Source: Ilyobacter polytropus DSM 2926
GTDB lineage: Bacteria; Fusobacteriota; Fusobacteriia; Fusobacteriales; Fusobacteriaceae
Direction of reading: 5' to 3'
Length of the DNA: 64,000 nt
NCBI RefSeq assembly: GCF_000165505.1
Contig: NC_014633.1
Span: 248,001-312,000, forward strand
The notes beneath the pieces are model-generated. The model made no database searches, was not told the DNA's origin, and saw only the letters and a list, made by a program, of their open reading frames with translations. Position numbers and translations under genes: made by a program. Shown here in pieces: positions 1 through 64,000 of the stretch (its first letter is position 1; each line of letters opens with the position of its first letter).

Positions 1-6
1 ATATTT

Positions 7-1014
7 TTGAAAAAAAGCTTATATATAAAATCCCAAATAAACAATGCCCTTCTTTTTTCTGAAAGTCTGAGTGACTTTCTAAAACATGTTTTGTTTGTGC
101 TATCAGAACCGTCAGAGGTCTTCAGCACCACTGTGGTGAAATTTGGAAAAGGTAATGAGGTTTTTTCCGAGAGTTCCGAATCATTGGAAAATCCTATAGA
201 AGATGAGATAAAAAGGTCGTTAATAAAAAATGATTTTTTAAATAAAATCTCAGATGATTTTATGATTATCGAGAAGGATAAGATTATAGAAGGATTTGAA
301 GATGTGCAAAATTTTCTAAATGATAAAGATATTCTGGTGATATCTACTATAGAATTAGAAAATAAAATCCATATGGAAAAAACAATATTTTTATTTCACC
401 TTCACGGAGCAAAATTGAGTATTTTTAAAGAAAAATGGCTGAAATTATTGATAAATGTGAAAGAATTACTGAGTCTTGGTTTAAATACTTTTGATGTTTA
501 TGAAAATACTCAGGCTATTGCAGAAAAATTATCTGAGTTTTCGGTGCTTGAAAGCAGACACAATCCAAATAAAAAAGAGGAACTTAAAAACTGTGTATAC
601 AGGGAGATAGAGCGTTATAAAAGATATTCAACTCCTTTTTCTCTTTTGATCTTTAAGATTTCAAATCTAGACAGTATAAAAAATAGCGTTGCCGAGCTGT
701 GGGTAGAGGAGATCTCGTCAAAAATTTCGAGGACGATAAATAAAAGCATAAGAGATATAGATCAACTTTATAACCTGGGAAATGAGAAATTTATAGTTAT
801 ATTGACTGAGACCGTTGAAAATGATGCGGTAAAAATTTCAGAAAGAATAGAAAAATATATTTTAGATTTAGACCCGGGACCTGTCAATTTTATTATAAGT
901 ACAGGAGTTGCAGAAAGTAAAAAAGATGATACCTTTAGCAGCATTTACAAAAGGTTAGATCAGAGCCTTCGGGAATCGAAGAAGAAAAGCAAGGATTCTC
1001 TTTTTCTTTGTTAA
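7..1014 (+). CDS. Degenerate GGDEF-domain protein, possibly 5'-truncated by the window
   Basis: The C-terminal 140 residues resemble a diguanylate cyclase fold: a block beginning FSLLIFKISNLDS, then LGNEKFIVILT near residues 257-267 where a cyclase would carry GGDEF, then a C-terminal helix. The GGDEF signature reads GNEKF, so cyclase activity is unlikely and a regulatory or binding role is inferred. The N-terminal half matches no domain I recognise. The proposed start is TTG at base 7. Only six in-frame bases precede it and no ribosome binding site can be seen, so the real start may lie outside the window. It converges on the FNT gene, with a shared terminator between them. Confidence 0.6.
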   Translation: MKKSLYIKSQINNALLFSESLSDFLKHVLFVLSEPSEVFSTTVVKFGKGNEVFSESSESLENPIEDEIKRSLIKNDFLNKISDDFMIIEKDKIIEGFEDVQNFLNDKDILVISTIELENKIHMEKTIFLFHLHGAKLSIFKEKWLKLLINVKELLSLGLNTFDVYENTQAIAEKLSEFSVLESRHNPNKKEELKNCVYREIERYKRYSTPFSLLIFKISNLDSIKNSVAELWVEEISSKISRTINKSIRDIDQLYNLGNEKFIVILTETVENDAVKISERIEKYILDLDPGPVNFIISTGVAESKKDDTFSSIYKRLDQSLRESKKKSKDSLFLC

Positions 1015-1046
1015 AATATAAGTTTTTTCAGAAGATTGAGAGTAAA

Positions 1047-1093
1047 AAAACCAGTAAAAAAACGCCATGAAGCGTCTTCTTACTGGTTTTCTT
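1047..1093. terminator. Bidirectional intrinsic terminator
   Basis: The arms AAAACCAGTAA (1047-1057) and TTACTGGTTTT (1080-1090) form a stem with an inner CGC/GCG pairing. Both strands have a T run after the stem, which suits the two convergent genes either side. Confidence 0.8.
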
Positions 1094-1868
1094 TTTTGAG
1101 ATAAAGTGTATAATAAATAACAGGAATAAATATTCCTCCTGAAAGAAGGTTCCCTATTGTTACCGGGAAGAGATTGTGAGTGATAGCAGTCCCCGCGCTG
1201 TAAATGGAAGGCTCTATCATCTTTGCTATGGAAAGAACAAACATGTTTGCAACGATGTGCTGGTATCCAGATAAGGCAAACATCATAATTGGAAACCAGG
1301 CTGAAAAAATCTTACCTATGGAATCTGTGGCAGAAAATGTCATCCATACTCCTAAAGCCACTAGAATATTACAAAGAAAACCACTAAAAAGTCCCTCTGT
1401 AAATGTAAGGTGAACCTTGTGCTCAGCCAGACTTACGGTTGCTGCATGCATAGCGGGGCTTTTGAAAATTCCTGCCATAAAGGCCACCCAGGCCACAAAT
1501 ATACTCCCGGTGAAGTTACCGAACCATACAGATATCCAGTTTGTCAAAACCTCTTTCAGAGAGACATCCTTTGTACAGTAACCAATAAAGGCCAGGTTGT
1601 TTCCAGTAAAAAGGTCGCCACCTACAAAAAGAACAAGCATTATCCCCACTGGGAATACTGTGGCACCCATAAACTTTGCAAAACCAGCGTCAAAATTTCC
1701 TCCTAAAGTCTGGGAAACGGTTATATATGCCACATAGGCGAGACCGATGAAGATTCCTCCCATAAACCCAAGCAGAAAAACCTTTGAAGGCTTGGTGTGG
1801 GATTTTTTTATGGCCAGTTTTACAACGGCTTCAGCACATTCTACTGTATTTAAAAAACTCTTGTTCAT
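1080..1868 (-). CDS. Formate/nitrite transporter (FNT) family channel
   Basis: This 262-residue integral membrane protein belongs to the FNT family, pentameric channels for small anions such as formate, nitrite and hydrosulfide. It has the expected six hydrophobic segments and family-like blocks such as VGGDLFTGNN near residue 82 and GFLCNILVALGVW near residue 163. The start has a strong GGAGG about 7 bases upstream. It is monocistronic. Formate is a reasonable substrate guess because a pyruvate formate-lyase lies 2 kb away, but nothing in the sequence proves specificity. A second, differently placed FNT gene occurs at 56.5 kb. Confidence 0.9.
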   Translation of the reverse strand: MNKSFLNTVECAEAVVKLAIKKSHTKPSKVFLLGFMGGIFIGLAYVAYITVSQTLGGNFDAGFAKFMGATVFPVGIMLVLFVGGDLFTGNNLAFIGYCTKDVSLKEVLTNWISVWFGNFTGSIFVAWVAFMAGIFKSPAMHAATVSLAEHKVHLTFTEGLFSGFLCNILVALGVWMTFSATDSIGKIFSAWFPIMMFALSGYQHIVANMFVLSIAKMIEPSIYSAGTAITHNLFPVTIGNLLSGGIFIPVIYYTLYLKKENQ

Positions 1869-1926
1869 CTGTTTCCTCCTGTGTAAAATTTTAGAAAAAA
1901 TAAAGTACTACTTAACAACGAAGTGC

Positions 1927-1955
1927 ATTATACTTTTTTATGCATAAAAAGTCAA
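1927..1955 (-). promoter_or_regulatory. Sigma70-type promoter of the FNT gene with palindromic spacer
   Basis: On the minus strand TTGACT and TATAAT are separated by exactly 17 bases. The spacer region contains the 16-bp perfect palindrome TTTTTATGCATAAAAA (1935-1950), a possible repressor site. Confidence 0.75.
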
Positions 1956-2057
1956 GAATAAATGGTATGAGAGCCTTATAAAAAAAATCAGTACAAATTA
2001 ATAAAAGTCTTGGTAAGAAAAAATATGTGATGAACTTGAAGAAGAAAAAAGTTAAAA

Positions 2058-2086
2058 TTGCCATTTTTTGTTAATAGGTGTATAAC
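2058..2086 (+). promoter_or_regulatory. Promoter of leucyl aminopeptidase
   Basis: TTGCCA, 17 bases, TATAAC, about 40 bases before the aminopeptidase start. Confidence 0.6.
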
Positions 2087-2128
2087 ATTAATTGGTAATA
2101 AAAATAAATCAACAGAAAGAGAGAAATT

Positions 2129-3562
2129 ATGTATTTTAAAATTGTAAAAAATCTTAAAAAAAATTATTCTAAAAATGTGATTCTTTATACTGAAGGTAAA
2201 GTAGAAGTTTGTAACTTTATATCAGATGAAAATAAAGTTCTTTTGAGTAAGCTTATTGATGAAAAAAAGTTTAAGGCTAAAATGGGAGAAACCTTAGAAG
2301 CCAGTTTTTTAGAATACGGGAATCTTATTAATATGGTTCTTGTAGGAGTGGGGAAGGAAAAAGATGTGACACGTGACTCTATAATAAAGTCAGTGTACAA
2401 GGCTCTAAAGGATTTTTCTGGAGAGGTACTTATAAGTTCTGAAGAGGATAAGCTAAAAAATATAGATGCCATTGCAGAGGCGGCCTATCATATAAATTAT
2501 AAGTTTGGAAAATATAAGACAGAGGCAAAAAATGACAAGCCTCTTGTTATGGAGTATTTTGATCCAGAAGCAAAGAGCGGGACTATAGAGGGGCAAGTTT
2601 TAGGTGAGGCTGTAAATATAACTAGAGACCTTGTAAATGAACCTGCAAATGTTATCTATCCTAAGACTCTTGCAATTGAAGCTATGACACTAGGATCAAA
2701 ATTTGGATTTGATGTAGAAGTCCTAGAAGAATATCAAATCGGTGAAATTGGAATGGAAGCTTTTCTTTCGGTGGCACGTGCTGCAGAAAAAAGACCACGA
2801 CTTATTATAATGAAATATTTCGGGGATAAAAAGAATCCTGATAAAATAACGGGACTTGTGGGTAAGGGTCTGACTTATGATACAGGTGGACTTTCTCTTA
2901 AGCCTAGTGACAGCATGCTAGAGATGAAGTGTGACATGGGAGGGGCTGCCACTGTCATAGGGGCTATGTGTGCAGCATCTAAGATGAAGGTGGAGAAAAA
3001 TATAATCGCCGTAATAGCTGCCTGTGAAAACTCTATAGGGGGAAATGCATACAGGCCTGGGGATGTCATAGGAAGTATGTCAGGTAAGACAATAGAGGTA
3101 ACAAATACAGATGCAGAAGGAAGATTAACCCTTGCAGATGCAGTTACTTATATAGTAAGAAATGAAAAAGTAAGTGAAGTTATAGACATAGCAACACTTA
3201 CAGGGGGTATAGTCGTAGCTCTGGGAACAACAGTAACAGGAGTATTCAGTAATAGTGAATCAATGTATAATAAACTTGAAAACTCAGGAGAGGTATTCGG
3301 AGAAAAATTATGGAGAATGCCTATATTTGATGACTATAAAGAGCTTGTAAAATCAGATATTGCCGACCTTAAAAACTCAGGAGGAAGATGGGGAAGTGCT
3401 CCTAGTGCTGCGAAATTTATAGAGGAATTCTCAGAAGGAATCCCTTGGATGCACATAGACATAGCCGGGACGGCCTTTGTAACTGCTAGGAAGGACTATT
3501 TTCCTAAAGGAGCTACGGGAAATATGGTTAGGTCTCTATACGGTTATCTAAAGACAAAATAA
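2129..3562 (+). CDS. pepA: Leucyl aminopeptidase (M17 family)
   Basis: This cytosolic dimetal exopeptidase removes N-terminal residues during peptide turnover. Its 477 residues are typical for M17. The C-terminal catalytic domain carries VGKGLTYDTGG (about 244-254), with the conserved lysine and aspartate ligands, and the family signature NTDAEGRL (about 325-332). The N-terminal 160 residues are the less conserved regulatory domain. The ATG is preceded by a purine-rich GAAAGAGAGAA. It sits alone between its own promoter and the promoter of the pfl leader. The call is secure; the true physiological substrate is not known. Confidence 0.95.
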   Translation: MYFKIVKNLKKNYSKNVILYTEGKVEVCNFISDENKVLLSKLIDEKKFKAKMGETLEASFLEYGNLINMVLVGVGKEKDVTRDSIIKSVYKALKDFSGEVLISSEEDKLKNIDAIAEAAYHINYKFGKYKTEAKNDKPLVMEYFDPEAKSGTIEGQVLGEAVNITRDLVNEPANVIYPKTLAIEAMTLGSKFGFDVEVLEEYQIGEIGMEAFLSVARAAEKRPRLIIMKYFGDKKNPDKITGLVGKGLTYDTGGLSLKPSDSMLEMKCDMGGAATVIGAMCAASKMKVEKNIIAVIAACENSIGGNAYRPGDVIGSMSGKTIEVTNTDAEGRLTLADAVTYIVRNEKVSEVIDIATLTGGIVVALGTTVTGVFSNSESMYNKLENSGEVFGEKLWRMPIFDDYKELVKSDIADLKNSGGRWGSAPSAAKFIEEFSEGIPWMHIDIAGTAFVTARKDYFPKGATGNMVRSLYGYLKTK

Positions 3563-3594
3563 TGTCATCCTGTTTATAGTTTTTTTTAGGACTA

Positions 3595-3623
3595 TTGATA
3601 TTTTTATTATTATGTGTTAAAAT
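3595..3623 (+). promoter_or_regulatory. Strong promoter upstream of a short ORF and pfl
   Basis: TTGATA, 17 bases, TAAAAT. I see no convincing promoter between the short ORF's hairpin (3814) and the riboswitch (3840), so this probably also serves pfl. A weaker TTGGCA-N16-TAATGT lies just downstream. Confidence 0.6.
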
Positions 3624-3704
3624 ACTAAAAAGATAAAAAATGTGACCTGTTTGTTGGCAGTGTGTTTGTAAATGGTAATGTTATTTGAATATGTGGAGGA
3701 AGTC

Positions 3705-3788
3705 ATGCAAAACGGATATGTGTTTCATTTGTTGGTTTTGGGTACTATCATGATGATATTTAAGGTTTCAGCCTATTCAATCATGTAA
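3705..3788 (+). CDS. Putative 27-residue hydrophobic small protein or leader peptide
   Basis: The ORF starts with ATG after GGAGGA at a 4-base spacing and encodes a peptide beginning MQNGYVFHLLVLG and ending VSAYSIM. Its middle is hydrophobic enough for one membrane segment. It follows a strong promoter and ends five bases before a hairpin. I do not recognise it. It could be a free small membrane protein or a translated leader controlling read-through into the pfl riboswitch. Evidence for translation is only the ribosome binding site and position. Confidence 0.45.
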   Translation: MQNGYVFHLLVLGTIMMIFKVSAYSIM

Positions 3789-3792
3789 GTAA

Positions 3793-3820
3793 AAGAGATT
3801 TCCAAAAATCTCTTGTTTTG
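3793..3820 (+). terminator. Intrinsic terminator after the small ORF
   Basis: Arms AAGAGAT and ATCTCTT with an 8-base loop are followed by GTTTTG. The stem is short and probably leaky. Confidence 0.5.
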
Positions 3821-3839
3821 TATAAAAAAAATATTTAAA

Positions 3840-3910
3840 CTCTGTATGACTGGCGGATAGTGGGAAAAACCCACAGGGATTACAGAGTTAAAAGCCGACC
3901 GCCTGGGCGA
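3840..3910 (+). promoter_or_regulatory. ZTP riboswitch aptamer (pfl motif)
   Basis: The sequence shows the two invariant blocks of this class: TGACTGGCGG (from 3846) and CCGCCTGGGC (about 3899-3908), able to form the GGCGG/CCGCC pseudoknot. The outer stem is CTCTGTA (3840-3846) with TACAGAG (3881-3887), and an internal TGGG/CCCA hairpin lies between. In the family this RNA binds ZTP/ZMP, a signal of low 10-formyl-tetrahydrofolate, and turns on formate and purine genes. It is followed directly by a terminator and then pfl. Confidence 0.93.
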
Positions 3911-3956
3911 ATAGATTACTTGAATGAGTCTATTTGTTCAGGGGGTCTATTTTTTT
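3911..3956 (+). terminator. Riboswitch-controlled terminator before pfl
   Basis: Arms 3911-3924 and 3937-3950 pair at 13 of 14 positions, counting several G-U pairs, and run into six or more T. It begins three bases after the aptamer, fitting ligand-dependent anti-termination. Confidence 0.75.
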
Positions 3957-3982
3957 ATAAAAACAATATGGAGTTGATGAGA

Positions 3983-6217
3983 ATGAAGAAGTTTGATCCA
4001 TGGAGTGATTTTAAAGAGGGCAAATGGCACAAAAATATTGATGTAAGGGATTTTATACAAAAAAATTATACTCCCTATGAGGGAGATGAATCATTTTTAA
4101 GCGGACCCACTGAAAGGACAAGGGAACTTTTTGAGAAATTTGAAGAACTGAGAAAAATAGAATTAGAAAGAAAAGGCGTGGTAGATATAAATACAGACAC
4201 TGTATCTTCACTGCTGACTTATGATGCGGGTTATCTAGATAAAGATAAAGAGATAATAGTAGGGATACAAACTGATAAACCCCTAAAAAGAGGAGTAAAT
4301 CCCTTTGGTGGGATAAAGATGACGAGACAGGCTGTAGAGGCCTATGGTTATGAACTTGACCAGAAGATTGAGGACTACTTTGCATACAAGACTACTCATA
4401 ATGATGGTGTTTTCAGGGTTTATAATGAGGCTATGAAGACAGCAAGGAGTACGGGGATGATAACAGGACTTCCAGATGCCTATGGAAGAGGTAGAATTAT
4501 AGGGGACTACAGAAGAGTATCCCTATACGGAGTAGATCGCCTTTTAGATGAAAAGAAAAAAGATAAAATAATATACGGTCGGAAAAAAATGACCGAGGAA
4601 AATATCCGCCTCCTAGAGGAGCTTTATAAACAGATAGATTTTTTGAAAAAGATGAAAGATATGGCCAAGCTTTATGGGTATGATATATCGGCTCCGGCTA
4701 AGGATTCTAAGGAAGCTGTTCAGTGGCTTTATTTTGCCTACTTAGCATCAGTAAAAGAACAAAACGGTGCCGCTATGTCCCTAGGACGGGTAAGTACGTT
4801 TCTGGATATTTATTTTCAGAGGGATATAAAGAGAGGGATTCTAACAGAAAAAGATTCTCAGGAGATAATAGATGATTTTGTACTAAAGCTTAGAATGGTA
4901 AGGCAGTTAAGGACTCCAGAATACAATGAACTTTTTGCAGGAGATCCCAATTGGATAACTGAAGTTATAGGGGGAACCGGGACAGACGGGAGAACAATGG
5001 TTACCAAAAGTTCTTACAGGTTTTTAAACTCCCTCTATACCCTAGCTCCGGCACCCGAACCAAATCTCACAGTGCTTTGGTCAGAGACCCTTCCTGAAAA
5101 CTTCAAGAGGTTCTGTGCCAAGGTATCCATGGACACTGATTCTATACAGTATGAAAATGATGACCTTATGAGGTCTAGATACGGAGATGATTATGGGATA
5201 GCCTGTTGTGTATCGGCTATGAAGATAGGGAAACAGATGCAGTATTTCGGAGCCAGATGTAATATGCCAAAAATCCTTCTCATGGCTTTAAACGGAGGAA
5301 AAGACGAGGTTTCAGGTAAACAAACAGGTCCAGAGATGGAGTCCTTTCAATCGAAACCTTTGAATTATGAAGATGTAATGAAAAGACTGAAACTTTACAG
5401 AGAATGGCTCTGCGAACTCTATGTAAACACTATGAATATTATTCACTTTATGCACGACAAGTATTCCTATGAGAAGACTCAGATGGCTCTTCATGATACT
5501 GAGGTAGAAAGGTCTATGGCTTTTGGAATGGCTGGTTTATCTGTGGTAGCTGATTCCTTAAGTGCCATAAAATATGCCAAGGTTACACCTGTAAAAAATG
5601 AAGAAGGTATAATCACAGACTTTGATGTAGAGGGAGATTTCCCAAAATTTGGAAATAATGACGACAGAGTTGACTCTATAGCTGCAGAACTAACAGAAGA
5701 TTTCATAAAAGATCTGAAAAAACACGAAACTTACAGAAATGCAGAGCACACCCTATCTATACTGACCATAACTTCCAACGTTGTCTATGGAAAGAAGACA
5801 GGTTCAACTCCAGACGGAAGAAAAAAAGGAGAACCTTTTGCACCTGGAGCCAATCCAATGCATAACAGAGAGAAAAAAGGTGCCTTAGCATCTCTTACTT
5901 CTGTGGCGAAGATTCCTTATGATGCATGTCGTGATGGAATATCATGTACATTTAGCATTCCACCAAAGACTTTAGGGAAGACTGAAGAGGACAGAAAGAC
6001 TATTCTTACTTCTATATTAGATGGTTATTTTTCTCAGAATGCCCACCATCTAAATGTTAATGTGTTGGACAAGGAAAAACTAGAAGATGCCATGATTCAT
6101 CCGGAGAAATATCCAAATCTCACTATACGTGTATCAGGATACGCTGTAAACTTCAATTCTCTTAGCATAGAACAACAAAAAGAGGTTATAAGCAGAACTT
6201 TTCATAATGAAATATAA
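3983..6217 (+). CDS. pflB: Pyruvate formate-lyase (formate C-acetyltransferase)
   Basis: This glycyl-radical enzyme converts pyruvate and CoA to acetyl-CoA and formate. The 744-residue product has the typical N-terminal block [19 protein letters not shown], the adjacent catalytic cysteines in GIACCVSA (Cys408-Cys409) and the C-terminal radical site RVSGYAV (Gly719). I chose ATG 3983 because GGAG at 3970-3973 lies nine bases before it; the frame stays open back to 3860, but that stretch is the riboswitch and should not be called protein. No activating enzyme gene (pflA) is adjacent, so activation must come from elsewhere in the genome. Confidence 0.96.
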
Positions 6218-6250
6218 AAAAAACTCACAGAGATTTCTGTGAGTTTTTTC
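6216..6250 (+). terminator. Intrinsic terminator of pfl
   Basis: Arms AAACTCACAGA and TCTGTGAGTTT are followed by a T run. Confidence 0.85.
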
Positions 6251-6295
6251 TTTGCAATTTTTTAAATTTCTACTTTTTTAAATTTTTAGACAATC

Positions 6296-6946
6296 TTATT
6301 TTTTATTAAAAAATAAATTTTTAGGGGCAGTTACAAATTTATTAAGATACTTTACTTTTGTAACAGCCTTATTGGGTTGAAAAACTTGTTGTGACTTGTA
6401 ATCTTTTTTTATTATAGAAAAAGTTGCGGTGTCTATGAAATTACCGTTAAAATAATAATTTTCCCTAAAGTAGCCCTCTCTTTTGAATCCGCATTTTTCC
6501 AAAAGATTTATAGATTTTGTATTTAGAGGATTCACATTTGCCTCTATACTGTTGAGCCCCATATTTTCAAATCCAAATTTTAATACTTCTTCTACAGCCT
6601 CACTCATGATTCCCATATTCCAGAAATTTTTGTCTAGGGCATATCCAAGCTCGCCTCTGTAGTGCCCTTTATCTATTCTCCAAAATCCTATATAGCCAAT
6701 CATTTCTTCAGAGTCTTTTTGAGTTATCACCCAGTTTAAGGCTTTTTCTTCTCTGTGAGTCTTTAGGGTAAAGTTTAAAAACCTTTCTGTCTCCTCTAAA
6801 GACCCCATTTTAGGCGCATCCATGTATTTCATAACCTCATCGCAGGTTCTGATATTGTAGATATTTTCTATATCTCTTTTGTAAAAATTTCTAAGAACAA
6901 TTCTCTCAGTTTTTATCACAGGAAAAATCCGAAAATTCAATTTCAT
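6296..6946 (-). CDS. GNAT acetyltransferase, RimJ/RimL-like
   Basis: This is a cytosolic acetyl-CoA-dependent N-acetyltransferase of the RimJ/RimL subgroup. The start block IKTERIVLRNF, the central GYIGFWRID and GELGYALDKNFWNMGIMSEA (acetyl-CoA loop region), and NPLNTKSINLLEKCGFKREG near residue 140 are typical. About 40 C-terminal residues extend past the usual domain. ATG 6946 is preferred because AGGTGG lies about 11 bases upstream; an in-frame GTG at 6961 is the alternative. Ribosomal-protein or small-molecule targets are both possible; the substrate cannot be told. Confidence 0.85.
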   Translation of the reverse strand: MKLNFRIFPVIKTERIVLRNFYKRDIENIYNIRTCDEVMKYMDAPKMGSLEETERFLNFTLKTHREEKALNWVITQKDSEEMIGYIGFWRIDKGHYRGELGYALDKNFWNMGIMSEAVEEVLKFGFENMGLNSIEANVNPLNTKSINLLEKCGFKREGYFRENYYFNGNFIDTATFSIIKKDYKSQQVFQPNKAVTKVKYLNKFVTAPKNLFFNKK

Positions 6947-7070
6947 TTTTAGCAGCACCACCTTTGTTTTATGATTTAAGGCTAAATAAGATCATTGATA
7001 TCTTCTTCTGAAAAAGGTTTTGCAACCTTCCCCTGAAACAGGTATTGATCTAAAAAAACAGCCACAAGAT

Positions 7071-7099
7071 ATACTATAATATATATTCACTGTAGTCAA
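7071..7099 (-). promoter_or_regulatory. Promoter of the GNAT gene
   Basis: On the minus strand TTGACT, 17 bases, TAGTAT, about 120 bases before the acetyltransferase start. Confidence 0.65.
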
Positions 7100-7120
7100 C
7101 TATAAAACTTTTGTCATAAT

Positions 7121-7149
7121 AAAAAATGGATTTGAAATATTCAAATCCA
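7121..7149 (-). terminator. Intrinsic terminator of the EAL-like gene
   Basis: Arms TGGATTTGAA and TTCAAATCCA (7127-7136 and 7140-7149) are followed on the minus strand by six T. Confidence 0.8.
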
Positions 7150-7186
7150 CTTCACCCGTTAATGTTTATTTTGATTCTGCCCGTTT

Positions 7187-7828
7187 TTATTTTTTATATA
7201 TGAAATTAATCCCCAGTTTTGAGAGATCTTTTTTATCATAAGGTTTATCGTCAGGAATTTTGTATATAATTTTACCACCGTATTTTTTTACCAATTTTAT
7301 AAGTTCTTTTTCCTCTAGATTCATTATTTCCACCATATCTGGTTCTGTATAGGATATCAGACTGGTGCTTATAGGAGCCTCTGCAGTTTCTTTGAACAAA
7401 AGATCGTATCCTTCATCTCTGTATTCTAAGAGTTCCTCAACGTCATTCCATGATTTGAAGCCCTTTAACTCAAAGCATATATTTTCTTTGTTAAGATTGT
7501 ATTTTTTCAGCATTGTCTCTATACTTGCAAAAAGAAATTCACTGTCGTTTATATAGTTTACCCTGAGGGTATAAAAAAGCTTCTTATCGAGGTATCCCTT
7601 TTCTTTGGCCAGTTTCATAGCTTTTTCTTTTATTTTTAATATAAAAAATTCAAAATAATTTTCCTCTGCTACCATCTCATACATCTCATTTTTGTCTTCG
7701 AACCCCAATTTTGAAAAATCCTTGATAATCTTATAACCGTATATTTTTCCCGTCTTCAGATAATATACCGGTATAAATTTAAATTCAACTTTTTCAAAGG
7801 CTCTTTGATAGTAATTATTTTTTTCCAT
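7187..7828 (-). CDS. Degenerate EAL-domain protein
   Basis: The N-terminal stretch FKFIPVYYLKTGKIYGYKII aligns in style with the opening strand and turn of EAL phosphodiesterases, but the glutamate-alanine-leucine signature is replaced. At 213 residues it is somewhat shorter than a full EAL domain, and the metal-binding DDFG motif is not evident. It is therefore probably a catalytically dead EAL protein acting as a binding or regulatory unit; this is inferred from pattern only. It is followed by its own terminator. No GGDEF partner is fused, although a degenerate GGDEF protein lies at the start of the window. Confidence 0.6.
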   Translation of the reverse strand: MEKNNYYQRAFEKVEFKFIPVYYLKTGKIYGYKIIKDFSKLGFEDKNEMYEMVAEENYFEFFILKIKEKAMKLAKEKGYLDKKLFYTLRVNYINDSEFLFASIETMLKKYNLNKENICFELKGFKSWNDVEELLEYRDEGYDLLFKETAEAPISTSLISYTEPDMVEIMNLEEKELIKLVKKYGGKIIYKIPDDKPYDKKDLSKLGINFIYKK

Positions 7829-7939
7829 TCATCACAATCCTTTCTAAAAATGACCTCTACACCCTCTTAAATGAAAATGCAGAAGTCATTATTAATGCTA
7901 CATTTGAGAGAAAATACCTCAATTTATGTTTTGATCTCT

Positions 7940-8320
7940 TTATCTTATCTCATTGATTCCGTCTCTTATGAGATTGAGGTCGATAAAACGATATTCTTCT
8001 AGTATTTCAGATGGCAGAGATTTGTAATTTTGCGAGCATATGAGTTTTTTTGAAATCTTCATGGCCCCTTCCATGAGCTTAACTGATTCTTCATTTTCAG
8101 GGTCAGTAACTACTGATATAGCTATTGATTTAAAAGGATTTTCACAGCATTCTATATTTGAAAAAATAGGATCAGAAAGAAGGACGTGTCCCTCATGAAC
8201 CTTTTCTCTCACAAGACTTAGTACCTCTGAAAAAGCACCATCTTTCAGGTGAATAATCTCGTCTGTTTCTTTATAAAAATTATAAACTTTACTATTGTTC
8301 GTTACAATAATATATTTCAT
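7940..8320 (-). CDS. grdX: GrdX family protein
   Basis: The 126-residue product begins MKYIIVTNNSKV and has VHEGHVLLSDP near residue 40 and NPFKSIAIS near residue 62, the pattern I associate with GrdX proteins found near glycine/sarcosine reductase genes. The biochemical role of GrdX is not established. No grd reductase genes are in this window, so here it stands alone. The start has a GGGGGAG ribosome binding site. The family assignment comes from recall of the pattern. Confidence 0.65.
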   Translation of the reverse strand: MKYIIVTNNSKVYNFYKETDEIIHLKDGAFSEVLSLVREKVHEGHVLLSDPIFSNIECCENPFKSIAISVVTDPENEESVKLMEGAMKISKKLICSQNYKSLPSEILEEYRFIDLNLIRDGINEIR

Positions 8321-8345
8321 ATTAATCTCCCCCTTGTGCTTATTT

Positions 8346-8372
8346 ATTATAACATATTTGTCCTAGAGTCAA
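8346..8372 (-). promoter_or_regulatory. Probable promoter of grdX
   Basis: Minus-strand TTGACT and TATAAT with a short 15-base spacer; TG one base before the -10 makes it an extended -10 promoter. Confidence 0.5.
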
Positions 8373-8418
8373 TAGTCACAAGGGAATTTAGCATATATGC
8401 AAAAATATGTTTAAAAAA

Positions 8419-9753
8419 TTATCCAAACATTTTTTTATCGAAGATACGGCTGGCCTTGTCTACAAAAGTACTTCTGTGAACTCTGTCAAGGGTAATATGA
8501 GCCGTCTCAGGGATATCTTTGAGCCATTCTATCGCTACGTAAAGACCGGATTTGTCCGGGTCTAACCTCGAGATTGTCTGCTGGGCAATATCACCGATTA
8601 GAATGAGTTTGCAGTTGTCTCCTATTCTGGTGATAATAGACCTTATAGCGTGAGCGTCAAAGGACTGGGCCTCATCTATGATTACTATTTTGTCTATAAA
8701 GCTAGACCCGAGTATAGAGGAGATGTCCAATATTTCAAGTTTATCCTGATTTATGAGGGCATTTAGCATATCGGCTCCGCTTTTGCTTCTTTTGCCACGG
8801 ATACTCTGGAGGTTTTCTAAGGTTGTAGTATAGTTTCCAAAATGTGTCAAAAGTTTTTCTTCAGTGGCTCCGGTGGTAAATCCCTGATAATTCCACTTGT
8901 CTATGGGAGAGGTGTTTTTTCCTATAATAACCTTACTGTACATGCTTTGTTCTATGACTTGTTCTAGTGCGGCGGCTAAGGCTAATAGTGTCTTACCGCA
9001 TCCCTGTCTTGAGGTAATAGAGACAAATGGTATTTTGGGATTCAAAAGAGCCTCTAGGGCAAATTTTTGTCTTACATCCTTGGCTTTGACTCCAAAGACA
9101 GTGTAATCTTCATTGTGAAGTTTTACTATTTTTTCTTTTTCAGAGTCGTACCGTCCTATGATCTTGCTGTAGGAATAGTCGGTGTATCCTATGAAGAACT
9201 GGTTTGGGTGTATTATCTCTATACCCAGTTCCTTTGGATCTATGCCGTTTTCAGAATAAAACTTTTTTACACTTTCTTCGCTGACCTTTATCTCTAAAAT
9301 CCCGTTGTAAAGATCGTCTAATTTGTGCTTGTCAGACATATCTAAATGTTTGCACTTTATCCCCATAGAAGATGCCTTGATCCTCATACTGATATCCTTT
9401 GTAAGGAGAATATCGTTTTTATGGGCCTCGGCAAGCATTATAGAAAGAATTTTGTTGTCCACATAATTGACATCAAAATTTTCTGGAAGTTCCACTGCCG
9501 GTTTCTCAAGGGTACTCTTTAAAATAACACCATTTTTCAGCTCTATTCCCTGCAGAAGATTTCCCTTTTCCTCTATATCCTTGAAGTTTCTCAGAAACTG
9601 TCTGGCTCTGAAACCGCTGTTTCCCTCTCTGGATTTTAGTTTATCAAGTTCCTCTAAAACATAGATGGGAATCATTACAGTGCATTCTTGGAATTCTCTT
9701 AAAAAAAATGGATTTGCAATTATGATGTTAGTATCCACTATGTAATTGGCCAT
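8419..9753 (-). CDS. PIN-PhoH fusion ATPase
   Basis: The N-terminal 130 residues form a PIN-type nuclease domain (MANYIVDTNIII, VLEELDKLK, later acidic residues), and the C-terminal half is a PhoH-type P-loop ATPase with Walker A SRQGCGKT near residue 250 and Walker B KIVIIDEAQS near residue 355. In the family such PIN-PhoH proteins are thought to couple ATP hydrolysis to RNA cleavage or unwinding. Length 444 is standard. The ATG follows AAGGGGGA at 4 bases. It is a single gene with no obvious partner. Confidence 0.9.
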   Translation of the reverse strand: MANYIVDTNIIIANPFFLREFQECTVMIPIYVLEELDKLKSREGNSGFRARQFLRNFKDIEEKGNLLQGIELKNGVILKSTLEKPAVELPENFDVNYVDNKILSIMLAEAHKNDILLTKDISMRIKASSMGIKCKHLDMSDKHKLDDLYNGILEIKVSEESVKKFYSENGIDPKELGIEIIHPNQFFIGYTDYSYSKIIGRYDSEKEKIVKLHNEDYTVFGVKAKDVRQKFALEALLNPKIPFVSITSRQGCGKTLLALAAALEQVIEQSMYSKVIIGKNTSPIDKWNYQGFTTGATEEKLLTHFGNYTTTLENLQSIRGKRSKSGADMLNALINQDKLEILDISSILGSSFIDKIVIIDEAQSFDAHAIRSIITRIGDNCKLILIGDIAQQTISRLDPDKSGLYVAIEWLKDIPETAHITLDRVHRSTFVDKASRIFDKKMFG

Positions 9754-10088
9754 TTATCCCCCTTAATTATGTCTGGTATTTTTCCTATTATATAAGGAAG
9801 TGATTAAATTAAAAATTTTAGCTTGAATATAATTATTTCCTATCAAGATACTGTTTCTGTTAATATTGTAACATTATTTTGTCCTCAAAGGGAATAATTT
9901 TATTTTAAAAAATTCAAAATTTTATTTATAAATATTTTGTGCAAATTAAAAGTTTACAGAGGATGGAATTTCTGTGCCAGCTCCGGCAGAACTTGATTTT
10001 TAAAGGTATTTGTACTATGATAAATAAAGTTTAAAATTTATATAGACTTTGAATATAGATGGGATTTTAGAAAAAGGGAGGACTAGTT
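9754..10088. other. Divergent intergenic region
   Basis: This 335-base AT-rich gap separates phoH and mogA. A TATAAT-like -10 for phoH lies near 9795-9800. Around 9959-9993 there is a small imperfect hairpin (TTCTGTGCC with GGCAGAA) that I cannot assign. No ORF with a ribosome binding site was seen. Confidence 0.4.
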
Positions 10089-10592
10089 ATGTTTAAAGCT
10101 GTAGTTGTATGTCTCAGTGACAAGGGGTATAGGGGTGAACGAGAGGATAAAAGCAGTCAGGTTATGATTGAAATTCTAGAAAAAAATAACTATGAGGTTG
10201 TGGAAAATATTTTACTTCCTGACGACTACTATCTGCTAAAGCACACCCTTACAGAAATATGTGATTTAAAAAAGGCTGATCTTGTTCTTACAACAGGAGG
10301 AACGGGGTTTTCTAAACGGGATATCACCCCAGAGGCTACCCTTGAGGTGATAGAAAAGGCTGTGCCTGGGATACCAGAGGCAATAAGGGCATACTCTATG
10401 ACCATAACCAAGAGGGCGATGTTGTCCCGGGCAGTGGCAGGGATAAGAAATGATACCCTAATAATAAATATGCCAGGAAGCCCTAAGGCTGTGAAAGAAT
10501 CTCTTGAATATATTATGAGCAGTCTGCATCATGGTCTAGAGATACTTAAAGGTCAGGCTTCAGAGTGTGCTGCAGATAGTAATAAGTTATAA
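10089..10592 (+). CDS. MogA/MoaB family molybdopterin-cofactor protein
   Basis: The 167-residue protein carries the MoCF-binding fold signature: LVLTTGGTGFSKRDITPEAT near residues 70-90 and the later NMPGSPKAVKE near residue 136. MogA adenylylates molybdopterin before metal insertion; the related MoaB is often of unclear activity, and sequence alone does not separate the two here. The ATG has GGGAGGA seven bases upstream. No other molybdenum-cofactor gene is nearby. Confidence 0.85.
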   Translation: MFKAVVVCLSDKGYRGEREDKSSQVMIEILEKNNYEVVENILLPDDYYLLKHTLTEICDLKKADLVLTTGGTGFSKRDITPEATLEVIEKAVPGIPEAIRAYSMTITKRAMLSRAVAGIRNDTLIINMPGSPKAVKESLEYIMSSLHHGLEILKGQASECAADSNKL

Positions 10593-10602
10593 TAAATTAG
10601 TT

Positions 10603-10656
10603 TTTACTCAACTTTTACCCAGATTAGATAACAGATTTACACTAGTTGGTTATAAT
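10603..10656 (+). promoter_or_regulatory. PHO box and promoter of the first pstS
   Basis: Four TTTACA-like hexamers start at 10603, 10614, 10625 and 10636, exactly 11 bp apart (TTTACT, TTTACC, TAGATA, TTTACA). A TATAAT -10 lies at 10651-10656. This is the tandem-repeat architecture bound by PhoB/PhoP response regulators. Confidence 0.75.
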
Positions 10657-10692
10657 TCCCTTGTAAAATAAATTCGAGGGAGGAATTAAAAA

Positions 10693-11556
10693 ATGAGAAG
10701 AACTTTAATAGCAGCATTTATAGTCACAGCAGGAATACTTACAATTAATCAAGAGGCATCGGCTTTCTTTGGCTTTGGGAAGAAAAATAAAGCAGAAATA
10801 GTGCAGGTAGTGGGATCGGATACTTGTCTAAATGTAACTCAGCATATAACAGAGACTTATATGAAGGGACATAAGGATGCAAGGATTGCAGTAACTGGTG
10901 GAGGATCAGGAGTAGGTATCGCCGCTGCAATAAACGGAACTACTGATATCGCCATGGCATCTAGATCAGCTAAATCATCTGAAATGGGAAAAGCAGAAGC
11001 AAACGGTAAAAAACTTGAAGAAGTGGTATTTGGATGGGATGGAATCGGAGTTATCGTAAATAAGAACAATCCAATCAACGTTCTTTCTAAAGAGGTAATA
11101 GGAAAGATATTTGAAGGGAAGATCACAAACTGGAAAGAAGTGGGAGGAAAAGATGCACCAATCGTAATTCTTTCTAGAGATTCATCTTCTGGAACTCATT
11201 CATACTTTAAGAAGGATGTAGTAAGAGGCGGAGACAAGAAGTCTAAGAAAGAGTATTCAGAAACATCATTATTTTTACCTTCAAACTCAGCAATCGTTCA
11301 AGAAACAGCTAGCAACGAAAATGCAATAGGTTATGTGGGAATGGGATACCTAGATGATACTACAAAGGCACTAGGGGTAAACGGAATTGAGCCTACTGTT
11401 GCAAATGTATCAAGTAAAGCTTATCCTATTGCAAGAGAACTTTTCTGGTATGTACCTGCTGAAAGATCTCAGGTTATTACAAACATCGTTAAATTCGCTC
11501 TATCTTCTGAAGGTCAGTCAATAGTTGCTAAAGAGGGATTTGTACCTGCCAAATAG
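10693..11556 (+). CDS. pstS: Phosphate ABC transporter substrate-binding protein, secreted form
   Basis: This is the phosphate-capturing component of the Pst transporter. A signal peptide with hydrophobic core occupies roughly residues 4-24, ending ASA, and no lipobox cysteine follows, so the mature protein should be soluble in the periplasm. Phosphate-loop blocks GSDTCLNVTQ, GGGSGVGIAA, and SRDSSSGTHSYF are present. The start has GAGGGAGG upstream. It is closely similar along its whole length to the next gene, which is a lipoprotein, and the two are clearly a tandem duplication. It has its own PHO box and terminator, so it can be expressed separately. Confidence 0.93.
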   Translation: MRRTLIAAFIVTAGILTINQEASAFFGFGKKNKAEIVQVVGSDTCLNVTQHITETYMKGHKDARIAVTGGGSGVGIAAAINGTTDIAMASRSAKSSEMGKAEANGKKLEEVVFGWDGIGVIVNKNNPINVLSKEVIGKIFEGKITNWKEVGGKDAPIVILSRDSSSGTHSYFKKDVVRGGDKKSKKEYSETSLFLPSNSAIVQETASNENAIGYVGMGYLDDTTKALGVNGIEPTVANVSSKAYPIARELFWYVPAERSQVITNIVKFALSSEGQSIVAKEGFVPAK

Positions 11557-11605
11557 TAAGGGGATAGAATAACTGAGCTCTTTAAACTAAATTATATATA
11601 TTTGT

Positions 11606-11642
11606 GACGGCCAGAGAATTTTCTCTGGCTGTCTTATTTTTT
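11606..11642 (+). terminator. Intrinsic terminator between the two pstS genes
   Basis: Arms GACGGCCAGAGAA and TTCTCTGGCTGTC are followed by TTATTTTTTT. Confidence 0.85.
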
Positions 11643-11709
11643 TGGGAAATTAGACAAGAAAAATTAAGTGTATATTTTGTCAGAACTTCTGAAAACTCTT
11701 AAAATATTC

Positions 11710-11774
11710 TTTACAAGTTGTTTACAGCAGATTTATATTGATTTTACAAAACTGCTGTAAAATTGTTGTATATT
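11710..11774 (+). promoter_or_regulatory. PHO box and promoter of the second pstS
   Basis: Hexamers TTTACA, TTTACA, TTTATA, TTTACA start at 11710, 11721, 11732 and 11743, a perfect 11-bp period. A TATATT -10 follows at 11769-11774. This is the cleanest of the three boxes. Confidence 0.85.
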
Positions 11775-11807
11775 AAAATTAAAAATTAGTTTCAGGAGGA
11801 GTTAAAT

Positions 11808-12641
11808 ATGTTGAAGAAGACGCTTTTAGGATTATCATTATTAATATTAGTAGCATGTGGGCAGGATAAGGTAAAATCAGAAGTTGTGCAGATAACAGGA
11901 TCTGACACTTGCCTAAATGTAACTCAGCAGTTGTCAGAGACCTACATGGAAAGCCATGAGGATGCTAGGATTGCAGTAACTGGTGGAGGATCAGGAGTTG
12001 GAATAGCTGCGGCTATCAATGGAACTACAGATATTGCCATGGCTTCTAGAAATGCAAAAGAAAAAGAGCTAAAAAGTGCAGAAGACGCCGGAAGACTACT
12101 TGAAGAGGTTGTATTTGGATGGGATGGACTTTCTGTAATTACTCACCCTAGCAACCCTGTAAATGTTCTTTCTAAAGAGGTTATCGGTAAGATATTCTCT
12201 GGAGAGATCAAAAACTGGAAAGAGATAGGAGGAAAAGATGCTAAGATAATACTTCTATCAAGAGACTCGTCTTCTGGAACTCATGTATATTTCAAGGAAG
12301 ATGTAGTAAGAGGCGGAGACAAGAAATCTAATAAAGAGTATGCAGATGAAACTCTTTTTCTACCGTCAAACACAGCCATTGTACAGGAAGCTGCCACAAA
12401 TGAAAATTCTATAGGCTATGTAGGAATGGCTTATATGGATGAAACTGTAAAGGCTATATCTGTAAATGGTGTAGAGCCAACAGTAGAGAACGTAGCAAGC
12501 AAGCAATATCCAATTGCGAGAGAACTTTTCTGGTATGTGCCAGCTGAGAGATCCCAGGTTATATCAAATATCGTAGAGTTTGTTCTTTCACCAGAGGGAC
12601 AGGCAATAGTAGCTGATGAGGGATTTGTACCTGCAAAATAA
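11808..12641 (+). CDS. pstS: Phosphate ABC transporter substrate-binding lipoprotein
   Basis: The second PstS has a lipoprotein signal: a hydrophobic core followed by the lipobox LVAC at residues 14-17, so it is probably membrane-anchored. The phosphate-binding blocks GSDTCLNVTQ, GGGSGVGIAA and SRDSSSGTHVYF match the upstream paralogue. The 277-residue length is normal. The ATG follows CAGGAGG. It is bounded by its own PHO box and terminator. Having soluble and anchored PstS side by side suggests division of labour in capture and delivery to PstCA, but this is inference. Confidence 0.93.
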   Translation: MLKKTLLGLSLLILVACGQDKVKSEVVQITGSDTCLNVTQQLSETYMESHEDARIAVTGGGSGVGIAAAINGTTDIAMASRNAKEKELKSAEDAGRLLEEVVFGWDGLSVITHPSNPVNVLSKEVIGKIFSGEIKNWKEIGGKDAKIILLSRDSSSGTHVYFKEDVVRGGDKKSNKEYADETLFLPSNTAIVQEAATNENSIGYVGMAYMDETVKAISVNGVEPTVENVASKQYPIARELFWYVPAERSQVISNIVEFVLSPEGQAIVADEGFVPAK

Positions 12642-12646
12642 TAAGT

Positions 12647-12682
12647 AAAAAAACCTTCCGTCAAAGTACGGGAGGTTTTTTT
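12647..12682 (+). terminator. Intrinsic terminator after the second pstS
   Basis: AAAAAACCTTCCGT pairs with ACGGGAGGTTTTTT. Confidence 0.85.
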
Positions 12683-12721
12683 AAAAAAAGTTTATTCTGA
12701 AGTTTATGCCTTGTAAAAAAT

Positions 12722-12749
12722 TTTACATTTTTTTTACAAAAAATTTATA
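12722..12749 (+). promoter_or_regulatory. PHO box of pstCAB-phoU-phoB
   Basis: TTTACA, TTTACA and TTTATA start at 12722, 12733 and 12744, again 11 bp apart; a weaker copy may start at 12711. A TATAAA lies at 12781. This third box lets the permease operon be induced independently of the binding proteins. Confidence 0.75.
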
Positions 12750-12817
12750 GTGTAATTACACAGAAGAGGTAAGATAAGACTATAAAATAAACTGAATCAG
12801 TAATGAAGGAGAGACAA

Positions 12818-13693
12818 ATGGATATTAGGAAGATCAAAGATACCTTTATGAAGCACACAATATTTGGTGTGGCAGCATTTAATATTTTAATAGTATTTTC
12901 AATATTTTTCTACGTTTTCACCAATGGAATGAAGTTCTTTGGAGAGGGTAGTATAACAGACTTCTTATTAGGGAAGACTTGGATACCCCTTTCAGACTTG
13001 TATGGTTTTTTACCACTTTTAGCAGGTAGCTTTTGGGTGAGTATTATAGCTTTGGGAATTTCCATACCCCTGAGTTTGTTTACAGCAATATACATAGCAG
13101 AATATGCAAGTAAAAAGACAAGGGAAGTTTTTAAGGTACTTATCGAAACCATGGCAGCCCTTCCGTCAGTTGTACTAGGATATATTGGACTATATGTATT
13201 TTCAAAATATATAAGAGATATTTTCGGGCTGAACTCAGGTTTGACCGCTTTAAACGGTGGGGTACTCTTAGCTATTATGGCCATACCTACAATGGTAAGT
13301 ATTGCTGACGATGCCATTATGGCCCTTGATAAATCCTATAAAGAAGCTTCACTGGCTATCGGGGCTAATAAGCTTGAAACAATAGTAAAGGTACTTCTTC
13401 CGGCGGCATTTCCAGGAATATTTGCCGGGATAATGTTAGGATTCGGGAGAATTATAGGAGAGACTATGACGGTATTGATGGTGACAGGTAATTCGCCTAT
13501 TCTAAATTCTGGGCCTCTTACTGCAGTGAGGACACTGACAGCTACTATAGCTGCAGAGATGGGAGAGGTTACTATAGGGGATCAGCACTACTACTCGCTA
13601 TTTACATTAGGTATAGTGCTCTTTGCAATTAGTTTTCTGACAAACACCGTTGCAGATCACTTTATCCATAAATCCAGAAAGAACATAGGCTAA
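12818..13693 (+). CDS. pstC: Phosphate ABC transporter permease PstC
   Basis: One of the two inner-membrane permeases of the Pst phosphate importer, 291 residues with about six membrane segments. The ABC-permease cytoplasmic loop that contacts PstB is seen as EASLAIGANKLETIVKVLLPAA near residue 180. ATG 12818 is preferred to ATG 12803 because the Shine-Dalgarno AAGGAGAG lies between them and would be inside the coding region of the longer form. pstA follows after 14 bases. The product pairs with PstA to form the channel. Confidence 0.93.
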   Translation: MDIRKIKDTFMKHTIFGVAAFNILIVFSIFFYVFTNGMKFFGEGSITDFLLGKTWIPLSDLYGFLPLLAGSFWVSIIALGISIPLSLFTAIYIAEYASKKTREVFKVLIETMAALPSVVLGYIGLYVFSKYIRDIFGLNSGLTALNGGVLLAIMAIPTMVSIADDAIMALDKSYKEASLAIGANKLETIVKVLLPAAFPGIFAGIMLGFGRIIGETMTVLMVTGNSPILNSGPLTAVRTLTATIAAEMGEVTIGDQHYYSLFTLGIVLFAISFLTNTVADHFIHKSRKNIG

Positions 13694-13707
13694 CTAAGGA
13701 GAGAAAA

Positions 13708-14553
13708 ATGAGTATATTAAAGGGTAACGGGAAAAAGATAATAGAAACCATAATAAAAGTAATAGGAATATGTTCCATCCTTCCTGTATTGGGTATATTT
13801 GCATATATTATCTTTAAGGGAGTGCCGGCAATAACTTGGTCCTTTATTACTGAGGGGCCAAAGAGCGGGATGAGGGAAGGAGGAATATTTCCAGTAATAG
13901 TAGGAAGTATACTTCTTACCATAGGAACTATAATAGCAGCAGTGCCATTTGGAATCCTTACTGGGATATATCTGGTGGAATATTCAAATGATAACTGGTT
14001 AAGAAGAATAATCAATTTGACCATAGTAAACCTTGCAGGGATACCAAGTATAGTATATGGTCTATTTGGAATGGCTTTCTTTGTAATGGCCCTTGGAATG
14101 GGAAGATCCCTTATGGCCGGGTCTCTTACTCTGGGAATAATGAGTCTTCCAGTTATAATCACAGCAACTAGAGAATCTCTCCTTGCCATACCTAAAAGTA
14201 TGAGAGAAGCATCTCTGGCTCTAGGAGCTACAAGGTGGGAAACAACGTGGAAAATAGTACTACCGGCGGCACTTCCTGGAATTCTAACAGGGATAATATT
14301 AAGTGTATCAAGAGCAGCTGGAGAGACTGCACCGATTATGTTTACAGCAGCAGCGTTTTATCTGCCATTTCTACCAGAGTCTTTAAGTGATCAGGTAATG
14401 GCGCTACCATACCATCTATATGTAATATCGACCCAGGTACCAAACATGCCAGAGTCAAATATGATGGGGACACTGTTCGTACTGGTGTTTATTACTGTAG
14501 GATTCAACCTTTTAGGAGCGTATATAAGAAATAAATTCAGAAAATTCAGATAA
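13708..14553 (+). CDS. pstA: Phosphate ABC transporter permease PstA
   Basis: Second membrane permease of the Pst complex, 281 residues, with several hydrophobic segments and the EAA-type loop REASLALGATRWETTWKIVL near residues 168-187. GGAGAG precedes the ATG. It is in an operon between pstC and pstB. The block RAAGETAPIMFTAAA near residue 207 is typical of PstA and separates it from PstC. Confidence 0.93.
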   Translation: MSILKGNGKKIIETIIKVIGICSILPVLGIFAYIIFKGVPAITWSFITEGPKSGMREGGIFPVIVGSILLTIGTIIAAVPFGILTGIYLVEYSNDNWLRRIINLTIVNLAGIPSIVYGLFGMAFFVMALGMGRSLMAGSLTLGIMSLPVIITATRESLLAIPKSMREASLALGATRWETTWKIVLPAALPGILTGIILSVSRAAGETAPIMFTAAAFYLPFLPESLSDQVMALPYHLYVISTQVPNMPESNMMGTLFVLVFITVGFNLLGAYIRNKFRKFR

Positions 14554-14614
14554 AAGCCGGTCTATAAAATCTGCAGAGGCAGTTATGGTAATCTTTGGGA
14601 GGTAATGAATAAAA

Positions 14615-15376
14615 ATGGAAAATAATATAAGACTTAGTGTTAAAAACTTCAACTTTTACTACGGAAATTTCCAGGCGTTAAATAATATAAACATGGACGT
14701 AGAAAAAAACAAGGTAACGGCCCTTATAGGCCCTTCAGGCTGTGGTAAATCCACATTTTTAAGATCAATCAACAGAATGAATGATCTTATAGATATTTCA
14801 AAATATGAGGGAATTATTCAACTAGATGAGACTGATATATTTGATAAAAAATATGATATTGTTGAACTTAGGAAAAGTATTGGAATGGTGTTTCAAAAGC
14901 CAAATCCATTTCCCAAAACAATATATGAAAACATCGTATACGGACCTAAGCTTCATGGCACAAGAGATAAAAAGAAACTAGATGAGATAGTAGAGGGAAG
15001 TCTAAAGGCAGTAGCTCTCTGGGACGAGGTAAAGGACAAGCTTCATCAATCTGCCCTGGGACTATCTGGAGGACAGCAGCAGAGACTTTGTATCGCAAGG
15101 GCTATCGCTGTAGAACCTGAGATACTTCTTATGGATGAGCCTACTTCTGCTCTAGACCCTATCTCCACTCTCAAGATAGAAAGATTGATAAGAGATTTGG
15201 CAAAGGACTATACAATAATAATAGTAACTCATAATATGCAGCAGGCAGCAAGAGTTTCAGAATACACAGGATTTTTCTATCAGGGAGTATTAGAGGAGTT
15301 TGGTCCTACGGAAAAAATATTTACCAATCCTGATAACAAAAAGACAGAGGATTATATCACAGGAAAATTCGGATAA
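14615..15376 (+). CDS. pstB: Phosphate ABC transporter ATPase PstB
   Basis: Cytoplasmic ATPase that powers the Pst importer. Walker [10 protein letters not shown] (about 39-47), the Q-loop block [12 protein letters not shown], signature LSGGQQQR (about 150-157), Walker [14 protein letters not shown] (from about 171) and the switch histidine in IVTHNMQQA are all intact. Length of 253 is normal. It lies 61 bases after pstA with GGGAGG before the start. Confidence 0.96.
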
Positions 15377-15429
15377 GATATTTTTGTCTAATTTAATATA
15401 AAATTTTGGAAGAAAATTAAGGGGGAACA

Positions 15430-16107
15430 ATGAAAAATTTACATGAGAGAATCGAGTCTATCAATAATCACTTTATTGAGATGGCCAAAAATGTAGAGAG
15501 ATTGCTCAGGATTAACATGGAGATGCTAAAGAATAAGTCTTTTGAAAAAGTTCTCTATGGAGAAGCTAAAATGGTGGAAGACATTGTAAATAGTTATGAA
15601 GTCAAGATAAAAGAGGATGTTGTTATAACTATCGCTATGTTTCAGCCAGCAGCAAGGGATTTGAGATCACTTTTAAGTACCTTAGAGGGGACCAAGATTC
15701 TCGAAAGAATGGGTGATTTGCTTTTAGATAACGTTCAGCTTATAAGAGAGATGGAAAAAAAAGGAGAACTACATAAGCCATATCTGTATTTGGTGGAGAA
15801 AGTGGCAGAGAAGGTGGAGGAAGTTTATAATATATATACTGAAGCCTTGGTAGGGCGAGACGATACGAAAGTATATACTATCCTTGCCCTTGATGAAGAG
15901 GTAAATGAAATAAGGGACGATACAGTAGAGAAACTAATTAAAGTAATGAAGGAAAATCCTGAAAATATTGAGTTTGGAAATTTAATACTTCTTTCAACAA
16001 AAAAATATGAAAGAATTTCAGATAAAATTATGCAATTGGGGAAAAGTTTGGTATATGATATCAGTGGAGATAATCTTAGAAAGAAAGAGCTGGTAAAAAG
16101 GGACTAG
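15430..16107 (+). CDS. phoU: Phosphate signalling protein PhoU
   Basis: PhoU is the cytosolic helical protein that links Pst transport to the phosphate two-component system and restrains uptake. The 225-residue product is all-helical in appearance and has two repeats of the PhoU fold; PAARDLRSLLSTLEGTKILERMGD near residues 75-98 and FGNLILLSTKKYERISDK near residues 178-195 are the family metal-binding helices. It follows pstB by 53 bases and is followed by the response regulator, the usual order. Confidence 0.93.
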   Translation: MKNLHERIESINNHFIEMAKNVERLLRINMEMLKNKSFEKVLYGEAKMVEDIVNSYEVKIKEDVVITIAMFQPAARDLRSLLSTLEGTKILERMGDLLLDNVQLIREMEKKGELHKPYLYLVEKVAEKVEEVYNIYTEALVGRDDTKVYTILALDEEVNEIRDDTVEKLIKVMKENPENIEFGNLILLSTKKYERISDKIMQLGKSLVYDISGDNLRKKELVKRD

Positions 16108-16133
16108 AAGCTAATGAAATCTGGAGGTGAAGT

Positions 16134-16829
16134 ATGAAGGTACTTATAGTAGAAGATGATATTGAAATCCAACAGTTAGTTGGTTATTTTTTTAAAAAAG
16201 ATGGATATGAAGTTCAGTTTGCAGGAGACGGACTAGACGGTCTTAAGTTTCTTAAAGCTTTTAAACCTGAGCTTGTAATATTAGATATAATGCTTCCAAG
16301 TCTTGATGGAAAAAATTTTACTAAAATAGTGAGAGAACTTCCGGATCAGTATGGTGACCCGATAATAATAATGCTTACGGCAAAGACTGAGATAGAAGAT
16401 GTTCTCGAGGGCTTAGAGTTAGGGGCTAACGATTACATGAAAAAGCCCTTTGACCCAAGAGAGCTTATACTGAGAGCTAAAAAACTAATCTCTGGAGAAA
16501 TGAGAGAGAGTAAAAGAGTTTCCTTTGCAGGAGTTGTGGTAGATGACGAAAGACATCTTGTCACTGAAAATGATGTAGAAGTGGAACTCTCTAAAAAGGA
16601 GTATGACCTTTTACATTTGTTATTTAATAATAAAGGTATAGTTCTCTCTAGAGAGAAAATCCTAGACAGAGTCTGGCAGACCAACTACTACTCAGGGGAC
16701 AGGTCTGTGGATATTTATATCTCCAAGCTGAGAGATAAATTGAAGAGTATATCTAAAAATATACGAACAGTAAAGGGTGTGGGGTATAAACTAGAGGATA
16801 GAAAAGAATACTCCTCTAAGGAGAGATAA
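16134..16829 (+). CDS. phoB: PhoB/PhoP-type response regulator (OmpR family)
   Basis: The receiver domain (residues 1-120) has the acidic pair at Asp8-Asp9, the phospho-acceptor Asp51 in VILDIMLP, the threonine in IIMLTAKTE and the lysine in NDYMKKPFDP. The C-terminal winged helix (about 130-225) has the recognition-helix region RSVDIYISKLRDKLK and ends in IRTVKGVGYKLE. Its place at the end of the Pst operon, with three PHO boxes upstream, says it controls phosphate genes. No histidine kinase follows, so its partner must be encoded elsewhere or be a cross-talking kinase. Confidence 0.88.
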   Translation: MKVLIVEDDIEIQQLVGYFFKKDGYEVQFAGDGLDGLKFLKAFKPELVILDIMLPSLDGKNFTKIVRELPDQYGDPIIIMLTAKTEIEDVLEGLELGANDYMKKPFDPRELILRAKKLISGEMRESKRVSFAGVVVDDERHLVTENDVEVELSKKEYDLLHLLFNNKGIVLSREKILDRVWQTNYYSGDRSVDIYISKLRDKLKSISKNIRTVKGVGYKLEDRKEYSSKER

Positions 16830-16884
16830 AAATGTGGTATACACTTTTGTGTATTCTCCAAAACTTAATTACTGAATAATCTGG

Positions 16885-16925
16885 CAGGCTCTCAAGAATA
16901 AATATTCTGGGGGCCTGTTTTTATG
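16885..16925 (+). terminator. Intrinsic terminator of the pst operon
   Basis: CAGGCTCTC...AGAAT pairs with ATTCT...GGGGGCCTG, with G-U pairs, and is followed by five T. The rest of the gap 16830-17085 shows nothing else clear apart from a TATAAT near 17044. Confidence 0.75.
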
Positions 16926-17085
16926 TTATTTTCCAATCCAACAAATATAGGTTCAGGCTTCTAGTACATTTTTTTCCAGATAATCACAAAAGGATATAAG
17001 TGATTCAATAGAGGAAGGTAATAAAATTACCCAAAAGGATTTTTATAATAATCTTATAAATTAATTTAAAGGAGGCGAAGGTTGT

Positions 17086-18081
17086 ATGAAAAGAGTAATA
17101 TTAATTTTTATAATTTTATTTTCAACCATTTATACAATGCCTGTAAAAGGTGACAGGGTTGATATAAGAAATCCAGTTGACGGAAATTTGATTTCAGCTT
17201 CAGAAAGGCTAACTGTAAATGCAAGGGTAGAAAAATCTATAATATCTGCTTCAAAATTTCTGGATGTAAATAAAAGTGCAAAAAATATTATAGCTGCTGC
17301 CAGTGAAATTAATGTATTGGGAGATATTGATAATATCCTGGTATCAGCATCAAGAAAACTAGCGGTTAACGGAGATGTAGGGGGATCAATTGTGGTTGCC
17401 TGCGAATCATTACTACTTAACGGGAATACAGGAGACGTGGTTGTTGCTGCAAGGGAGGTCGATGTAAACGGTGAATTAGATAACCTTTTTGTTGCTGCAG
17501 ACAAAATCTATATAAGTGGTACAGTCAGGGGAAATGTTTATTCTACAACAAATAGAGTTGAGCTCATAGGAGATGGTGAAGTTTTGGGTGAAATATACCA
17601 CCAAAAGGAAGCTCCTAAAATAGACAGAAGAGAAATTGTTAAAAAAAGTTATGGATTTATTCAAATAGTTTCCATTGTTCACTCATTTTTGGGAATTTTT
17701 GTTATAACATTCCTACTAAAGAAATTAGCACCTGACATGGAAGATAAATTGTCCAAGAATCTTTTCAATAAAGGCTTGCTAGCTTTTTTTATCGGGATTT
17801 TTTTCTTAGTTACATTTCCGATCTTTGTGATAATAACCATGCCTATTTTCGGAGTATATAGCTTCGGAATAATGCTAGGCTATCTACTCATTATCATTTT
17901 TTCAAAATCATTTTTGGTACTTGCTATTTCAAAACGCTATAACTATTTTTTATCAATTGCAGTGGTAGTAAGCCTTAGTTTTTTCTACCCATTTAGCTTA
18001 ATTTTCTCAATAATAGGCTTTGGAATTTTCCTAATATTTGTAAAAGATGTATTATCAAGGAATCCAGAATTAGAGATATGA
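17086..18081 (+). CDS. Bactofilin-like beta-helix protein with C-terminal membrane domain
   Basis: A signal peptide or anchor covers residues 1-20. Residues 25-175 are short repeats of the type V-x-G-x-h-x-x-x-h-x-x-A-x-x-h-x-V, as in bactofilins, which predicts a right-handed beta-helix; examples are VLGDIDNILVSASRKLAVNGD and the following turn. Residues 190-325 are hydrophobic with about four to five membrane segments. Related proteins polymerise and organise cell envelopes, but with an export signal this one should place its helix outside the cytoplasm. AGGAGGCGAAGG precedes the ATG. The specific function is unknown. Confidence 0.65.
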   Translation: MKRVILIFIILFSTIYTMPVKGDRVDIRNPVDGNLISASERLTVNARVEKSIISASKFLDVNKSAKNIIAAASEINVLGDIDNILVSASRKLAVNGDVGGSIVVACESLLLNGNTGDVVVAAREVDVNGELDNLFVAADKIYISGTVRGNVYSTTNRVELIGDGEVLGEIYHQKEAPKIDRREIVKKSYGFIQIVSIVHSFLGIFVITFLLKKLAPDMEDKLSKNLFNKGLLAFFIGIFFLVTFPIFVIITMPIFGVYSFGIMLGYLLIIIFSKSFLVLAISKRYNYFLSIAVVVSLSFFYPFSLIFSIIGFGIFLIFVKDVLSRNPELEI

Positions 18082-18171
18082 GAGAGGCTCTTTTATCTGG
18101 TGTTTTTACTTTTAATTCTTTTTATTTTTTAGATTGTTTAATTAATTGCAAATCGGTGGCATGTTTGACAC

Positions 18172-18207
18172 GAGACAAAATTAAATCCAATTTTGTCTCT
18201 TTTTTTA
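18172..18207 (+). terminator. Intrinsic terminator just before the phage gene
   Basis: Perfect arms GAGACAAAATT and AATTTTGTCTC are followed by eight T, ending 12 bases before the gpG-like start. Confidence 0.85.
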
Positions 18208-18218
18208 GAGGGGATAAA

Positions 18219-18680
18219 ATGGGAAATACAAGCATGGATGAACTGATAGTAAAAATAAATAACATGGAGAAGAAAGCTAAAAACCTCTTTCCTGTGATGA
18301 GAAAAATCTCTATAGATATGAAAAATCAAACGATGAAAAATTTCCGCCAAGAGAAAGATCCCGAGGGGAAGCCATGGAAGAAAAACAGACGTGGTGGGAA
18401 AACACTCACCAAGACCTCAAGACTGAAGCACAGCATAAGGCCAGCCCATGGGGATAATTACGCCATGGTGGGGACAAATGTAAAATATGCTAGAATCCAC
18501 CAATACGGGGGAAAGATCAAAGCCAAGAACGGCAAGTATCTAAAATTTCAGTATGCAAAGGGGAAGTGGGCCTCTAGGAAAAGTGTAATAATACCCAAGA
18601 GGACATTCATGGGGATCAGTAGAAAGATGGGGGATAGGTATGAGGTGAGTATAGGGGAATATACAATAAAATTAAAATAA
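18219..18680 (+). CDS. Mu-like phage virion morphogenesis protein (gpG family)
   Basis: This 153-residue basic protein resembles the phage virion morphogenesis / tail-completion family: an N-terminal helix ending KNQTMKNFRQEKDPEGKPWK, then the typical TSRLKHSIRPAHGDNYAMVG and VKYARIHQYGGKI blocks, then a C-terminal IPKRTFMGIS. The frame extends upstream to 18078, but ATG 18219 follows AGAGGGG at a normal distance and the upstream part crosses a terminator, so the short form is right. No other intact head or tail gene is beside it, so it is a prophage remnant. Confidence 0.8.
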   Translation: MGNTSMDELIVKINNMEKKAKNLFPVMRKISIDMKNQTMKNFRQEKDPEGKPWKKNRRGGKTLTKTSRLKHSIRPAHGDNYAMVGTNVKYARIHQYGGKIKAKNGKYLKFQYAKGKWASRKSVIIPKRTFMGISRKMGDRYEVSIGEYTIKLK

Positions 18681-18837
18681 TAATTTTTTGTTGCATAATT
18701 TTAGGTTAAATAAAATAAATTTGATTTTTTATTTTGTTAGGAGTTTAGGTATTAAATTAAATACATATTTTAAAAAGTTTTTTATTAAGTTGATATTGCC
18801 AATCTTTATTGGAAAAAAGATTAAAAAAACATCAAGT

Positions 18838-18866
18838 TTGACTTTGAAATAAAAATAAAGTATATA
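18838..18866 (+). promoter_or_regulatory. Promoter of the NACHT gene
   Basis: TTGACT, 17 bases, TATATA, about 42 bases before the NACHT start. The gene thus has its own promoter apart from phage transcription. Confidence 0.7.
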
Positions 18867-18907
18867 TAGTTATCATTGGCCATATAATCAAGAAAGGAAT
18901 GTGAAAA

Positions 18908-21571
18908 ATGGAATTAACAGCTTTTAGTGTAACTTTAGCAAGTAAATTATTTGATAAAGCTTTTGACTTAGGGGTAACTAAACTTTCAAAAGATAGTTTA
19001 AATAAAAAATTTAAGAAAGCAGTAAGTGAAAGTATAGAAAAATTTAAAAATATGTATCCTGATGTCCCAATAAAGTCTTTACAGGTGTTTTTTTTTCAAG
19101 AAGAAATTTTTAATGAACTTCAAAAAATATTATTTAAATATTCTAATATAAACATTCAATTTATAAAACAAAATTTAAATGTATTAAGTATCCCTATTGA
19201 GGCAGTAGAAAAATTTATATTTATTTTGCGAGAAGAATTATATAAAGATATAGAATTTGAAGAAATATTTAGTAATAAAGAATTATTTGTTACTATTTTA
19301 AAATTAGGTCATTCAATAGAGGAAATCAAGGAATATGCATCTCTTAGCTATAATGAACTTGTAAAAATAAGTAGTACTCTTGAAAAAAAATATAATGAAA
19401 ATTTTGATTTAGATACTTTTATGGATAAGTATAAAACAACTGTATTAACGAATATAAAACAAATTAACTATTTTGGATTAGGAATCGATAATAATATTTC
19501 AAAGGGTAGAAAAAATTTAGATGAGATATATATAGAACCTATTTTTAACTTAAGAAAGAATAATAGTTTGGAAACTTGCAATATAACTGACCTTTTAAAT
19601 TTTAAAAAAAATATAGTTGTTCTTGGTAATCCTGGGTCTGGAAAGTCATTGTTTACAAAATATATAATTTATAATTTTCTAAAAGAAGGGACATATTTAA
19701 AAAATACAGAATTCTATAAAGAAATTCCTATTAGAGTTGAATTGAAAAAATATGTTTCTTATAAAGAAAAAAATAGAAACATAAAGAATTATATTCTCGA
19801 TTTATTAAAAACAACATATGGACTTGAAAATATAACTGAAAAAAACGTAGAGTATTTTATATGTAATAACTATATTTCATTATTTTTTGATGGGTTAGAT
19901 GAAATATTTGATGTAAATTTAAGGGAAGAAATAAAAAAAGAAATAGAAATAATATCAATAAATCACCCTAATCTAAAAATTATAGTAACTTCAAGAATAG
20001 TAGGATATGATGAAACAATTTTTAATGAAGAAATATTTGAGAAAGTAGAAATAATAGAGTTTAATAATAAACAAATTAGAGATTATGTTAAAAAATGGTA
20101 TGATATAGAAGAAAAAGATGATGATATAAGAAAAAAAGAAATATTAGAATTTTTTAACCAAAAGAAGACTATAGATATAACACTTTTAAAAAATCCTTTA
20201 CTACTTTCTCTAATAGTTATTCTATTTAGAAATAATGGGGAAATTCCAGAGTCAAGGTTAGAAATATATAGAAGTTGTACTAAAACGTTAGTCCATAAGT
20301 GGGATGAAAACAAAAAATTGAAAATAGATTTAGATTCTAAACTACTACAAAAAAAAGAAAATATTTTTGCAAATTTAGCATATTGGCAATACAAAAGACT
20401 AAGTAACCAGGGCAAACACTCAGATATAAAATATATTCAGGTTCTTAGAGAAGTTTCTAGAATTATTTTAGAACTTAAAATCACAGATGATGAAATATAT
20501 GCTGATGATTTATCAGATAGGTTTTTAGAATATTCAAAAAATAGATCTATATATTTTGAAAACAATTTTACCCACAAAACATTTTTAGAATATTATGCAG
20601 CACTTTGGATACACAGATATTGCGCTGTTAAACCCTCTAAACAAGAAGAATTAAAAGATATTTTTTTAAATTATGCTTTAAGCTCTTATTGGTTTATTGT
20701 TCTAGAACTTTTGTTAAATATGATGGATGAACAACAAGGAGATTGCGAAGTTTTAGATGATCTTTTGGAAAATATTATAGACAAAAATGAAAAATACTTA
20801 ATATTTTTATTGAAAGTTGTTCCTTTGATTCATAATATAAGCGATTGTCTGATTAAAAGAATATATTTTATGGCATTGACCCAAATCATTAAAGAAGCTT
20901 ATTCTTCAGAAGATCAAAATAAAAATTTCTTTAAATTATTCAATGCAATTATTGAATCAAACCTAACACCACGTTGCATAAATATTTTACAAACTGCATT
21001 AGATGATTTATTTCCAAAACTAACAAGTAATCAAGAAAAAACAAATTATCATATTTTTTATTACGAATTTAATCAATCTTTAAATGATAATCTAAAAATA
21101 GAAAATAAATATATTGAAGATATTCAAAATCACTTAGATTGTAATGTTCTATATATACATACAACACATTTTATCGAAGGTGAAATCAATGAACAGCTAT
21201 GTGATAAATATATTGAAAAATTTGGTAGAAAAAGCATGTTTGAAGATTTTAGTTTTTTTTATAAACACACAACATATTTTTATCCTTTAATATTTAGACT
21301 ATTATCTAATGTTTTTAAAAATAATTTTGATTATGAACGATTAAAAAGAATCTTTTCTAAATATGAAATAACTAAACAGGAAATTGGAAATAGAATTCAT
21401 AGAACCATTCTGCTAATGACAATGGGAGAGGAGCAATTAAAAAAATTAAAATCAGAAATATTAGAATATAAAAAAATTGAAACAGATGATGCTTTAAAAC
21501 ATTATATTGAATTAGCTTTTAAAAATATAAAAGGAAGAGAAGAAATGTTTAAACTAAAAAGATTTGGATAA
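18908..21571 (+). CDS. NACHT-domain NTPase, candidate anti-phage NLR-like protein
   Basis: The 887-residue protein has an N-terminal helical region (1-190), a linker with LDEIYIEPIFNLR just before the NTPase core, Walker A VLGNPGSGKSLF (about 237-248), Walker B LFFDGLDEIFD (about 325-335), the VTSRIVGY sensor strand near 361, the NACHT-associated FTHKTFLEYYAALWIHR block near 555-571, and a helical C-terminal region (575-887) that could sense a ligand. Proteins of this build (bNACHT) are known phage-defence sensors; the effector here would be the N-terminal region, which I cannot assign. Composition is visibly more AT-rich than neighbouring core genes. It sits in a prophage remnant and is followed by a KAP-like NTPase. 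Confidence 0.85.
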   Translation: MELTAFSVTLASKLFDKAFDLGVTKLSKDSLNKKFKKAVSESIEKFKNMYPDVPIKSLQVFFFQEEIFNELQKILFKYSNINIQFIKQNLNVLSIPIEAVEKFIFILREELYKDIEFEEIFSNKELFVTILKLGHSIEEIKEYASLSYNELVKISSTLEKKYNENFDLDTFMDKYKTTVLTNIKQINYFGLGIDNNISKGRKNLDEIYIEPIFNLRKNNSLETCNITDLLNFKKNIVVLGNPGSGKSLFTKYIIYNFLKEGTYLKNTEFYKEIPIRVELKKYVSYKEKNRNIKNYILDLLKTTYGLENITEKNVEYFICNNYISLFFDGLDEIFDVNLREEIKKEIEIISINHPNLKIIVTSRIVGYDETIFNEEIFEKVEIIEFNNKQIRDYVKKWYDIEEKDDDIRKKEILEFFNQKKTIDITLLKNPLLLSLIVILFRNNGEIPESRLEIYRSCTKTLVHKWDENKKLKIDLDSKLLQKKENIFANLAYWQYKRLSNQGKHSDIKYIQVLREVSRIILELKITDDEIYADDLSDRFLEYSKNRSIYFENNFTHKTFLEYYAALWIHRYCAVKPSKQEELKDIFLNYALSSYWFIVLELLLNMMDEQQGDCEVLDDLLENIIDKNEKYLIFLLKVVPLIHNISDCLIKRIYFMALTQIIKEAYSSEDQNKNFFKLFNAIIESNLTPRCINILQTALDDLFPKLTSNQEKTNYHIFYYEFNQSLNDNLKIENKYIEDIQNHLDCNVLYIHTTHFIEGEINEQLCDKYIEKFGRKSMFEDFSFFYKHTTYFYPLIFRLLSNVFKNNFDYERLKRIFSKYEITKQEIGNRIHRTILLMTMGEEQLKKLKSEILEYKKIETDDALKHYIELAFKNIKGREEMFKLKRFG

Positions 21572-21600
21572 GTATTAAAACAAAATAACTATATTAAGAG

Positions 21601-21619
21601 CCCCTATGGGGTTTTTTTT
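21601..21619 (+). terminator. Short intrinsic terminator after the NACHT gene
   Basis: CCCC and GGGG with a 3-base loop are followed by eight T. The stem is only four pairs, so termination is likely partial. Confidence 0.45.
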
Positions 21620-21625
21620 ATGGAA

Positions 21626-21652
21626 TTATATATAGAGGTGTGCTATATATAA
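21626..21652. repeat. 10-bp perfect inverted repeat before the KAP gene
   Basis: TTATATATAG and CTATATATAA flank a 7-base spacer, ending about 11 bases before the KAP ribosome binding site. It could be an operator or an mRNA hairpin. Confidence 0.6.
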
Positions 21653-21677
21653 AGGATATAATAGGAGGGGATTTATT

Positions 21678-23453
21678 TTGAATAATTTAGAAATTTTAAA
21701 GATGTTAGAAGAAAAATTTAAGCCTACCATTGACGTGCCTCATTCTGTATTTATTGATGGAAAATGGGGAATAGGTAAGACTGAGATAATTAAACAATTT
21801 CAAATAAAAATAAAAATATCAAAACCTTATTTAAAAGTATACTATATATCTTTATTTGGGAAAAATACTTTTAAAGAGATAGAAACTGAAATTATAAATA
21901 AAGTACTTTTCCCAAAGTTTTCTAAAGCACAAAATGGAGGAGGGGCTCATCTTTTCAAACAATTTTCTAAGGATGTACTGAAGGGAATTGCTAAAAATAA
22001 AACCGGAATAGAACTTGATATTTTTAGTTATATGAAAAGCTTAAGTCTTGAAAATATTGCTTTTGGAAGTGATATGATTTTCATATTTGATGATTTAGAG
22101 AGATTAACAAACCAAATACAATTAAGAGTTGTTTTAGGTTCGATTGAAAAAGTATCTTTAAAAAGCAGTGTTATTATAATAGGTAATTATTCTGAAATCG
22201 GTCATATCAAGAAGGATTCAAATCCAAATGAAAATAATAATAAACCAGAAAAAAATTTAATTCAATTAGAATTTGATAAATTCAAAGAAAAAATAATTAA
22301 TAGAGAATATAAATATTTAAAAAATAATAATTCTGTCTTTAACAGTATTATAGAAAAATATTGGGACGACGAAACTGTTTCTTATTTTGATAAAGACTAT
22401 TTAATTTCATATTTTGAAAAATGTGGAAAATCTAATTTAAGAACTTTTATAAAAATATTACTCTTATTAAAAGAAATTATGCCTAAATTAAAAGAAGAAC
22501 CTCTTTTTAAAAATTTTCAAAAAGAAATAATAAGAGTTTCGAGTGCTTTAATTATAGAAATGTACTCTGGAACTAATAAAATAGATATGAGTTGCATTGA
22601 AGATTCAAAAAAATCTAATGACTTATTTAAGACATTTAGAGAAATAAATTTAAAACACGATTATGGACTCTTTGGAACAATAGATTTATTATTAATGGAA
22701 ATCTTATTTGAGTATTTATCAAAAAATAAATTAAATTTACAACGGTTTAAAACTCAAGTAAATCCAGAAAAATTAGAAATCCAGAAAGATATAGACCAAT
22801 TAAATACATATTTTTTCTATTCAGATGAACAAATTGAAATTATAGTGAATAAAATCGTAGAGAAAATAAAAGAAACAAATATTGATTATTTTATTGATCA
22901 AGAAAAAATTGTTGAATTAATTGTTCATTTAGAAATTGTTTTAAATGATATGGAATGGCAAGATTTATATACAGAATTAAAAGAAAATATACCTTTTATT
23001 TCTCAAATTGCAAATGAGTTAAGTATAGTTTCTAAAAATGATTTGATGTCAATTATTCATAGAAAAAGCTATATTAAAGAAATAAATTTGTATTTTTCTA
23101 ATCAATTAATTAATCAAATAAATCTAAATAATGATAAAAGAGATTCTGAAGAAAAACTAAATACATTTAAAAACGCTTTGACTAAAAAAGAATACAGAAA
23201 ATGTTATGAAGCTTTAACAGTTGATAGCTTTAATGTAGGCTACATAGAACTGCTTAAAAGTATAAAAAAGGAAATAATTGCTCCAATTTTAGACCCAGAG
23301 ATAGATTCAAACTATTGGTCTTTAATACACTTTCTTTTTCCTTTAATTTATGAAAAAGATGACATTTTAATGGACTTAGATTCAAATAGCATTAAAAAAA
23401 ATAGTATGATAAATAAAAGAATTGAAATCTTGAAAAAACAATATAATAATTAA
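21678..23453 (+). CDS. KAP-like P-loop NTPase, second gene of the putative defence pair
   Basis: The 591-residue protein has Walker A DGKWGIGKTEII (about 27-38), a following strand VYYISLFGKNTF, and Walker B MIFIFDDLERL (about 133-143) with the KAP-type arginine, then RVVLGSIEK. The remainder is helical. I see no strong membrane segments, unlike many KAP proteins. The start is TTG, chosen because AGGAGGGG lies seven bases upstream and no better in-frame start exists. It is AT-rich like the preceding NACHT gene, is in the same orientation 106 bases downstream, and probably works with it or forms a separate defence unit. No nuclease domain is visible. Confidence 0.75.
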   Translation: MNNLEILKMLEEKFKPTIDVPHSVFIDGKWGIGKTEIIKQFQIKIKISKPYLKVYYISLFGKNTFKEIETEIINKVLFPKFSKAQNGGGAHLFKQFSKDVLKGIAKNKTGIELDIFSYMKSLSLENIAFGSDMIFIFDDLERLTNQIQLRVVLGSIEKVSLKSSVIIIGNYSEIGHIKKDSNPNENNNKPEKNLIQLEFDKFKEKIINREYKYLKNNNSVFNSIIEKYWDDETVSYFDKDYLISYFEKCGKSNLRTFIKILLLLKEIMPKLKEEPLFKNFQKEIIRVSSALIIEMYSGTNKIDMSCIEDSKKSNDLFKTFREINLKHDYGLFGTIDLLLMEILFEYLSKNKLNLQRFKTQVNPEKLEIQKDIDQLNTYFFYSDEQIEIIVNKIVEKIKETNIDYFIDQEKIVELIVHLEIVLNDMEWQDLYTELKENIPFISQIANELSIVSKNDLMSIIHRKSYIKEINLYFSNQLINQINLNNDKRDSEEKLNTFKNALTKKEYRKCYEALTVDSFNVGYIELLKSIKKEIIAPILDPEIDSNYWSLIHFLFPLIYEKDDILMDLDSNSIKKNSMINKRIEILKKQYNN

Positions 23454-23509
23454 TTGCCAAAATCCCTAAACTGTATTAAAATAAAAAAACAATAAAAATA
23501 AGAGACCGA

Positions 23510-23560
23510 GAGTCCGCAAAGAACTGTATTTCTACAGCTCTTTTTCGGGCTCTTTTTATT
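23510..23560 (+). terminator. Long intrinsic terminator before the phage fragment
   Basis: Stacked pairings GAG/CTC, CCG/CGG, AAAGA/TCTTT and CTGTA/TACAG form a hairpin with small internal loops, followed by TTTTTATTTT. Confidence 0.75.
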
Positions 23561-23576
23561 TTACGGGGTGAATTTA

Positions 23577-23678
23577 ATGAAGAAAAGGGTAAAAGTATTT
23601 GAAAGCGGGACCTATACACAGGGAGAATACCCTGCGGATAAGGTGAAAAAAATCTTTGAAAAATCCAAAGGACCGTAG
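23577..23678 (+). pseudogene. 33-codon fragment resembling the start of a Mu-like head protease (gpI)
   Basis: Starting at ATG after GGGGTG, it encodes a peptide beginning MKKRVKVFESGTYTQGEYP and ending at TAG after 33 codons. The pattern of 'h-x-h-F-x-S-G-T/K-Y-x-Q-G' followed by a lysine-rich helix is what I recall from the N-terminus of phage I-like proteases. In phage Mu, gene I follows gene G; here a gpG-like gene lies 4.9 kb upstream with the two NTPase genes between. The fragment is too short to function and looks like a remnant. Identity with gpI is an inference. Confidence 0.45.
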
Positions 23679-23720
23679 GCAAGATGATTTTGAGGTAGAA
23701 ATAAGCTGAATATTCAATAA

Positions 23721-23750
23721 AAAAAGACTGAGTATTCTCAGTCTTTTAAA
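23721..23750. terminator. Bidirectional terminator between phage fragment and tRNA genes
   Basis: AAAAGACTGAG and CTCAGTCTTTT with a short loop; T runs occur on both strands. On the minus strand it ends the tRNA transcript. Confidence 0.75.
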
Positions 23751-23776
23751 ATATCAATGATAAAAATAGTTAAATT

Positions 23777-23862
23777 TGGTGCGCAGAGGGGGACTTGAAC
23801 CCCCACCGAGAACCCCCGACAAGGCCCTCAACCTTGCGCGTCTACCATTCCGCCACCTGCGC
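23777..23862 (-). tRNA. tRNA-Leu (anticodon GAG)
   Basis: On the minus strand the acceptor GCGCAGG pairs with TCTGCGC, the anticodon stem CAAGG/CCTTG encloses TTGAGGG (anticodon GAG), a long variable arm typical of tRNA-Leu is present, and the T arm is GGGGG-TTCAAGT-CCCCC. CCA is encoded (23777-23779). Confidence 0.95.
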
Positions 23863-23869
23863 TTGTAAA

Positions 23870-23956
23870 TGGTGCGTGAAGGGGGACTTGAACCCCCACC
23901 GGGAAACCCCCGACAAGGCCCTCAACCTTGCGCGTCTACCATTCCGCCACCCACGC
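23870..23956 (-). tRNA. tRNA-Leu (anticodon GAG), second copy
   Basis: Same anticodon arm and T arm as its neighbour, but the acceptor stem is GCGTGGG with TTCACGC and the variable arm differs by one base in length. CCA is encoded. Seven bases separate the two tRNAs, so they are one transcript. Confidence 0.95.
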
Positions 23957-23978
23957 TTACACCTTAGTTACAGAAAGT

Positions 23979-24007
23979 ATAATATCATATTTGATGGGCC
24001 TTGTAAA
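23979..24007 (-). promoter_or_regulatory. Promoter of the tRNA-Leu pair
   Basis: Minus-strand TTTACA, 17 bases, TATTAT, ending about 20 bases before the first tRNA. Confidence 0.7.
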
Positions 24008-24026
24008 GGTGTTTTTATGAAACAGA

Positions 24027-25277
24027 TTAATTTATCTTTCCTATATCTCTTCTGTAATACATCTTGTCAAATTTGATTTTTTCAATGGAATTATAGGCAT
24101 TTTTCTTGGCATCATCTAGGTCTTTTCCGAGAGCTACCACATTTAAAACTCTTCCTCCGGAAGTGACAAATTTTTCATCTTCTTTTTTTACTCCTGCCAT
24201 AAAGACAATATCCTCTACTGTTTCGCAGCCGGTTATCTCGTATCCTTTGTTGTAAGCCTCAGGATACCCTCCAGAAGCCGCAACTACACAGCATGCAGAC
24301 TGGTCTTTCCATTTTATTTTATCATTATCAAGAGTTCCTTGTAGAGTATCGTTGAGTATATCTAAAAAGTCGCTGTCTAAAAGTGGAAGTACCACCTGAG
24401 TTTCAGGATCTCCCATTCTCATATTATATTCAAGGAGATACACTCCTCTGCTGTTTATCATCAGACCAAAGAATATAACGCCGCAGAAGTCTAGACCTTC
24501 AGCCTTTATACCGTTTAGGGTAGGCTCCACAATATCTTTGATATAGTGATCATATACCTCAGTAGTGACATATGGATTTGGTGCAATTACGCCCATACCA
24601 CCTGTATTAAGGCCGGTATCTCCCTCTCCGATCTTCTTATGATCTTTTGCTGATATGAAGGACACTATCTGCTTAGAGTCTGTGATAGAGAGTATAGAGG
24701 CTTCTACACCTTCTAAAAATTCCTCTATAACTACTTCATTTCCAGCATCACTGAATTTTTTGTCTACCATGATATCATTTACAGCCTCTATACCTTCCTT
24801 GATATCAGCACAGATAAGGACTCCTTTACCTGCAGCCAAACCACTGGCCTTTATTACAACTGGAAAATTGATAGTATCAAGGTAAGCTTTTGCCTTGTCA
24901 GCATCTGTAAATATCTCATAGGCTGCAGTTTTTACACCGTATTTTTTCATAAAATCCTTGGCATAAGCCTTAGATCCCTCTAGAAGGGCAGCCTTACTGT
25001 CAGGTCCAAATATCTTAAGTCCCTTTTCTTTGAACTTATCTACGATACCTGCAACTAAAAGCTCTTCACTTCCTACCATGGTAAGGTCTATCTTCTCTTT
25101 TTCTGCAAATGCTAAGATATCCTCCATACCTTGTAAGTCTACGTTTTCAACCTTTTCCAAAAGCTCAGTACCAGCATTTCCAGGTGCACAATATATTTTA
25201 TTTACATTTTTATTTTCCTGTATTTTCCAGCATATGGCATGTTCTCTTCCACCGCTGCCTACAACTAATATTTTCAT
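24027..25277 (-). CDS. purD: Phosphoribosylamine-glycine ligase
   Basis: ATP-grasp enzyme that joins glycine to phosphoribosylamine (GAR synthesis), step 2 of purine synthesis. The 416-residue protein starts [18 protein letters not shown], typical of PurD, has the ATP-grasp block FPVVIKASGLAAGKGV near residue 135 and the metal-site region EYNMRMGDPETQVVLP near residue 280. It is the last gene of the purine cluster and is followed by the tRNA promoter. A hairpin separates it from purH. Confidence 0.96.
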   Translation of the reverse strand: MKILVVGSGGREHAICWKIQENKNVNKIYCAPGNAGTELLEKVENVDLQGMEDILAFAEKEKIDLTMVGSEELLVAGIVDKFKEKGLKIFGPDSKAALLEGSKAYAKDFMKKYGVKTAAYEIFTDADKAKAYLDTINFPVVIKASGLAAGKGVLICADIKEGIEAVNDIMVDKKFSDAGNEVVIEEFLEGVEASILSITDSKQIVSFISAKDHKKIGEGDTGLNTGGMGVIAPNPYVTTEVYDHYIKDIVEPTLNGIKAEGLDFCGVIFFGLMINSRGVYLLEYNMRMGDPETQVVLPLLDSDFLDILNDTLQGTLDNDKIKWKDQSACCVVAASGGYPEAYNKGYEITGCETVEDIVFMAGVKKEDEKFVTSGGRVLNVVALGKDLDDAKKNAYNSIEKIKFDKMYYRRDIGKIN

Positions 25278-25356
25278 ACTTTATCTCCCCTCAGATTCAA
25301 GAATTTTATGGTTTTACCTGTCCAGTCAAAATTAAAGTTTTTTTATTTAGTTTATT

Positions 25357-25392
25357 ACAGGCCTGCCAAATAGTTTCATTCAGCAGACCTGT
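25357..25392. repeat. Intergenic hairpin between purH and purD
   Basis: ACAGGCCTGC (25357-25366) and GCAGACCTGT (25383-25392) pair with one wobble. There is no T run on the minus strand, so it is more likely an mRNA-stabilising or attenuating stem than a terminator. Confidence 0.5.
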
Positions 25393-25412
25393 TCACACTG
25401 TAAATAACAGAA

Positions 25413-26909
25413 TTAATGTTTAAAATGTCTTAGTCCGGTAAATACCATTGAAATTTTATGCTCATTACATGCATCAATAGATTCCTGGTCTCTCATAGAT
25501 CCACCAGGCTGTACTATTGCAGTTATTCCAGCCTTAGCACACTCGTCTACTACATCTCTAAAAGGGAAAAAAGCATCAGAGGCAAGTACTGCACCGTCTC
25601 CTGCTCTCTCTATGGCTTGCTTTGCAGCCCAGATTCTGTTTGTTTCTCCAGTTCCTACACCTTTAGCCATGCCATCTTTTACCACAACAATTGCGTTAGA
25701 TTTTACATGTTTTACTACCTTCATTCCAAAGACCATGTCATCCATCTCTTTTTTAGAAGGGTCCTTTTCAGTTACAACTTTAAAATCCTTTGAAAAAGCC
25801 TTGTCAGAATCCTGTACCAGAATTCCTCCGTCTACTTTTACATACTCTATCTTATCACAAGGAGTATATTTAGCTTTTATTATTCTTAGATTTTTCTTTT
25901 TCTTTAGTATTTCTAGAGCTTCCTCTGTAAAGTCAGTAGCTATAACTATTTCAAGGAATGTCTTGCTCATCTCAGCAGCAGTTTCTCCGTCTACTGTCGT
26001 GTTTACTGCTACAATTCCTCCAAAGATGGAAATAGGATCGCAGTCATATGATTTTTTGTAAGCTTCTGCCACAGTCTCAGCTACAGCCACTCCACAAGGT
26101 GTAGAATGTTTTAGTCCACAGCAGGCAGTCTCTTCAAACTCACTTACTACTTTCCATGCTACATCCATATCTCTTATATTGTTGAAAGAAAGTTCTTTAC
26201 CATTTAGCTGTTCAAAGTCCTTCATTGCACCTTTTTCTGTAGTGGATACATAGTAGGCTGCGTTTTGGTGAGGATTTTCTCCATATCTGAGATCCATCAT
26301 TTTCTCGTAAGAAACACTTAGATATTTAGGCATCTCTCCCTCTAATAAGAAGTTTGATATTGCTGCATCATAAGCCGATGTCAGGTTAAATACCTTTCCT
26401 GCCAGTTTTTTTCTGTTTTCGAAAGAAAGATTTCCTGTGCTTTCAATTTCCTTTTGAATTTTAGAGTAATCTTCTACATCAGTTATTACGATTACATCTT
26501 CAAATGATTTTGCAGCAGATCTAAGCATAGTCGGACCGCCGATATCTATAAATTCTACTTTTTCTTCGAAAGAGATATCATTTTGTACCTCGTCAAAAAA
26601 TGGATAGAGATTTACAATAACCATGTCGATAGGAGCGATCTCTCTTTTCTCTAGAGTCTCCATATGCTCTTTGTTGCTTCTTATAGCCAAAATTCCGCCG
26701 TGGATATTAGGATGAAGAGTTTTTACTCTTCCGTCTAGCATTTCAGCGGCTCCTGTAACTTCTGACACTTCAGTAACAGGGATAGAATTTTCTCTCAGGT
26801 ACTTATAAGTTCCACCTGTAGATACTACCTCTACACCTGTCTCTACTAAAAATTTTGCAAAATCCAGTATTCCTGTTTTATCATAAACTGAAATCAGTGC
26901 TCTCTTCAT
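25413..26909 (-). CDS. purH: Bifunctional AICAR transformylase / IMP cyclohydrolase
   Basis: Performs the last two steps to IMP, using 10-formyl-tetrahydrofolate to formylate AICAR. The N-terminal IMP cyclohydrolase domain has the opening [18 protein letters not shown] and the STGGTYKYL block; the C-terminal transformylase domain includes [13 protein letters not shown] near residue 200 and [12 protein letters not shown] with the catalytic lysine-histidine pair near residue 255. 498 residues is typical. Its substrate ZMP is the precursor of the ZTP sensed by the pfl riboswitch at 3.8 kb. Confidence 0.97.
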
Positions 26910-26972
26910 AAATATGATTCTCCTTTTAATACTTTCTTAATTACTGCTGTTTCTCCCAAATTAATTCTGTTA

Positions 26973-27117
26973 TTCTATATAGATATAATCTATATAGAAA
27001 GCCGCAGACTCGCAATATAAATCTTAAAATTAGGTTTTAGGTTTTAGGAATTTTAAGTTTTTATTATCTTTTATTTAGGTTTTAGGAGTTTAAATAGTTG
27101 ATATGCGAGTCTGCAGC
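26973..27117. repeat. Repeat-rich, hairpin-bounded spacer between purN and purH
   Basis: Arms GCAGACTCGCA (27004-27014) and TGCGAGTCTGC (27104-27114) are perfectly complementary and enclose about 90 AT-rich bases containing three or four TTAGGTTTTAGG-type direct repeats. Next to it, TTCTATATAGA and TCTATATAGAA (26973-26999) form a perfect 11-bp hairpin. It looks like an inserted palindromic repeat element rather than normal operon spacing. Confidence 0.65.
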
Positions 27118-27130
27118 CCCCCGGCAAAAG

Positions 27131-27703
27131 TTAGTTACCCTCAGCGATATCCATAATGGCCTGAGGCAAAAGTCTGTGCTCTATTTCAAGGACTTTTTTC
27201 TGAAGAGTTTCAGGGGTATCGTTTTCTAATACCGATACTTTCTCCTGGTATATTATCTCTCCAGTGTCCACACCTGCATCTACATAGTGTACCGTACATC
27301 CGCTTTCTTTTTCACCGGCGGCTATTACAGCCTGATGGATTTTTATACCATACATTCCAGGTCCTCCGAATTTTGGAAGAAGCGACGGATGGATGTTTAT
27401 TATTTTTTTACTCCATTTTTTAGTAAATTCAGAATCAAGTATAGACAGAAAACCTGCAAGAACGATAAGGTCCACCTTGCCTTCTAAAATGGTGTCTATC
27501 TCTTTTGAGAGATTTTTTTTCAGTTCTTTTCTATCTAAAAGGTATGTTTTTATACCGTTACTACTCCCTCTTTCTAAGCCATAACATTTTCTGTCAGCAA
27601 TAACACAGTCGATTTTACAAGGGAGTTTTCCATCGTTGATTTTATCGATGATAGCCTGGAAATTACTTCCTCCTCCTGATACCAATACTGCTATATTAAG
27701 CAT
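27131..27703 (-). CDS. purN: Phosphoribosylglycinamide formyltransferase
   Basis: Transfers formyl from 10-formyl-tetrahydrofolate to GAR. 190 residues, opening with NIAVLVSGGGSNFQAIID, the substrate/folate loop INIHPSLLPKFGGPGMYG near residue 105 with the catalytic asparagine-histidine, and GCTVHYVDAGVDTGEII near residue 136 with the catalytic aspartate. Its start overlaps the end of purM by 13 bases, implying translational coupling. Confidence 0.96.
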   Translation of the reverse strand: MLNIAVLVSGGGSNFQAIIDKINDGKLPCKIDCVIADRKCYGLERGSSNGIKTYLLDRKELKKNLSKEIDTILEGKVDLIVLAGFLSILDSEFTKKWSKKIINIHPSLLPKFGGPGMYGIKIHQAVIAAGEKESGCTVHYVDAGVDTGEIIYQEKVSVLENDTPETLQKKVLEIEHRLLPQAIMDIAEGN

Positions 27704-28689
27704 AGCTCTTTATCTCCCTTTTTAATATATCCTATTTCATAAGCTTCCTCACCAAGAGTTTTCAGCTCTGAAATAACTGCATCTTTGTCAGACTCAGCTA
27801 CAACCAATACAAATCCGACTCCCATATTGAAAGTTCCGTACATCTCATTCTCAGGAACGCCTTTAGACTGAAGATGTTTAAATATTTCAAGAACTTTTAT
27901 TTTACTCTTTTCAACTACCGGATGGTATCCTTCTCCTATTGTTCTAGGAAGATTTTCAGGAAGTCCACCTCCTGTTATATGAGCCATACCCTTTACAGTG
28001 AATTTTTCCAAAAGGGCAAGGATAGGTTTTACATATATTTTAGTTGGTTCAAGAAGAACCTCACCTATTTTTTTACCGTTGAGTTCCTCGTCAAAATCAG
28101 TAATCAGTTTTCTTACAAGAGAAAAACCATTACTGTGAACTCCAGAGGAAGGAAGGGCTATAATAACATCTCCATCTTCAACTGTACTTCCGTTTATGAT
28201 TTCATCTTTTTCTACGACTCCAACAGAAAATCCTGCAATGTCATAGTCTCCATCTTTATAAAAACCAGGCATTTCAGCTGTTTCTCCCCCTACAAGGGCA
28301 GCTCCTGACTGAAGACATCCTTCAGCTACTCCTGATACTAGCTGAGCAGCTTTTTCAGCTTCTAACTTTCCGCATGCCATGTAGTCAAGGAAAAACATTG
28401 GCTTTGCTCCGTGACACAATATATCGTTGACACACATAGCTACAGCATCTATACCTACAGTGTTGTATACTCCCATTTTAAATGCTACTTCTAGTTTTGT
28501 CCCTACACCGTCTGTTCCAGATACAAGAACTGGGTTTTTATACTGACCCATCTCGTACATAGCTCCGAAACTTCCTAGACCATTTAAAACACATTTATTA
28601 TGAGTTTTTGAAACGGCTTTTTTCATGAGGTCAACAGCTTTATATCCCTCTTCTTTATTTACTCCAGCATCTTTATATGAAATTGACAT
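27691..28689 (-). CDS. purM: Phosphoribosylformylglycinamidine cyclo-ligase
   Basis: AIR synthetase, ATP-dependent closure of the imidazole ring. The 332-residue protein opens SISYKDAGVNKEEG and carries LVSGTDGVGTKLEVAF (near residue 55), GIDAVAMCVNDILCHGA and GGETAEMPGFY near residue 138, all family hallmarks. GGAGG precedes the ATG. It lies between purF and purN. Confidence 0.96.
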   Translation of the reverse strand: MSISYKDAGVNKEEGYKAVDLMKKAVSKTHNKCVLNGLGSFGAMYEMGQYKNPVLVSGTDGVGTKLEVAFKMGVYNTVGIDAVAMCVNDILCHGAKPMFFLDYMACGKLEAEKAAQLVSGVAEGCLQSGAALVGGETAEMPGFYKDGDYDIAGFSVGVVEKDEIINGSTVEDGDVIIALPSSGVHSNGFSLVRKLITDFDEELNGKKIGEVLLEPTKIYVKPILALLEKFTVKGMAHITGGGLPENLPRTIGEGYHPVVEKSKIKVLEIFKHLQSKGVPENEMYGTFNMGVGFVLVVAESDKDAVISELKTLGEEAYEIGYIKKGDKELCLI

Positions 28690-28704
28690 TATTTCCTCCT
28701 AAGT

Positions 28705-30099
28705 TTACACTTCTCCCATTGGGGTACATACAGGGTATTCTCCATCAAAACATCCTAAACAGAAATCTTCACTTCCTAGAACCTTTGCAAGGTTGGGAAG
28801 AGTAAGATAATCTAGAGAATCTGCTCCGATCTCTTCTTTTATCTCTTCTACAGAAAGTTTTGCCGCTATAAGTTCTTTCCTGTGGGCAGTATCAATCCCA
28901 AAATAACAAGGGAATTTTACTGCTGGAGAAGCCGAACGGAAGTGTACTTCTGTTGCTCCTGATCTTCTTAACATCTGAATAAGAAGTCGGCTTGTGGTTC
29001 CTCTTACTAGAGAATCATCTACCACAACGACTCTTTTACCTTCTACATTTACTTTTAGAGGGTTAAGTTTTACCTGAACCGCTTTCTCCCTGAGTTCTTG
29101 AGAAGGTTTTATGAATGTTCTTCCTATATACTTATTTTTTATAAGCCCTACAGTATATGGAATACCGCTCTCTTCTGCGAAACCTATTGCAGCAGGGATT
29201 CCAGAATCAGGCACTCCTATTACAACATCTGCATCTACAGGTTTTTGTCTTGCAAGGTATTTACCAGATTCAACCCTTACCTGAAAAGCACTCTTTCCGT
29301 CGATGATACTGTCAGGTCTTGCAAAATATATGGTTTCAAATGAACAAGGAGCATTTTTTGTGTTTTCAGCATATTTCACAGATCTTACTCCATCATCATC
29401 GATTACAACCATTTCTCCAGGCTCAATATCTCTTATTAGGTCTGCTCCTGCAGCATCTAATGCACAAGATTCAGAGGCCAAGAAATAATCTCCCTCTTTA
29501 TTTTGTCCAAGACAGAGAGGTCTTATACCATAAGGATCCCTTACACCAATAAGCTTATGGTCAGCCAAAATAGTTAGAGCATATGATCCTTTTATGGCAC
29601 TAACCGTACTTCTTATAGCTTCTTCTAATCCCTTAGAAGCTTTTCTTGCGATCATATTTATGATAACTTCTGAATCAATATTTGTAATAAATGTAGAACC
29701 TGAGTCTTCAAGAAGTTCTCTGATTATATCTGCATTTACAAGGGTTCCATTGTGTGCAACTGCGATTTGTCCAAGTTTAAATTTACTTTCAAGGGGTTGA
29801 GCATTTACAAGCTTACTTTCACCTGAAGTAGAGTATCTTACGTGACCTATTGCTGCATTTCCTTGTAATTCCTTAAGTTTTTCAGAGCTAAAGACATCGG
29901 CTACAAGGCCCATTCCTTTGTAAGTTGTCTTCTTTCCTGAATTTGAAATTGTAATTCCTGCACTTTCCTGACCTCTGTGCTGAAGTGCATACAAACCGTA
30001 GTAAGTCAGAGTAGATATTTCTTCTTTGGCAGTTTTTGAATATACGCCAAATACTCCGCACTCCTCTTCCATTTTATCTATATCATGTATGTCATACAT
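28705..30099 (-). CDS. purF: Amidophosphoribosyltransferase
   Basis: Commits PRPP to purines by glutamine-dependent amination. The N-terminal glutaminase is of the type with a short propeptide: MEEECGVFGV places the nucleophile at Cys14, exposed after processing. The PRPP-binding loop VVVVDDSLVRGTTSR is near residue 353. The cysteines in FPCYFGID and DFCLGCFDGEYP resemble the iron-sulfur-containing Bacillus-type enzyme. 464 residues. Three bases separate it from purC. Confidence 0.96.
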   Translation of the reverse strand: MYDIHDIDKMEEECGVFGVYSKTAKEEISTLTYYGLYALQHRGQESAGITISNSGKKTTYKGMGLVADVFSSEKLKELQGNAAIGHVRYSTSGESKLVNAQPLESKFKLGQIAVAHNGTLVNADIIRELLEDSGSTFITNIDSEVIINMIARKASKGLEEAIRSTVSAIKGSYALTILADHKLIGVRDPYGIRPLCLGQNKEGDYFLASESCALDAAGADLIRDIEPGEMVVIDDDGVRSVKYAENTKNAPCSFETIYFARPDSIIDGKSAFQVRVESGKYLARQKPVDADVVIGVPDSGIPAAIGFAEESGIPYTVGLIKNKYIGRTFIKPSQELREKAVQVKLNPLKVNVEGKRVVVVDDSLVRGTTSRLLIQMLRRSGATEVHFRSASPAVKFPCYFGIDTAHRKELIAAKLSVEEIKEEIGADSLDYLTLPNLAKVLGSEDFCLGCFDGEYPVCTPMGEV

Positions 30100-30101
30100 A
30101 T

Positions 30102-30812
30102 TTATTTAGCACCCAGCCTTTTTAAAATCTCGATATAAGCTTCTTCGATACCTCCGAGATCTCTTCTGAATCTGTCTTTATCGAGTTTTTCACCTGTTTC
30201 TTTATCCCAAAGTCTGCAAGTATCAGGTGTTATCTCGTCTGCAAGAAGGATCTCACCGTCTTTATTTTTTCCAAATTCTATTTTAAAATCAACAAGAGTA
30301 ATTCCCTCTTCATCAAAGGTTTCTTTCAGAAGGTTGTTGATTTTAGCAGTTGTATCATATATTTTTGCAAGGTCCTCATAAGTAGTTACACCCATTGCCA
30401 CAGCGTGGTGGTCGTTGATAAGGGGATCGTTGTACTTGTCATTTTTATAGCAGATTTCAAATATAGTGTTTGAAGGCACTGTTCCTTCCTCTATACCTAC
30501 TCTAGCAGCCATAGAACCTGCTATTACATTTCTCACTATTACCTCTAAAGGAATGATCTCCACCTTCTCACAAAGCTGGTCCCTTTCGTTTAGCATCTTT
30601 TTAAAGTGAGTTTTTATTCCATTTTTTTCTAGAATTTCATATAGAGTGGCAGTGATTTTATTGTTTAAAATACCTTTATTTTCGATAGTCCCTTTTTTAG
30701 CACCGTTTCCAGCAGTGGCGTCATCTTTAAAGTGGATGATAACTAGATTTGGATCTTCTGTAGAGTAAACTTTTTTAGCCTTTCCTTCATACACCATATC
30801 CTTTTTTATCAT
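30102..30812 (-). CDS. purC: SAICAR synthetase
   Basis: Adds aspartate to CAIR. The 236-residue product begins [18 protein letters not shown] and includes [12 protein letters not shown] and the substrate block [14 protein letters not shown] near residue 93, later [19 protein letters not shown]. The start at 30812 is chosen because GGGAGG lies about ten bases upstream and homologues begin here; an in-frame ATG 42 bases earlier would add a non-homologous tail. purK ends shortly before. Confidence 0.95.
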
Positions 30813-30859
30813 TTCTATTTTTCCTCCCGATTTATAAAAGATTATTTTGGCCATAATTG

Positions 30860-31987
30860 CTATTCACTTATTATTTTCAAATGTTCTCTGGCTTTTAATG
30901 CCAGTTTACATGCTTCTTCTTCTGAATCACTTAGGACCGTTATATGTCCCATTTTCCGAAATGGTTTTGTGTCTTTTTTTCCGTAAAGGTGAAGATAAGC
31001 CCCGTCGACACTCATCATCTCATCCATACCGATAACCTTGACTTTTCCTTTATAGCCATCCTCGCCTAAGATGTTTACCATGCAGGCAGGAGAGAGTAGG
31101 TCACAATTTCCTAAACTATAGTTTAAAACAGCCCTTATAAACTGTTCATACTGTGATGTTTTGCATGCCTCGATTGTGTAGTGTCCAGAGTTATGAGGTC
31201 TCGGTGCAACTTCATTGATGAGTATTTTACCTTCTTTAGTAAGGAACATTTCCACACCAAATATTCCTACGCCATCAAGAGCCTCTACACACTGAAGTGC
31301 TAATTTCTTGGCTTCTTTGCACTGATCTTCAGTTATCCTAGCAGGTGCAACTACAGTATCGCATATATTTGTTTTATCATCAAACACCATTTCCACCACT
31401 GGATAAGTAGCGATATCACCATTAAAATTTCTTGCAACCATTACTGCAATCTCTTTATCACACTCTATAAATTCCTCAAAGAAAGAGTCTCCTTGGATCA
31501 TCTTCTCTATATCAGACTCATCTTTTAAAATAAAGACCCCTCTGCCGTCATATCCGCCTTTGCAGCTCTTTTGTACAACGGGAAATCCAAACTCTTTTTT
31601 CAGTTCCTCTAGGTTATCTTTTGTTACTTTTTTCCATTTTGAAGTAGGAATATTTTTTTCATCTAATAGTTCTTTTTGTTTTGACTTATCCTGAATTATC
31701 TCTATTACCCTTGAAGATGGGAATATCTTTTTTCCCTTTGCTTCAAGTTCTTTCAGGACTTCTACATTTATGTGCTCTATTTCGTAGGTAAGTACATCGC
31801 ATTTTTCAGATATCTCTCTTATCTTATCCTCATCGTGCAGGCTTCCTATAATATATTCGTTTGAGATCTCGCTGGCAGGAGAAGGATGCTCCTCTGTAAG
31901 GACACAGGTATAGATATCCATTTTTCTAGCTTCAAGAATCGTCATCTTTCCAAGTTGTCCGCCGCCGATAATTCCTAATTTTTTCAA
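30860..31987 (-). CDS. purK: N5-carboxyaminoimidazole ribonucleotide synthase
   Basis: ATP-grasp enzyme that carboxylates AIR to N5-CAIR using bicarbonate. It opens [20 protein letters not shown], and has [18 protein letters not shown] near residue 133 and [17 protein letters not shown] near residue 262. 375 residues. It is paired with purE, as expected for the class that needs both enzymes. Confidence 0.96.
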
Positions 31988-32005
31988 CTGGTTTCTCCTC
32001 CCAAA

Positions 32006-32518
32006 CTACATGCTTTCGAGATATTTAGCATATCCCAATTCTTCTACTTTTTCGGCCTTTGTTTCTACTTCTTCCTTCATATCAGCCATATATTTTTTTA
32101 CTGTCTCTTTCACTGCCTTGTCTCTTATAGAGATTATTTTTGCTGCAAGTATTCCGGCATTTTTTGCTCCGTTTATTGCCACAGTTGCCACAGGTACTCC
32201 ACCAGGCATCTGTACTATAGACAACAGCGAATCAAGACCGCTTAAGTTCGAGCTTTTAACTGGAACCCCTATAACAGGTACACTTGTTATTGCCGCCACC
32301 ATACCAGGAAGGTGGGCTGCCCCACCTGCACCGGCTATGATAACGTCGATACCTCTTTCATCTGCTGTTTTTGCATATTCATACATTTTATCCACTGTCC
32401 TGTGAGCCGAAACCACAGTCAATTCATAATCTATTTTAAATTCATCTAATATTTTTGCGGCAGCACTCATTACTGGCAGATCAGAGTCACTTCCCATGAT
32501 TATTCCTATTTTCCCCAT
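32006..32518 (-). CDS. purE: N5-CAIR mutase
   Basis: Converts N5-CAIR to CAIR. The 170-residue protein has the class I opening [13 protein letters not shown], the VVSAHRT block near residue 37 and [14 protein letters not shown] near residue 64. It lies just upstream of purK in transcription order, so the two act together. Confidence 0.97.
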
Positions 32519-32551
32519 TATTCTTCCTTCCTGTGAATAAGATATCTATTA

Positions 32552-35500
32552 TTATTTAAAATACTTTACTCCGTTTTCAAATATCTTCTGTTCCTTATCC
32601 CCTATAATGTTCTTATAAAGGTTATCTCCAATTCTTTCAGAGTGCCCCATTTTACCAAGGATCTTACCGTCTGGAGATGTAATCCCCTCTATGGCATACA
32701 CAGATCCATTTGGATTAAATTTAAACTCACTTGAAGGCTTCCCTTCAAAATCTACATACTGGGTTGCCACCTGGCCGTTTTCAAATAACTTTATAGCCAC
32801 TTCTTCATTGGCATAAAATCTTCCCTCTCCGTGAGATACAGGAATCTCATGGACTGTTCCCACCTCTATACCAGAGAACCAAGGAGATTTATTTGATGTC
32901 ACCTTTGTAGACACCATCTGCGAGATGTGCCTTCCTATATTATTAAATGTAAGGGTAGGTGAATCTTCAGTCACCTTTCCGATCTCTCCGTATGGAAGAA
33001 GTCCCGACTTAATAAGTGCCTGGAATCCATTACAGATACCTAGGATAAGACCGTCTCTTTCTAGGAATTTGGCTATAGCGTCAGCTACCTTTGGATTAGA
33101 CAGCACCGTTGCTATAAATTTACCAGAACCATCAGGCTCATCTCCAGAACTGAATCCTCCTGGAATCATAAGTATCTGAGATTTATTGAGTTCCTTTAGC
33201 ATTTCTTCGATAGACTCATTTATATGTTTTTGTGTAAGATTTTTAAAAGTCATTCCAGAAGTAGTCGCCCCTGCCTTTTCAAAGACTTTTTTAGCATCAT
33301 ATTCACAGTTTGTTCCTGGGAATGCAGGGATAAATACATTTGGATCGGCTATTTTATTTTTAGCAACGATAATCTCTTTTGCCTTGTAAGGAGTCCAGAT
33401 ATAATCTTTCTTCTCCTCTTTTGTTTCATATGGGAATACTGGTTCTAAAGTCTTTAGCCATGTTTTTTCAGCCTCTTCTAAAGTGATTACTGTATCTCCC
33501 ACTGTTATATTTTCTTCTTCAGTGGTTGTTCCTAAGAAGACGATATTTTTTCCAGAGAGTTCTTCAGTAGCTTCTACTACAAATGAACCATAGCCGAGCC
33601 TAAATAAGTTTTCTTCAAGGTTTTCTATGTTTACCCCTACTCTGTTTCCGAAACTCATCTTTGCAAGGGCCTCTGCAACTCCGCCTTTTTTCAGTGTCAT
33701 TGCCGAGATTATTTTTCCAGATTTTATATTTTCATACATATAGTTAAAGTTTCTTTTTAATTCCTTTGTGTTTGGCATTAGGTCTGCAGTCATATCATGT
33801 TTTATAAGATATATCTTGTTTCCTGCCTTTTTAAATTCTGGAGATATCACTTCACTGGCCTTTACAGGTGACACTGCGAAAGAAATCAGTGTTGGCGGTA
33901 CATGAATTTCATTAAAGGTTCCACTCATAGAATCTTTTCCACCGATTGCCGCTATCTCAAACTGTTTTTGAGCAAATAATGTACCTAAAAGTGCAGAAAA
34001 TGGTTTTCCCCAGTTTACAGGGTCTTTTCCTAGTTTTTGGAAATATTCCTGGAATGAGAGTCTGATCTTAGACCATTCTCCTCCTGCAGCTACGATCTTT
34101 GCTAATGATTCTACTACTGCATAGGCTCCTCCGTGGAAAGGTGACCATGAGGAAACAGCAGGGTCATATCCCCAAGAGATAGCCGAAGCCGTATCTGTCT
34201 CTCCCTTTAGGAGTGGGAACTTTTGCACACTTAGGTCTGTAGGAGTCATCTGGTACTTTCCTCCAAATGGCATAAGGACTGTAGATGCCCCTATAGAGGA
34301 GTCAAACATCTCCATAAGTCCCTTTTGCGAGGATACATTTAGAGAGGCTAACATCTTAAGCCATCTTTCTTTTCCTTCTTTTTCTGAGAAAAGTTCCTGC
34401 TCAAGAGGTGAGGACTCAGCCGGAGCCTCAAGTTCTACATTGTTTTCCTGAGTGACACCGTTTGTGTCTAGGAAATCTCTTGAGATATCTACTATCTTGT
34501 TTCCTTTCCAGAAGATCTCAAGTCTATTTCTGTCTGTTACTGTAGCTACCACTGTAGCAAGGAGATTTTCCTTGTCAGCTAAGTCTATAAACTGATCTCT
34601 GTCTTTTTCTTCTATAACTACAGCCATTCTCTCTTGTGATTCAGAGATAGCAAGTTCTGTACCGTTTAGGCCTTCGTACTTTACAGGTACTACATCTAGA
34701 TCTATTTCTAACCCGTCAGCTAGTTCCCCTATGGCAACTGAAACTCCTCCTGCACCAAAGTCGTTACATTTTTTTATAAGTTTTGTAACTTCAGGATTTC
34801 TAAATAATTTTTGGATTTTTCTCTCTTCAGGAGCGTTTCCTTTTTGTACCTCTGCACCGCATGTAGCAAGGGATTCGTCAGTGTGCTCTTTAGAAGAACC
34901 AGTAGCTCCTCCGCATCCGTCTCTTCCTGTTTTTCCTCCTAGTAGAACGACTATATCCCCAGGTGCCGAGCTCTCTCTTCTTACCCAGTCAGCAGGCACT
35001 GCACCAACTACAGCTCCTACCTCCATTCTTTTTGCCTTGTATCCAGAGTGGTATATCTCTGACACATGACCTGTAGTAAGTCCGATCTGGTTACCATAGG
35101 CTGAGTATCCGTGGGCAGCTCCCTTTGTAATTTTTTTCTGAGGAAGTTTTCCAGGCATTGTATCTTCTAATTTTTCGAGAGGATCAGCAGATCCGGTAAC
35201 TCTTATTGCCTGGTATACATAAGATCTTCCTGAAAGAGGGTCTCTTATGGCTCCTCCTAAACAAGTGGATGCTCCTCCGAAAGGCTCTATCTCAGTAGGG
35301 TGGTTATGGGTTTCATTTTTAAACATAAGGAGCCATTTTTCAGTTATGCCGTCTACATCAACGTCTACATATACCGAGCAGGCATTTATCTCTTCTGACA
35401 CTTCAAGATCATCTAATTTTCCTGATTTTCTAAGTTCTTTACCAGAGATGGTAGCCATATCCATAAGGGAGATATGTTTTTTGTCTATTTTTTCTCCGTG

Positions 35501-36277
35501 GACAAACTCTCTGCTTTCAAGATATTGGTCAAAGGTTTCTTGAAGAACCTTTTGAAATCTACCTTTAGGAAATACTATCTCTTTTATTTTGGTCTCAAAT
35601 GTTGTATGTCTGCAGTGATCTGACCAGTAAGTATCTAAAACTTTTATCTCAGTCTCACTAGGGTCTCTGTTTTCTGTATTTCTAAAATAACTTTGTACAA
35701 ACATCATATCATCTAGAGTCATAGCAAAGCCTTCTTTAGATCTGTAAGCTTCCATCTCTTCTTCACTAAATTTCGTGAACCCCTTGATAAAAGGTACCTC
35801 TGTTGGCTTTTCAACAGATTCGATATGAAGTTTTTCAAGATTTTTCTCTCTCATTTCCACAGGGTTGATATAGAAATTCTTTACTTTTTCTAGTTGCTCG
35901 TCAGTTATCTCCCCTTGGAAGATAATGATTTTTCCGCTTGTAACTTCTACATTCTGATTTTTTTCTGATACGAGGTTCAGACATTGTATCGCTGAATCTG
36001 CTCTCTGATCAAACTGACCTGGTAAAAATTCTGCCGCAAAATATTTTTCTTCCTTAAGATCTAAGGTGTCATAGACCTGATCCATAACAACTTCTGAAAA
36101 TATAGTTCTTTTGGCTTTTTCCAGCTCCTCTTTAGTAATTCCAAATATGTCGTAGCTGTTTAAGATTCTTACCTTCTGGAGCTTTTCAAGCTTAAATCCT
36201 TCCTTAAGCTCATTTAGAAGCCCCTTAGCCTCTACATCAAATCCGTCTTTCTTTTCAACATAGATACGGTAGTTCAT
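32552..36277 (-). CDS. purL: Phosphoribosylformylglycinamidine synthase, large single-chain form
   Basis: FGAM synthase of 1241 residues combining PurS-like, PurL and PurQ-like parts. The synthetase part contains LDTYWSDHCRHTTF near residue 215 and FKNETHNHPTEIEPFGGA near residue 320; the C-terminal glutaminase has FIPAFPGTNCEYDA and LILGICNGFQALI with the catalytic cysteine. Its start has GGGGGAAGT upstream. It is the first gene after the second guanine riboswitch, so it and the following pur genes are under that control. Confidence 0.96.
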   Translation of the reverse strand: MNYRIYVEKKDGFDVEAKGLLNELKEGFKLEKLQKVRILNSYDIFGITKEELEKAKRTIFSEVVMDQVYDTLDLKEEKYFAAEFLPGQFDQRADSAIQCLNLVSEKNQNVEVTSGKIIIFQGEITDEQLEKVKNFYINPVEMREKNLEKLHIESVEKPTEVPFIKGFTKFSEEEMEAYRSKEGFAMTLDDMMFVQSYFRNTENRDPSETEIKVLDTYWSDHCRHTTFETKIKEIVFPKGRFQKVLQETFDQYLESREFVHGEKIDKKHISLMDMATISGKELRKSGKLDDLEVSEEINACSVYVDVDVDGITEKWLLMFKNETHNHPTEIEPFGGASTCLGGAIRDPLSGRSYVYQAIRVTGSADPLEKLEDTMPGKLPQKKITKGAAHGYSAYGNQIGLTTGHVSEIYHSGYKAKRMEVGAVVGAVPADWVRRESSAPGDIVVLLGGKTGRDGCGGATGSSKEHTDESLATCGAEVQKGNAPEERKIQKLFRNPEVTKLIKKCNDFGAGGVSVAIGELADGLEIDLDVVPVKYEGLNGTELAISESQERMAVVIEEKDRDQFIDLADKENLLATVVATVTDRNRLEIFWKGNKIVDISRDFLDTNGVTQENNVELEAPAESSPLEQELFSEKEGKERWLKMLASLNVSSQKGLMEMFDSSIGASTVLMPFGGKYQMTPTDLSVQKFPLLKGETDTASAISWGYDPAVSSWSPFHGGAYAVVESLAKIVAAGGEWSKIRLSFQEYFQKLGKDPVNWGKPFSALLGTLFAQKQFEIAAIGGKDSMSGTFNEIHVPPTLISFAVSPVKASEVISPEFKKAGNKIYLIKHDMTADLMPNTKELKRNFNYMYENIKSGKIISAMTLKKGGVAEALAKMSFGNRVGVNIENLEENLFRLGYGSFVVEATEELSGKNIVFLGTTTEEENITVGDTVITLEEAEKTWLKTLEPVFPYETKEEKKDYIWTPYKAKEIIVAKNKIADPNVFIPAFPGTNCEYDAKKVFEKAGATTSGMTFKNLTQKHINESIEEMLKELNKSQILMIPGGFSSGDEPDGSGKFIATVLSNPKVADAIAKFLERDGLILGICNGFQALIKSGLLPYGEIGKVTEDSPTLTFNNIGRHISQMVSTKVTSNKSPWFSGIEVGTVHEIPVSHGEGRFYANEEVAIKLFENGQVATQYVDFEGKPSSEFKFNPNGSVYAIEGITSPDGKILGKMGHSERIGDNLYKNIIGDKEQKIFENGVKYFK

Positions 36278-36396
36278 TACTTCCCCCTAAAACCTTTTAT
36301 TTTTTTTAATAACCTTCACACTTCAGTGTGGCCATATACCTACTAAATCAAGATACTAAATATTTATAAAATACCTGCTTTTTTAATATTGTATAC

Positions 36397-36521
36397 AAAA
36401 AACCCAGGTACTTTACAGAGTGAAAGTACCTGGGTGATTAATCCCATAAACTTTCACTCATAGAAGGCCATTATCGGTGACCAGTAGAAACTCCCGACCA
36501 TATTACGGGATTATATGAGTG
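36397..36521 (-). promoter_or_regulatory. Guanine riboswitch and terminator before purL
   Basis: The minus-strand aptamer (36521 to 36455) has the class pattern CACTCATATAATC at the 5' side, GTTTCTAC in the middle and TTCTATGAGTG at the 3' side; the C in TTCTATG predicts guanine rather than adenine. The terminator follows (arms about 36422-36434 and 36401-36413, then six T). The 3' side of P1, AGTGAAAG, can instead pair with CTTTCACT of the terminator, giving an anti-terminator. Guanine should therefore switch purL off. The aptamer starts only three bases after the fhs stop codon. Confidence 0.93.
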
Positions 36522-36524
36522 ATT

Positions 36525-38189
36525 TTAAAATAGTCCTGTTATTTTTCCGTTTTCATCTATATCTATAAGTTCAGCTGAAGGTTTCTTAGGCAGTCCAGGC
36601 ATATCAATGATATTTCCTGCCATGGCTACTAGAAATCCTGCACCGGCTGAGAGTCTTATTTCATTCACAGTTACTGTAAAGTTTTCCGGTCTTCCTAGAA
36701 GGGCCGGGTTGTCAGAAATTGATTTTTGAGTTTTAGACACACAGATAGGAAGTTCTCCGTATCCGTTTTCCACAATAGTTTTTATTGTTTTCTTTGCCTT
36801 AGGAGAGAATACAACACCGTCGGCACCGTAGATTTCCTTTGCAATTATTTCTATTTTTTCTTCTGGAGAGCTTTCTAAAGAGTATAGAGGAGTATAGTTG
36901 TCCTCGCCTTTTTCGATTTCTCCTATGACAAGTTTTGCAAGTTCTTCTCCACCTGCACCGCCATTTGCCCATACATCGCAGTCGGCTACAGGTACATTGT
37001 GATCTGAGCATACTTTTCTTATAAGGTCAAATTCACTCTCTGTGTCTGTGACAAATCTGTTCATGGCCACAACTACCGGAAGATTGAATTTTTTCATGTT
37101 CTCTATATGTTTTTCAAGGTTTGAAAGTCCCTTTTGAAGGGCATCAAGATCCTGAACTGATAGATCTTTTGCTCCCCCGTGGTGCTTTAGGGCTCTTACA
37201 GTAGCTACCACAACAACACAGTTTGGTGTCAGCCCACCTTTTCTACATTTTATATCAAGAAACTTCTCGGCTCCGAGATCAGCTGCAAAACCGGCCTCTG
37301 TTATAGCAAAGTCAGAAAGTTTGAGGGCTAGTTTAGTAGCTAGCAATGAGTTGCATCCGTGAGCTATATTTGCAAAAGGTCCTCCGTGTATGAATACAGG
37401 AGTATTTTCTAAAGTTTGCACAAGATTTGGTTTTATGGCCTCTTTCATAAGAGCAGCAACTGCTCCCTGAACATTGAGGTCTTTTATTTTTAGAGGCGTT
37501 CCTGCAGTACTATATGCAAAGACCATCTCTCCGATTTTTTCCTTTAGGTCAGCTATAGAGTCAGCCAGACACATAGCAGCCATTATCTCAGAAGCAACTG
37601 TAATCTGGAAAGAATCCTCTCTAGGAATTCCGTTTGCAGTTCCCCCAAGTCCGATGACGATATTTCTAAGAGACCTATCGTTCATATCCATGACTCTTTT
37701 CCATGTAATTTTTGTTATATCTATATTAAGAGTGTTTCCAAATTTTAAGTGGTTGTCGATGCATGCAGATACAAGGTTGTGTGCTACCCCTATAGCATGA
37801 ATATCCCCAGTAAAGTGAAGGTTGATATCCTCCATAGGTATAACCTGGGAATGTCCTCCCCCTGTGGCTCCTCCTTTAATTCCGAATACAGGTCCTAGAG
37901 AAGGTTCTCTCAAGGCGGCAATTGATTTTTTTCCTAACCTGTTTAGAGCCTGAGTAAGTCCTACTGAAACAGTTGATTTTCCCTCTCCTGCAGGAGTAGG
38001 TGTAATAGCTGTTACAAGTACTAGTTTTCCGTCTTCCTTGTTTTCCAGTTTTCTTAGTAAATTAGGATCTACCTTTGCCTTGTACTTTCCGTACTGCTCG
38101 TAGTCATCTTCACTGAGACCGATTGTTTTTGCCACTTCACTGATTTTTAATAACTTGGCTTCTTGAGCAATTTGAATATCACTTTTCAT
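36525..38189 (-). CDS. fhs: Formate-tetrahydrofolate ligase
   Basis: Makes 10-formyl-tetrahydrofolate from formate, ATP and THF, supplying PurN and PurH. The 554-residue protein has the P-loop [11 protein letters not shown] near residue 66, the block [18 protein letters not shown] near residue 93 and the FTGDIHAIG block near 129, typical of the monofunctional bacterial enzyme. GGAGGG precedes the ATG. The gene is preceded by a guanine riboswitch and a short ORF with a second terminator, and followed directly by the purL riboswitch. Together with pfl it routes fermentative formate into purines. Confidence 0.97.
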
Positions 38190-38257
38190 CTGCTAAAACC
38201 CTCCAATTTTTTCTGTATAATTTATATTTAAACTCCCTAAGTTTACAATTTTGGTAT

Positions 38258-38304
38258 TTAAAAAACCTAAGTTCACATTAATTAAAGATTAATGCGTACT
38301 TAGG
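38258..38304 (-). terminator. Second terminator in the fhs leader
   Basis: Minus-strand arms at 38304-38288 (CCTAAGT...CATTAAT type) and 38282-38266 pair at 15 of 17 positions, followed by six T. The stop codon of a short ORF lies at the loop. Confidence 0.8.
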
Positions 38305-38406
38305 CCTTCTATGAAAAAATATATCGAAGTCCACACTTATCCCGTACCATTTGATCTTCAGTTGGCCTATATAGTTGCCCAAAAGTGAAAAAAATGATAA
38401 CAGCAC
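38278..38406 (-). CDS. Putative 42-residue leader peptide upstream of fhs
   Basis: A GTG start follows AAGGAGG at a seven-base spacing, the best ribosome binding site in the leader. The peptide begins MLLSFFSLLGNYIG and ends RRPKYALIFN. Its last codons form the left arm and loop of the second fhs terminator, so a ribosome finishing it would melt that hairpin. I do not recognise the peptide as a known family. It may be a regulatory leader or a small protein; the frame is also open upstream to 38481, but that part crosses the first terminator. Confidence 0.45.
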   Translation of the reverse strand: MLLSFFSLLGNYIGQLKIKWYGISVDFDIFFHRRPKYALIFN

Positions 38407-38433
38407 GTGTAAACCTCCTTCCTCAAAAATCAT

Positions 38434-38566
38434 AAAAATCCGACATTTATCATATATGGAATGAAGTAAATGTCGGGACATGAATAAGTCCGGTCACTTC
38501 ACCCATAGTAGCTAATTTAAGGTTAGCTGTAGAGACTCCCGACCAGATTACGGGATTATACGAGTG
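38434..38566 (-). promoter_or_regulatory. Guanine riboswitch and first terminator before fhs
   Basis: The aptamer runs 38566 to 38500 on the minus strand: CACTCGTATAATC, then GTCTCTAC, then GCTACTATGGGTG, where the C of ACTATG indicates guanine. The terminator has arms CCGACATTTA and TAAATGTCGG (38476-38440) followed by ATTTTT. GTGAAGTGA after P1 can pair with the TTACTTCAT of the terminator as an anti-terminator. Guanine should reduce fhs transcription. Confidence 0.92.
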
Positions 38567-38595
38567 TTACAAATTGCGAATTTCTTTTCTACCAG

Positions 38596-38627
38596 GCCAC
38601 TTTACCACGAAAAGTGGCTTTTGTCAA
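38596..38627 (-). promoter_or_regulatory. fhs promoter with overlapping inverted repeat
   Basis: Minus-strand TTGACA, 17 bases, TAAAGT (-35 at 38627-38622, -10 at 38604-38599). The 8-bp inverted repeat GCCACTTT-N7-AAAGTGGC (38596-38618) covers the spacer and -10, so it could be a repressor operator. Confidence 0.75.
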
Positions 38628-38735
38628 AAAATAAAACATCTGTATTACTATTTGAGAGGAAGGAAATCCTTTAAAATAAAGGGGTAAAAAAATTATTAAA
38701 TAACTATCTGGATTTTTTTCCTCTTTTGAATATTT

Positions 38736-38790
38736 TACTTTCACATGGAATATCAAAAATTTCTTTTTTTTGATATTCCATGTGAAAGTA
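38736..38790. repeat. Perfect 24-bp hairpin between fhs and carA promoters
   Basis: The arms 38736-38759 and 38767-38790 are exact reverse complements with a 7-base loop. Neither strand has a proper T run after the stem. The gap 38628-38842 holds nothing else that I can name. Confidence 0.8.
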
Positions 38791-38842
38791 CCTTTGAGAT
38801 TGAGTTTTATAATTTTCTTAAAATTTTTTAAAAACATATCAG

Positions 38843-38871
38843 TTGACAGAAAGACTAAGTTTTGATATATT
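38843..38871 (+). promoter_or_regulatory. Promoter of the carAB leader
   Basis: A consensus TTGACA, 17 bases, TATATT. Transcription would begin near 38878. Confidence 0.8.
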
Positions 38872-38910
38872 ACTTCTTGATAATTTTTTTAATAAAGAGG
38901 GGGAAATCTG

Positions 38911-39066
38911 ATGTTCGATTACAAGAAAAAAAACATTCTAAAACAATTGTTTTCACCTCTATCTATTTCCAATATATTTTTAGATTTTCCAGTTGAGATA
39001 TTTATAGTGAATATTTCAAATATATTTATTTTTAATAATTATTTAAATTTTAGGAATAATGACTGA
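38911..39066 (+). CDS. Putative 51-residue leader peptide of carAB
   Basis: ATG follows GAGGGGG at a seven-base spacing. The peptide begins MFDYKKKNILKQLF and is rich in Phe, Ile and Asn because the DNA is T- and A-rich. Its stop codon lies inside the left arm of the following terminator. The design (promoter, translated U-rich leader, terminator, then a pyrimidine gene) resembles the E. coli pyrBI leader, in which UTP shortage slows RNA polymerase and lets the ribosome disrupt the hairpin. This role is inferred. Confidence 0.5.
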   Translation: MFDYKKKNILKQLFSPLSISNIFLDFPVEIFIVNISNIFIFNNYLNFRNND

Positions 39067-39098
39067 TTGATATTATCAGTGTTATTCCTTTTTTTTTA
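39052..39098 (+). terminator. Attenuator-type terminator before carA
   Basis: AGGAATAA pairs with TTATTCCT and inside it ACTGAT pairs with ATCAGT; nine T follow. It overlaps the end of the leader ORF. Confidence 0.85.
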
Positions 39099-39137
39099 GT
39101 CAAAAACACTTTTTATATAATGAAGGAGGATTATTAC

Positions 39138-40190
39138 ATGAAGGCTAAGTTAATCCTAGAAAACGGAATGACTTTCGATGGAAAGGCGTTTGGTTATTTT
39201 AAAGATACTACAGGAGAATTGGTTTTTAATACGAGTATGACTGGATATCAAGAGCTTCTCACTGACCCGTCTTATTACGGTCAGATAGTGGTTATGACCT
39301 ACCCACTTATAGGGAACTACGGAATAAACCTAGAGGACACCGAATCAAACAGCGTAAAGGTAAGAGGTCTTGTTGTTAGAGAGGAAGGAAAATATCCAAA
39401 TAACTTTAGATGTGAGATGACTCTAGACGGATACCTAAAGCAACACAAGGTAATGGGATTTAAAGGTGTAGATACAAGACAACTTACAAAAATTATAAGA
39501 GAAATAGGAACATGTAAGGCGATAATAACGACAGAAGAGCTGACTCAGAAAGAACTTAAAGAAAAATTTGATAATTTTTCCAATAGATACGCTGTGAAGG
39601 AAGTTTCAAGTCAGGAGAAATATGTAATACCTGGTAAAGGTAAAAAAATCGGGGTAATGGATTTTGGAATAAAGCAAAATATATTGAGATCGTTTGAAAA
39701 ACGTGGATGTGAACTCACTGTATTTCCATTTGGAACAACTGCCGAAGAGATACTGAAACATGACCTAGACGGTCTTTTCCTGTCAAATGGTCCTGGAGAT
39801 CCTGCTGATCTTACAGACACAGTAAACGAGATAAAAAAAATAGTAGGTAAAATGCCTCTTATAGGTATCTGTCTAGGGCATCAGCTTCTGGCATGGGCTC
39901 TAGGAGGAAGCACAGTAAAACTAAAATACGGGCACAGAGGTGGAAATCATCCTGTAAAGGACCTTCAGAAAAACAAGATTTTTATCACGGCTCAAAACCA
40001 CGGCTATGTGGTAGATAAAATGCCAGAAGGTGTAGAGGTCACTCATGTGAATCTAAATGACAACTCTGTAGAGGGAATGAAAAGTGATGAACTGAAAGTA
40101 ATGAGCATCCAGTATCACCCTGAAGCTTGTCCCGGACCTGAGGATTCTGGATATATCTTTGATGATTTTCTAAAAGCTATAGATAAATAA
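39138..40190 (+). CDS. carA: Carbamoyl-phosphate synthase small subunit
   Basis: Glutaminase subunit that feeds ammonia to CarB for pyrimidine and arginine synthesis. The N-terminal CarA domain has GYQELLTDPSYYGQIV and the C-terminal class I glutaminase has Cys245 in GICLGHQLLAW and the histidine-glutamate pair in SIQYHPEACPGP. 350 residues. ATG 39138 is chosen because the Shine-Dalgarno AAGGAGG lies after an earlier in-frame ATG at 39120. carB follows after 70 bases. Confidence 0.96.
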   Translation: MKAKLILENGMTFDGKAFGYFKDTTGELVFNTSMTGYQELLTDPSYYGQIVVMTYPLIGNYGINLEDTESNSVKVRGLVVREEGKYPNNFRCEMTLDGYLKQHKVMGFKGVDTRQLTKIIREIGTCKAIITTEELTQKELKEKFDNFSNRYAVKEVSSQEKYVIPGKGKKIGVMDFGIKQNILRSFEKRGCELTVFPFGTTAEEILKHDLDGLFLSNGPGDPADLTDTVNEIKKIVGKMPLIGICLGHQLLAWALGGSTVKLKYGHRGGNHPVKDLQKNKIFITAQNHGYVVDKMPEGVEVTHVNLNDNSVEGMKSDELKVMSIQYHPEACPGPEDSGYIFDDFLKAIDK

Positions 40191-40260
40191 AAAAATTAAA
40201 AGAAAAGTCGGACAGATATTTTTAGATAGATCAGATAAACTCATATTTTAGGAGGAAACT

Positions 40261-43200
40261 ATGTTAGATAAATCAATAAAGAAAACCCTTGTAATCGGAT
40301 CTGGGCCTATAGTGATAGGTCAGGCGGCGGAGTTTGATTATTCAGGAACTCAAGCTTGCGAAGCCTTAAAGCAGGAGGGTATAGAGGTTGTACTTATAAA
40401 CTCAAACCCTGCAACTATAATGACAGACAGAGCAGTTGCAGACAGGATTTACATAGAGCCTATTACCATAGAATTTGTAGAAAAGGTGATAAAAAAAGAA
40501 AGACCTGATTCCATATTGGCTGGAATGGGTGGACAGACTGCCTTGAATATAGCGGTTGAACTTTATGACAGCGGAATTTTAGATAAATATAATGTAAAAG
40601 TAATAGGAACTCCCATCGATTCCATAAAAAGAGGAGAGGACAGAGACCTATTTAGAGATGCAATGAAAAAAATAGGGGAACCTACCATCGAGAGTAAGAT
40701 AGTTGAAAACCTAAAGGATGGTCTAGAATTTGCAGCCCAGATAGGTTATCCTCTTGTAGTTAGACCTGCATATACTTTAGGAGGATCAGGAGGAGGAATA
40801 GCCAACGATCCTCAGGAACTAGAAGACATACTTCTTAAAGGTCTAAAGCTTTCAAGGGTAGGACAGGTTTTAGTAGAAAAGTCTATCTTAGGTTGGAAAG
40901 AGGTAGAGTATGAAGTAATCAGAGACGAGAATGGAAACTGTATCACAGTGTGTAATATGGAAAACATTGACCCAGTGGGAATACATACAGGAGACTCTAT
41001 AGTTGTGGCTCCATCTCAGACTCTTTCTGATAAAGAGTATCAGATGCTTAGAACTTCATCTATAAAAATAATAAATGAGATCGGTGTAATCGGTGGATGC
41101 AACGTTCAGTTTGCCCTTCATCCAAAGTCGTTTAAGTATGCGATTATAGAGATTAACCCAAGAGTTTCAAGATCCTCAGCCCTTGCATCAAAAGCCACAG
41201 GATATCCTATTGCAAGAGTTGCCACAAAACTTTCTCTTGGTTATACCCTAGATGAGGTAAAAAATGAAGTTACAGGTCAGACCTATGCATGTTTCGAGCC
41301 TGCACTTGACTACTGTGTAGTAAAGATACCTAAGTGGCCATTTGATAAATTTAAGAAAGCAGACAGAAAACTCGGAACTAAGATGATGGCAACAGGAGAG
41401 ATCATGGCTATCGGAAATAATTTTGAGGCGGCCTTCTTAAAAGGGATAAGATCCCTGGAAATAGGTCAGTATAATATGGAGCATCCTGTAGCTAAGAAAA
41501 TGTCAATCAGAGAGCTCAAAAATGCCGTAATGAGACCTGATGACGAGAGAATATTTGTAGCAGCAGAGATGCTAAGACGTGGATATGTAAAGTCTAAACT
41601 CCAAAAGATTACCGGTATGGATAAGTTTTTCATGGAAAAAATAGAGTGGATAGTAAAACAGGAAGAACTTCTCAAAAGAAGTACTTTAAAAGATATGGAT
41701 AAGCATACCCTAAGAAATTTAAAGAAAAAAGGTTTCTCTGATAAAGGAATAGCGGCTCTTATGAATGTCTCTGAGGCGGATATTGTCGCTAAGAGAAAAG
41801 AGCTTGATATCAGACCTGTATACAAGATGGTAGATACTTGTGCAGCAGAATTTGATGCAGTTTCATCTTACTATTATTCTACCTATGATATCTATGATGA
41901 AGTAACTGTTTCTGACAAAAGAAAAATACTTGTTGTTGGCTCTGGTCCAATAAGAATAGGCCAGGGAATAGAATTTGACTATTGTACGGTTCACAGTATA
42001 AAAGCCCTTCAGAAGATGGGAATAGAAACTATCATTATAAACAATAATCCTGAGACTGTATCTACTGACTTTTCTACTGCAGACAAGCTTTATTTTGAGC
42101 CACTTATTACAGAAGATGTAATGAATATAATCGAAAAAGAGCAGCCTGAAGGTGTGGTTCTTCAGTTTGGAGGACAGACAGCTATAAAACTTGCCAATGA
42201 TCTAGCAGCAGCTGGGGTAAAGATAATAGGTACTTCTGCAGACAAGATCGATGAGGCAGAGGATAGAGAAAGATTTGAAGCAATGATGGAAAAACTAGAT
42301 ATAAAGAGACCAAAAGGAAGAGCTGTCTGGAAAATAGAGCCTGGAATAGAGATTGCAAATTCAGTGGGTTATCCTGTGCTTGTTAGACCTTCTTATGTTC
42401 TTGGAGGGCAGGGAATGGAAATCTGTCACGATGAATATAACCTTGTAAAATATCTCGAAGCTTCTTTTGACAGAGATCCTGAAAATCCAGTACTTATAGA
42501 TAAATACCTAAATGGTATAGAGATAGAAATAGATGCAATATGTGATGGGGAAGATGTACTTATACCTGGAATAATGGAACATCTAGAAAGAGCTGGAGTT
42601 CACTCAGGGGATTCGATAACTGTTTATCCTTCTAAGAATCTTTATGAAGGTACAGAGGTAAAAATCTTAGACTATGCCAAGAAGATAGCTAAAGAGTTAG
42701 AGATAAGCGGAATGATGAATATTCAGTTTATAGCCTTTGAAAATGAGATATATGTAATAGAAGTAAACCCTAGATCATCTAGAACTGTTCCTTATATATC
42801 AAAGGTAACAGGAGTTCCTATGATAGAGCTGGCCACAAAAGTAATGTTAGGTGAAAAACTGGCAGATATGGAATATGGAACAGGAATCTATAAAAAACCA
42901 AATGTCTACGCTGTAAAAGTACCTGTGTTTTCAACAGAAAAACTTGGAAATGTAGAAGTTTCCCTAGGACCTGAGATGAAATCTACAGGTGAAGTATTAG
43001 GAGTGTCTGAAAGTCTAGATGAAGCTATCTACAAGGGACTTGTAGGTGGATACAGGCTGAGTCAGATAAAAAATAAAAATGTTCTTGTTACCATAAGAGA
43101 TAAGGATAAAGAGGAGTTTTTACCTCTTGCAAAGAGACTTATAGGACAGGGATGTAAATTATTTTCTACAGTGGGAACTCAGAAATTCCTTGAGACACAC

Positions 43201-43470
43201 GGAATCACTGCAGAAAAGGTAAATAAAATATCTGAGGAAAATCCAAATATTCTTGATAAACTTAAGAATAGAGAGATAGACCTGCTAATAAACACTGCAA
43301 CTAAGGCCAATGACGCCATGAGAGATGGGTTCAGAATAAGAAGAACTGCAATTGAATATGGAGTGGAGGTTCTTACTTCCCTTGATACTTTAAATGCTAT
43401 ACTTAATATTATGGAGAAAAATATTCATCTGAACAAAGAACTCAAAGTGTATGACATATCACAAATATAA
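40261..43470 (+). CDS. carB: Carbamoyl-phosphate synthase large subunit
   Basis: Makes carbamoyl phosphate from ammonia, bicarbonate and two ATP. The 1069-residue protein shows the internal duplication of Car[20 protein letters not shown] near residue 11 and [18 protein letters not shown] near residue 559, each followed by an ATP-grasp unit, and a C-terminal allosteric domain. The ATG follows AGGAGGAA. It is translated from the carA transcript and ends in a strong terminator. Confidence 0.97.
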
Positions 43471-43493
43471 AACTTAAGAAATAATCCATTAAA

Positions 43494-43539
43494 GAAGGGT
43501 GATCCAGGTAGAAAAACTACTTGAGGATCACCCTTTTTA
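43494..43539 (+). terminator. Intrinsic terminator of carAB
   Basis: AAGGGTGATCC and GGATCACCCTT, with inner GTAG/CTAC, are followed by a T run. Confidence 0.9.
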
Positions 43540-43568
43540 ATGAAGAATTGCAGTTTAATAATTTTGTT

Positions 43569-44090
43569 TTAATTTAATAATTCTGATGCAATAAGCTCTA
43601 AGACCTGGGTTTCCCTTTCAATGGAAAGTCCCATTTTTTCATCTTTTTTTGATATTACTTCTTTATTATGAGCAATAGCCTCGTGGATATCGATCCAAAG
43701 TGCACTCATCCCGTTTTTGATCTCATAATCTTCTAAGCTTGATGTTCCCAATTCGTCAGCAATGCTACAAATATAAAAGTGAGAAGTCATATGCATAAAG
43801 TCAAAGTCATCATAATGAACAGGTCTAAATTCTTCGTAAATGCCATAGTGACCGTCAACCTCTATATCTCTTGCACCTGTCTCTTCAACAAGCTCTCTTT
43901 TCAGTCCTTCTATCAGGTCCTCATGGGGTTCTACTCCACCTCCTGGAAAGCTGTAGTCATTGTATCTTTTTGTGTATAGCATCAGAATTTTTGAATCTTT
44001 TAAAACAATCCCTCTTGCAGCTATTCTTCTATAGGGATTTCCATCTAAACTGTTCAGACTATTGTGAACAGATTTTTTTAATAATCTCAT
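43569..44090 (-). CDS. NUDIX hydrolase
   Basis: The NUDIX box is complete: GGVEPHEDLIEGLKREL followed by VEETG, around residues 51-74, giving the metal-binding REx2EE core. The family hydrolyses nucleoside diphosphates linked to another moiety. The 173-residue protein has no fused domain. The specific substrate cannot be told from this. It converges on carB with the shared terminator region between. Confidence 0.9.
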   Translation of the reverse strand: MRLLKKSVHNSLNSLDGNPYRRIAARGIVLKDSKILMLYTKRYNDYSFPGGGVEPHEDLIEGLKRELVEETGARDIEVDGHYGIYEEFRPVHYDDFDFMHMTSHFYICSIADELGTSSLEDYEIKNGMSALWIDIHEAIAHNKEVISKKDEKMGLSIERETQVLELIASELLN

Positions 44091-44249
44091 AAAGCACCTC
44101 TAAAATAAATTATTCATAATATTTAAATATTTTATCACAAAAAACAAAAAACTTCCAATTAAAGGGATTCTTGTAGGGGAATGTCATTATTTTGTTATAT
44201 TGAGAAATTAATTGACATTATTATAGTTAGATATTGTTGAAAAATTTGG

Positions 44250-44278
44250 TTCAATTGTCCAAAATATTTTGTTATAAT
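44250..44278 (+). promoter_or_regulatory. Probable promoter of the PAS-GGDEF-EAL gene
   Basis: TTCAAT, 17 bases, TATAAT with TG one base before the -10. A repeat element now separates it from the gene by about 600 bases. Confidence 0.5.
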
Positions 44279-44312
44279 GTTATTTTAAATTAAAGTATTG
44301 AATTTATAGGGA

Positions 44313-44749
44313 TTCGTTACTTTTCTCTTGAAAGAAAAGTAACCAAAAGTTCAAGAATTTTCAAATGTCTAGGAAGTAGATATTTCTTTTATCGCCTTTG
44401 TAAGCTACAGTCCTCGGTTCCCTGCGGAACTTATTCTGTAGGACGGCTTAGTCCAGGTTCTTTCCTGTATAAGCCCTGCGACTTGAAAATTCAAAAAATA
44501 TAAAACCGTATGTTCTCTCTATAAGAAGCAAGCGCAAAGGTTTATCAAAGTTTTCTCACTCAAAAAGGGTTTTTAAGTTTTTGGCCATTGACAAAATCAG
44601 CGTTAAGAATAACCGCAGTAAAATTCTTAGAAAAAATCGACTGTATGAGCGTAGCGAGTTTCGAGTTTTTCTTGGATTTTCAAGGTTGTTTAGCTTATTT
44701 TTCACAGGACTTGATTTTTGGTTACTTTTCATCAAGGAAAAGTAACGGA
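44313..44749. mobile_element. MITE-like non-coding element with terminal inverted repeats
   Basis: About 40 bases at the left (from 44313) and right (to 44749) ends are imperfect inverted repeats of each other, each containing its own hairpin with GTTACTTTTC and GAAAAGTAAC. The 437-bp body has no convincing gene and contains further short inverted motifs such as the CCGGTTCCCTGCGGAAC-like region near 44415. It looks like a non-autonomous transposable element, or a repeated structured sequence. No transposase is in the window. Clear target duplications were not seen. Confidence 0.6.
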
Positions 44750-44880
44750 ACTTTGGATAAAGTCAGTAATTTATTTAAACCAGTAACTATATTTAAGTAA
44801 AAAAGCTCTAAATTAATTTTGGGGGTAAATTCCCAGGTTTTGAATAAAATAAACTCAGATAAGTTCAACAGGAGGAATCA

Positions 44881-47634
44881 GTGAAAAAATCCCCTACTAA
44901 CATAAAGAAAATAACAACTGAAATTTTTATAAAAATAGCAATGATCGTCCTTCCGCTACTTTTGGTTGTGGGTATACTTATAGACAGTGCCTACAAGTAT
45001 GAAATTGAAAAATCCAAGAAAAACATTCTTGGTGAAATTTCAAATAAAACTGAAATTTTCGAAAAGACCGTTCAGTCACTTTTTCAGGAAGTTTTTCAGG
45101 ATGTATATATAATAGAAAATGCAAATGAATTTGAAGATTTTATGCAAAATCAGAGTTATCAAAAAAGAATTGAAGCCCGAAGACTCTTTGAGCGTTACAT
45201 GGGAAATAAAAGAGACTACCTACAACTGAGGTTCATAGGTATAGATGGGAAAGAGGTCATTAGAGTAGATAGGCTAAATGATCAAGTAATAGTTGTTCCA
45301 GATGAAAAACTACAGCAGAAAAAAGACAGGTCTTACTTTGCAAACTGTATAAATTCCAAAAAAGAAGGAATTTACATATCAAATCTAGACTTAAATATCG
45401 AGTTTGGGAAAATAATTGAACCCTATGTTCCTGTAATAAGATTTTCCAAAGCTGTAAAAGATAAAACTGGAAATATAATTGGAGTTGTTGTTATAAATTA
45501 TGATGGGCAGAAGTTTATAAACTCCTTTAAAGATTATCTGAGGGATAACAGGAATTTTGTAGAGCTTTTTCTAACAGATAATGAGGGATATTATCTGTCC
45601 AATGAAGATTCTGACAAAAACTTTGGTTTTATGTTTGAGGGGAAATCATCAGACTACACAGTGAAAAAAGAGATCCCAGAATTATGGAATGAAATTATAA
45701 AAAATTCTGAAAAAACAGTTGAAATAAAAGATAGGATTTTTTACTTTAAAAAACTTATGCCGACTTTTAAAGATTCAGTGTACTTTGAGGATACAGATTA
45801 TTACTGGAATATTATTACCACAATAAAAGAACAGAACATACCAAAGATGTTTTCAGAACAATTTTTATTCAAAAAAAATATGAAGTTTTATATACTTTTT
45901 ACGTTGTTTTTACTGAGCTCGATAATAATAACTATCCTCCATCTGAAAAAAAAGGAAAGTGATCAGCTTTACTTAACTAAGATGATTTTAGGTCATGTGG
46001 AAGAGGCAGTTTTAATAACCGACCATAAAAGAAACATACTAGACCTGAACAAAGGCTTTACAAAAATGACTGGATATTCAAGAGAAGAGGCATTAAATCT
46101 AAACACAAAAATATTCAGCTATGACAAGTCGCATCCGAAACTATATATGAAGATAAAAGAACAACTTGAAAAGGGACGTGACTGGAAAGGGGAGCTCTGG
46201 CTCAGAAAAAAAGATGGATCTAAGTACCCTGCACTTCTGACGATAAATAATATAATAAATCCAAAAAATAAGAAGACTGATTATTACGTCTCAGTTATAA
46301 AAGACCTTTCACGGGAAAAGGAGAAAGAGGCGGAGATTGAGTATCTTTTGACTCATAATTCAAAAACCAATCTTCCAAATGAATTTATGTTTTATAGCTT
46401 TATAGATGAAGAGATAAAAAAAGAAAATGAATTTGGTGTTTTGTATGTGAAATTGAAAAAAATAGATGATCTGGAGATGAAATATAACGAAGAATATTTA
46501 AGTATTATTTATGAAGAAGTAATTGCAAAATTAAGGGGTTTAGCTGGTGACGATGGCAATATAGCTCATATTTCAAAAGATGTATTTATTGTTATATTCA
46601 AATTCTCAGAGGATAAATATTTTATAAACAGATCTCTTACAGAACTGTCTTCGAGACTAAAATCCACCATAAAGATAAGAGATAAGGATATAAATATTGA
46701 GTTTGACTTCGGAGCTGTTTTCTTCCCGGAACACGGTAACTCTCCTAAAGAACTTTTGAGGAAGGCTATGTTCTCAGTAAAGGCACTGAAATATTATCCA
46801 GATAGAAGTTTTTTAATTTATCAGAATTCCCTGGAAAAAAAGATACAAAGAGAGCTAGATATTGAGGAGCACCTTCCTCTTGCAATCAAAAATAATGAAC
46901 TAGAGGTATATTTTCAGCCGCAGGTAAACAGTGAAAAGGATATGCTTATAGGAGCGGAAGCTTTGCTCCGTTGGAACAGCAAATCCTTGGGCAGTGTTTC
47001 TCCTGCTGAGTTTATACCCATTGCTGAAAGTATAGGGGTTATCAATAAATTAGGTATGTGGGTAGTAAAAGAAGTAGCCAGACAGACGAAATTTCTGGGA
47101 CTTGATAAACATAAAGATATTAAAATTTCAATTAATTTGTCTGCTACTGATTTTAAAAATGAGTTTCTTGTGGAAGAGATCACATATATCTTAGAGATAT
47201 ACGGACTTGATTTTTCCCAGTTTGAAATAGAACTCACTGAAGGGGTTTTGGTAGATGATTATGATTATGTTAAACCAAAATTAGATGAATTTCAGATGAA
47301 TGGAATATCTGTGGCCATAGATGATTTTGGAACTGGATTTTCTTCTATGACTCACCTTAAAAAATTGAACTTTGACAAAATTAAGATAGACAGAACTTTT
47401 ATAAAAGACTATCCGAAATCAGACAGCGGTTCTATAGCTGAGATAATAACATATCTTGCAAAAAGACTTGATATCAATGTGATCGCAGAAGGAGCAGAGA
47501 CCAAAGAGCAAGTGGAATTCTTAAGAGGCATAGGATGTTCCAATATACAGGGATATTATTACAGCAAACCTCTTTCAGCTTCTGATTTTAAGGAATATAT
47601 AGATACTTATTTTCTAAATAAAGAACAAATTTAG
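44881..47634 (+). CDS. Membrane sensor with PAS, degenerate GGDEF and EAL domains
   Basis: A 917-residue c-di-GMP protein. A membrane segment (about 18-38) leads to an extracytoplasmic Cache-like sensor domain (about 40-330), a second membrane segment (about 340-358), a PAS domain (about 365-480), a degenerate GGDEF domain (about 490-645; the signature is HISKDVFIVIF) and an EAL domain (665-910). EAL motifs are intact: GAEALLRW near 690, IDDFGTGFSS near 812 and VIAEGAET near 862, so phosphodiesterase activity is expected. The start is GTG, five bases after AGGAGG. It probably responds to an outside ligand. Confidence 0.9.
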   Translation: MKKSPTNIKKITTEIFIKIAMIVLPLLLVVGILIDSAYKYEIEKSKKNILGEISNKTEIFEKTVQSLFQEVFQDVYIIENANEFEDFMQNQSYQKRIEARRLFERYMGNKRDYLQLRFIGIDGKEVIRVDRLNDQVIVVPDEKLQQKKDRSYFANCINSKKEGIYISNLDLNIEFGKIIEPYVPVIRFSKAVKDKTGNIIGVVVINYDGQKFINSFKDYLRDNRNFVELFLTDNEGYYLSNEDSDKNFGFMFEGKSSDYTVKKEIPELWNEIIKNSEKTVEIKDRIFYFKKLMPTFKDSVYFEDTDYYWNIITTIKEQNIPKMFSEQFLFKKNMKFYILFTLFLLSSIIITILHLKKKESDQLYLTKMILGHVEEAVLITDHKRNILDLNKGFTKMTGYSREEALNLNTKIFSYDKSHPKLYMKIKEQLEKGRDWKGELWLRKKDGSKYPALLTINNIINPKNKKTDYYVSVIKDLSREKEKEAEIEYLLTHNSKTNLPNEFMFYSFIDEEIKKENEFGVLYVKLKKIDDLEMKYNEEYLSIIYEEVIAKLRGLAGDDGNIAHISKDVFIVIFKFSEDKYFINRSLTELSSRLKSTIKIRDKDINIEFDFGAVFFPEHGNSPKELLRKAMFSVKALKYYPDRSFLIYQNSLEKKIQRELDIEEHLPLAIKNNELEVYFQPQVNSEKDMLIGAEALLRWNSKSLGSVSPAEFIPIAESIGVINKLGMWVVKEVARQTKFLGLDKHKDIKISINLSATDFKNEFLVEEITYILEIYGLDFSQFEIELTEGVLVDDYDYVKPKLDEFQMNGISVAIDDFGTGFSSMTHLKKLNFDKIKIDRTFIKDYPKSDSGSIAEIITYLAKRLDINVIAEGAETKEQVEFLRGIGCSNIQGYYYSKPLSASDFKEYIDTYFLNKEQI

Positions 47635-47954
47635 TGACAGAATTTATATAGGGAATTTTTTAAAATAAACTTTTGAAATTATAAAAGAAAAAAATTCACT
47701 TGAAAAATATCTCTTAAAGTATTAAACTTATATATGTAATATTATAATTTATTTTTTTGGTATATGATTTAAATTTTATGAGGATTTGCGCGTTATTTTA
47801 TTCCAAGTTATATAAGAGCACCATTGTTATATTTTTATTATTTTATTAAAAAGGGTATTTCAATAAAATTTAGCGACCTAAGAGACAGGGTATTTATAGT
47901 TTACATCAACAATGATTTAAAATCATAAAATGAAAGTACAAAAGGGAGGAAATT
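47635..47954. other. Intergenic region before oppA
   Basis: 320 AT-rich bases. I see no clear terminator for the upstream gene, no RNA element and no ORF with a ribosome binding site. TTTACA at about 47900 is a possible -35, but no -10 is at a good distance. Confidence 0.4.
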
Positions 47955-49574
47955 ATGAAAAAACACTTATCCTTGGTCGCCTTTATAATGGCGATCATAT
48001 TCGGAGCTGTGGCCTGTGGTAAAAAAGCAGAAACGAGTAAAAAATATTTTAGATTGGCAAAAGATGTAGAAATGGCATCTATGGATCATCACCTTGCTTC
48101 AGACGGGCTTTCTTTCGAGACAATAGGTGCGACAATAGAAGGACTGTACGGTGTAGACGGTGCAGGAACACCTATTCCTGCCATTGCCGAGTCTTACGAG
48201 GTTTCAGAAGACGGACTGAATTACACATTTTATCTAAGAAAAGAAGCAAAGTGGTCAAATGGAGACCCTGTAACTGCAAAAGACTTTGTTTTTGCATGGA
48301 GAAGACTTGTTGATCCGGTTATAGCCAGTGAATATAACTTCATTATGGACATAGCTTCTGTAAAAAATGCTTCAAAGGTAATATCAGGAGAGCTTAAAAC
48401 AGATGAGCTAGGAGTAAAAGCAGTAGACGACAATACCTTAGAGGTTAATTTAGAGGTTCCAGTACCGTACTTTATAAGTCTAATGTCTTTCCCTTCTTTC
48501 TTTCCTATGAATGAAAAGTTTGTAACAGAAAAAGGCGACCAGTATGCTATGACACCTGATGACCTTCTTGCCAACGGACCATTTAAAATGGTGGAATGGA
48601 ACAGAGGTTACGGATTTAAACTTGACAAAAATCCAGATTACTATGATGCTTCAAGTGTAAAAATAGACGGAGTGGATATACGTATAATAAAGGATAATCA
48701 GACGGCTGCCTTAAAGTTTGAGAAAAATGAGCTGGATATGGTAAAACTTTCTGCAGAGCTTGTAGATAAGTATAAATCAAATGAGGCTTTGACTAAGATG
48801 CCAGCAGGATATCTATGGTATATGGCTCCAAATTTCAAAAACGAAATATTTTCAAATGTTAATGCTAGAAAGGCCCTGTCTCACGCCGTAAATAAACAGT
48901 ATATAGTTGACAATATTATGAATGACGGTTCTACATCTGCAGACTTTATAGTCCCTGTAGGTCTTGCAACAGGTCCTGATGCAAAAGATTTCCGTGCAAC
49001 TTCTGATTCATATACTAAATATGATAAGGAAAAAGCTCTAGAATATTGGAATAAAGCCAAATCAGAACTAAAGTTAGATAAGATGGAGATAGAACTAGTA
49101 TTTGATGATTTTGAAAGTAATAAAAAAATAGCAGAATTTGTGCAATCTGAACTTCAGGTAAATCTTCCTGGATTAATGGTAAGCTTAAAGGCTCAGCCAA
49201 AGAAAAATCGTCTTGCTTTAATGCGTAGCGGAGATTATGACCTTGGACTTACACGTTGGGGGCCTGATTTTGCAGATCCGCTTACATATTTAGGAATGTT
49301 TGAAACAGGTAATCCTACAAACTATCCTCAATATAGCAGTGAGGCTTATGACAAAATGATTTTTGATGTATCCAAAGGAGAACTTGCATCCAAACCGGAA
49401 GCTCGTTGGGAAATGATGAAAACTGCAGAGAAACTTCTTGTAGAAGAAGACGCAGCAGTGGCACCTCTATACCAGAGAGGTTACTCATTCTTGAAAAATC
49501 CTAAGATAAAAAATCTAGAGTACCATACAGTGGGAATTTCTTTTGTCTATAAGAATATGACTATCGAAGACTAA
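47955..49574 (+). CDS. oppA: Oligopeptide ABC transporter substrate-binding lipoprotein
   Basis: The 539-residue protein has a lipoprotein signal ending in the lipobox AVAC (Cys21) and the SBP family 5 blocks, including YTFYLRKEAKWSNGDPVTAKDF near residue 93 and the later RKALSHAVNKQYI near 310. It captures peptides for the OppBCDF importer. GGGAGG precedes the start. A hairpin at 49591-49631 separates it from oppB, which usually allows higher expression of the binding protein. Confidence 0.93.
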   Translation: MKKHLSLVAFIMAIIFGAVACGKKAETSKKYFRLAKDVEMASMDHHLASDGLSFETIGATIEGLYGVDGAGTPIPAIAESYEVSEDGLNYTFYLRKEAKWSNGDPVTAKDFVFAWRRLVDPVIASEYNFIMDIASVKNASKVISGELKTDELGVKAVDDNTLEVNLEVPVPYFISLMSFPSFFPMNEKFVTEKGDQYAMTPDDLLANGPFKMVEWNRGYGFKLDKNPDYYDASSVKIDGVDIRIIKDNQTAALKFEKNELDMVKLSAELVDKYKSNEALTKMPAGYLWYMAPNFKNEIFSNVNARKALSHAVNKQYIVDNIMNDGSTSADFIVPVGLATGPDAKDFRATSDSYTKYDKEKALEYWNKAKSELKLDKMEIELVFDDFESNKKIAEFVQSELQVNLPGLMVSLKAQPKKNRLALMRSGDYDLGLTRWGPDFADPLTYLGMFETGNPTNYPQYSSEAYDKMIFDVSKGELASKPEARWEMMKTAEKLLVEEDAAVAPLYQRGYSFLKNPKIKNLEYHTVGISFVYKNMTIED

Positions 49575-49590
49575 TATATAAATTTAACTG

Positions 49591-49631
49591 ATAAAGCCAT
49601 AGGCGGCGGAAGTCAAGGCCTATGGCTTTAT
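49591..49631 (+). terminator. Hairpin between oppA and oppB, partial terminator
   Basis: Perfect arms of 14 bases (ATAAAGCCATAGGC and its complement) with a 13-base loop. The T content after it is poor, so it may protect oppA mRNA and only partly stop transcription. Confidence 0.7.
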
Positions 49632-49667
49632 TACAATATTTGGACTAAAAAAAAGGAGTTGAGATAC

Positions 49668-50612
49668 ATGCTGAAATATATCGGAAAGCGATTACTGATT
49701 TCAGTAGCTACCCTGTGGGTCATCCTGACGATATTATTTTTACTTTTAGAACTAATGCCAGGTTCTCCTTTTAATGATGAGAAGCTAAACAGAGATCAGA
49801 AAATATTGCTAGATCAAAAGTACGGTTTAGACAAGCCGCTTCCTATAAGATATTCTAGATACATGCAAAATATTGTTTTTAAGGGAGATTTTGGGGATTC
49901 ATACACTATACAGAAAAACTATCCTGTTATAGAGATTATAAATAAAAGACTTGCTGTCTCTGCCCGTCTTGGGTTTCAGGCACTTTTATTTGGATCAATT
50001 ATAGGAATAGTCTTAGGGGCCATAGCAGCCATTTACCGTAACACTATATGGGACACCATGACGACAATGTTTGCAGTTATAGGCGTTTCGGTGCCATCCT
50101 ATGTATTTGCATTGGGGCTCAGTTATTTCTTGGGGTACAAACTATCCTGGTTTCCCTTTACATATGACATCTATTCCCCTATTGAATCTAGTGTCCTTCC
50201 TACAATGGCCCTGGCAATGTTTGTAATAGCTACAGTTGCACGTTTCATGAGAACCGAACTGGTGGAAGTTTTGGGATCAGATTATATCTTACTGGCAGAA
50301 ACAAAGGGACTAACAACTACAAAGGTCATAGCAAGACACTCAATAAGAAATGCGTTAATTCCTGTAATAACTGTTTTAGGACCTTTGACTGTTGGTCTTA
50401 TGACTGGTTCTCTAGTTATTGAAAGAATATTTGGTATCCCGGGAGTTGGGGATCTGCTTGTAACTGCAATCAGTGTAAATGATTTTAATGTAATAATAGC
50501 AATCTCTTTTTTCTATAGTATATTTTATATATTTATGATGTTGATTATAGATGTATTATACGGAGTCATTGACCCTAGAATCAGAGTAACAGGAGGGGAT
50601 TCTAATGGATAA
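49668..50612 (+). CDS. oppB: Oligopeptide ABC transporter permease OppB
   Basis: Inner-membrane permease, 314 residues, about six membrane segments, starting MLKYIGKRLLISVATLWVIL. The family's LMPGSPF block is near residue 28 and the ATPase-contact loop SDYILLAETKGLTTTKVIARHSIRNAL is near residue 204-230. ATG 49668 is chosen because AAGGAG directly abuts the alternative TTG at 49659. It overlaps oppC by eight bases. Confidence 0.93.
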   Translation: MLKYIGKRLLISVATLWVILTILFLLLELMPGSPFNDEKLNRDQKILLDQKYGLDKPLPIRYSRYMQNIVFKGDFGDSYTIQKNYPVIEIINKRLAVSARLGFQALLFGSIIGIVLGAIAAIYRNTIWDTMTTMFAVIGVSVPSYVFALGLSYFLGYKLSWFPFTYDIYSPIESSVLPTMALAMFVIATVARFMRTELVEVLGSDYILLAETKGLTTTKVIARHSIRNALIPVITVLGPLTVGLMTGSLVIERIFGIPGVGDLLVTAISVNDFNVIIAISFFYSIFYIFMMLIIDVLYGVIDPRIRVTGGDSNG

Positions 50613-51618
50613 CAACATCAAGGTATATGACAAAGAGATGTTTGAACGTGTTTTTTCTGAAGAAAAAGTACAAAAAGATATAGTCTACAAGGGAGTGAGT
50701 TTCTGGAAAGATGTGAGACTCCGTTTTAAGCAAAACAAAGGTGCGATTTTTGGAATTATAATGATCACAGTCATCATATTTTTTGCCGTACTTGGGCCTC
50801 ATATGAACAGACACAGTTATAGAAGCATAGAACAGCAGCATGCAAACCTTCCTCCTAGGATAGCAGTGGTTGAAAAAATTGGAATTTTTGACGGTACCTT
50901 GGAAGATAAAAATATATATCTTGAAAAAGGACTTGAGGATGTATACTATTGGTTTGGGACAGACAGTCTAGGAAGGGACATCTGGACCCGTGTATGGATA
51001 GGGACTAGAGTTTCTCTTTATATAGCCTTGCTGGCAGTAATAATAGATATGCTTATAGGAATGGGCTATGGCCTGATCTCAGGATATGTAGGGGGCAGAA
51101 CAGATACGGTGATGCAAAGGATAATTGAGATTATGAGTGGAATACCGAATCTTGTAATTGTCACTCTTTTTGTTATGATAATGAACCCTGGAATAATGTC
51201 TATTTCTCTCGCCCTTGTTATCACCGGGTGGATAGGGATGAGTCGTGTTGTACGTTCACAGGTTCTAAAAATGAAGGAGCTAGATTTTATACTTGCATCT
51301 AAAACTCTAGGTGCCAGTTCTAAGCAGATAATCGCAAAGGATCTCCTTCCGAATATTTTTGGACAGGTTATCATTATGAGTATGTTTTCCATTCCGAATG
51401 CTATATTCTATGAGTCATTTTTGGCATTTATAGGTCTTGGATTGCAGCCGCCTATGGCTTCCTTAGGAGTGCTTATAAGCGATGGATATAAATCAGTACT
51501 GGTTTATCCCTATATGATAGTTACTCCTATCCTAGTTCTGGCTTTTCTCATGCTAAGTTTTAACCTCGTTGCAGACGGGTTGAGAGATGCCTTAGATCCA
51601 AAAATGAAACAACAATAA
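50605..51618 (+). CDS. oppC: Oligopeptide ABC transporter permease OppC
   Basis: Second permease, 337 residues, with an N-terminal membrane segment after a cytoplasmic tail and a group of five more at the C-terminal half. The block HYWFGTDSLGRDIWTRV-like region (WFGTDSLGRDIW) near residue 115 and the loop LDFILASKTLGASSKQII near residue 225 are typical of the OppC/DppC class. GGAGGGG lies upstream inside the end of oppB, so the two are translationally coupled. Confidence 0.93.
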   Translation: MDNNIKVYDKEMFERVFSEEKVQKDIVYKGVSFWKDVRLRFKQNKGAIFGIIMITVIIFFAVLGPHMNRHSYRSIEQQHANLPPRIAVVEKIGIFDGTLEDKNIYLEKGLEDVYYWFGTDSLGRDIWTRVWIGTRVSLYIALLAVIIDMLIGMGYGLISGYVGGRTDTVMQRIIEIMSGIPNLVIVTLFVMIMNPGIMSISLALVITGWIGMSRVVRSQVLKMKELDFILASKTLGASSKQIIAKDLLPNIFGQVIIMSMFSIPNAIFYESFLAFIGLGLQPPMASLGVLISDGYKSVLVYPYMIVTPILVLAFLMLSFNLVADGLRDALDPKMKQQ

Positions 51619-51628
51619 GAGGTGAAAA

Positions 51629-52645
51629 ATGGTTAAAGATAAAATAATTGAAATAAAAGATTTGCATGTCTCATTTGAGACTCACAACGGAAAGGTATCT
51701 GCCATAAGAGGAGTCGACCTGGATTTGTATGAAGGGGAAACCCTGGCCATAGTAGGGGAAAGTGGATCAGGAAAATCTGTTACTACAAAGGTGCTCATGG
51801 GTATTCTGGCAAAAAACGGAATGATTGACCAGGGAGAGGTTTTATTTGAAGGAAAGGACCTCACAAGGCTTCCAAAGAAAGATATGGTAGCTATCCGTGG
51901 TAAAAAAATAGCCATGATTTTTCAGGATCCCATGACCTCTCTAAATCCAACTATGACAATAGGAAAGCAGATTGCAGAGTGTCTCATAGAGAATCAAAAT
52001 AAGTCAAAGAAAGAGGCCAAAGAAAAAGCTCTCGAGCTTATAAATCTTGTAGGAATAACGCAACCGGAAAAAAGATTTAAGCAGTACCCTCACCAGCTTA
52101 GCGGGGGTATGCGTCAAAGGGTGGTCATAGCCATTGCCCTTGCATGTAATCCCAAGGTATTGATTGCAGATGAACCTACTACGGCACTAGATGTGACTAT
52201 ACAGGCTCAAATCATTGACCTTATAAAAGACCTTCAGGATAAGATGAAAATTTCCATAATTTTTATTACCCACGACCTTGGAGTAGTGGCAAATGTGGCA
52301 GACCGTGTGGCTGTAATGTATGCAGGGAAGATTGTGGAATATGGAAAGTCTGAGGAGATATTTTTTGACCCGAGGCACCCCTATACATGGGGACTTTTGG
52401 CCTCTATGCCAAACCTCGAGTCAGAGGGAGAGGAGCTTTATGCCATCCCTGGGTCTCCTCCAAACCTTCTTTATCCTCCAAAAGGAGATGCCTTTGCAGT
52501 TCGAAGTGAGTACGCACTCAAGATTGATTTTGAAGAACAGCCTCCATTTTTCAAGATAAGTGACACACATTATGCCGCCACTTGGCTGCTTCACGAGGAT
52601 GCTCCCAAAGTAGAGTTGCCCCATGTATTGAAAGAGAAGATTTAG
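51629..52645 (+). CDS. oppD: Oligopeptide ABC transporter ATPase OppD
   Basis: Cytosolic ATPase with Walker A GESGSGKSVTT near residue 43, signature LSGGMRQRV near residue 155, Walker B VLIADEPTTALDV near residue 174 and the OppD/F C-terminal extension including HPYTWGLLASMPNLE. 338 residues. The conserved extension cysteines are not clustered as in the iron-sulfur-bearing type. Ten bases separate it from oppC. Confidence 0.94.
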   Translation: MVKDKIIEIKDLHVSFETHNGKVSAIRGVDLDLYEGETLAIVGESGSGKSVTTKVLMGILAKNGMIDQGEVLFEGKDLTRLPKKDMVAIRGKKIAMIFQDPMTSLNPTMTIGKQIAECLIENQNKSKKEAKEKALELINLVGITQPEKRFKQYPHQLSGGMRQRVVIAIALACNPKVLIADEPTTALDVTIQAQIIDLIKDLQDKMKISIIFITHDLGVVANVADRVAVMYAGKIVEYGKSEEIFFDPRHPYTWGLLASMPNLESEGEELYAIPGSPPNLLYPPKGDAFAVRSEYALKIDFEEQPPFFKISDTHYAATWLLHEDAPKVELPHVLKEKI

Positions 52646-52668
52646 AGGATATGAAAGAGGTGCAGACA

Positions 52669-53595
52669 ATGAATGAAAAAGATCAGATAATTTTACAGGT
52701 GAGAGACCTCAAGCAATATTTTCCCATGGGGAAAAAATCAGTTGTAAAAGCAGTGGACGGAATATCCTTTGATGTGTATAAAGGTGAAACTCTTGGACTG
52801 GTTGGAGAAAGCGGGTCTGGAAAATCAACAACTGGGAGAAGTATTATCCGTCTGTACAATCCCACAGAGGGAGAGGTTGTTTTTCGGGGTGAGAAAATAT
52901 CCGGGAAAATCGACAAAAGTATAGAGGGGATGCTAAGGACAAAGATGCAGATGATTTTTCAAGATCCTATGGCATCTCTGAATCCTAGAAAAAAAGTTCT
53001 TGATATCATAGCTCAGGGACTTGATATACACGGCCTGTATAAGGATGAAGAAGAACGTCGAAAAAAAGTTTATGACATACTGGAAACTGTAGGTCTGGCA
53101 AAAGAACACGCTCACAGATATCCACACGAATTCAGTGGTGGACAGAGACAGAGAATAGGAATAGCCAGAGCAGTGGTTATGGAGCCTGATTTTATAATCG
53201 CTGATGAGGCTATAAGTGCTCTAGATGTTTCTATCCAGGCACAAGTTGTGAATCTTCTGAAAAAAATGCAGAAGGATAGAAACCTTACTTATATTTTTAT
53301 AGCCCATGATCTTTCTATGGTAAAGTATATAAGTGACAGGATTGCAGTTATGCACTTGGGAAAAATAGTAGAGCTAGGTACGGCGGATATGATTTATCAT
53401 TCCCCTATACACCCCTATACGAAATCCCTTCTTTCAGCAGTACCGCAGCCTAATCCTATTACAGAGAGAAAAAGAAAAAGAACATACTATGACAAGAGTA
53501 ATATAGACTATGATGCCGGGAAATTTACAGAAATAACAAAAGGACATTTTGTCCTCTGTACTGAAGAGGAATTAGTAGAATGGACTAAACAATAG
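52669..53595 (+). CDS. oppF: Oligopeptide ABC transporter ATPase OppF
   Basis: Second ATPase, 308 residues, with Walker A GESGSGKSTTG near residue 44, FQDPMASLNPRKKV, signature FSGGQRQRIGIARA near residue 155 and Walker B IIADEAISALDVS. ATG 52669 is chosen because GAGGTG lies about seven bases before it; the in-frame ATG at 52651 has its purines only two bases upstream. The frame is open further back inside oppD but that part is not homologous. Confidence 0.93.
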   Translation: MNEKDQIILQVRDLKQYFPMGKKSVVKAVDGISFDVYKGETLGLVGESGSGKSTTGRSIIRLYNPTEGEVVFRGEKISGKIDKSIEGMLRTKMQMIFQDPMASLNPRKKVLDIIAQGLDIHGLYKDEEERRKKVYDILETVGLAKEHAHRYPHEFSGGQRQRIGIARAVVMEPDFIIADEAISALDVSIQAQVVNLLKKMQKDRNLTYIFIAHDLSMVKYISDRIAVMHLGKIVELGTADMIYHSPIHPYTKSLLSAVPQPNPITERKRKRTYYDKSNIDYDAGKFTEITKGHFVLCTEEELVEWTKQ

Positions 53596-53596
53596 A

Positions 53597-53639
53597 AAAA
53601 GGCTTGAATCCATCAAATTGAGGGATTCAAGCCTTTTTT
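53597..53639 (+). terminator. Intrinsic terminator of oppABCDF
   Basis: AAAAAGGCTTGAATC pairs with GATTCAAGCCTTTTT. It also suits the convergent asrC gene. Confidence 0.9.
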
Positions 53640-53650
53640 AAATACTATAT

Positions 53651-54625
53651 TTATTTTATCCCCGGATACTTAACGCCGCTCCAGTAAATGTTGTCCTTTG
53701 TAACTGTTTCAGAAGGTAATTTAACCTCTTTTAAAGCCCATTTTTTAAACTCCATAAATCCGGTTCGGTCTACGATATAGCCGATATGCTCCTTGGGAAG
53801 GGTACGATCAATATATTCGTTGACATAGTCATAGGTGTTTTTTATGATTTTTATGATTGACTCTTCGTCAGCCCAGATCATCCAGTCTTCGGCTAGTCTA
53901 GGATTTCTCTTTCCTGTTCTTCCCATGATAGCCAGTCTGTAGTATTTTTTTGAATCCCTTGTCCATGCAGAGACAGGGCAGTTTAATACACATTCTCCAC
54001 AGCCTATGCACCTGTCATGCTCTCTCACAGGCTTATAGTTATTCATTTTTATTGCACCAGTTGAGAGACTTTTACATTTTTTCTCACATCTTCCACAAGA
54101 GATACATCTATGTGGTTCGAGCTTTGGCAAAGTCATTCCGATTATTCCAAAGTCATGCATTCTTATTTTCTGGCAGTCATTGGGACAACCTGTGAGGGCT
54201 ATCTTAAAATGAAAATCATGAGGGAAAACTTTTTTTTCTATTTTTTTAGCTAATTCAGTTGTGTTGTACTGGGCCTTAGGGCATATTTTATTTCCGATAC
54301 ATGCAGCTATGTTTCTAGTTCCTGCCGCAGGATAACCCTTATTTTTGTCGTTGTGGTTTATTCCTAACCCCTCCATAAGAGATTCTACCACAAGGTTTAC
54401 TTCATCTATCTTATCCCAGTCAATTCCCATTATCTCAAAGCCCTGTCTGGTAGTAAGGTGTACTTTACCGTTACCGTAGTTGTTTGCGATTTCAGATACC
54501 TTCAGAAGAAGTTCTCCGGAAATTTCACCGCCGGGAACTCTGACTCTGAGAGTTGTCTTGTCTCTGACCTTGGTAACTCTATAGGCGTTTTTGGTGACCT
54601 TTTTTCTGTTTATGTCTAAACTCAT
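53651..54625 (-). CDS. asrC: Anaerobic sulfite reductase subunit C
   Basis: Catalytic siroheme subunit that reduces sulfite to sulfide. It has the N-terminal sulfite-reductase block HLTTRQGFEI near residue 57, the siroheme/cluster cysteines in CIGNKICPKAQ and TGCPNDCQK (near 108-115 and 145-152), and two ferredoxin-type clusters CISCGRCEKKC and CIGCGECVLNCP near residues 172-220. 324 residues. It is last in the asrABC operon, following asrB by 11 bases. Confidence 0.95.
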   Translation of the reverse strand: MSLDINRKKVTKNAYRVTKVRDKTTLRVRVPGGEISGELLLKVSEIANNYGNGKVHLTTRQGFEIMGIDWDKIDEVNLVVESLMEGLGINHNDKNKGYPAAGTRNIAACIGNKICPKAQYNTTELAKKIEKKVFPHDFHFKIALTGCPNDCQKIRMHDFGIIGMTLPKLEPHRCISCGRCEKKCKSLSTGAIKMNNYKPVREHDRCIGCGECVLNCPVSAWTRDSKKYYRLAIMGRTGKRNPRLAEDWMIWADEESIIKIIKNTYDYVNEYIDRTLPKEHIGYIVDRTGFMEFKKWALKEVKLPSETVTKDNIYWSGVKYPGIK

Positions 54626-54636
54626 GGATTAACCTC

Positions 54637-55479
54637 CTAATCTACTAATTTTTCTGCTTCGTCATATCTGAATACAGGGCCTTCTAGGCATATATAAGTT
54701 TCGTCAATTTTACAGTGACCACATTTTCCCACACCGCAGGACATTTTTCTCTCAAATGAAACCCATATTTTCTCTTTAGGAACGCCTCTGCTCAGAAATT
54801 CCAAAGCAGAATACTTCATCATGACAGGGGGCCCAACTATAACCACTTCCATGTCTGCAATATCATCTGCCAGCTCAAGGTCTGGGATATACTTTGTAAC
54901 TAATCCTTCGCACACACCGTCGATGCTGCATGAATTGTCTACAGTTATCAGGGTGTTAAATTTTTCTTTCCACTGTTTTATCTCGTCTTTAAATATAATG
55001 GAGTCGTAGTCCTTGAATCCCAAAAGAAGGTCAACTTTTGTATCATTAGCTTCATCGTTATAGAAATGATTTATCATAGATCTTACAGGAGCCAGTCCAG
55101 ATCCTCCTGCGACGATAATAAGATGCTTCCCTCTATACTCTTCTTCTGCAGGGAATCCATTCCCGTAAGGGCCTCTGAGGAACATCAAGTCTCCCGCCTT
55201 TAGGTCAAAAAGACAGTCAGTCACCTTTCCCACCTTTCTTATGAGAAACTCTATCCATCCCTCCTCTTTGTTGAACTGAGTTACCGAAAGTGGGGCTTCA
55301 CCAACTCTTGGGATAGATATTTCGATAAACTGTCCGAAGGTTACTTCCTGATCGTACTCGACTCTGAAAAGCCACTCGATCTCTGTGAGCTTATTTAGGG
55401 AGATAAGCTTGTATCCTTTTGGTAGGTAGACATTTTCTATAGGGGTATAGGGGTTTCCTGGAATATAGGTATTATTCAT
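54637..55479 (-). CDS. asrB: Anaerobic sulfite reductase subunit B
   Basis: Flavoprotein subunit that passes electrons from NADH. The 280-residue protein has a FAD/NAD oxidoreductase fold with FLRGPYGNGFP near residue 103 and IVAGGSGLAPVRSM near residue 125, and a C-terminal 2Fe-2S site with CGVGKCGHCKI and YICLEGPVF. It overlaps asrA by eight bases, so the two are translationally coupled. Confidence 0.95.
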   Translation of the reverse strand: MNNTYIPGNPYTPIENVYLPKGYKLISLNKLTEIEWLFRVEYDQEVTFGQFIEISIPRVGEAPLSVTQFNKEEGWIEFLIRKVGKVTDCLFDLKAGDLMFLRGPYGNGFPAEEEYRGKHLIIVAGGSGLAPVRSMINHFYNDEANDTKVDLLLGFKDYDSIIFKDEIKQWKEKFNTLITVDNSCSIDGVCEGLVTKYIPDLELADDIADMEVVIVGPPVMMKYSALEFLSRGVPKEKIWVSFERKMSCGVGKCGHCKIDETYICLEGPVFRYDEAEKLVD

Positions 55480-56476
55480 CGTTTCCCTCCAATTCTTTAG
55501 ATAATTTGTTTACACAGTTTGAAAATGAGATATATTCAGGGCAGACGTCGTCACATCTTCCGCAGCCTGTACACATATGATATCCGAATCTTCTCTTGAA
55601 ATCTGATATCTTATGCATTGTCTTAAACCTCATTCGATCTCCATGCTTTTGTCTAAAAGTGTGACCTCCCGCCATATCTGTAAATCCGTCTACATGGCAT
55701 GAAGCCCATACCCTTCTTCTTTCTCCAGTATTTTCATTTTCACTATAGAAAATATCCTGGGTTGTAGAACAGGTACACGTAGGACATACAAAATTACACT
55801 TACCACAGGCAACACATCTTTTATCGTATTCCCTCCATAGCTCAAGGTCTTTTACCTCTGCAAGGCTTATGTTTTCAGGCACATTAACTTTAACCTTGTT
55901 TTCCTCTACGAATTTGACATCAAATTCATCTTCCTCACCTGAGAAAACGCCTTTGAATTCATCTTCCTTTATATAAAGTTCCACAGAATCATTGTTTAAG
56001 TTTAGCCCCATGTGATAGTCATCTGTTTTGTTTGTTCCCATGCTAACGCAGAAACAGTTTTCAAAGGAGGTCGGACATCCCATAACTACAAACTTGACTT
56101 TATCTCTGATTCTCTTATAATACATATCCTGATATTTGTTTCTGAGGTATATCTCGTCTACTCTTTTCACACTGTGAAGGTCGCAGCTTCTCAAAAATAC
56201 GATAATTCCCTTATCATCTATATCTGGAACCTTGAACTCCTTTTCTGTAAAGTAAAACATAGTCTGTGTAATAGGAAGCATTACCTCTTTCGGTGAAAAT
56301 TCTGATTTTTTATCAAAGCAGATCTCTTGGATAGAGTCGATCTCACTATATTTCACAAGGTCAGTGTCGGAAAATCTTCCCTCACCTGCAAATACCTTTG
56401 GTGCAAATATTCGGTAATTTTCTTTTAAAAGTTTTAGCCCCTCATCAAAAGAGGTTTTATCCAAAGAAATTTTCAT
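55472..56476 (-). CDS. asrA: Anaerobic sulfite reductase subunit A
   Basis: Iron-sulfur electron-transfer subunit, 334 residues, with two 4Fe-4S clusters in the C-terminal part: CVACGKCNFVCPTCTCS near residue 222 and CTGCGRCDDVCPEY near residue 304. The N-terminal two thirds match the AsrA/4Fe-4S dicluster family. It is second in the operon after the FNT-type channel gene. Confidence 0.94.
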   Translation of the reverse strand: MKISLDKTSFDEGLKLLKENYRIFAPKVFAGEGRFSDTDLVKYSEIDSIQEICFDKKSEFSPKEVMLPITQTMFYFTEKEFKVPDIDDKGIIVFLRSCDLHSVKRVDEIYLRNKYQDMYYKRIRDKVKFVVMGCPTSFENCFCVSMGTNKTDDYHMGLNLNNDSVELYIKEDEFKGVFSGEEDEFDVKFVEENKVKVNVPENISLAEVKDLELWREYDKRCVACGKCNFVCPTCTCSTTQDIFYSENENTGERRRVWASCHVDGFTDMAGGHTFRQKHGDRMRFKTMHKISDFKRRFGYHMCTGCGRCDDVCPEYISFSNCVNKLSKELEGNDE

Positions 56477-56490
56477 TATTTCACTCCCTT

Positions 56491-57297
56491 CTATAATTTA
56501 TTTTCTGCCAATATACTTTCTTTGACTTTAGATTTTTTACCCATGTAGTAGTAGCAGAGTCCAAGTGCACTTCCCCCAACAAAGTTACCCAGTGTCACCC
56601 AGAGCATATTGTATCCGTAGCCAGCAAGAGAAACCTCAGGTCCGTGAGGAAGAAGAAGCCCCATTGTGAATATCGTCATATTTGCAATACTGTGTTCAAA
56701 TCCAGCTGTAATAAATGCAAAGAGACACCAGAAGATAACCACTAACTTTGCCGATTCTTCCTTCATCTTTATACAGCAAAGAACAGCTAGACATACAAGG
56801 ATATTACATAAAAAACCTTTAAAAAACAGAGTAGATGGACCTGCGTTCATTTTACTCTTAGAAAGGGCCACGATAAACTCTCCTACAGCTCCGTGAGGGG
56901 CAGTAGCACTTCCTGATAGAGTAAAAAGAGAGCCTATAAGAGTAGAACCAGCCAAGTTACCGATGTAACTTAATATCCAGATGTTTATTGCGTCTTTCCA
57001 AGTTACTTTTTTGTCTGCAGCTCCTGCTGACATTATAAGGTTATTACCGGTAAATAACTCTGAACCTGCCATTATAACCAATGTTAATGCTATTCCGAAA
57101 GCCAAGCCCATGTATATTCGAAACTGTGGACCTGTACTTTTTGTCAGTCCTCCGATGGTGGTTATGAGAACGATACCGATTCCTACATAAAACCCTGCCA
57201 GTAGAGAAGCTATAAAATATTTTGATTTGCTCTCCTTTAATAATGTTACTTTTGCAACTGCACTGTTTGAAAGTTTACTAAGCGTTTCTGAAAACAT
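56491..57297 (-). CDS. FNT-family channel linked to sulfite reductase, probable hydrosulfide exporter
   Basis: A 268-residue six-segment FNT protein with GSELFTGNNLIMSAG near residue 78 and the later GFLCNILVCLAVLCC. In Clostridioides difficile an FNT member next to asrABC is a hydrosulfide channel (HSC/FNT3); the same neighbourhood here suggests that it exports the sulfide made by AsrABC. ATG 57297 follows GGAGG at six bases. An in-frame start 19 codons upstream lies in the promoter-proximal leader and is not needed. It differs from the FNT gene at 1.1 kb in context. Confidence 0.88.
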   Translation of the reverse strand: MFSETLSKLSNSAVAKVTLLKESKSKYFIASLLAGFYVGIGIVLITTIGGLTKSTGPQFRIYMGLAFGIALTLVIMAGSELFTGNNLIMSAGAADKKVTWKDAINIWILSYIGNLAGSTLIGSLFTLSGSATAPHGAVGEFIVALSKSKMNAGPSTLFFKGFLCNILVCLAVLCCIKMKEESAKLVVIFWCLFAFITAGFEHSIANMTIFTMGLLLPHGPEVSLAGYGYNMLWVTLGNFVGGSALGLCYYYMGKKSKVKESILAENKL

Positions 57298-57340
57298 ACA
57301 CAACCTCCGTTTAAATATTTTTTTCACTTTGATTGAGTCT

Positions 57341-57383
57341 ATTTTATCATCCAATAAAAAAAAACAATGTGACCTAGGTCACA
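57341..57383 (-). promoter_or_regulatory. Crp/Fnr-type site and promoter of the channel-asrABC operon
   Basis: TGTGACCTAGGTCACA (57368-57383) is a perfect TGTGA-N6-TCACA palindrome. A minus-strand TAAAAT -10 lies at 57346-57341, giving a start near 57334. The palindrome centre then sits about 41.5 bases upstream of it, the position of a class II activator site. Confidence 0.8.
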
Positions 57384-57387
57384 CTGT

Positions 57388-58131
57388 TTAAATTTCTCTG
57401 TAAAATTTTCTTAATTCTTCTCTTTTTACCAGGAGTTTTTTCCCTTCCCATTTGATATATCCCCTAGACTCCATTTTTTTCAACTCTCTAGAGACGGATT
57501 CTCTGCTGCTTCCAAGCATATCGGCTAAGTAGGTTATGGTCAGATTGAAGTTTATCCCTGTCCAAGGAACACATTCTTCTCTGAAATCCCTGCAGTTATA
57601 ACCGTTTAGATTGCAGCTTATCCCGTAGTCCCTTGAGATTTTCCATAGTTTTGCAGCTACCTTTTTATCCAAACCAAGGGGGATAGTATTTTTTATCTGT
57701 CTGTAAAGTCTTCTTATTTTTTTACCCATGGAATTGGTTATATTTTTTGTTAACTGAAAATCAGACTCCATTATCCCTTGAAGATCTTTTTTATCATATC
57801 GTAGTAGAAGAGTTTTTTCAAAGGCCTCTGCATTTACAGATGACGGAAGGTCGTCAAAGATAACTTCATTTATGAATTCTCCATCGCCTAATATATAAAT
57901 AACCCTTCTCTGGGCCTTTTGTGAATAACGGAAAATACTTATTTTCCCCTTGATGATAATATATATTTTGTTCACAACATCTTTTTCAAAAAAAAGCATA
58001 CTGCCTTTTTTGATTTCAAACAATTCTCCGGATGTCTGAAGTTTATCAAGGGTCTTTTTTTCTAAATTGGAGAAAGCAGGTATTTTTTTCAGATAATCTT
58101 CATCTTTTATCACAGCACACCTCTTTAACAT
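57388..58131 (-). CDS. Crp/Fnr family transcription regulator
   Basis: 247 residues. An N-terminal cyclic-nucleotide-binding-type fold (about 20-130) ends in a long dimer helix, and the C-terminal winged helix carries the recognition helix LADMLGSSRESVSRELKKM near residues 205-223. It lacks the N-terminal cysteine cluster of Fnr, but has several cysteines around CNLNGYNCRDFREEC (residues 170-184) that could bind metal or redox signal; this is only an observation. It lies directly upstream of a perfect Crp-type site and the asr operon, which it probably regulates. Confidence 0.88.
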   Translation of the reverse strand: MLKRCAVIKDEDYLKKIPAFSNLEKKTLDKLQTSGELFEIKKGSMLFFEKDVVNKIYIIIKGKISIFRYSQKAQRRVIYILGDGEFINEVIFDDLPSSVNAEAFEKTLLLRYDKKDLQGIMESDFQLTKNITNSMGKKIRRLYRQIKNTIPLGLDKKVAAKLWKISRDYGISCNLNGYNCRDFREECVPWTGINFNLTITYLADMLGSSRESVSRELKKMESRGYIKWEGKKLLVKREELRKFYREI

Positions 58132-58197
58132 CTAATTTATAATAGTGATTATATATTATAAAAGAATAAAGTGCAAAGAATAAGGCATATTCAGCTG

Positions 58198-58881
58198 TCA
58201 ATTGATAATAATATTCATAACAGAGTCTAGATTTTCTATATTTCCCTCTATAATCTCAGGAAGTTCACATATTTTATCCACATACTCTTTTTTAACATCT
58301 CTTGGAACGGTCATAATAGGTGATAGCTTGTGTCCAATGCAGTGAATGTGAAAATCTAAGATCTGATCTTTTTCAGGGCCCATTATGGTAATTAGTTCAA
58401 AATCATTGCAAGGAAAAAGAGAGGTTTCATAAAATTCCTGTCCTGAAATATGAAAAATCTTGTTTTCTTCTACTTGGAATAAATACTGAGCTCCTTCGTC
58501 CTCTATTTCTTCAAATTCAATCATTTTTGAACTGATGCAATGAATTACCTTTGCAGTGTCTTTTTCTAAGATATCATCCATAATCTGATGAAGTTTATCT
58601 TGGAGCAGTGTATTTTTTATAAAGGTTTTTATTAATTTATAAATTACAAAGGGTGAAAATATTAAAAAAGTACCTGTTAGTAAGAGAAAAAAATTATCTA
58701 TTTTTTTATATATAAGCATAAAAAAAACTATGGCACAGACAGTGAATAAAGCAGAATAAAAAGGAAGATATTTCATCACCTTTTCATTGATGAAAATAAG
58801 CCGCTTCTCCTGAAGTTTATATTTTTTATTTATATATTTTATATCCTCATCATTTAGTTTGCGTTCTGTATACTCAATCAT
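58198..58881 (-). CDS. Uncharacterised protein with two membrane segments
   Basis: 227 residues. Two hydrophobic stretches at about 39-58 and 63-82 are followed by a cytosolic or extracytoplasmic region of 140 residues with no motif I know. It includes SGQEFYETSLFPCNDFELI near residue 146. It lies between the Crp/Fnr gene and the macro-domain gene, on the same strand but with gaps, so it has no clear operon partner. Confidence 0.65.
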   Translation of the reverse strand: MIEYTERKLNDEDIKYINKKYKLQEKRLIFINEKVMKYLPFYSALFTVCAIVFFMLIYKKIDNFFLLLTGTFLIFSPFVIYKLIKTFIKNTLLQDKLHQIMDDILEKDTAKVIHCISSKMIEFEEIEDEGAQYLFQVEENKIFHISGQEFYETSLFPCNDFELITIMGPEKDQILDFHIHCIGHKLSPIMTVPRDVKKEYVDKICELPEIIEGNIENLDSVMNIIIN

Positions 58882-58979
58882 AAATTTTACTCTCCGTTTA
58901 AACTTATATTTTATTTTTATGACATATTTGGTTCAGAGATGATTTTACCAACAATAAAGTGATAAAACTTATAAAAATT

Positions 58980-59507
58980 CTATTTTACTCTTTTTAAAAT
59001 TTTGTTATAAATATCGAAATTTTCCCGATCAAAGCAGATGAAAATTACATTTTCTAGGGACTTGTTGTTTTTTAAAAAATTACTGACCTCTTCAATTGCA
59101 ATTTCTGCAGCGGCTTCTTTTGGGTACCCGTAGACACCCGTGCTTATATTGGGAAAGGCTATGGATTTCATATGATGCTCTTTGGCTAACATAAGAGAGT
59201 TTCGGTAGCAGTTTTTGAGGAGCTCTTCTTCTCTAAACTTCCCCCCCTTCCATACGGGACCTACAGTGTGAATAATATATTTAGAGGGGAGGTTTCCTCC
59301 AAGGGTTAAGACAGCCTCACCAGTTTTGCAGCCGCCTGTTTCACGTCGTATTTCGCTGCAGTACTTGGCGATCAAGGGTCCACCTGCCTTGTGAATGGCA
59401 CCGTCTACACCACCTCCGCCTGCAAGCATGTTGTTTGCGGCATTTACAACAGCATCCACCTTTAGAGTTGCAATGTCACCTTTTAACAGGGTTATTTTTT
59501 TAGACAT
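58980..59507 (-). CDS. Macro-domain protein, O-acetyl-ADP-ribose deacetylase-like
   Basis: A single macro domain of 175 residues with the ADP-ribose-binding blocks [17 protein letters not shown] near residue 9, [14 protein letters not shown] near residue 30 and [15 protein letters not shown] near residue 117. Relatives of this YmdB-like group hydrolyse O-acetyl-ADP-ribose or remove ADP-ribose from proteins. Start 59507 is chosen because AAGGTG lies six bases upstream; the frame is open 23 codons more without homology. Its target here is unknown. Confidence 0.9.
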
Positions 59508-59838
59508 AATAAACACCTTCATTTTATTTTTTGTGGAACTTACTTTAAGTATACCTAAGGAAGGTTTTCCTATCAAATAAATTCCTTCAGTTGAGAGTAA
59601 TAAAAAATAAAAAAACCGTAAAATATTGTGAAAAATATAGTGATGAATTCAAAAAAGTGGTATTTTTTGCAAAAATAAATTAGTTTTTTCCCTCAAACAG
59701 CGATATACTGAAGTTGTTAGTAGTTCTTAATTTCACAAAAGCTTTTTAAAAAAGAACCGCTATAAAATATTAGTTTATTTTACATTTCAAAGAGCCCAGT
59801 GGCTGTAAAAAAATAAATAAAACTTCAGGGGGTAGAAA

Positions 59839-60996
59839 ATGGCTTTACAATGGTTTAGAGTTCCAAAGGATATAGTTTTTGGGGAAAATGCACTAGAATA
59901 TCTATCAACATTAGAAGGGAAAAGAGCTACGCTTGTAACAGGCGGAAGTTCTATGAAAAGATTCGGATTTTTAGATGAAGCAAAAGCTCAACTTGAAAAA
60001 GCAGGAATGGAGGTCTCTATAGTTGACGGAGTAGAACCAAATCCATCTGTGGAAACAGTATTAAGAGGCGGAAAAGAGATGGCAGAATTTAATCCTGATT
60101 GGATTATTGCTATCGGTGGAGGTTCTGCACTAGATGCAGCTAAGATTATGTGGGTGTTCTATGAATATCCTGATTCAAAATTCGAAGAGCTTGTAGCTGG
60201 TAAGTTCCCTCAACTTAGAAAAAAAGCCAAGTTTATAGCTATTCCATCTACCAGTGGAACAGCTTCTGAGATAACTGCTTTCTCAGTAATAACTGATACT
60301 GAAAATCATATAAAATATCCTTTGGTTTCTTACGAGATCACTCCGGATATAGCTCTTTTAGATCCGGCTCTTCCGGCAAAAATGCCAGCTCACATAACGG
60401 CGAACACTGGTATGGATGTTATGACTCATGCAATAGAGGCCTTGGTATCGACAAATGCAACAAGCTACACAGACCCTATGGCAGTGGAATCTATAAAACT
60501 TGTCTATGACAATCTTCCTTTAGCATATGAAAAAGCAGACCATATGGAAGCTAGAAATAATATGCATAATGCTTCTACTCTAGCAGGAATGGCATTTACA
60601 AACTCGTCTTTGGGCTTAGTACACAGTCTGGCTCACAAAATAGGAGGAGAACTAGGGATAACTCATGGACTTGCCAATGCAGTATTACTGCCATATATCG
60701 TAGAATATAATAAAAAAGCAACAGATAAGTTTTCTTATCTTGAAAAAACTCTAGGAAAATCTGATTTAATTGAGAGTCTGAAAGAACTCAATAAAAAAGT
60801 TGGAATCCCGACAAGTTTAAAAGAGATAACAGAGGTTGATATGAGTGAGGAAAAATTCAACGAAGTTTTAGACAGAATGAGTAAAAACGCCTTTGAAGAT
60901 CCATGTACCCTTACTAATCCTAGACAGTCATCTGTAGAAGATGTAAAAGAGATTTATAAAGCAGCATATTATGGGGTTACAGCATCAAATATATAG
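59839..60996 (+). CDS. Iron-containing alcohol dehydrogenase
   Basis: A 385-residue group III alcohol dehydrogenase, reducing aldehydes with NAD(P)H at the end of fermentation. The nucleotide site IAIGGGSALDAAK is near residue 93 and iron ligands lie in GMDVMTHAIEALVS (near 194) and LVHSLAHKIGGELGITHGLAN (near 260). GGGGG precedes the ATG. It is monocistronic with its own terminator. The opening MALQWFRVPKDIVFGENAL matches secondary- or butanol-type members; the substrate cannot be told. Confidence 0.93.
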   Translation: MALQWFRVPKDIVFGENALEYLSTLEGKRATLVTGGSSMKRFGFLDEAKAQLEKAGMEVSIVDGVEPNPSVETVLRGGKEMAEFNPDWIIAIGGGSALDAAKIMWVFYEYPDSKFEELVAGKFPQLRKKAKFIAIPSTSGTASEITAFSVITDTENHIKYPLVSYEITPDIALLDPALPAKMPAHITANTGMDVMTHAIEALVSTNATSYTDPMAVESIKLVYDNLPLAYEKADHMEARNNMHNASTLAGMAFTNSSLGLVHSLAHKIGGELGITHGLANAVLLPYIVEYNKKATDKFSYLEKTLGKSDLIESLKELNKKVGIPTSLKEITEVDMSEEKFNEVLDRMSKNAFEDPCTLTNPRQSSVEDVKEIYKAAYYGVTASNI

Positions 60997-61015
60997 TTAT
61001 TGATAAATAATTTCA

Positions 61016-61057
61016 AAGGTGTGACAAATTTCTGTATGAAATTTGTCACACCTTTTT
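61016..61057 (+). terminator. Intrinsic terminator of the alcohol dehydrogenase
   Basis: AGGTGTGACAAATTTC pairs with GAAATTTGTCACACCT, followed by five T. Confidence 0.95.
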
Positions 61058-61127
61058 AAAAAATTAAGAGCTATAAATTTTTATTGAAACTTTTAATAAA
61101 ATTAAATTTCTAGAGAAGGGTGAAAAA

Positions 61128-61949
61128 ATGTATAAAATTTTAAAGAAAGAGATACTGAGCCAGGATATTGAGAAAATGGTCATAGAAGCACCATATATTG
61201 CAAAAAAATGCCAACCGGGGCAATTTGTCATGGTTATGGTAGAAGAAGGTGGAGAGAGAATACCTCTTACAATAGCAGATTACGACAGATCAGAAAACAG
61301 TGTAACTATCATATATCAGATAGTAGGATATACAACAAAACTTCTCAGCCAAAAGCTGGAAGGACAGACTATAAGCAGCATAGCAGGGCCTTTAGGACAG
61401 CCGGCTCATATGAAGAAAGTCAAGAGAGTCCTCGGTATAGGGGGAGGAGTAGGAGCGGCGCCTCTATACCCTCAGATAAAGAAATTAACTGAAATGGGGG
61501 CGTCCTGTGATGCTGTCATCGGAAGCAGGACAGAAGAGATGATGATACTTCAAGAGGAGTTTAAAGAAATAGCAGAAAACATATATTTTGCCACTAATGA
61601 CGGAAGCAAAGGGAAAAAGGGCTTTGTCACAGACGTGCTGAAGGATCTTATTTCTCAGGGAAAAAAATATGATGAAGTTATTGCCATAGGGCCTCTTGTG
61701 ATGATGAAGTCGGTTGTAGAGTATACAAAAGAACTGAATATACCAACCTCTGTTTCACTCAATCCCATAATGATAGATGGTACAGGAATGTGCGGCGGAT
61801 GCAGGGTGACAATAGGAAAAGAGACCAAATTTGCCTGTGTAGATGGTCCGGATTTTGATGGCTTTTTAGTTGATTTTGAAGAGCTCATGAGAAGGCAGAC
61901 TATGTATATGCCAGAAGAAGCAGAACACAGATGTAGATTAGGAATATAG
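61128..61949 (+). CDS. Sulfide dehydrogenase / NfnA-like flavoprotein subunit
   Basis: 273 residues with FAD- and NAD-binding regions (GQFVMVMV near residue 28, IPLTIADYD near 46, GIGGGVGAAPLYPQI near 105) and a C-terminal 2Fe-2S site GMCGGCRVTIGKETKFACVDGP near residue 222. Together with the next gene it forms either an electron-bifurcating NADH-dependent ferredoxin:NADP oxidoreductase (NfnAB) or a sulfide dehydrogenase (SudBA). The sequence does not decide between these. The next gene starts 10 bases later. Confidence 0.88.
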   Translation: MYKILKKEILSQDIEKMVIEAPYIAKKCQPGQFVMVMVEEGGERIPLTIADYDRSENSVTIIYQIVGYTTKLLSQKLEGQTISSIAGPLGQPAHMKKVKRVLGIGGGVGAAPLYPQIKKLTEMGASCDAVIGSRTEEMMILQEEFKEIAENIYFATNDGSKGKKGFVTDVLKDLISQGKKYDEVIAIGPLVMMKSVVEYTKELNIPTSVSLNPIMIDGTGMCGGCRVTIGKETKFACVDGPDFDGFLVDFEELMRRQTMYMPEEAEHRCRLGI

Positions 61950-61959
61950 GGGGATAAAA

Positions 61960-63354
61960 ATGGGGAAATTTAACATGACTCTTCAGAAAACAAAGATTGC
62001 AGAACAAAATCCAGCAGAAAGAAGAAAAAATTTCAAAGAAGTATCTTTGGGATATTCTGAAGAGGAAGCGATAAATGAGGCAAAAAGATGTATACAGTGT
62101 AAATCACCGGCATGTGTAAGTGGATGCCCGGTAAATGTCCATATACCACAGTTTATAAATAAGGTAGCAGAGGGAAACTTTGAAGAAGCTTATGATATCC
62201 TGGTAGAACAGAATTCACTTCCTGCAATTTGTGGAAGAGTGTGTCCTCAGGAAAAACAGTGTGAGTCAAAGTGTGTAAGAGGTATGAAAGGCGAACCTGT
62301 GGGGATAGGAAGACTTGAAAGATTTGTGGCTGACTGGTTTATTGAAAATGGTAAAACAAAAGAAAAAAAGGCAGAGAATAATAACATAAAAGTGGCTGTA
62401 ACAGGAGCCGGACCTGCAGGTTTAGCATGTGCAGGAGAACTTGCAAAATACGGGTATGACGTCACAATATTTGAAGCCCTTCACACAGCAGGTGGAGTCC
62501 TTATGTACGGTATCCCGGAATTCAGACTTCCTAAAGAAATAGTGAAAAAAGAGATCGAAAATGTTGCAGAGCAGGGAGTCAAAATACAGAAAAATGTAAT
62601 AGTCGGAAGATCTATAACTGTAGACGAGCTTATGGAAGAGGGATATAAGTCTGTATTTATAGGAAGTGGAGCAGGGCTTCCAAATTTCATGGGAATCGAA
62701 GGTGAAAATCTAAACGGAGTCTATTCTGCAAACGAGTTTCTGACTAGGGTAAATCTTATGAAAGCCTATGATAAAAACAGCCCAACTCCTGTCAGTGTAG
62801 GAGAGAAGATAGCAGTAATCGGTGGAGGAAATGTGGCTATGGATGCTGCTAGAACAGCTGTAAGGCTAGGAGCAAAAGAAGTCTATGTTGTCTACAGAAG
62901 AGGTGAAGAGGAACTCCCAGCAAGATTAGAAGAGGTACACCATGCAAAAGAAGAGGGAGTGATATTCAGACTTTTATCAAATCCTGTGGGAATAAAAGGA
63001 GACAACGGCTGGGTAGAAAAGCTCGAGTGTGTAGAGATGGAGCTTTCTGAACCTGATGAAAGTGGAAGAAGAAGGCCTGTAGCTATAGAGGGAAGTGAAT
63101 TTATGCTAGACGTAGACAGAGTTATAATCGCTATTGGACAGTCCCCGAATCCTCTGATAAGACAGACAACTAAGGGTCTAGAAACCCATAATTGGGGTGG
63201 AATAATAGTGGAAGTGGAAAGCATGGAGACAACAAAAGAGAGTGTTTATGCTGGTGGTGATGTTGTAACAGGTGCAGCTACTGTAATCCTTGCAATGGGA
63301 GCTGGTAAAAAAGCGGCTAAATCTATCCATGAAAAATTAAGAAAATCCATTTAA
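61960..63354 (+). CDS. NfnB / GltD-like NADPH oxidoreductase subunit
   Basis: 464 residues. The N-terminal region has two cysteine groups for 4Fe-4S clusters, CIQCKSPACVSGCP near residue 43 and CGRVCPQEKQCESKC near residue 90. Then comes a pyridine nucleotide-disulfide fold with VTGAGPAGLACAGELA near residue 148 and IGGGNVAMDAARTAVRLGA near residue 287. The protein is often misannotated as glutamate synthase small subunit, but it has no large subunit here; it pairs with the upstream flavoprotein. GGGGG precedes the ATG. Confidence 0.9.
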   Translation: MGKFNMTLQKTKIAEQNPAERRKNFKEVSLGYSEEEAINEAKRCIQCKSPACVSGCPVNVHIPQFINKVAEGNFEEAYDILVEQNSLPAICGRVCPQEKQCESKCVRGMKGEPVGIGRLERFVADWFIENGKTKEKKAENNNIKVAVTGAGPAGLACAGELAKYGYDVTIFEALHTAGGVLMYGIPEFRLPKEIVKKEIENVAEQGVKIQKNVIVGRSITVDELMEEGYKSVFIGSGAGLPNFMGIEGENLNGVYSANEFLTRVNLMKAYDKNSPTPVSVGEKIAVIGGGNVAMDAARTAVRLGAKEVYVVYRRGEEELPARLEEVHHAKEEGVIFRLLSNPVGIKGDNGWVEKLECVEMELSEPDESGRRRPVAIEGSEFMLDVDRVIIAIGQSPNPLIRQTTKGLETHNWGGIIVEVESMETTKESVYAGGDVVTGAATVILAMGAGKKAAKSIHEKLRKSI

Positions 63355-63367
63355 AAATTTACAGAGT

Positions 63368-63404
63368 TTAAAGGCAGTTTCTGATAAAGAAACTGCCTTT
63401 TTTA
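63368..63404 (+). terminator. Intrinsic terminator of the NfnAB-like operon
   Basis: AAAGGCAGTTTC pairs with GAAACTGCCTTT and a T run follows. Confidence 0.92.
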
Positions 63405-63485
63405 TTTGAAGAAAGAAATCTATATTTTTCAATAAAAAACAACTTATGGTATTTTGATGACACCTTTTTTTTTGAAGGTTTAGGT

Positions 63486-63493
63486 GGTATAAT
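63486..63493 (+). promoter_or_regulatory. Extended -10 promoter of the last gene
   Basis: GGTATAAT with TG just before forms an extended -10; the -35 is a poor T run. Confidence 0.5.
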
Positions 63494-63610
63494 CCATAAA
63501 AAGAAAGCTGTTAAAAAGATGGTTGAAAAAGATGTTGTTTTGTAACCAAATCAAATTTTATTTTTTACAAAACTATCAACTGTCAAAAAATATATTCAGG
63601 AGAAATTCTT

Positions 63611-64000
63611 ATGAAAAAAATTATCCATATATTTCTTTTTTTTCTGTTCATTACATTTTCGTATTCCTCAGAAAACGGCTCTTTAAATGACAGGAATATA
63701 TTGGTTATACATTCATATCATCACGGTTTAGGGTGGGAGGATAATATTTCTGAGGGCATTAAAGATACCTTTGATTCTGAAGAGTTTGAGATATTTTTTG
63801 AGTATCTTGACGGGAAAAGGAATTATGGAGAGGAATACTTTAAGAGCCTGGCACCTCTATACAAACAAAAAGCAAAGACAACAAATTTTGAGGCTATAAT
63901 AGTGTGTGACAATATAGCCTTAGATTTCATAATTAAATACGGTCCTGAATTTTTACCGGAAATTCCAGTTGTCTTCTGCGGGATAAACAATTTTGATAAA
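63611..64000 (+). CDS. Start of a secreted ligand-binding protein, cut by the window end
   Basis: An open frame of 130 codons running off the end. ATG follows CAGGAG at a suitable distance. Residues 1-19 are a signal peptide (KKIIHIFLFFLFITFSYSS), then NILVIHSYHHGLGWEDNI and later EGIKDTFDS, YKQKAKTTNFEAIIVCDN and FLPEIPVVFCGINNFDK, which match the start of the ABC-substrate-binding-like sensor domain often found at the front of histidine kinases or GGDEF proteins. The full domain architecture is beyond the window. Confidence 0.75.
   Translation, partial: MKKIIHIFLFFLFITFSYSSENGSLNDRNILVIHSYHHGLGWEDNISEGIKDTFDSEEFEIFFEYLDGKRNYGEEYFKSLAPLYKQKAKTTNFEAIIVCDNIALDFIIKYGPEFLPEIPVVFCGINNFDK

Follow-up and report, generated by a model that had tools for sequence, protein, structure and literature searches.

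A guanine riboswitch, a short reading frame and a second terminator in the fhs leader of Ilyobacter polytropus: a probable two-stage attenuator

What is the role of a second intrinsic terminator, one arm of which is the end of a short open reading frame (sORF), behind a riboswitch that already has a terminator of its own? This question is raised by the leader of fhs in Ilyobacter polytropus DSM 2926, which lies on the minus strand from 38.6 to 38.2 kb of the window, i.e. of the whole stretch of 64,000 nucleotides analysed here, to which all coordinates refer. The window belongs to a replicon of 961,624 bp in a genome of 3,132,314 bp on three contigs. The gene controlled by this leader is a 554-aa ORF (36525..38189, minus strand) which we take, judging by its sequence, to be fhs, encoding formate-tetrahydrofolate ligase; the initial annotation used the same name. 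The product of Fhs is 10-formyl-THF, which is consumed by de novo purine synthesis. Homologs of fhs were found in 58 of 61 relatives in a search of the family genomes. Directly after fhs on the minus strand follows purL, which has a purine aptamer of its own at its 5' side (36441..36538, minus strand; RF00167, 67.1 bits). This purL leader (L003) uses a direct terminator without an sORF and therewith provides a contrast inside the same genome. Two further observations concern the surroundings. Between the leaders of fhs and of the divergent gene, presumably carA by its sequence, lies a near-perfect long inverted repeat (TACTTTCACATGGAATATCAAAAA / TTTTTGATATTCCATGTGAAAGTA, 38742-38790), and a ZTP riboswitch is found at 3836-3915 on the plus strand (58.6 bits).

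Transcription of the leader could start from a candidate promoter at 38599..38627 on the minus strand (TTGACA-N17-TAAAGT with a TG before the -10 element, 10/12 consensus matches). The number of promoters in this region is not above that in shuffled sequences, and the main support for the candidate is its position relative to the aptamer. The aptamer itself (38486..38583, minus strand, P1 formed by CACTCGTA/TATGGGTG) matches the purine riboswitch model RF00167 with 60.9 bits (E 4.3e-08, gathering score 37). In the alignment its specificity position is a C (J3/1 'AC' before UAUGGGUG), and judged by this C74 the aptamer is of the guanine type. It is followed by an intrinsic terminator, T1 (38434..38476, minus strand), with a 10-bp stem spanning 38476-38440 (CCGACAUUUA/UAAAUGUCGG, then AUUUUU; -14.8 kcal/mol), which is identical in the leaders L011 and L012. 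The predicted antiterminator (38456..38506, minus strand) would pair the 3' strand of P1 and the following AUGGGUGAAGUGA (38506-38494) with UUUACUUCAUUCCAU (38470-38456). It overlaps P1 as well as the 5' arm of T1, its partner strand touching both the arm and the loop. Taken alone this helix reaches -17.0 kcal/mol, and the equilibrium fold without P1 favours other pairs; only three near-identical sequences carry it, too alike for covariation. The entire leader folds better than its shuffles (z -4.6). A consensus terminator scanner found no terminator in the leader and missed T1 as well as the second terminator described below, because its rules for loop and stem are narrow.

Behind T1 the Shine-Dalgarno sequence (SD) AAGGAGG (38414..38420, minus strand) is placed 7 nt before the GTG at 38406, which opens an sORF of 42 codons (38278..38406, minus strand; VLLSFFSLLGNYIGQLKIKWYGISVDFDIFFHRRPKYALIFN) with its stop TAA at 38280-38278. 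The second terminator, T2 (38260..38306, minus strand; GGCCUAAGU...ACUUAGGUUUUUU), consists of a hairpin at 38306-38266 with the arms CCUAAGUACGCAUUAAU/AUUAAUGUGAACUUAGG followed by U6 and reaches -19.3 kcal/mol. The whole 5' arm of T2 is made of the last codons of the sORF, and the stop codon lies in the loop/3' side. The initial annotation had read this leader as a guanine riboswitch with terminator, then a 42-codon GTG-started ORF with AAGGAGG, the final codons of which form one arm of a second terminator, and each of these elements was found as described. The sORF peptide has no Pfam match and no second copy in the genome. Two congeneric genomes, in which fhs is 97% identical, have an sORF of the same length, 42 codons, whose peptide differs at 0 and 3 positions. 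Furthermore, a segment in the body of the sORF (GUGUGGACUUC, 38326..38336, minus strand), 70-80 nt downstream of the start, is predicted to pair with the SD and the spacer of the sORF. The region 38433-38305 folds better than its shuffles (z -3.9), and this SD-sequestering fold gives z -4.1 to -4.9 in three leaders of the Ilyobacter type. In other genera no such pairing of the SD by the sORF is seen, and the folding of the sORFs there is mostly ordinary. A hidden aptamer between T1 and T2 was considered and rejected, as no Rfam match beyond chance appeared up to E 10, and neither a ZTP nor a THF riboswitch matched the sORF/T2 region even at this threshold.

We read the leaders of fhs across all 61 family genomes and others of the order Fusobacteriales. 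Hairpins of the T2 type, with arms of the CTAAGT..ACTTAG kind and a U-tail, were seen in 31 fhs leaders, which come from seven genera in two families of this order. Of these 31, 29 contain an SD-led sORF (SD core AGGAG, GGAGG or AAGGA) that is 16 codons or longer and whose stop codon falls -5 to +35 nt from the beginning of T2, compared to 1.4% of dinucleotide-shuffled leaders, averaged over all leaders. In the Ilyobacter leader alone, an SD-led sORF would end in T2 by chance in about 3-4% of cases. The 31 leaders share ancestry and are not 31 independent events, and the lineages differ in the length and sequence of the sORF and in its frame through the hairpin. We conclude that the ending of the sORF in T2 is not due to chance. 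The hairpin itself covaries: 94% of pair cells are standard, and the covariation score of 0.367 (0.267 when shuffled) was reached in 0/500 shuffles, with far lower scores for slid versions. In the other genera of the order no leader of this type was found before fhs; one genus has a ZTP riboswitch there (L016), others have nothing recognisable, and the fhs leaders L168/L169 also differ from this type.

The initial annotation had suggested to look for the peptide before fhs in related genomes, and had named a lack of ORF conservation among the points against its proposal; such a lack was not observed. The sORF, its SD, its start and its stop in the terminator are kept across the seven genera, but the peptide drifts: sORF length ranges from 16 to 51 codons, and no peptide motif is shared between genera. 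The stops enter T2 in all three frames. Because the peptide is unconserved and the frames differ, it appears that the act of translation and not its product has been selected. Within genera pN/pS of the sORFs is mostly 0.3-0.9, with one pair at 2.0; such a weak coding constraint would fit a translation without product, and equally a decaying ORF. What persists is a ribosome loading site, a short reading distance and a stop within the terminator. This module can also stand without an intact aptamer. In L021, L027 and L028 sORF and T2 occur without one, and L024 and L025 have kept T2 next to a ruined aptamer and a poor SD. Therefore the second stage is separable from the first.

Is this arrangement limited to fhs? 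A covariance model built from T2 and searched over the order detected purL leaders with purine aptamer, sORF and T2 (L232, L235, L247). It also detected SD-led sORFs that run into or up to a terminator, without aptamer, before a hypoxanthine-PRT-like gene (L220, L228, L231) and before genes of FAD-dependent oxidoreductases (L216, L221-L224, L227); these downstream genes were assigned by Pfam, and L224 and L228 were seen by eye. In the oxidoreductase leaders L221, L223 and L224 the sORF peptide is well conserved. In addition we compiled a census of 55 further purine-aptamer loci. This set is non-random: it consists of loci among the best-scoring matches, of 20 that were chosen to cover different genera and of those in the Ilyobacter genome itself. 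Example genes were named by Pfam and the remaining ones by the similarity of their N-termini. Thirteen of these loci have an sORF stop in the terminator, namely seven purE, five purL (L293 being counted as purL because it resembles L294, a purL leader) and one unassigned gene (L263); three further purE leaders fit with a weaker SD. Sorted by gene, 12 of 20 purE/purL loci and 1 of 35 other loci (among them permeases, guaA, guaB and deaminases) have sORF and terminator, giving a Fisher p of 3e-6, which is optimistic in view of phylogenetic dependence and the hand choice of loci. Several purE leaders (L268, L273, L275, L285) follow the order of the Ilyobacter fhs leader, i.e. aptamer, T1 with U-run, sORF and a second terminator with the stop codon inside, the sequence of this second terminator being unrelated. 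The sORF stage is thus restricted mainly to de novo purine and one-carbon genes. The sole exception in the census outside purE, purL and fhs is L263 (G006:C2:177460-180561), where the aptamer is joined by a 47-codon sORF ending in a terminator. At another locus, L284 (G011:C102:24650-25570), a purine aptamer and two hairpins precede a gene with a pyruvate formate-lyase-like start; this enzyme is the formate source for Fhs.

The initial annotation proposed two serial checkpoints, guanine first and translation second, and this proposal gains support from the recurrence of the layout before purE and purL. The layout of sORF and T2 is real and conserved, and we infer that the sORF is translated, that transcription terminates at T1 and T2 and that a ribosome mediates readthrough; such a mechanism is likely. 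In this way the fhs leader is, with fair probability, a two-stage attenuator, which responds to guanine at T1 and to a race between ribosome and polymerase at T2. With guanine bound, P1 would form, the antiterminator would be blocked and T1 would end transcription; with guanine absent, transcription would continue beyond T1. No antiterminator inside the sORF is conserved across the fhs leaders, and since the sORF segment has no conserved stable sequestering of the T2 5' arm, T2 formation should be the default outcome when the arms emerge from RNA polymerase. Readthrough into fhs would occur only if the pioneer ribosome at the last sORF codons covers or unwinds the 5' arm. T2 would then read a race in which the loading of the ribosome competes with the speed of the polymerase: fhs would be transcribed if the polymerase is slow or pauses (e.g. 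when purine NTP is low) or if loading is fast, while a fast polymerase or poor initiation would lead to termination. In Ilyobacter the transcribed sORF might in addition fold onto its own SD and so shut the loading window after the polymerase has passed, which would sharpen the timing.

That a ribosome can have this effect is known from E. coli, where the efficiency of the tR2 terminator placed 5 bp after a translated stop falls from about 90% to under 10%, and where this repression is lost once translation is removed (PMC4824070). A ribosome takes about 100-200 nt to close the gap to the polymerase and, over the first 100 bp of an ORF, has usually not reached it (PMC4824070). The distance of about 140 nt from the sORF start to the U-run of T2 is within this catch-up range, therefore T2 should sense the loading rate together with polymerase speed. 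In short leaders the outcome depends on dynamics and pausing; a terminator 30 bp after the start codon loses only about 10% of its efficiency to translation, and in pyrBI a pause couples ribosome and polymerase (PMC4824070). By analogy, translation of a 42-codon sORF may do little against T2 unless the polymerase pauses. As to the signal of the second stage, we tentatively consider the NTP level, read through polymerase speed. Low purine NTP would slow the polymerase and favour readthrough, therefore the sign of such a speed sensor would be right for purine genes. A pause signature of purine runs responding to ATP was not adopted, as it is weak overall: purine runs in the sORFs are slightly longer than in gene starts (z 0.94 vs 0.14, p 0.006), the excess is weaker against gene interiors (p 0.05), and the A/G runs of other sORFs are absent from the Ilyobacter sORF.

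Besides this race, it is possible, if doubtful, that the guanine aptamer also or only controls translation of the sORF and that T2 turns this into a transcription decision. Such a relay is suggested by the sequence of the purL leader L235, in which the 3' strand of P1 is directly followed by GGAGG-N4-ATG, opening an sORF of 26 codons with its stop TAA in the terminator. Because P1 adjoins the SD there and no other platform lies between aptamer and purL, guanine, if working, would most simply act via sORF translation. SD-sequestering hairpins precede the sORF also in the g14 leaders (e.g. L019, L022, L127, L129), and in L171/L172 the predicted SD access falls from 0.75-0.79 to 0.11-0.22 when P1 is forced. 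However, the SD hairpin of most g14 leaders does not switch in equilibrium folding, and sORF and T2 are found without any aptamer (L021, L027, L028, L216, L220-L224). In Ilyobacter T1 should already provide guanine control, and control of the sORF SD by the riboswitch was rejected for this leader, because in equilibrium folding the predicted SD access does not differ with or without P1 (0.41 vs 0.37).

A less probable explanation is that the sORF is a remnant or a chance ORF and T2 a backup terminator or a part of a tandem riboswitch platform. The weak conservation of the peptide would agree with this, as would the uses of the hairpin elsewhere: plain CTAAGT..ACTTAG terminators occur in the same genomes (L233, L234, L239, L241), and before guaA and guaB the aptamer is followed directly by a CTAAGT terminator without sORF (L211, L215, L217-L219). 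However, a remnant is difficult to reconcile with SD-led sORFs in 29/31 leaders where 1.4% were expected, and with the recurrence of the layout in purE and purL, where hairpin and peptide sequences are unrelated. The CTAAGT hairpin was also considered as a regulon-specific protein site; this was rejected, since it serves as plain terminator and guaA/guaB platform as well and occurs near plasmid genes. That the stop TAA is contained in C-TAA-G may explain a part of its recurrence. Short hairpins of the type CTAAGTGTA..TACTTAG also recur away from metabolic leaders (L212, L213, L225, L226, L229), on the smaller replicon and elsewhere, often with AACCA just before them, and perhaps represent a repeat or the end of a mobile element.

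It is rather improbable that initiation at the sORF reports fMet-tRNA and hence 10-formyl-THF. Fhs makes this formyl donor, de novo purine synthesis uses it, and a uORF-terminator motif before streptococcal fthC has been given a tRNA-fMet reading (PMC11109978). The feedback sign would be wrong, though, as a low formyl donor would reduce initiation and increase termination, resulting in less fhs, and an antiterminator that a ribosome could break was not found in the fhs leaders. Least of all do we expect the leader peptide itself to act as a ribosome-arrest or regulatory peptide: N-termini are similar within genera and the Lys/Arg share is 0.23 in sORFs vs 0.13 in gene starts, but Lys richness is expected from A-rich sequence, and a conserved peptide as the agent was rejected, since the genera have no motif in common and their sORFs pass through T2 in different frames. 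Attenuation of the amino-acid (trp/his) type was dismissed as well, the sORFs having neither a shared codon run nor a conserved antiterminator.

The race at T2 behind a guanine switch thus remains our preferred reading, and expression of fhs probably requires both a low guanine level and a ribosome already at work on the sORF. For the Fusobacteriales as a whole we can offer a speculative scheme, in which purE, purL and fhs would be controlled by a guanine riboswitch for the free base and then by an sORF-terminator race sensing purine NTP; some lineages would have fused both into a relay from riboswitch to sORF to terminator, and salvage and transport genes would have the riboswitch only. If the mechanism is true, a short leader uses nothing but RNA, ribosome and polymerase to combine two inputs, the metabolite level and the coupling of translation to transcription, in a logical AND. 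It would also be a natural example of an intrinsic terminator gated by translation that has been kept throughout an order and serves a single branch of a pathway; NTP-speed sensing for purines would become directly testable, and annotation of riboswitches alone would leave a second level of control in such leaders unnoticed.

Compared to the transcriptional OFF type of the purine riboswitch RF00167, the fhs leader has the same aptamer and C74 and, by prediction, the same layout of P1, antiterminator and terminator, but a second, putatively translation-dependent terminator is added downstream, and in some relatives the aptamer instead adjoins the SD of the sORF. With the attenuation of pyrBI and pyrE in E. 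coli it shares a short leader ORF which runs into an intrinsic terminator before nucleotide-synthesis genes and, as proposed here, the closeness of ribosome and polymerase as the deciding factor for readthrough. As in pyrBI, where the leader ORF has 44 codons, an SD-led leader ORF is present whose reading covers an arm of the intrinsic terminator. In contrast to these systems the fhs leader is stacked behind a guanine riboswitch, has no defined NTP pause site, carries the sORF stop inside the hairpin and concerns purine and one-carbon genes in the phylum Fusobacteriota. Liu et al. reportedly described, in 2012, synthetic translation-to-transcription adaptors based on tnaC; these likewise convert translation of a leader ORF into transcript elongation, as we propose here, but are engineered and built on the Rho-dependent tna system. 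B12 riboswitches of M. tuberculosis (metE, ppe2) also act on a downstream gene in concert with a translated uORF, but there the SD is masked, stop and start overlap and Rho is possibly involved, and no intrinsic terminator contains the uORF stop (PMC11260477). Leader terminators before one-carbon genes are also known from the Streptococcus fthC uORF motif and the Leptotrichia fhsA motif; in the former the uORF stop lies in P2 and not in the terminator and a purine aptamer is not reported, and the latter is a P1/P2 pseudoknot candidate for which a uORF is not reported (PMC11109978). In the open-access literature we found no description of a leader composed of aptamer, sORF and intrinsic terminator. 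The principles at work in the fhs leader are therefore known from other systems, while their combination is apparently new.
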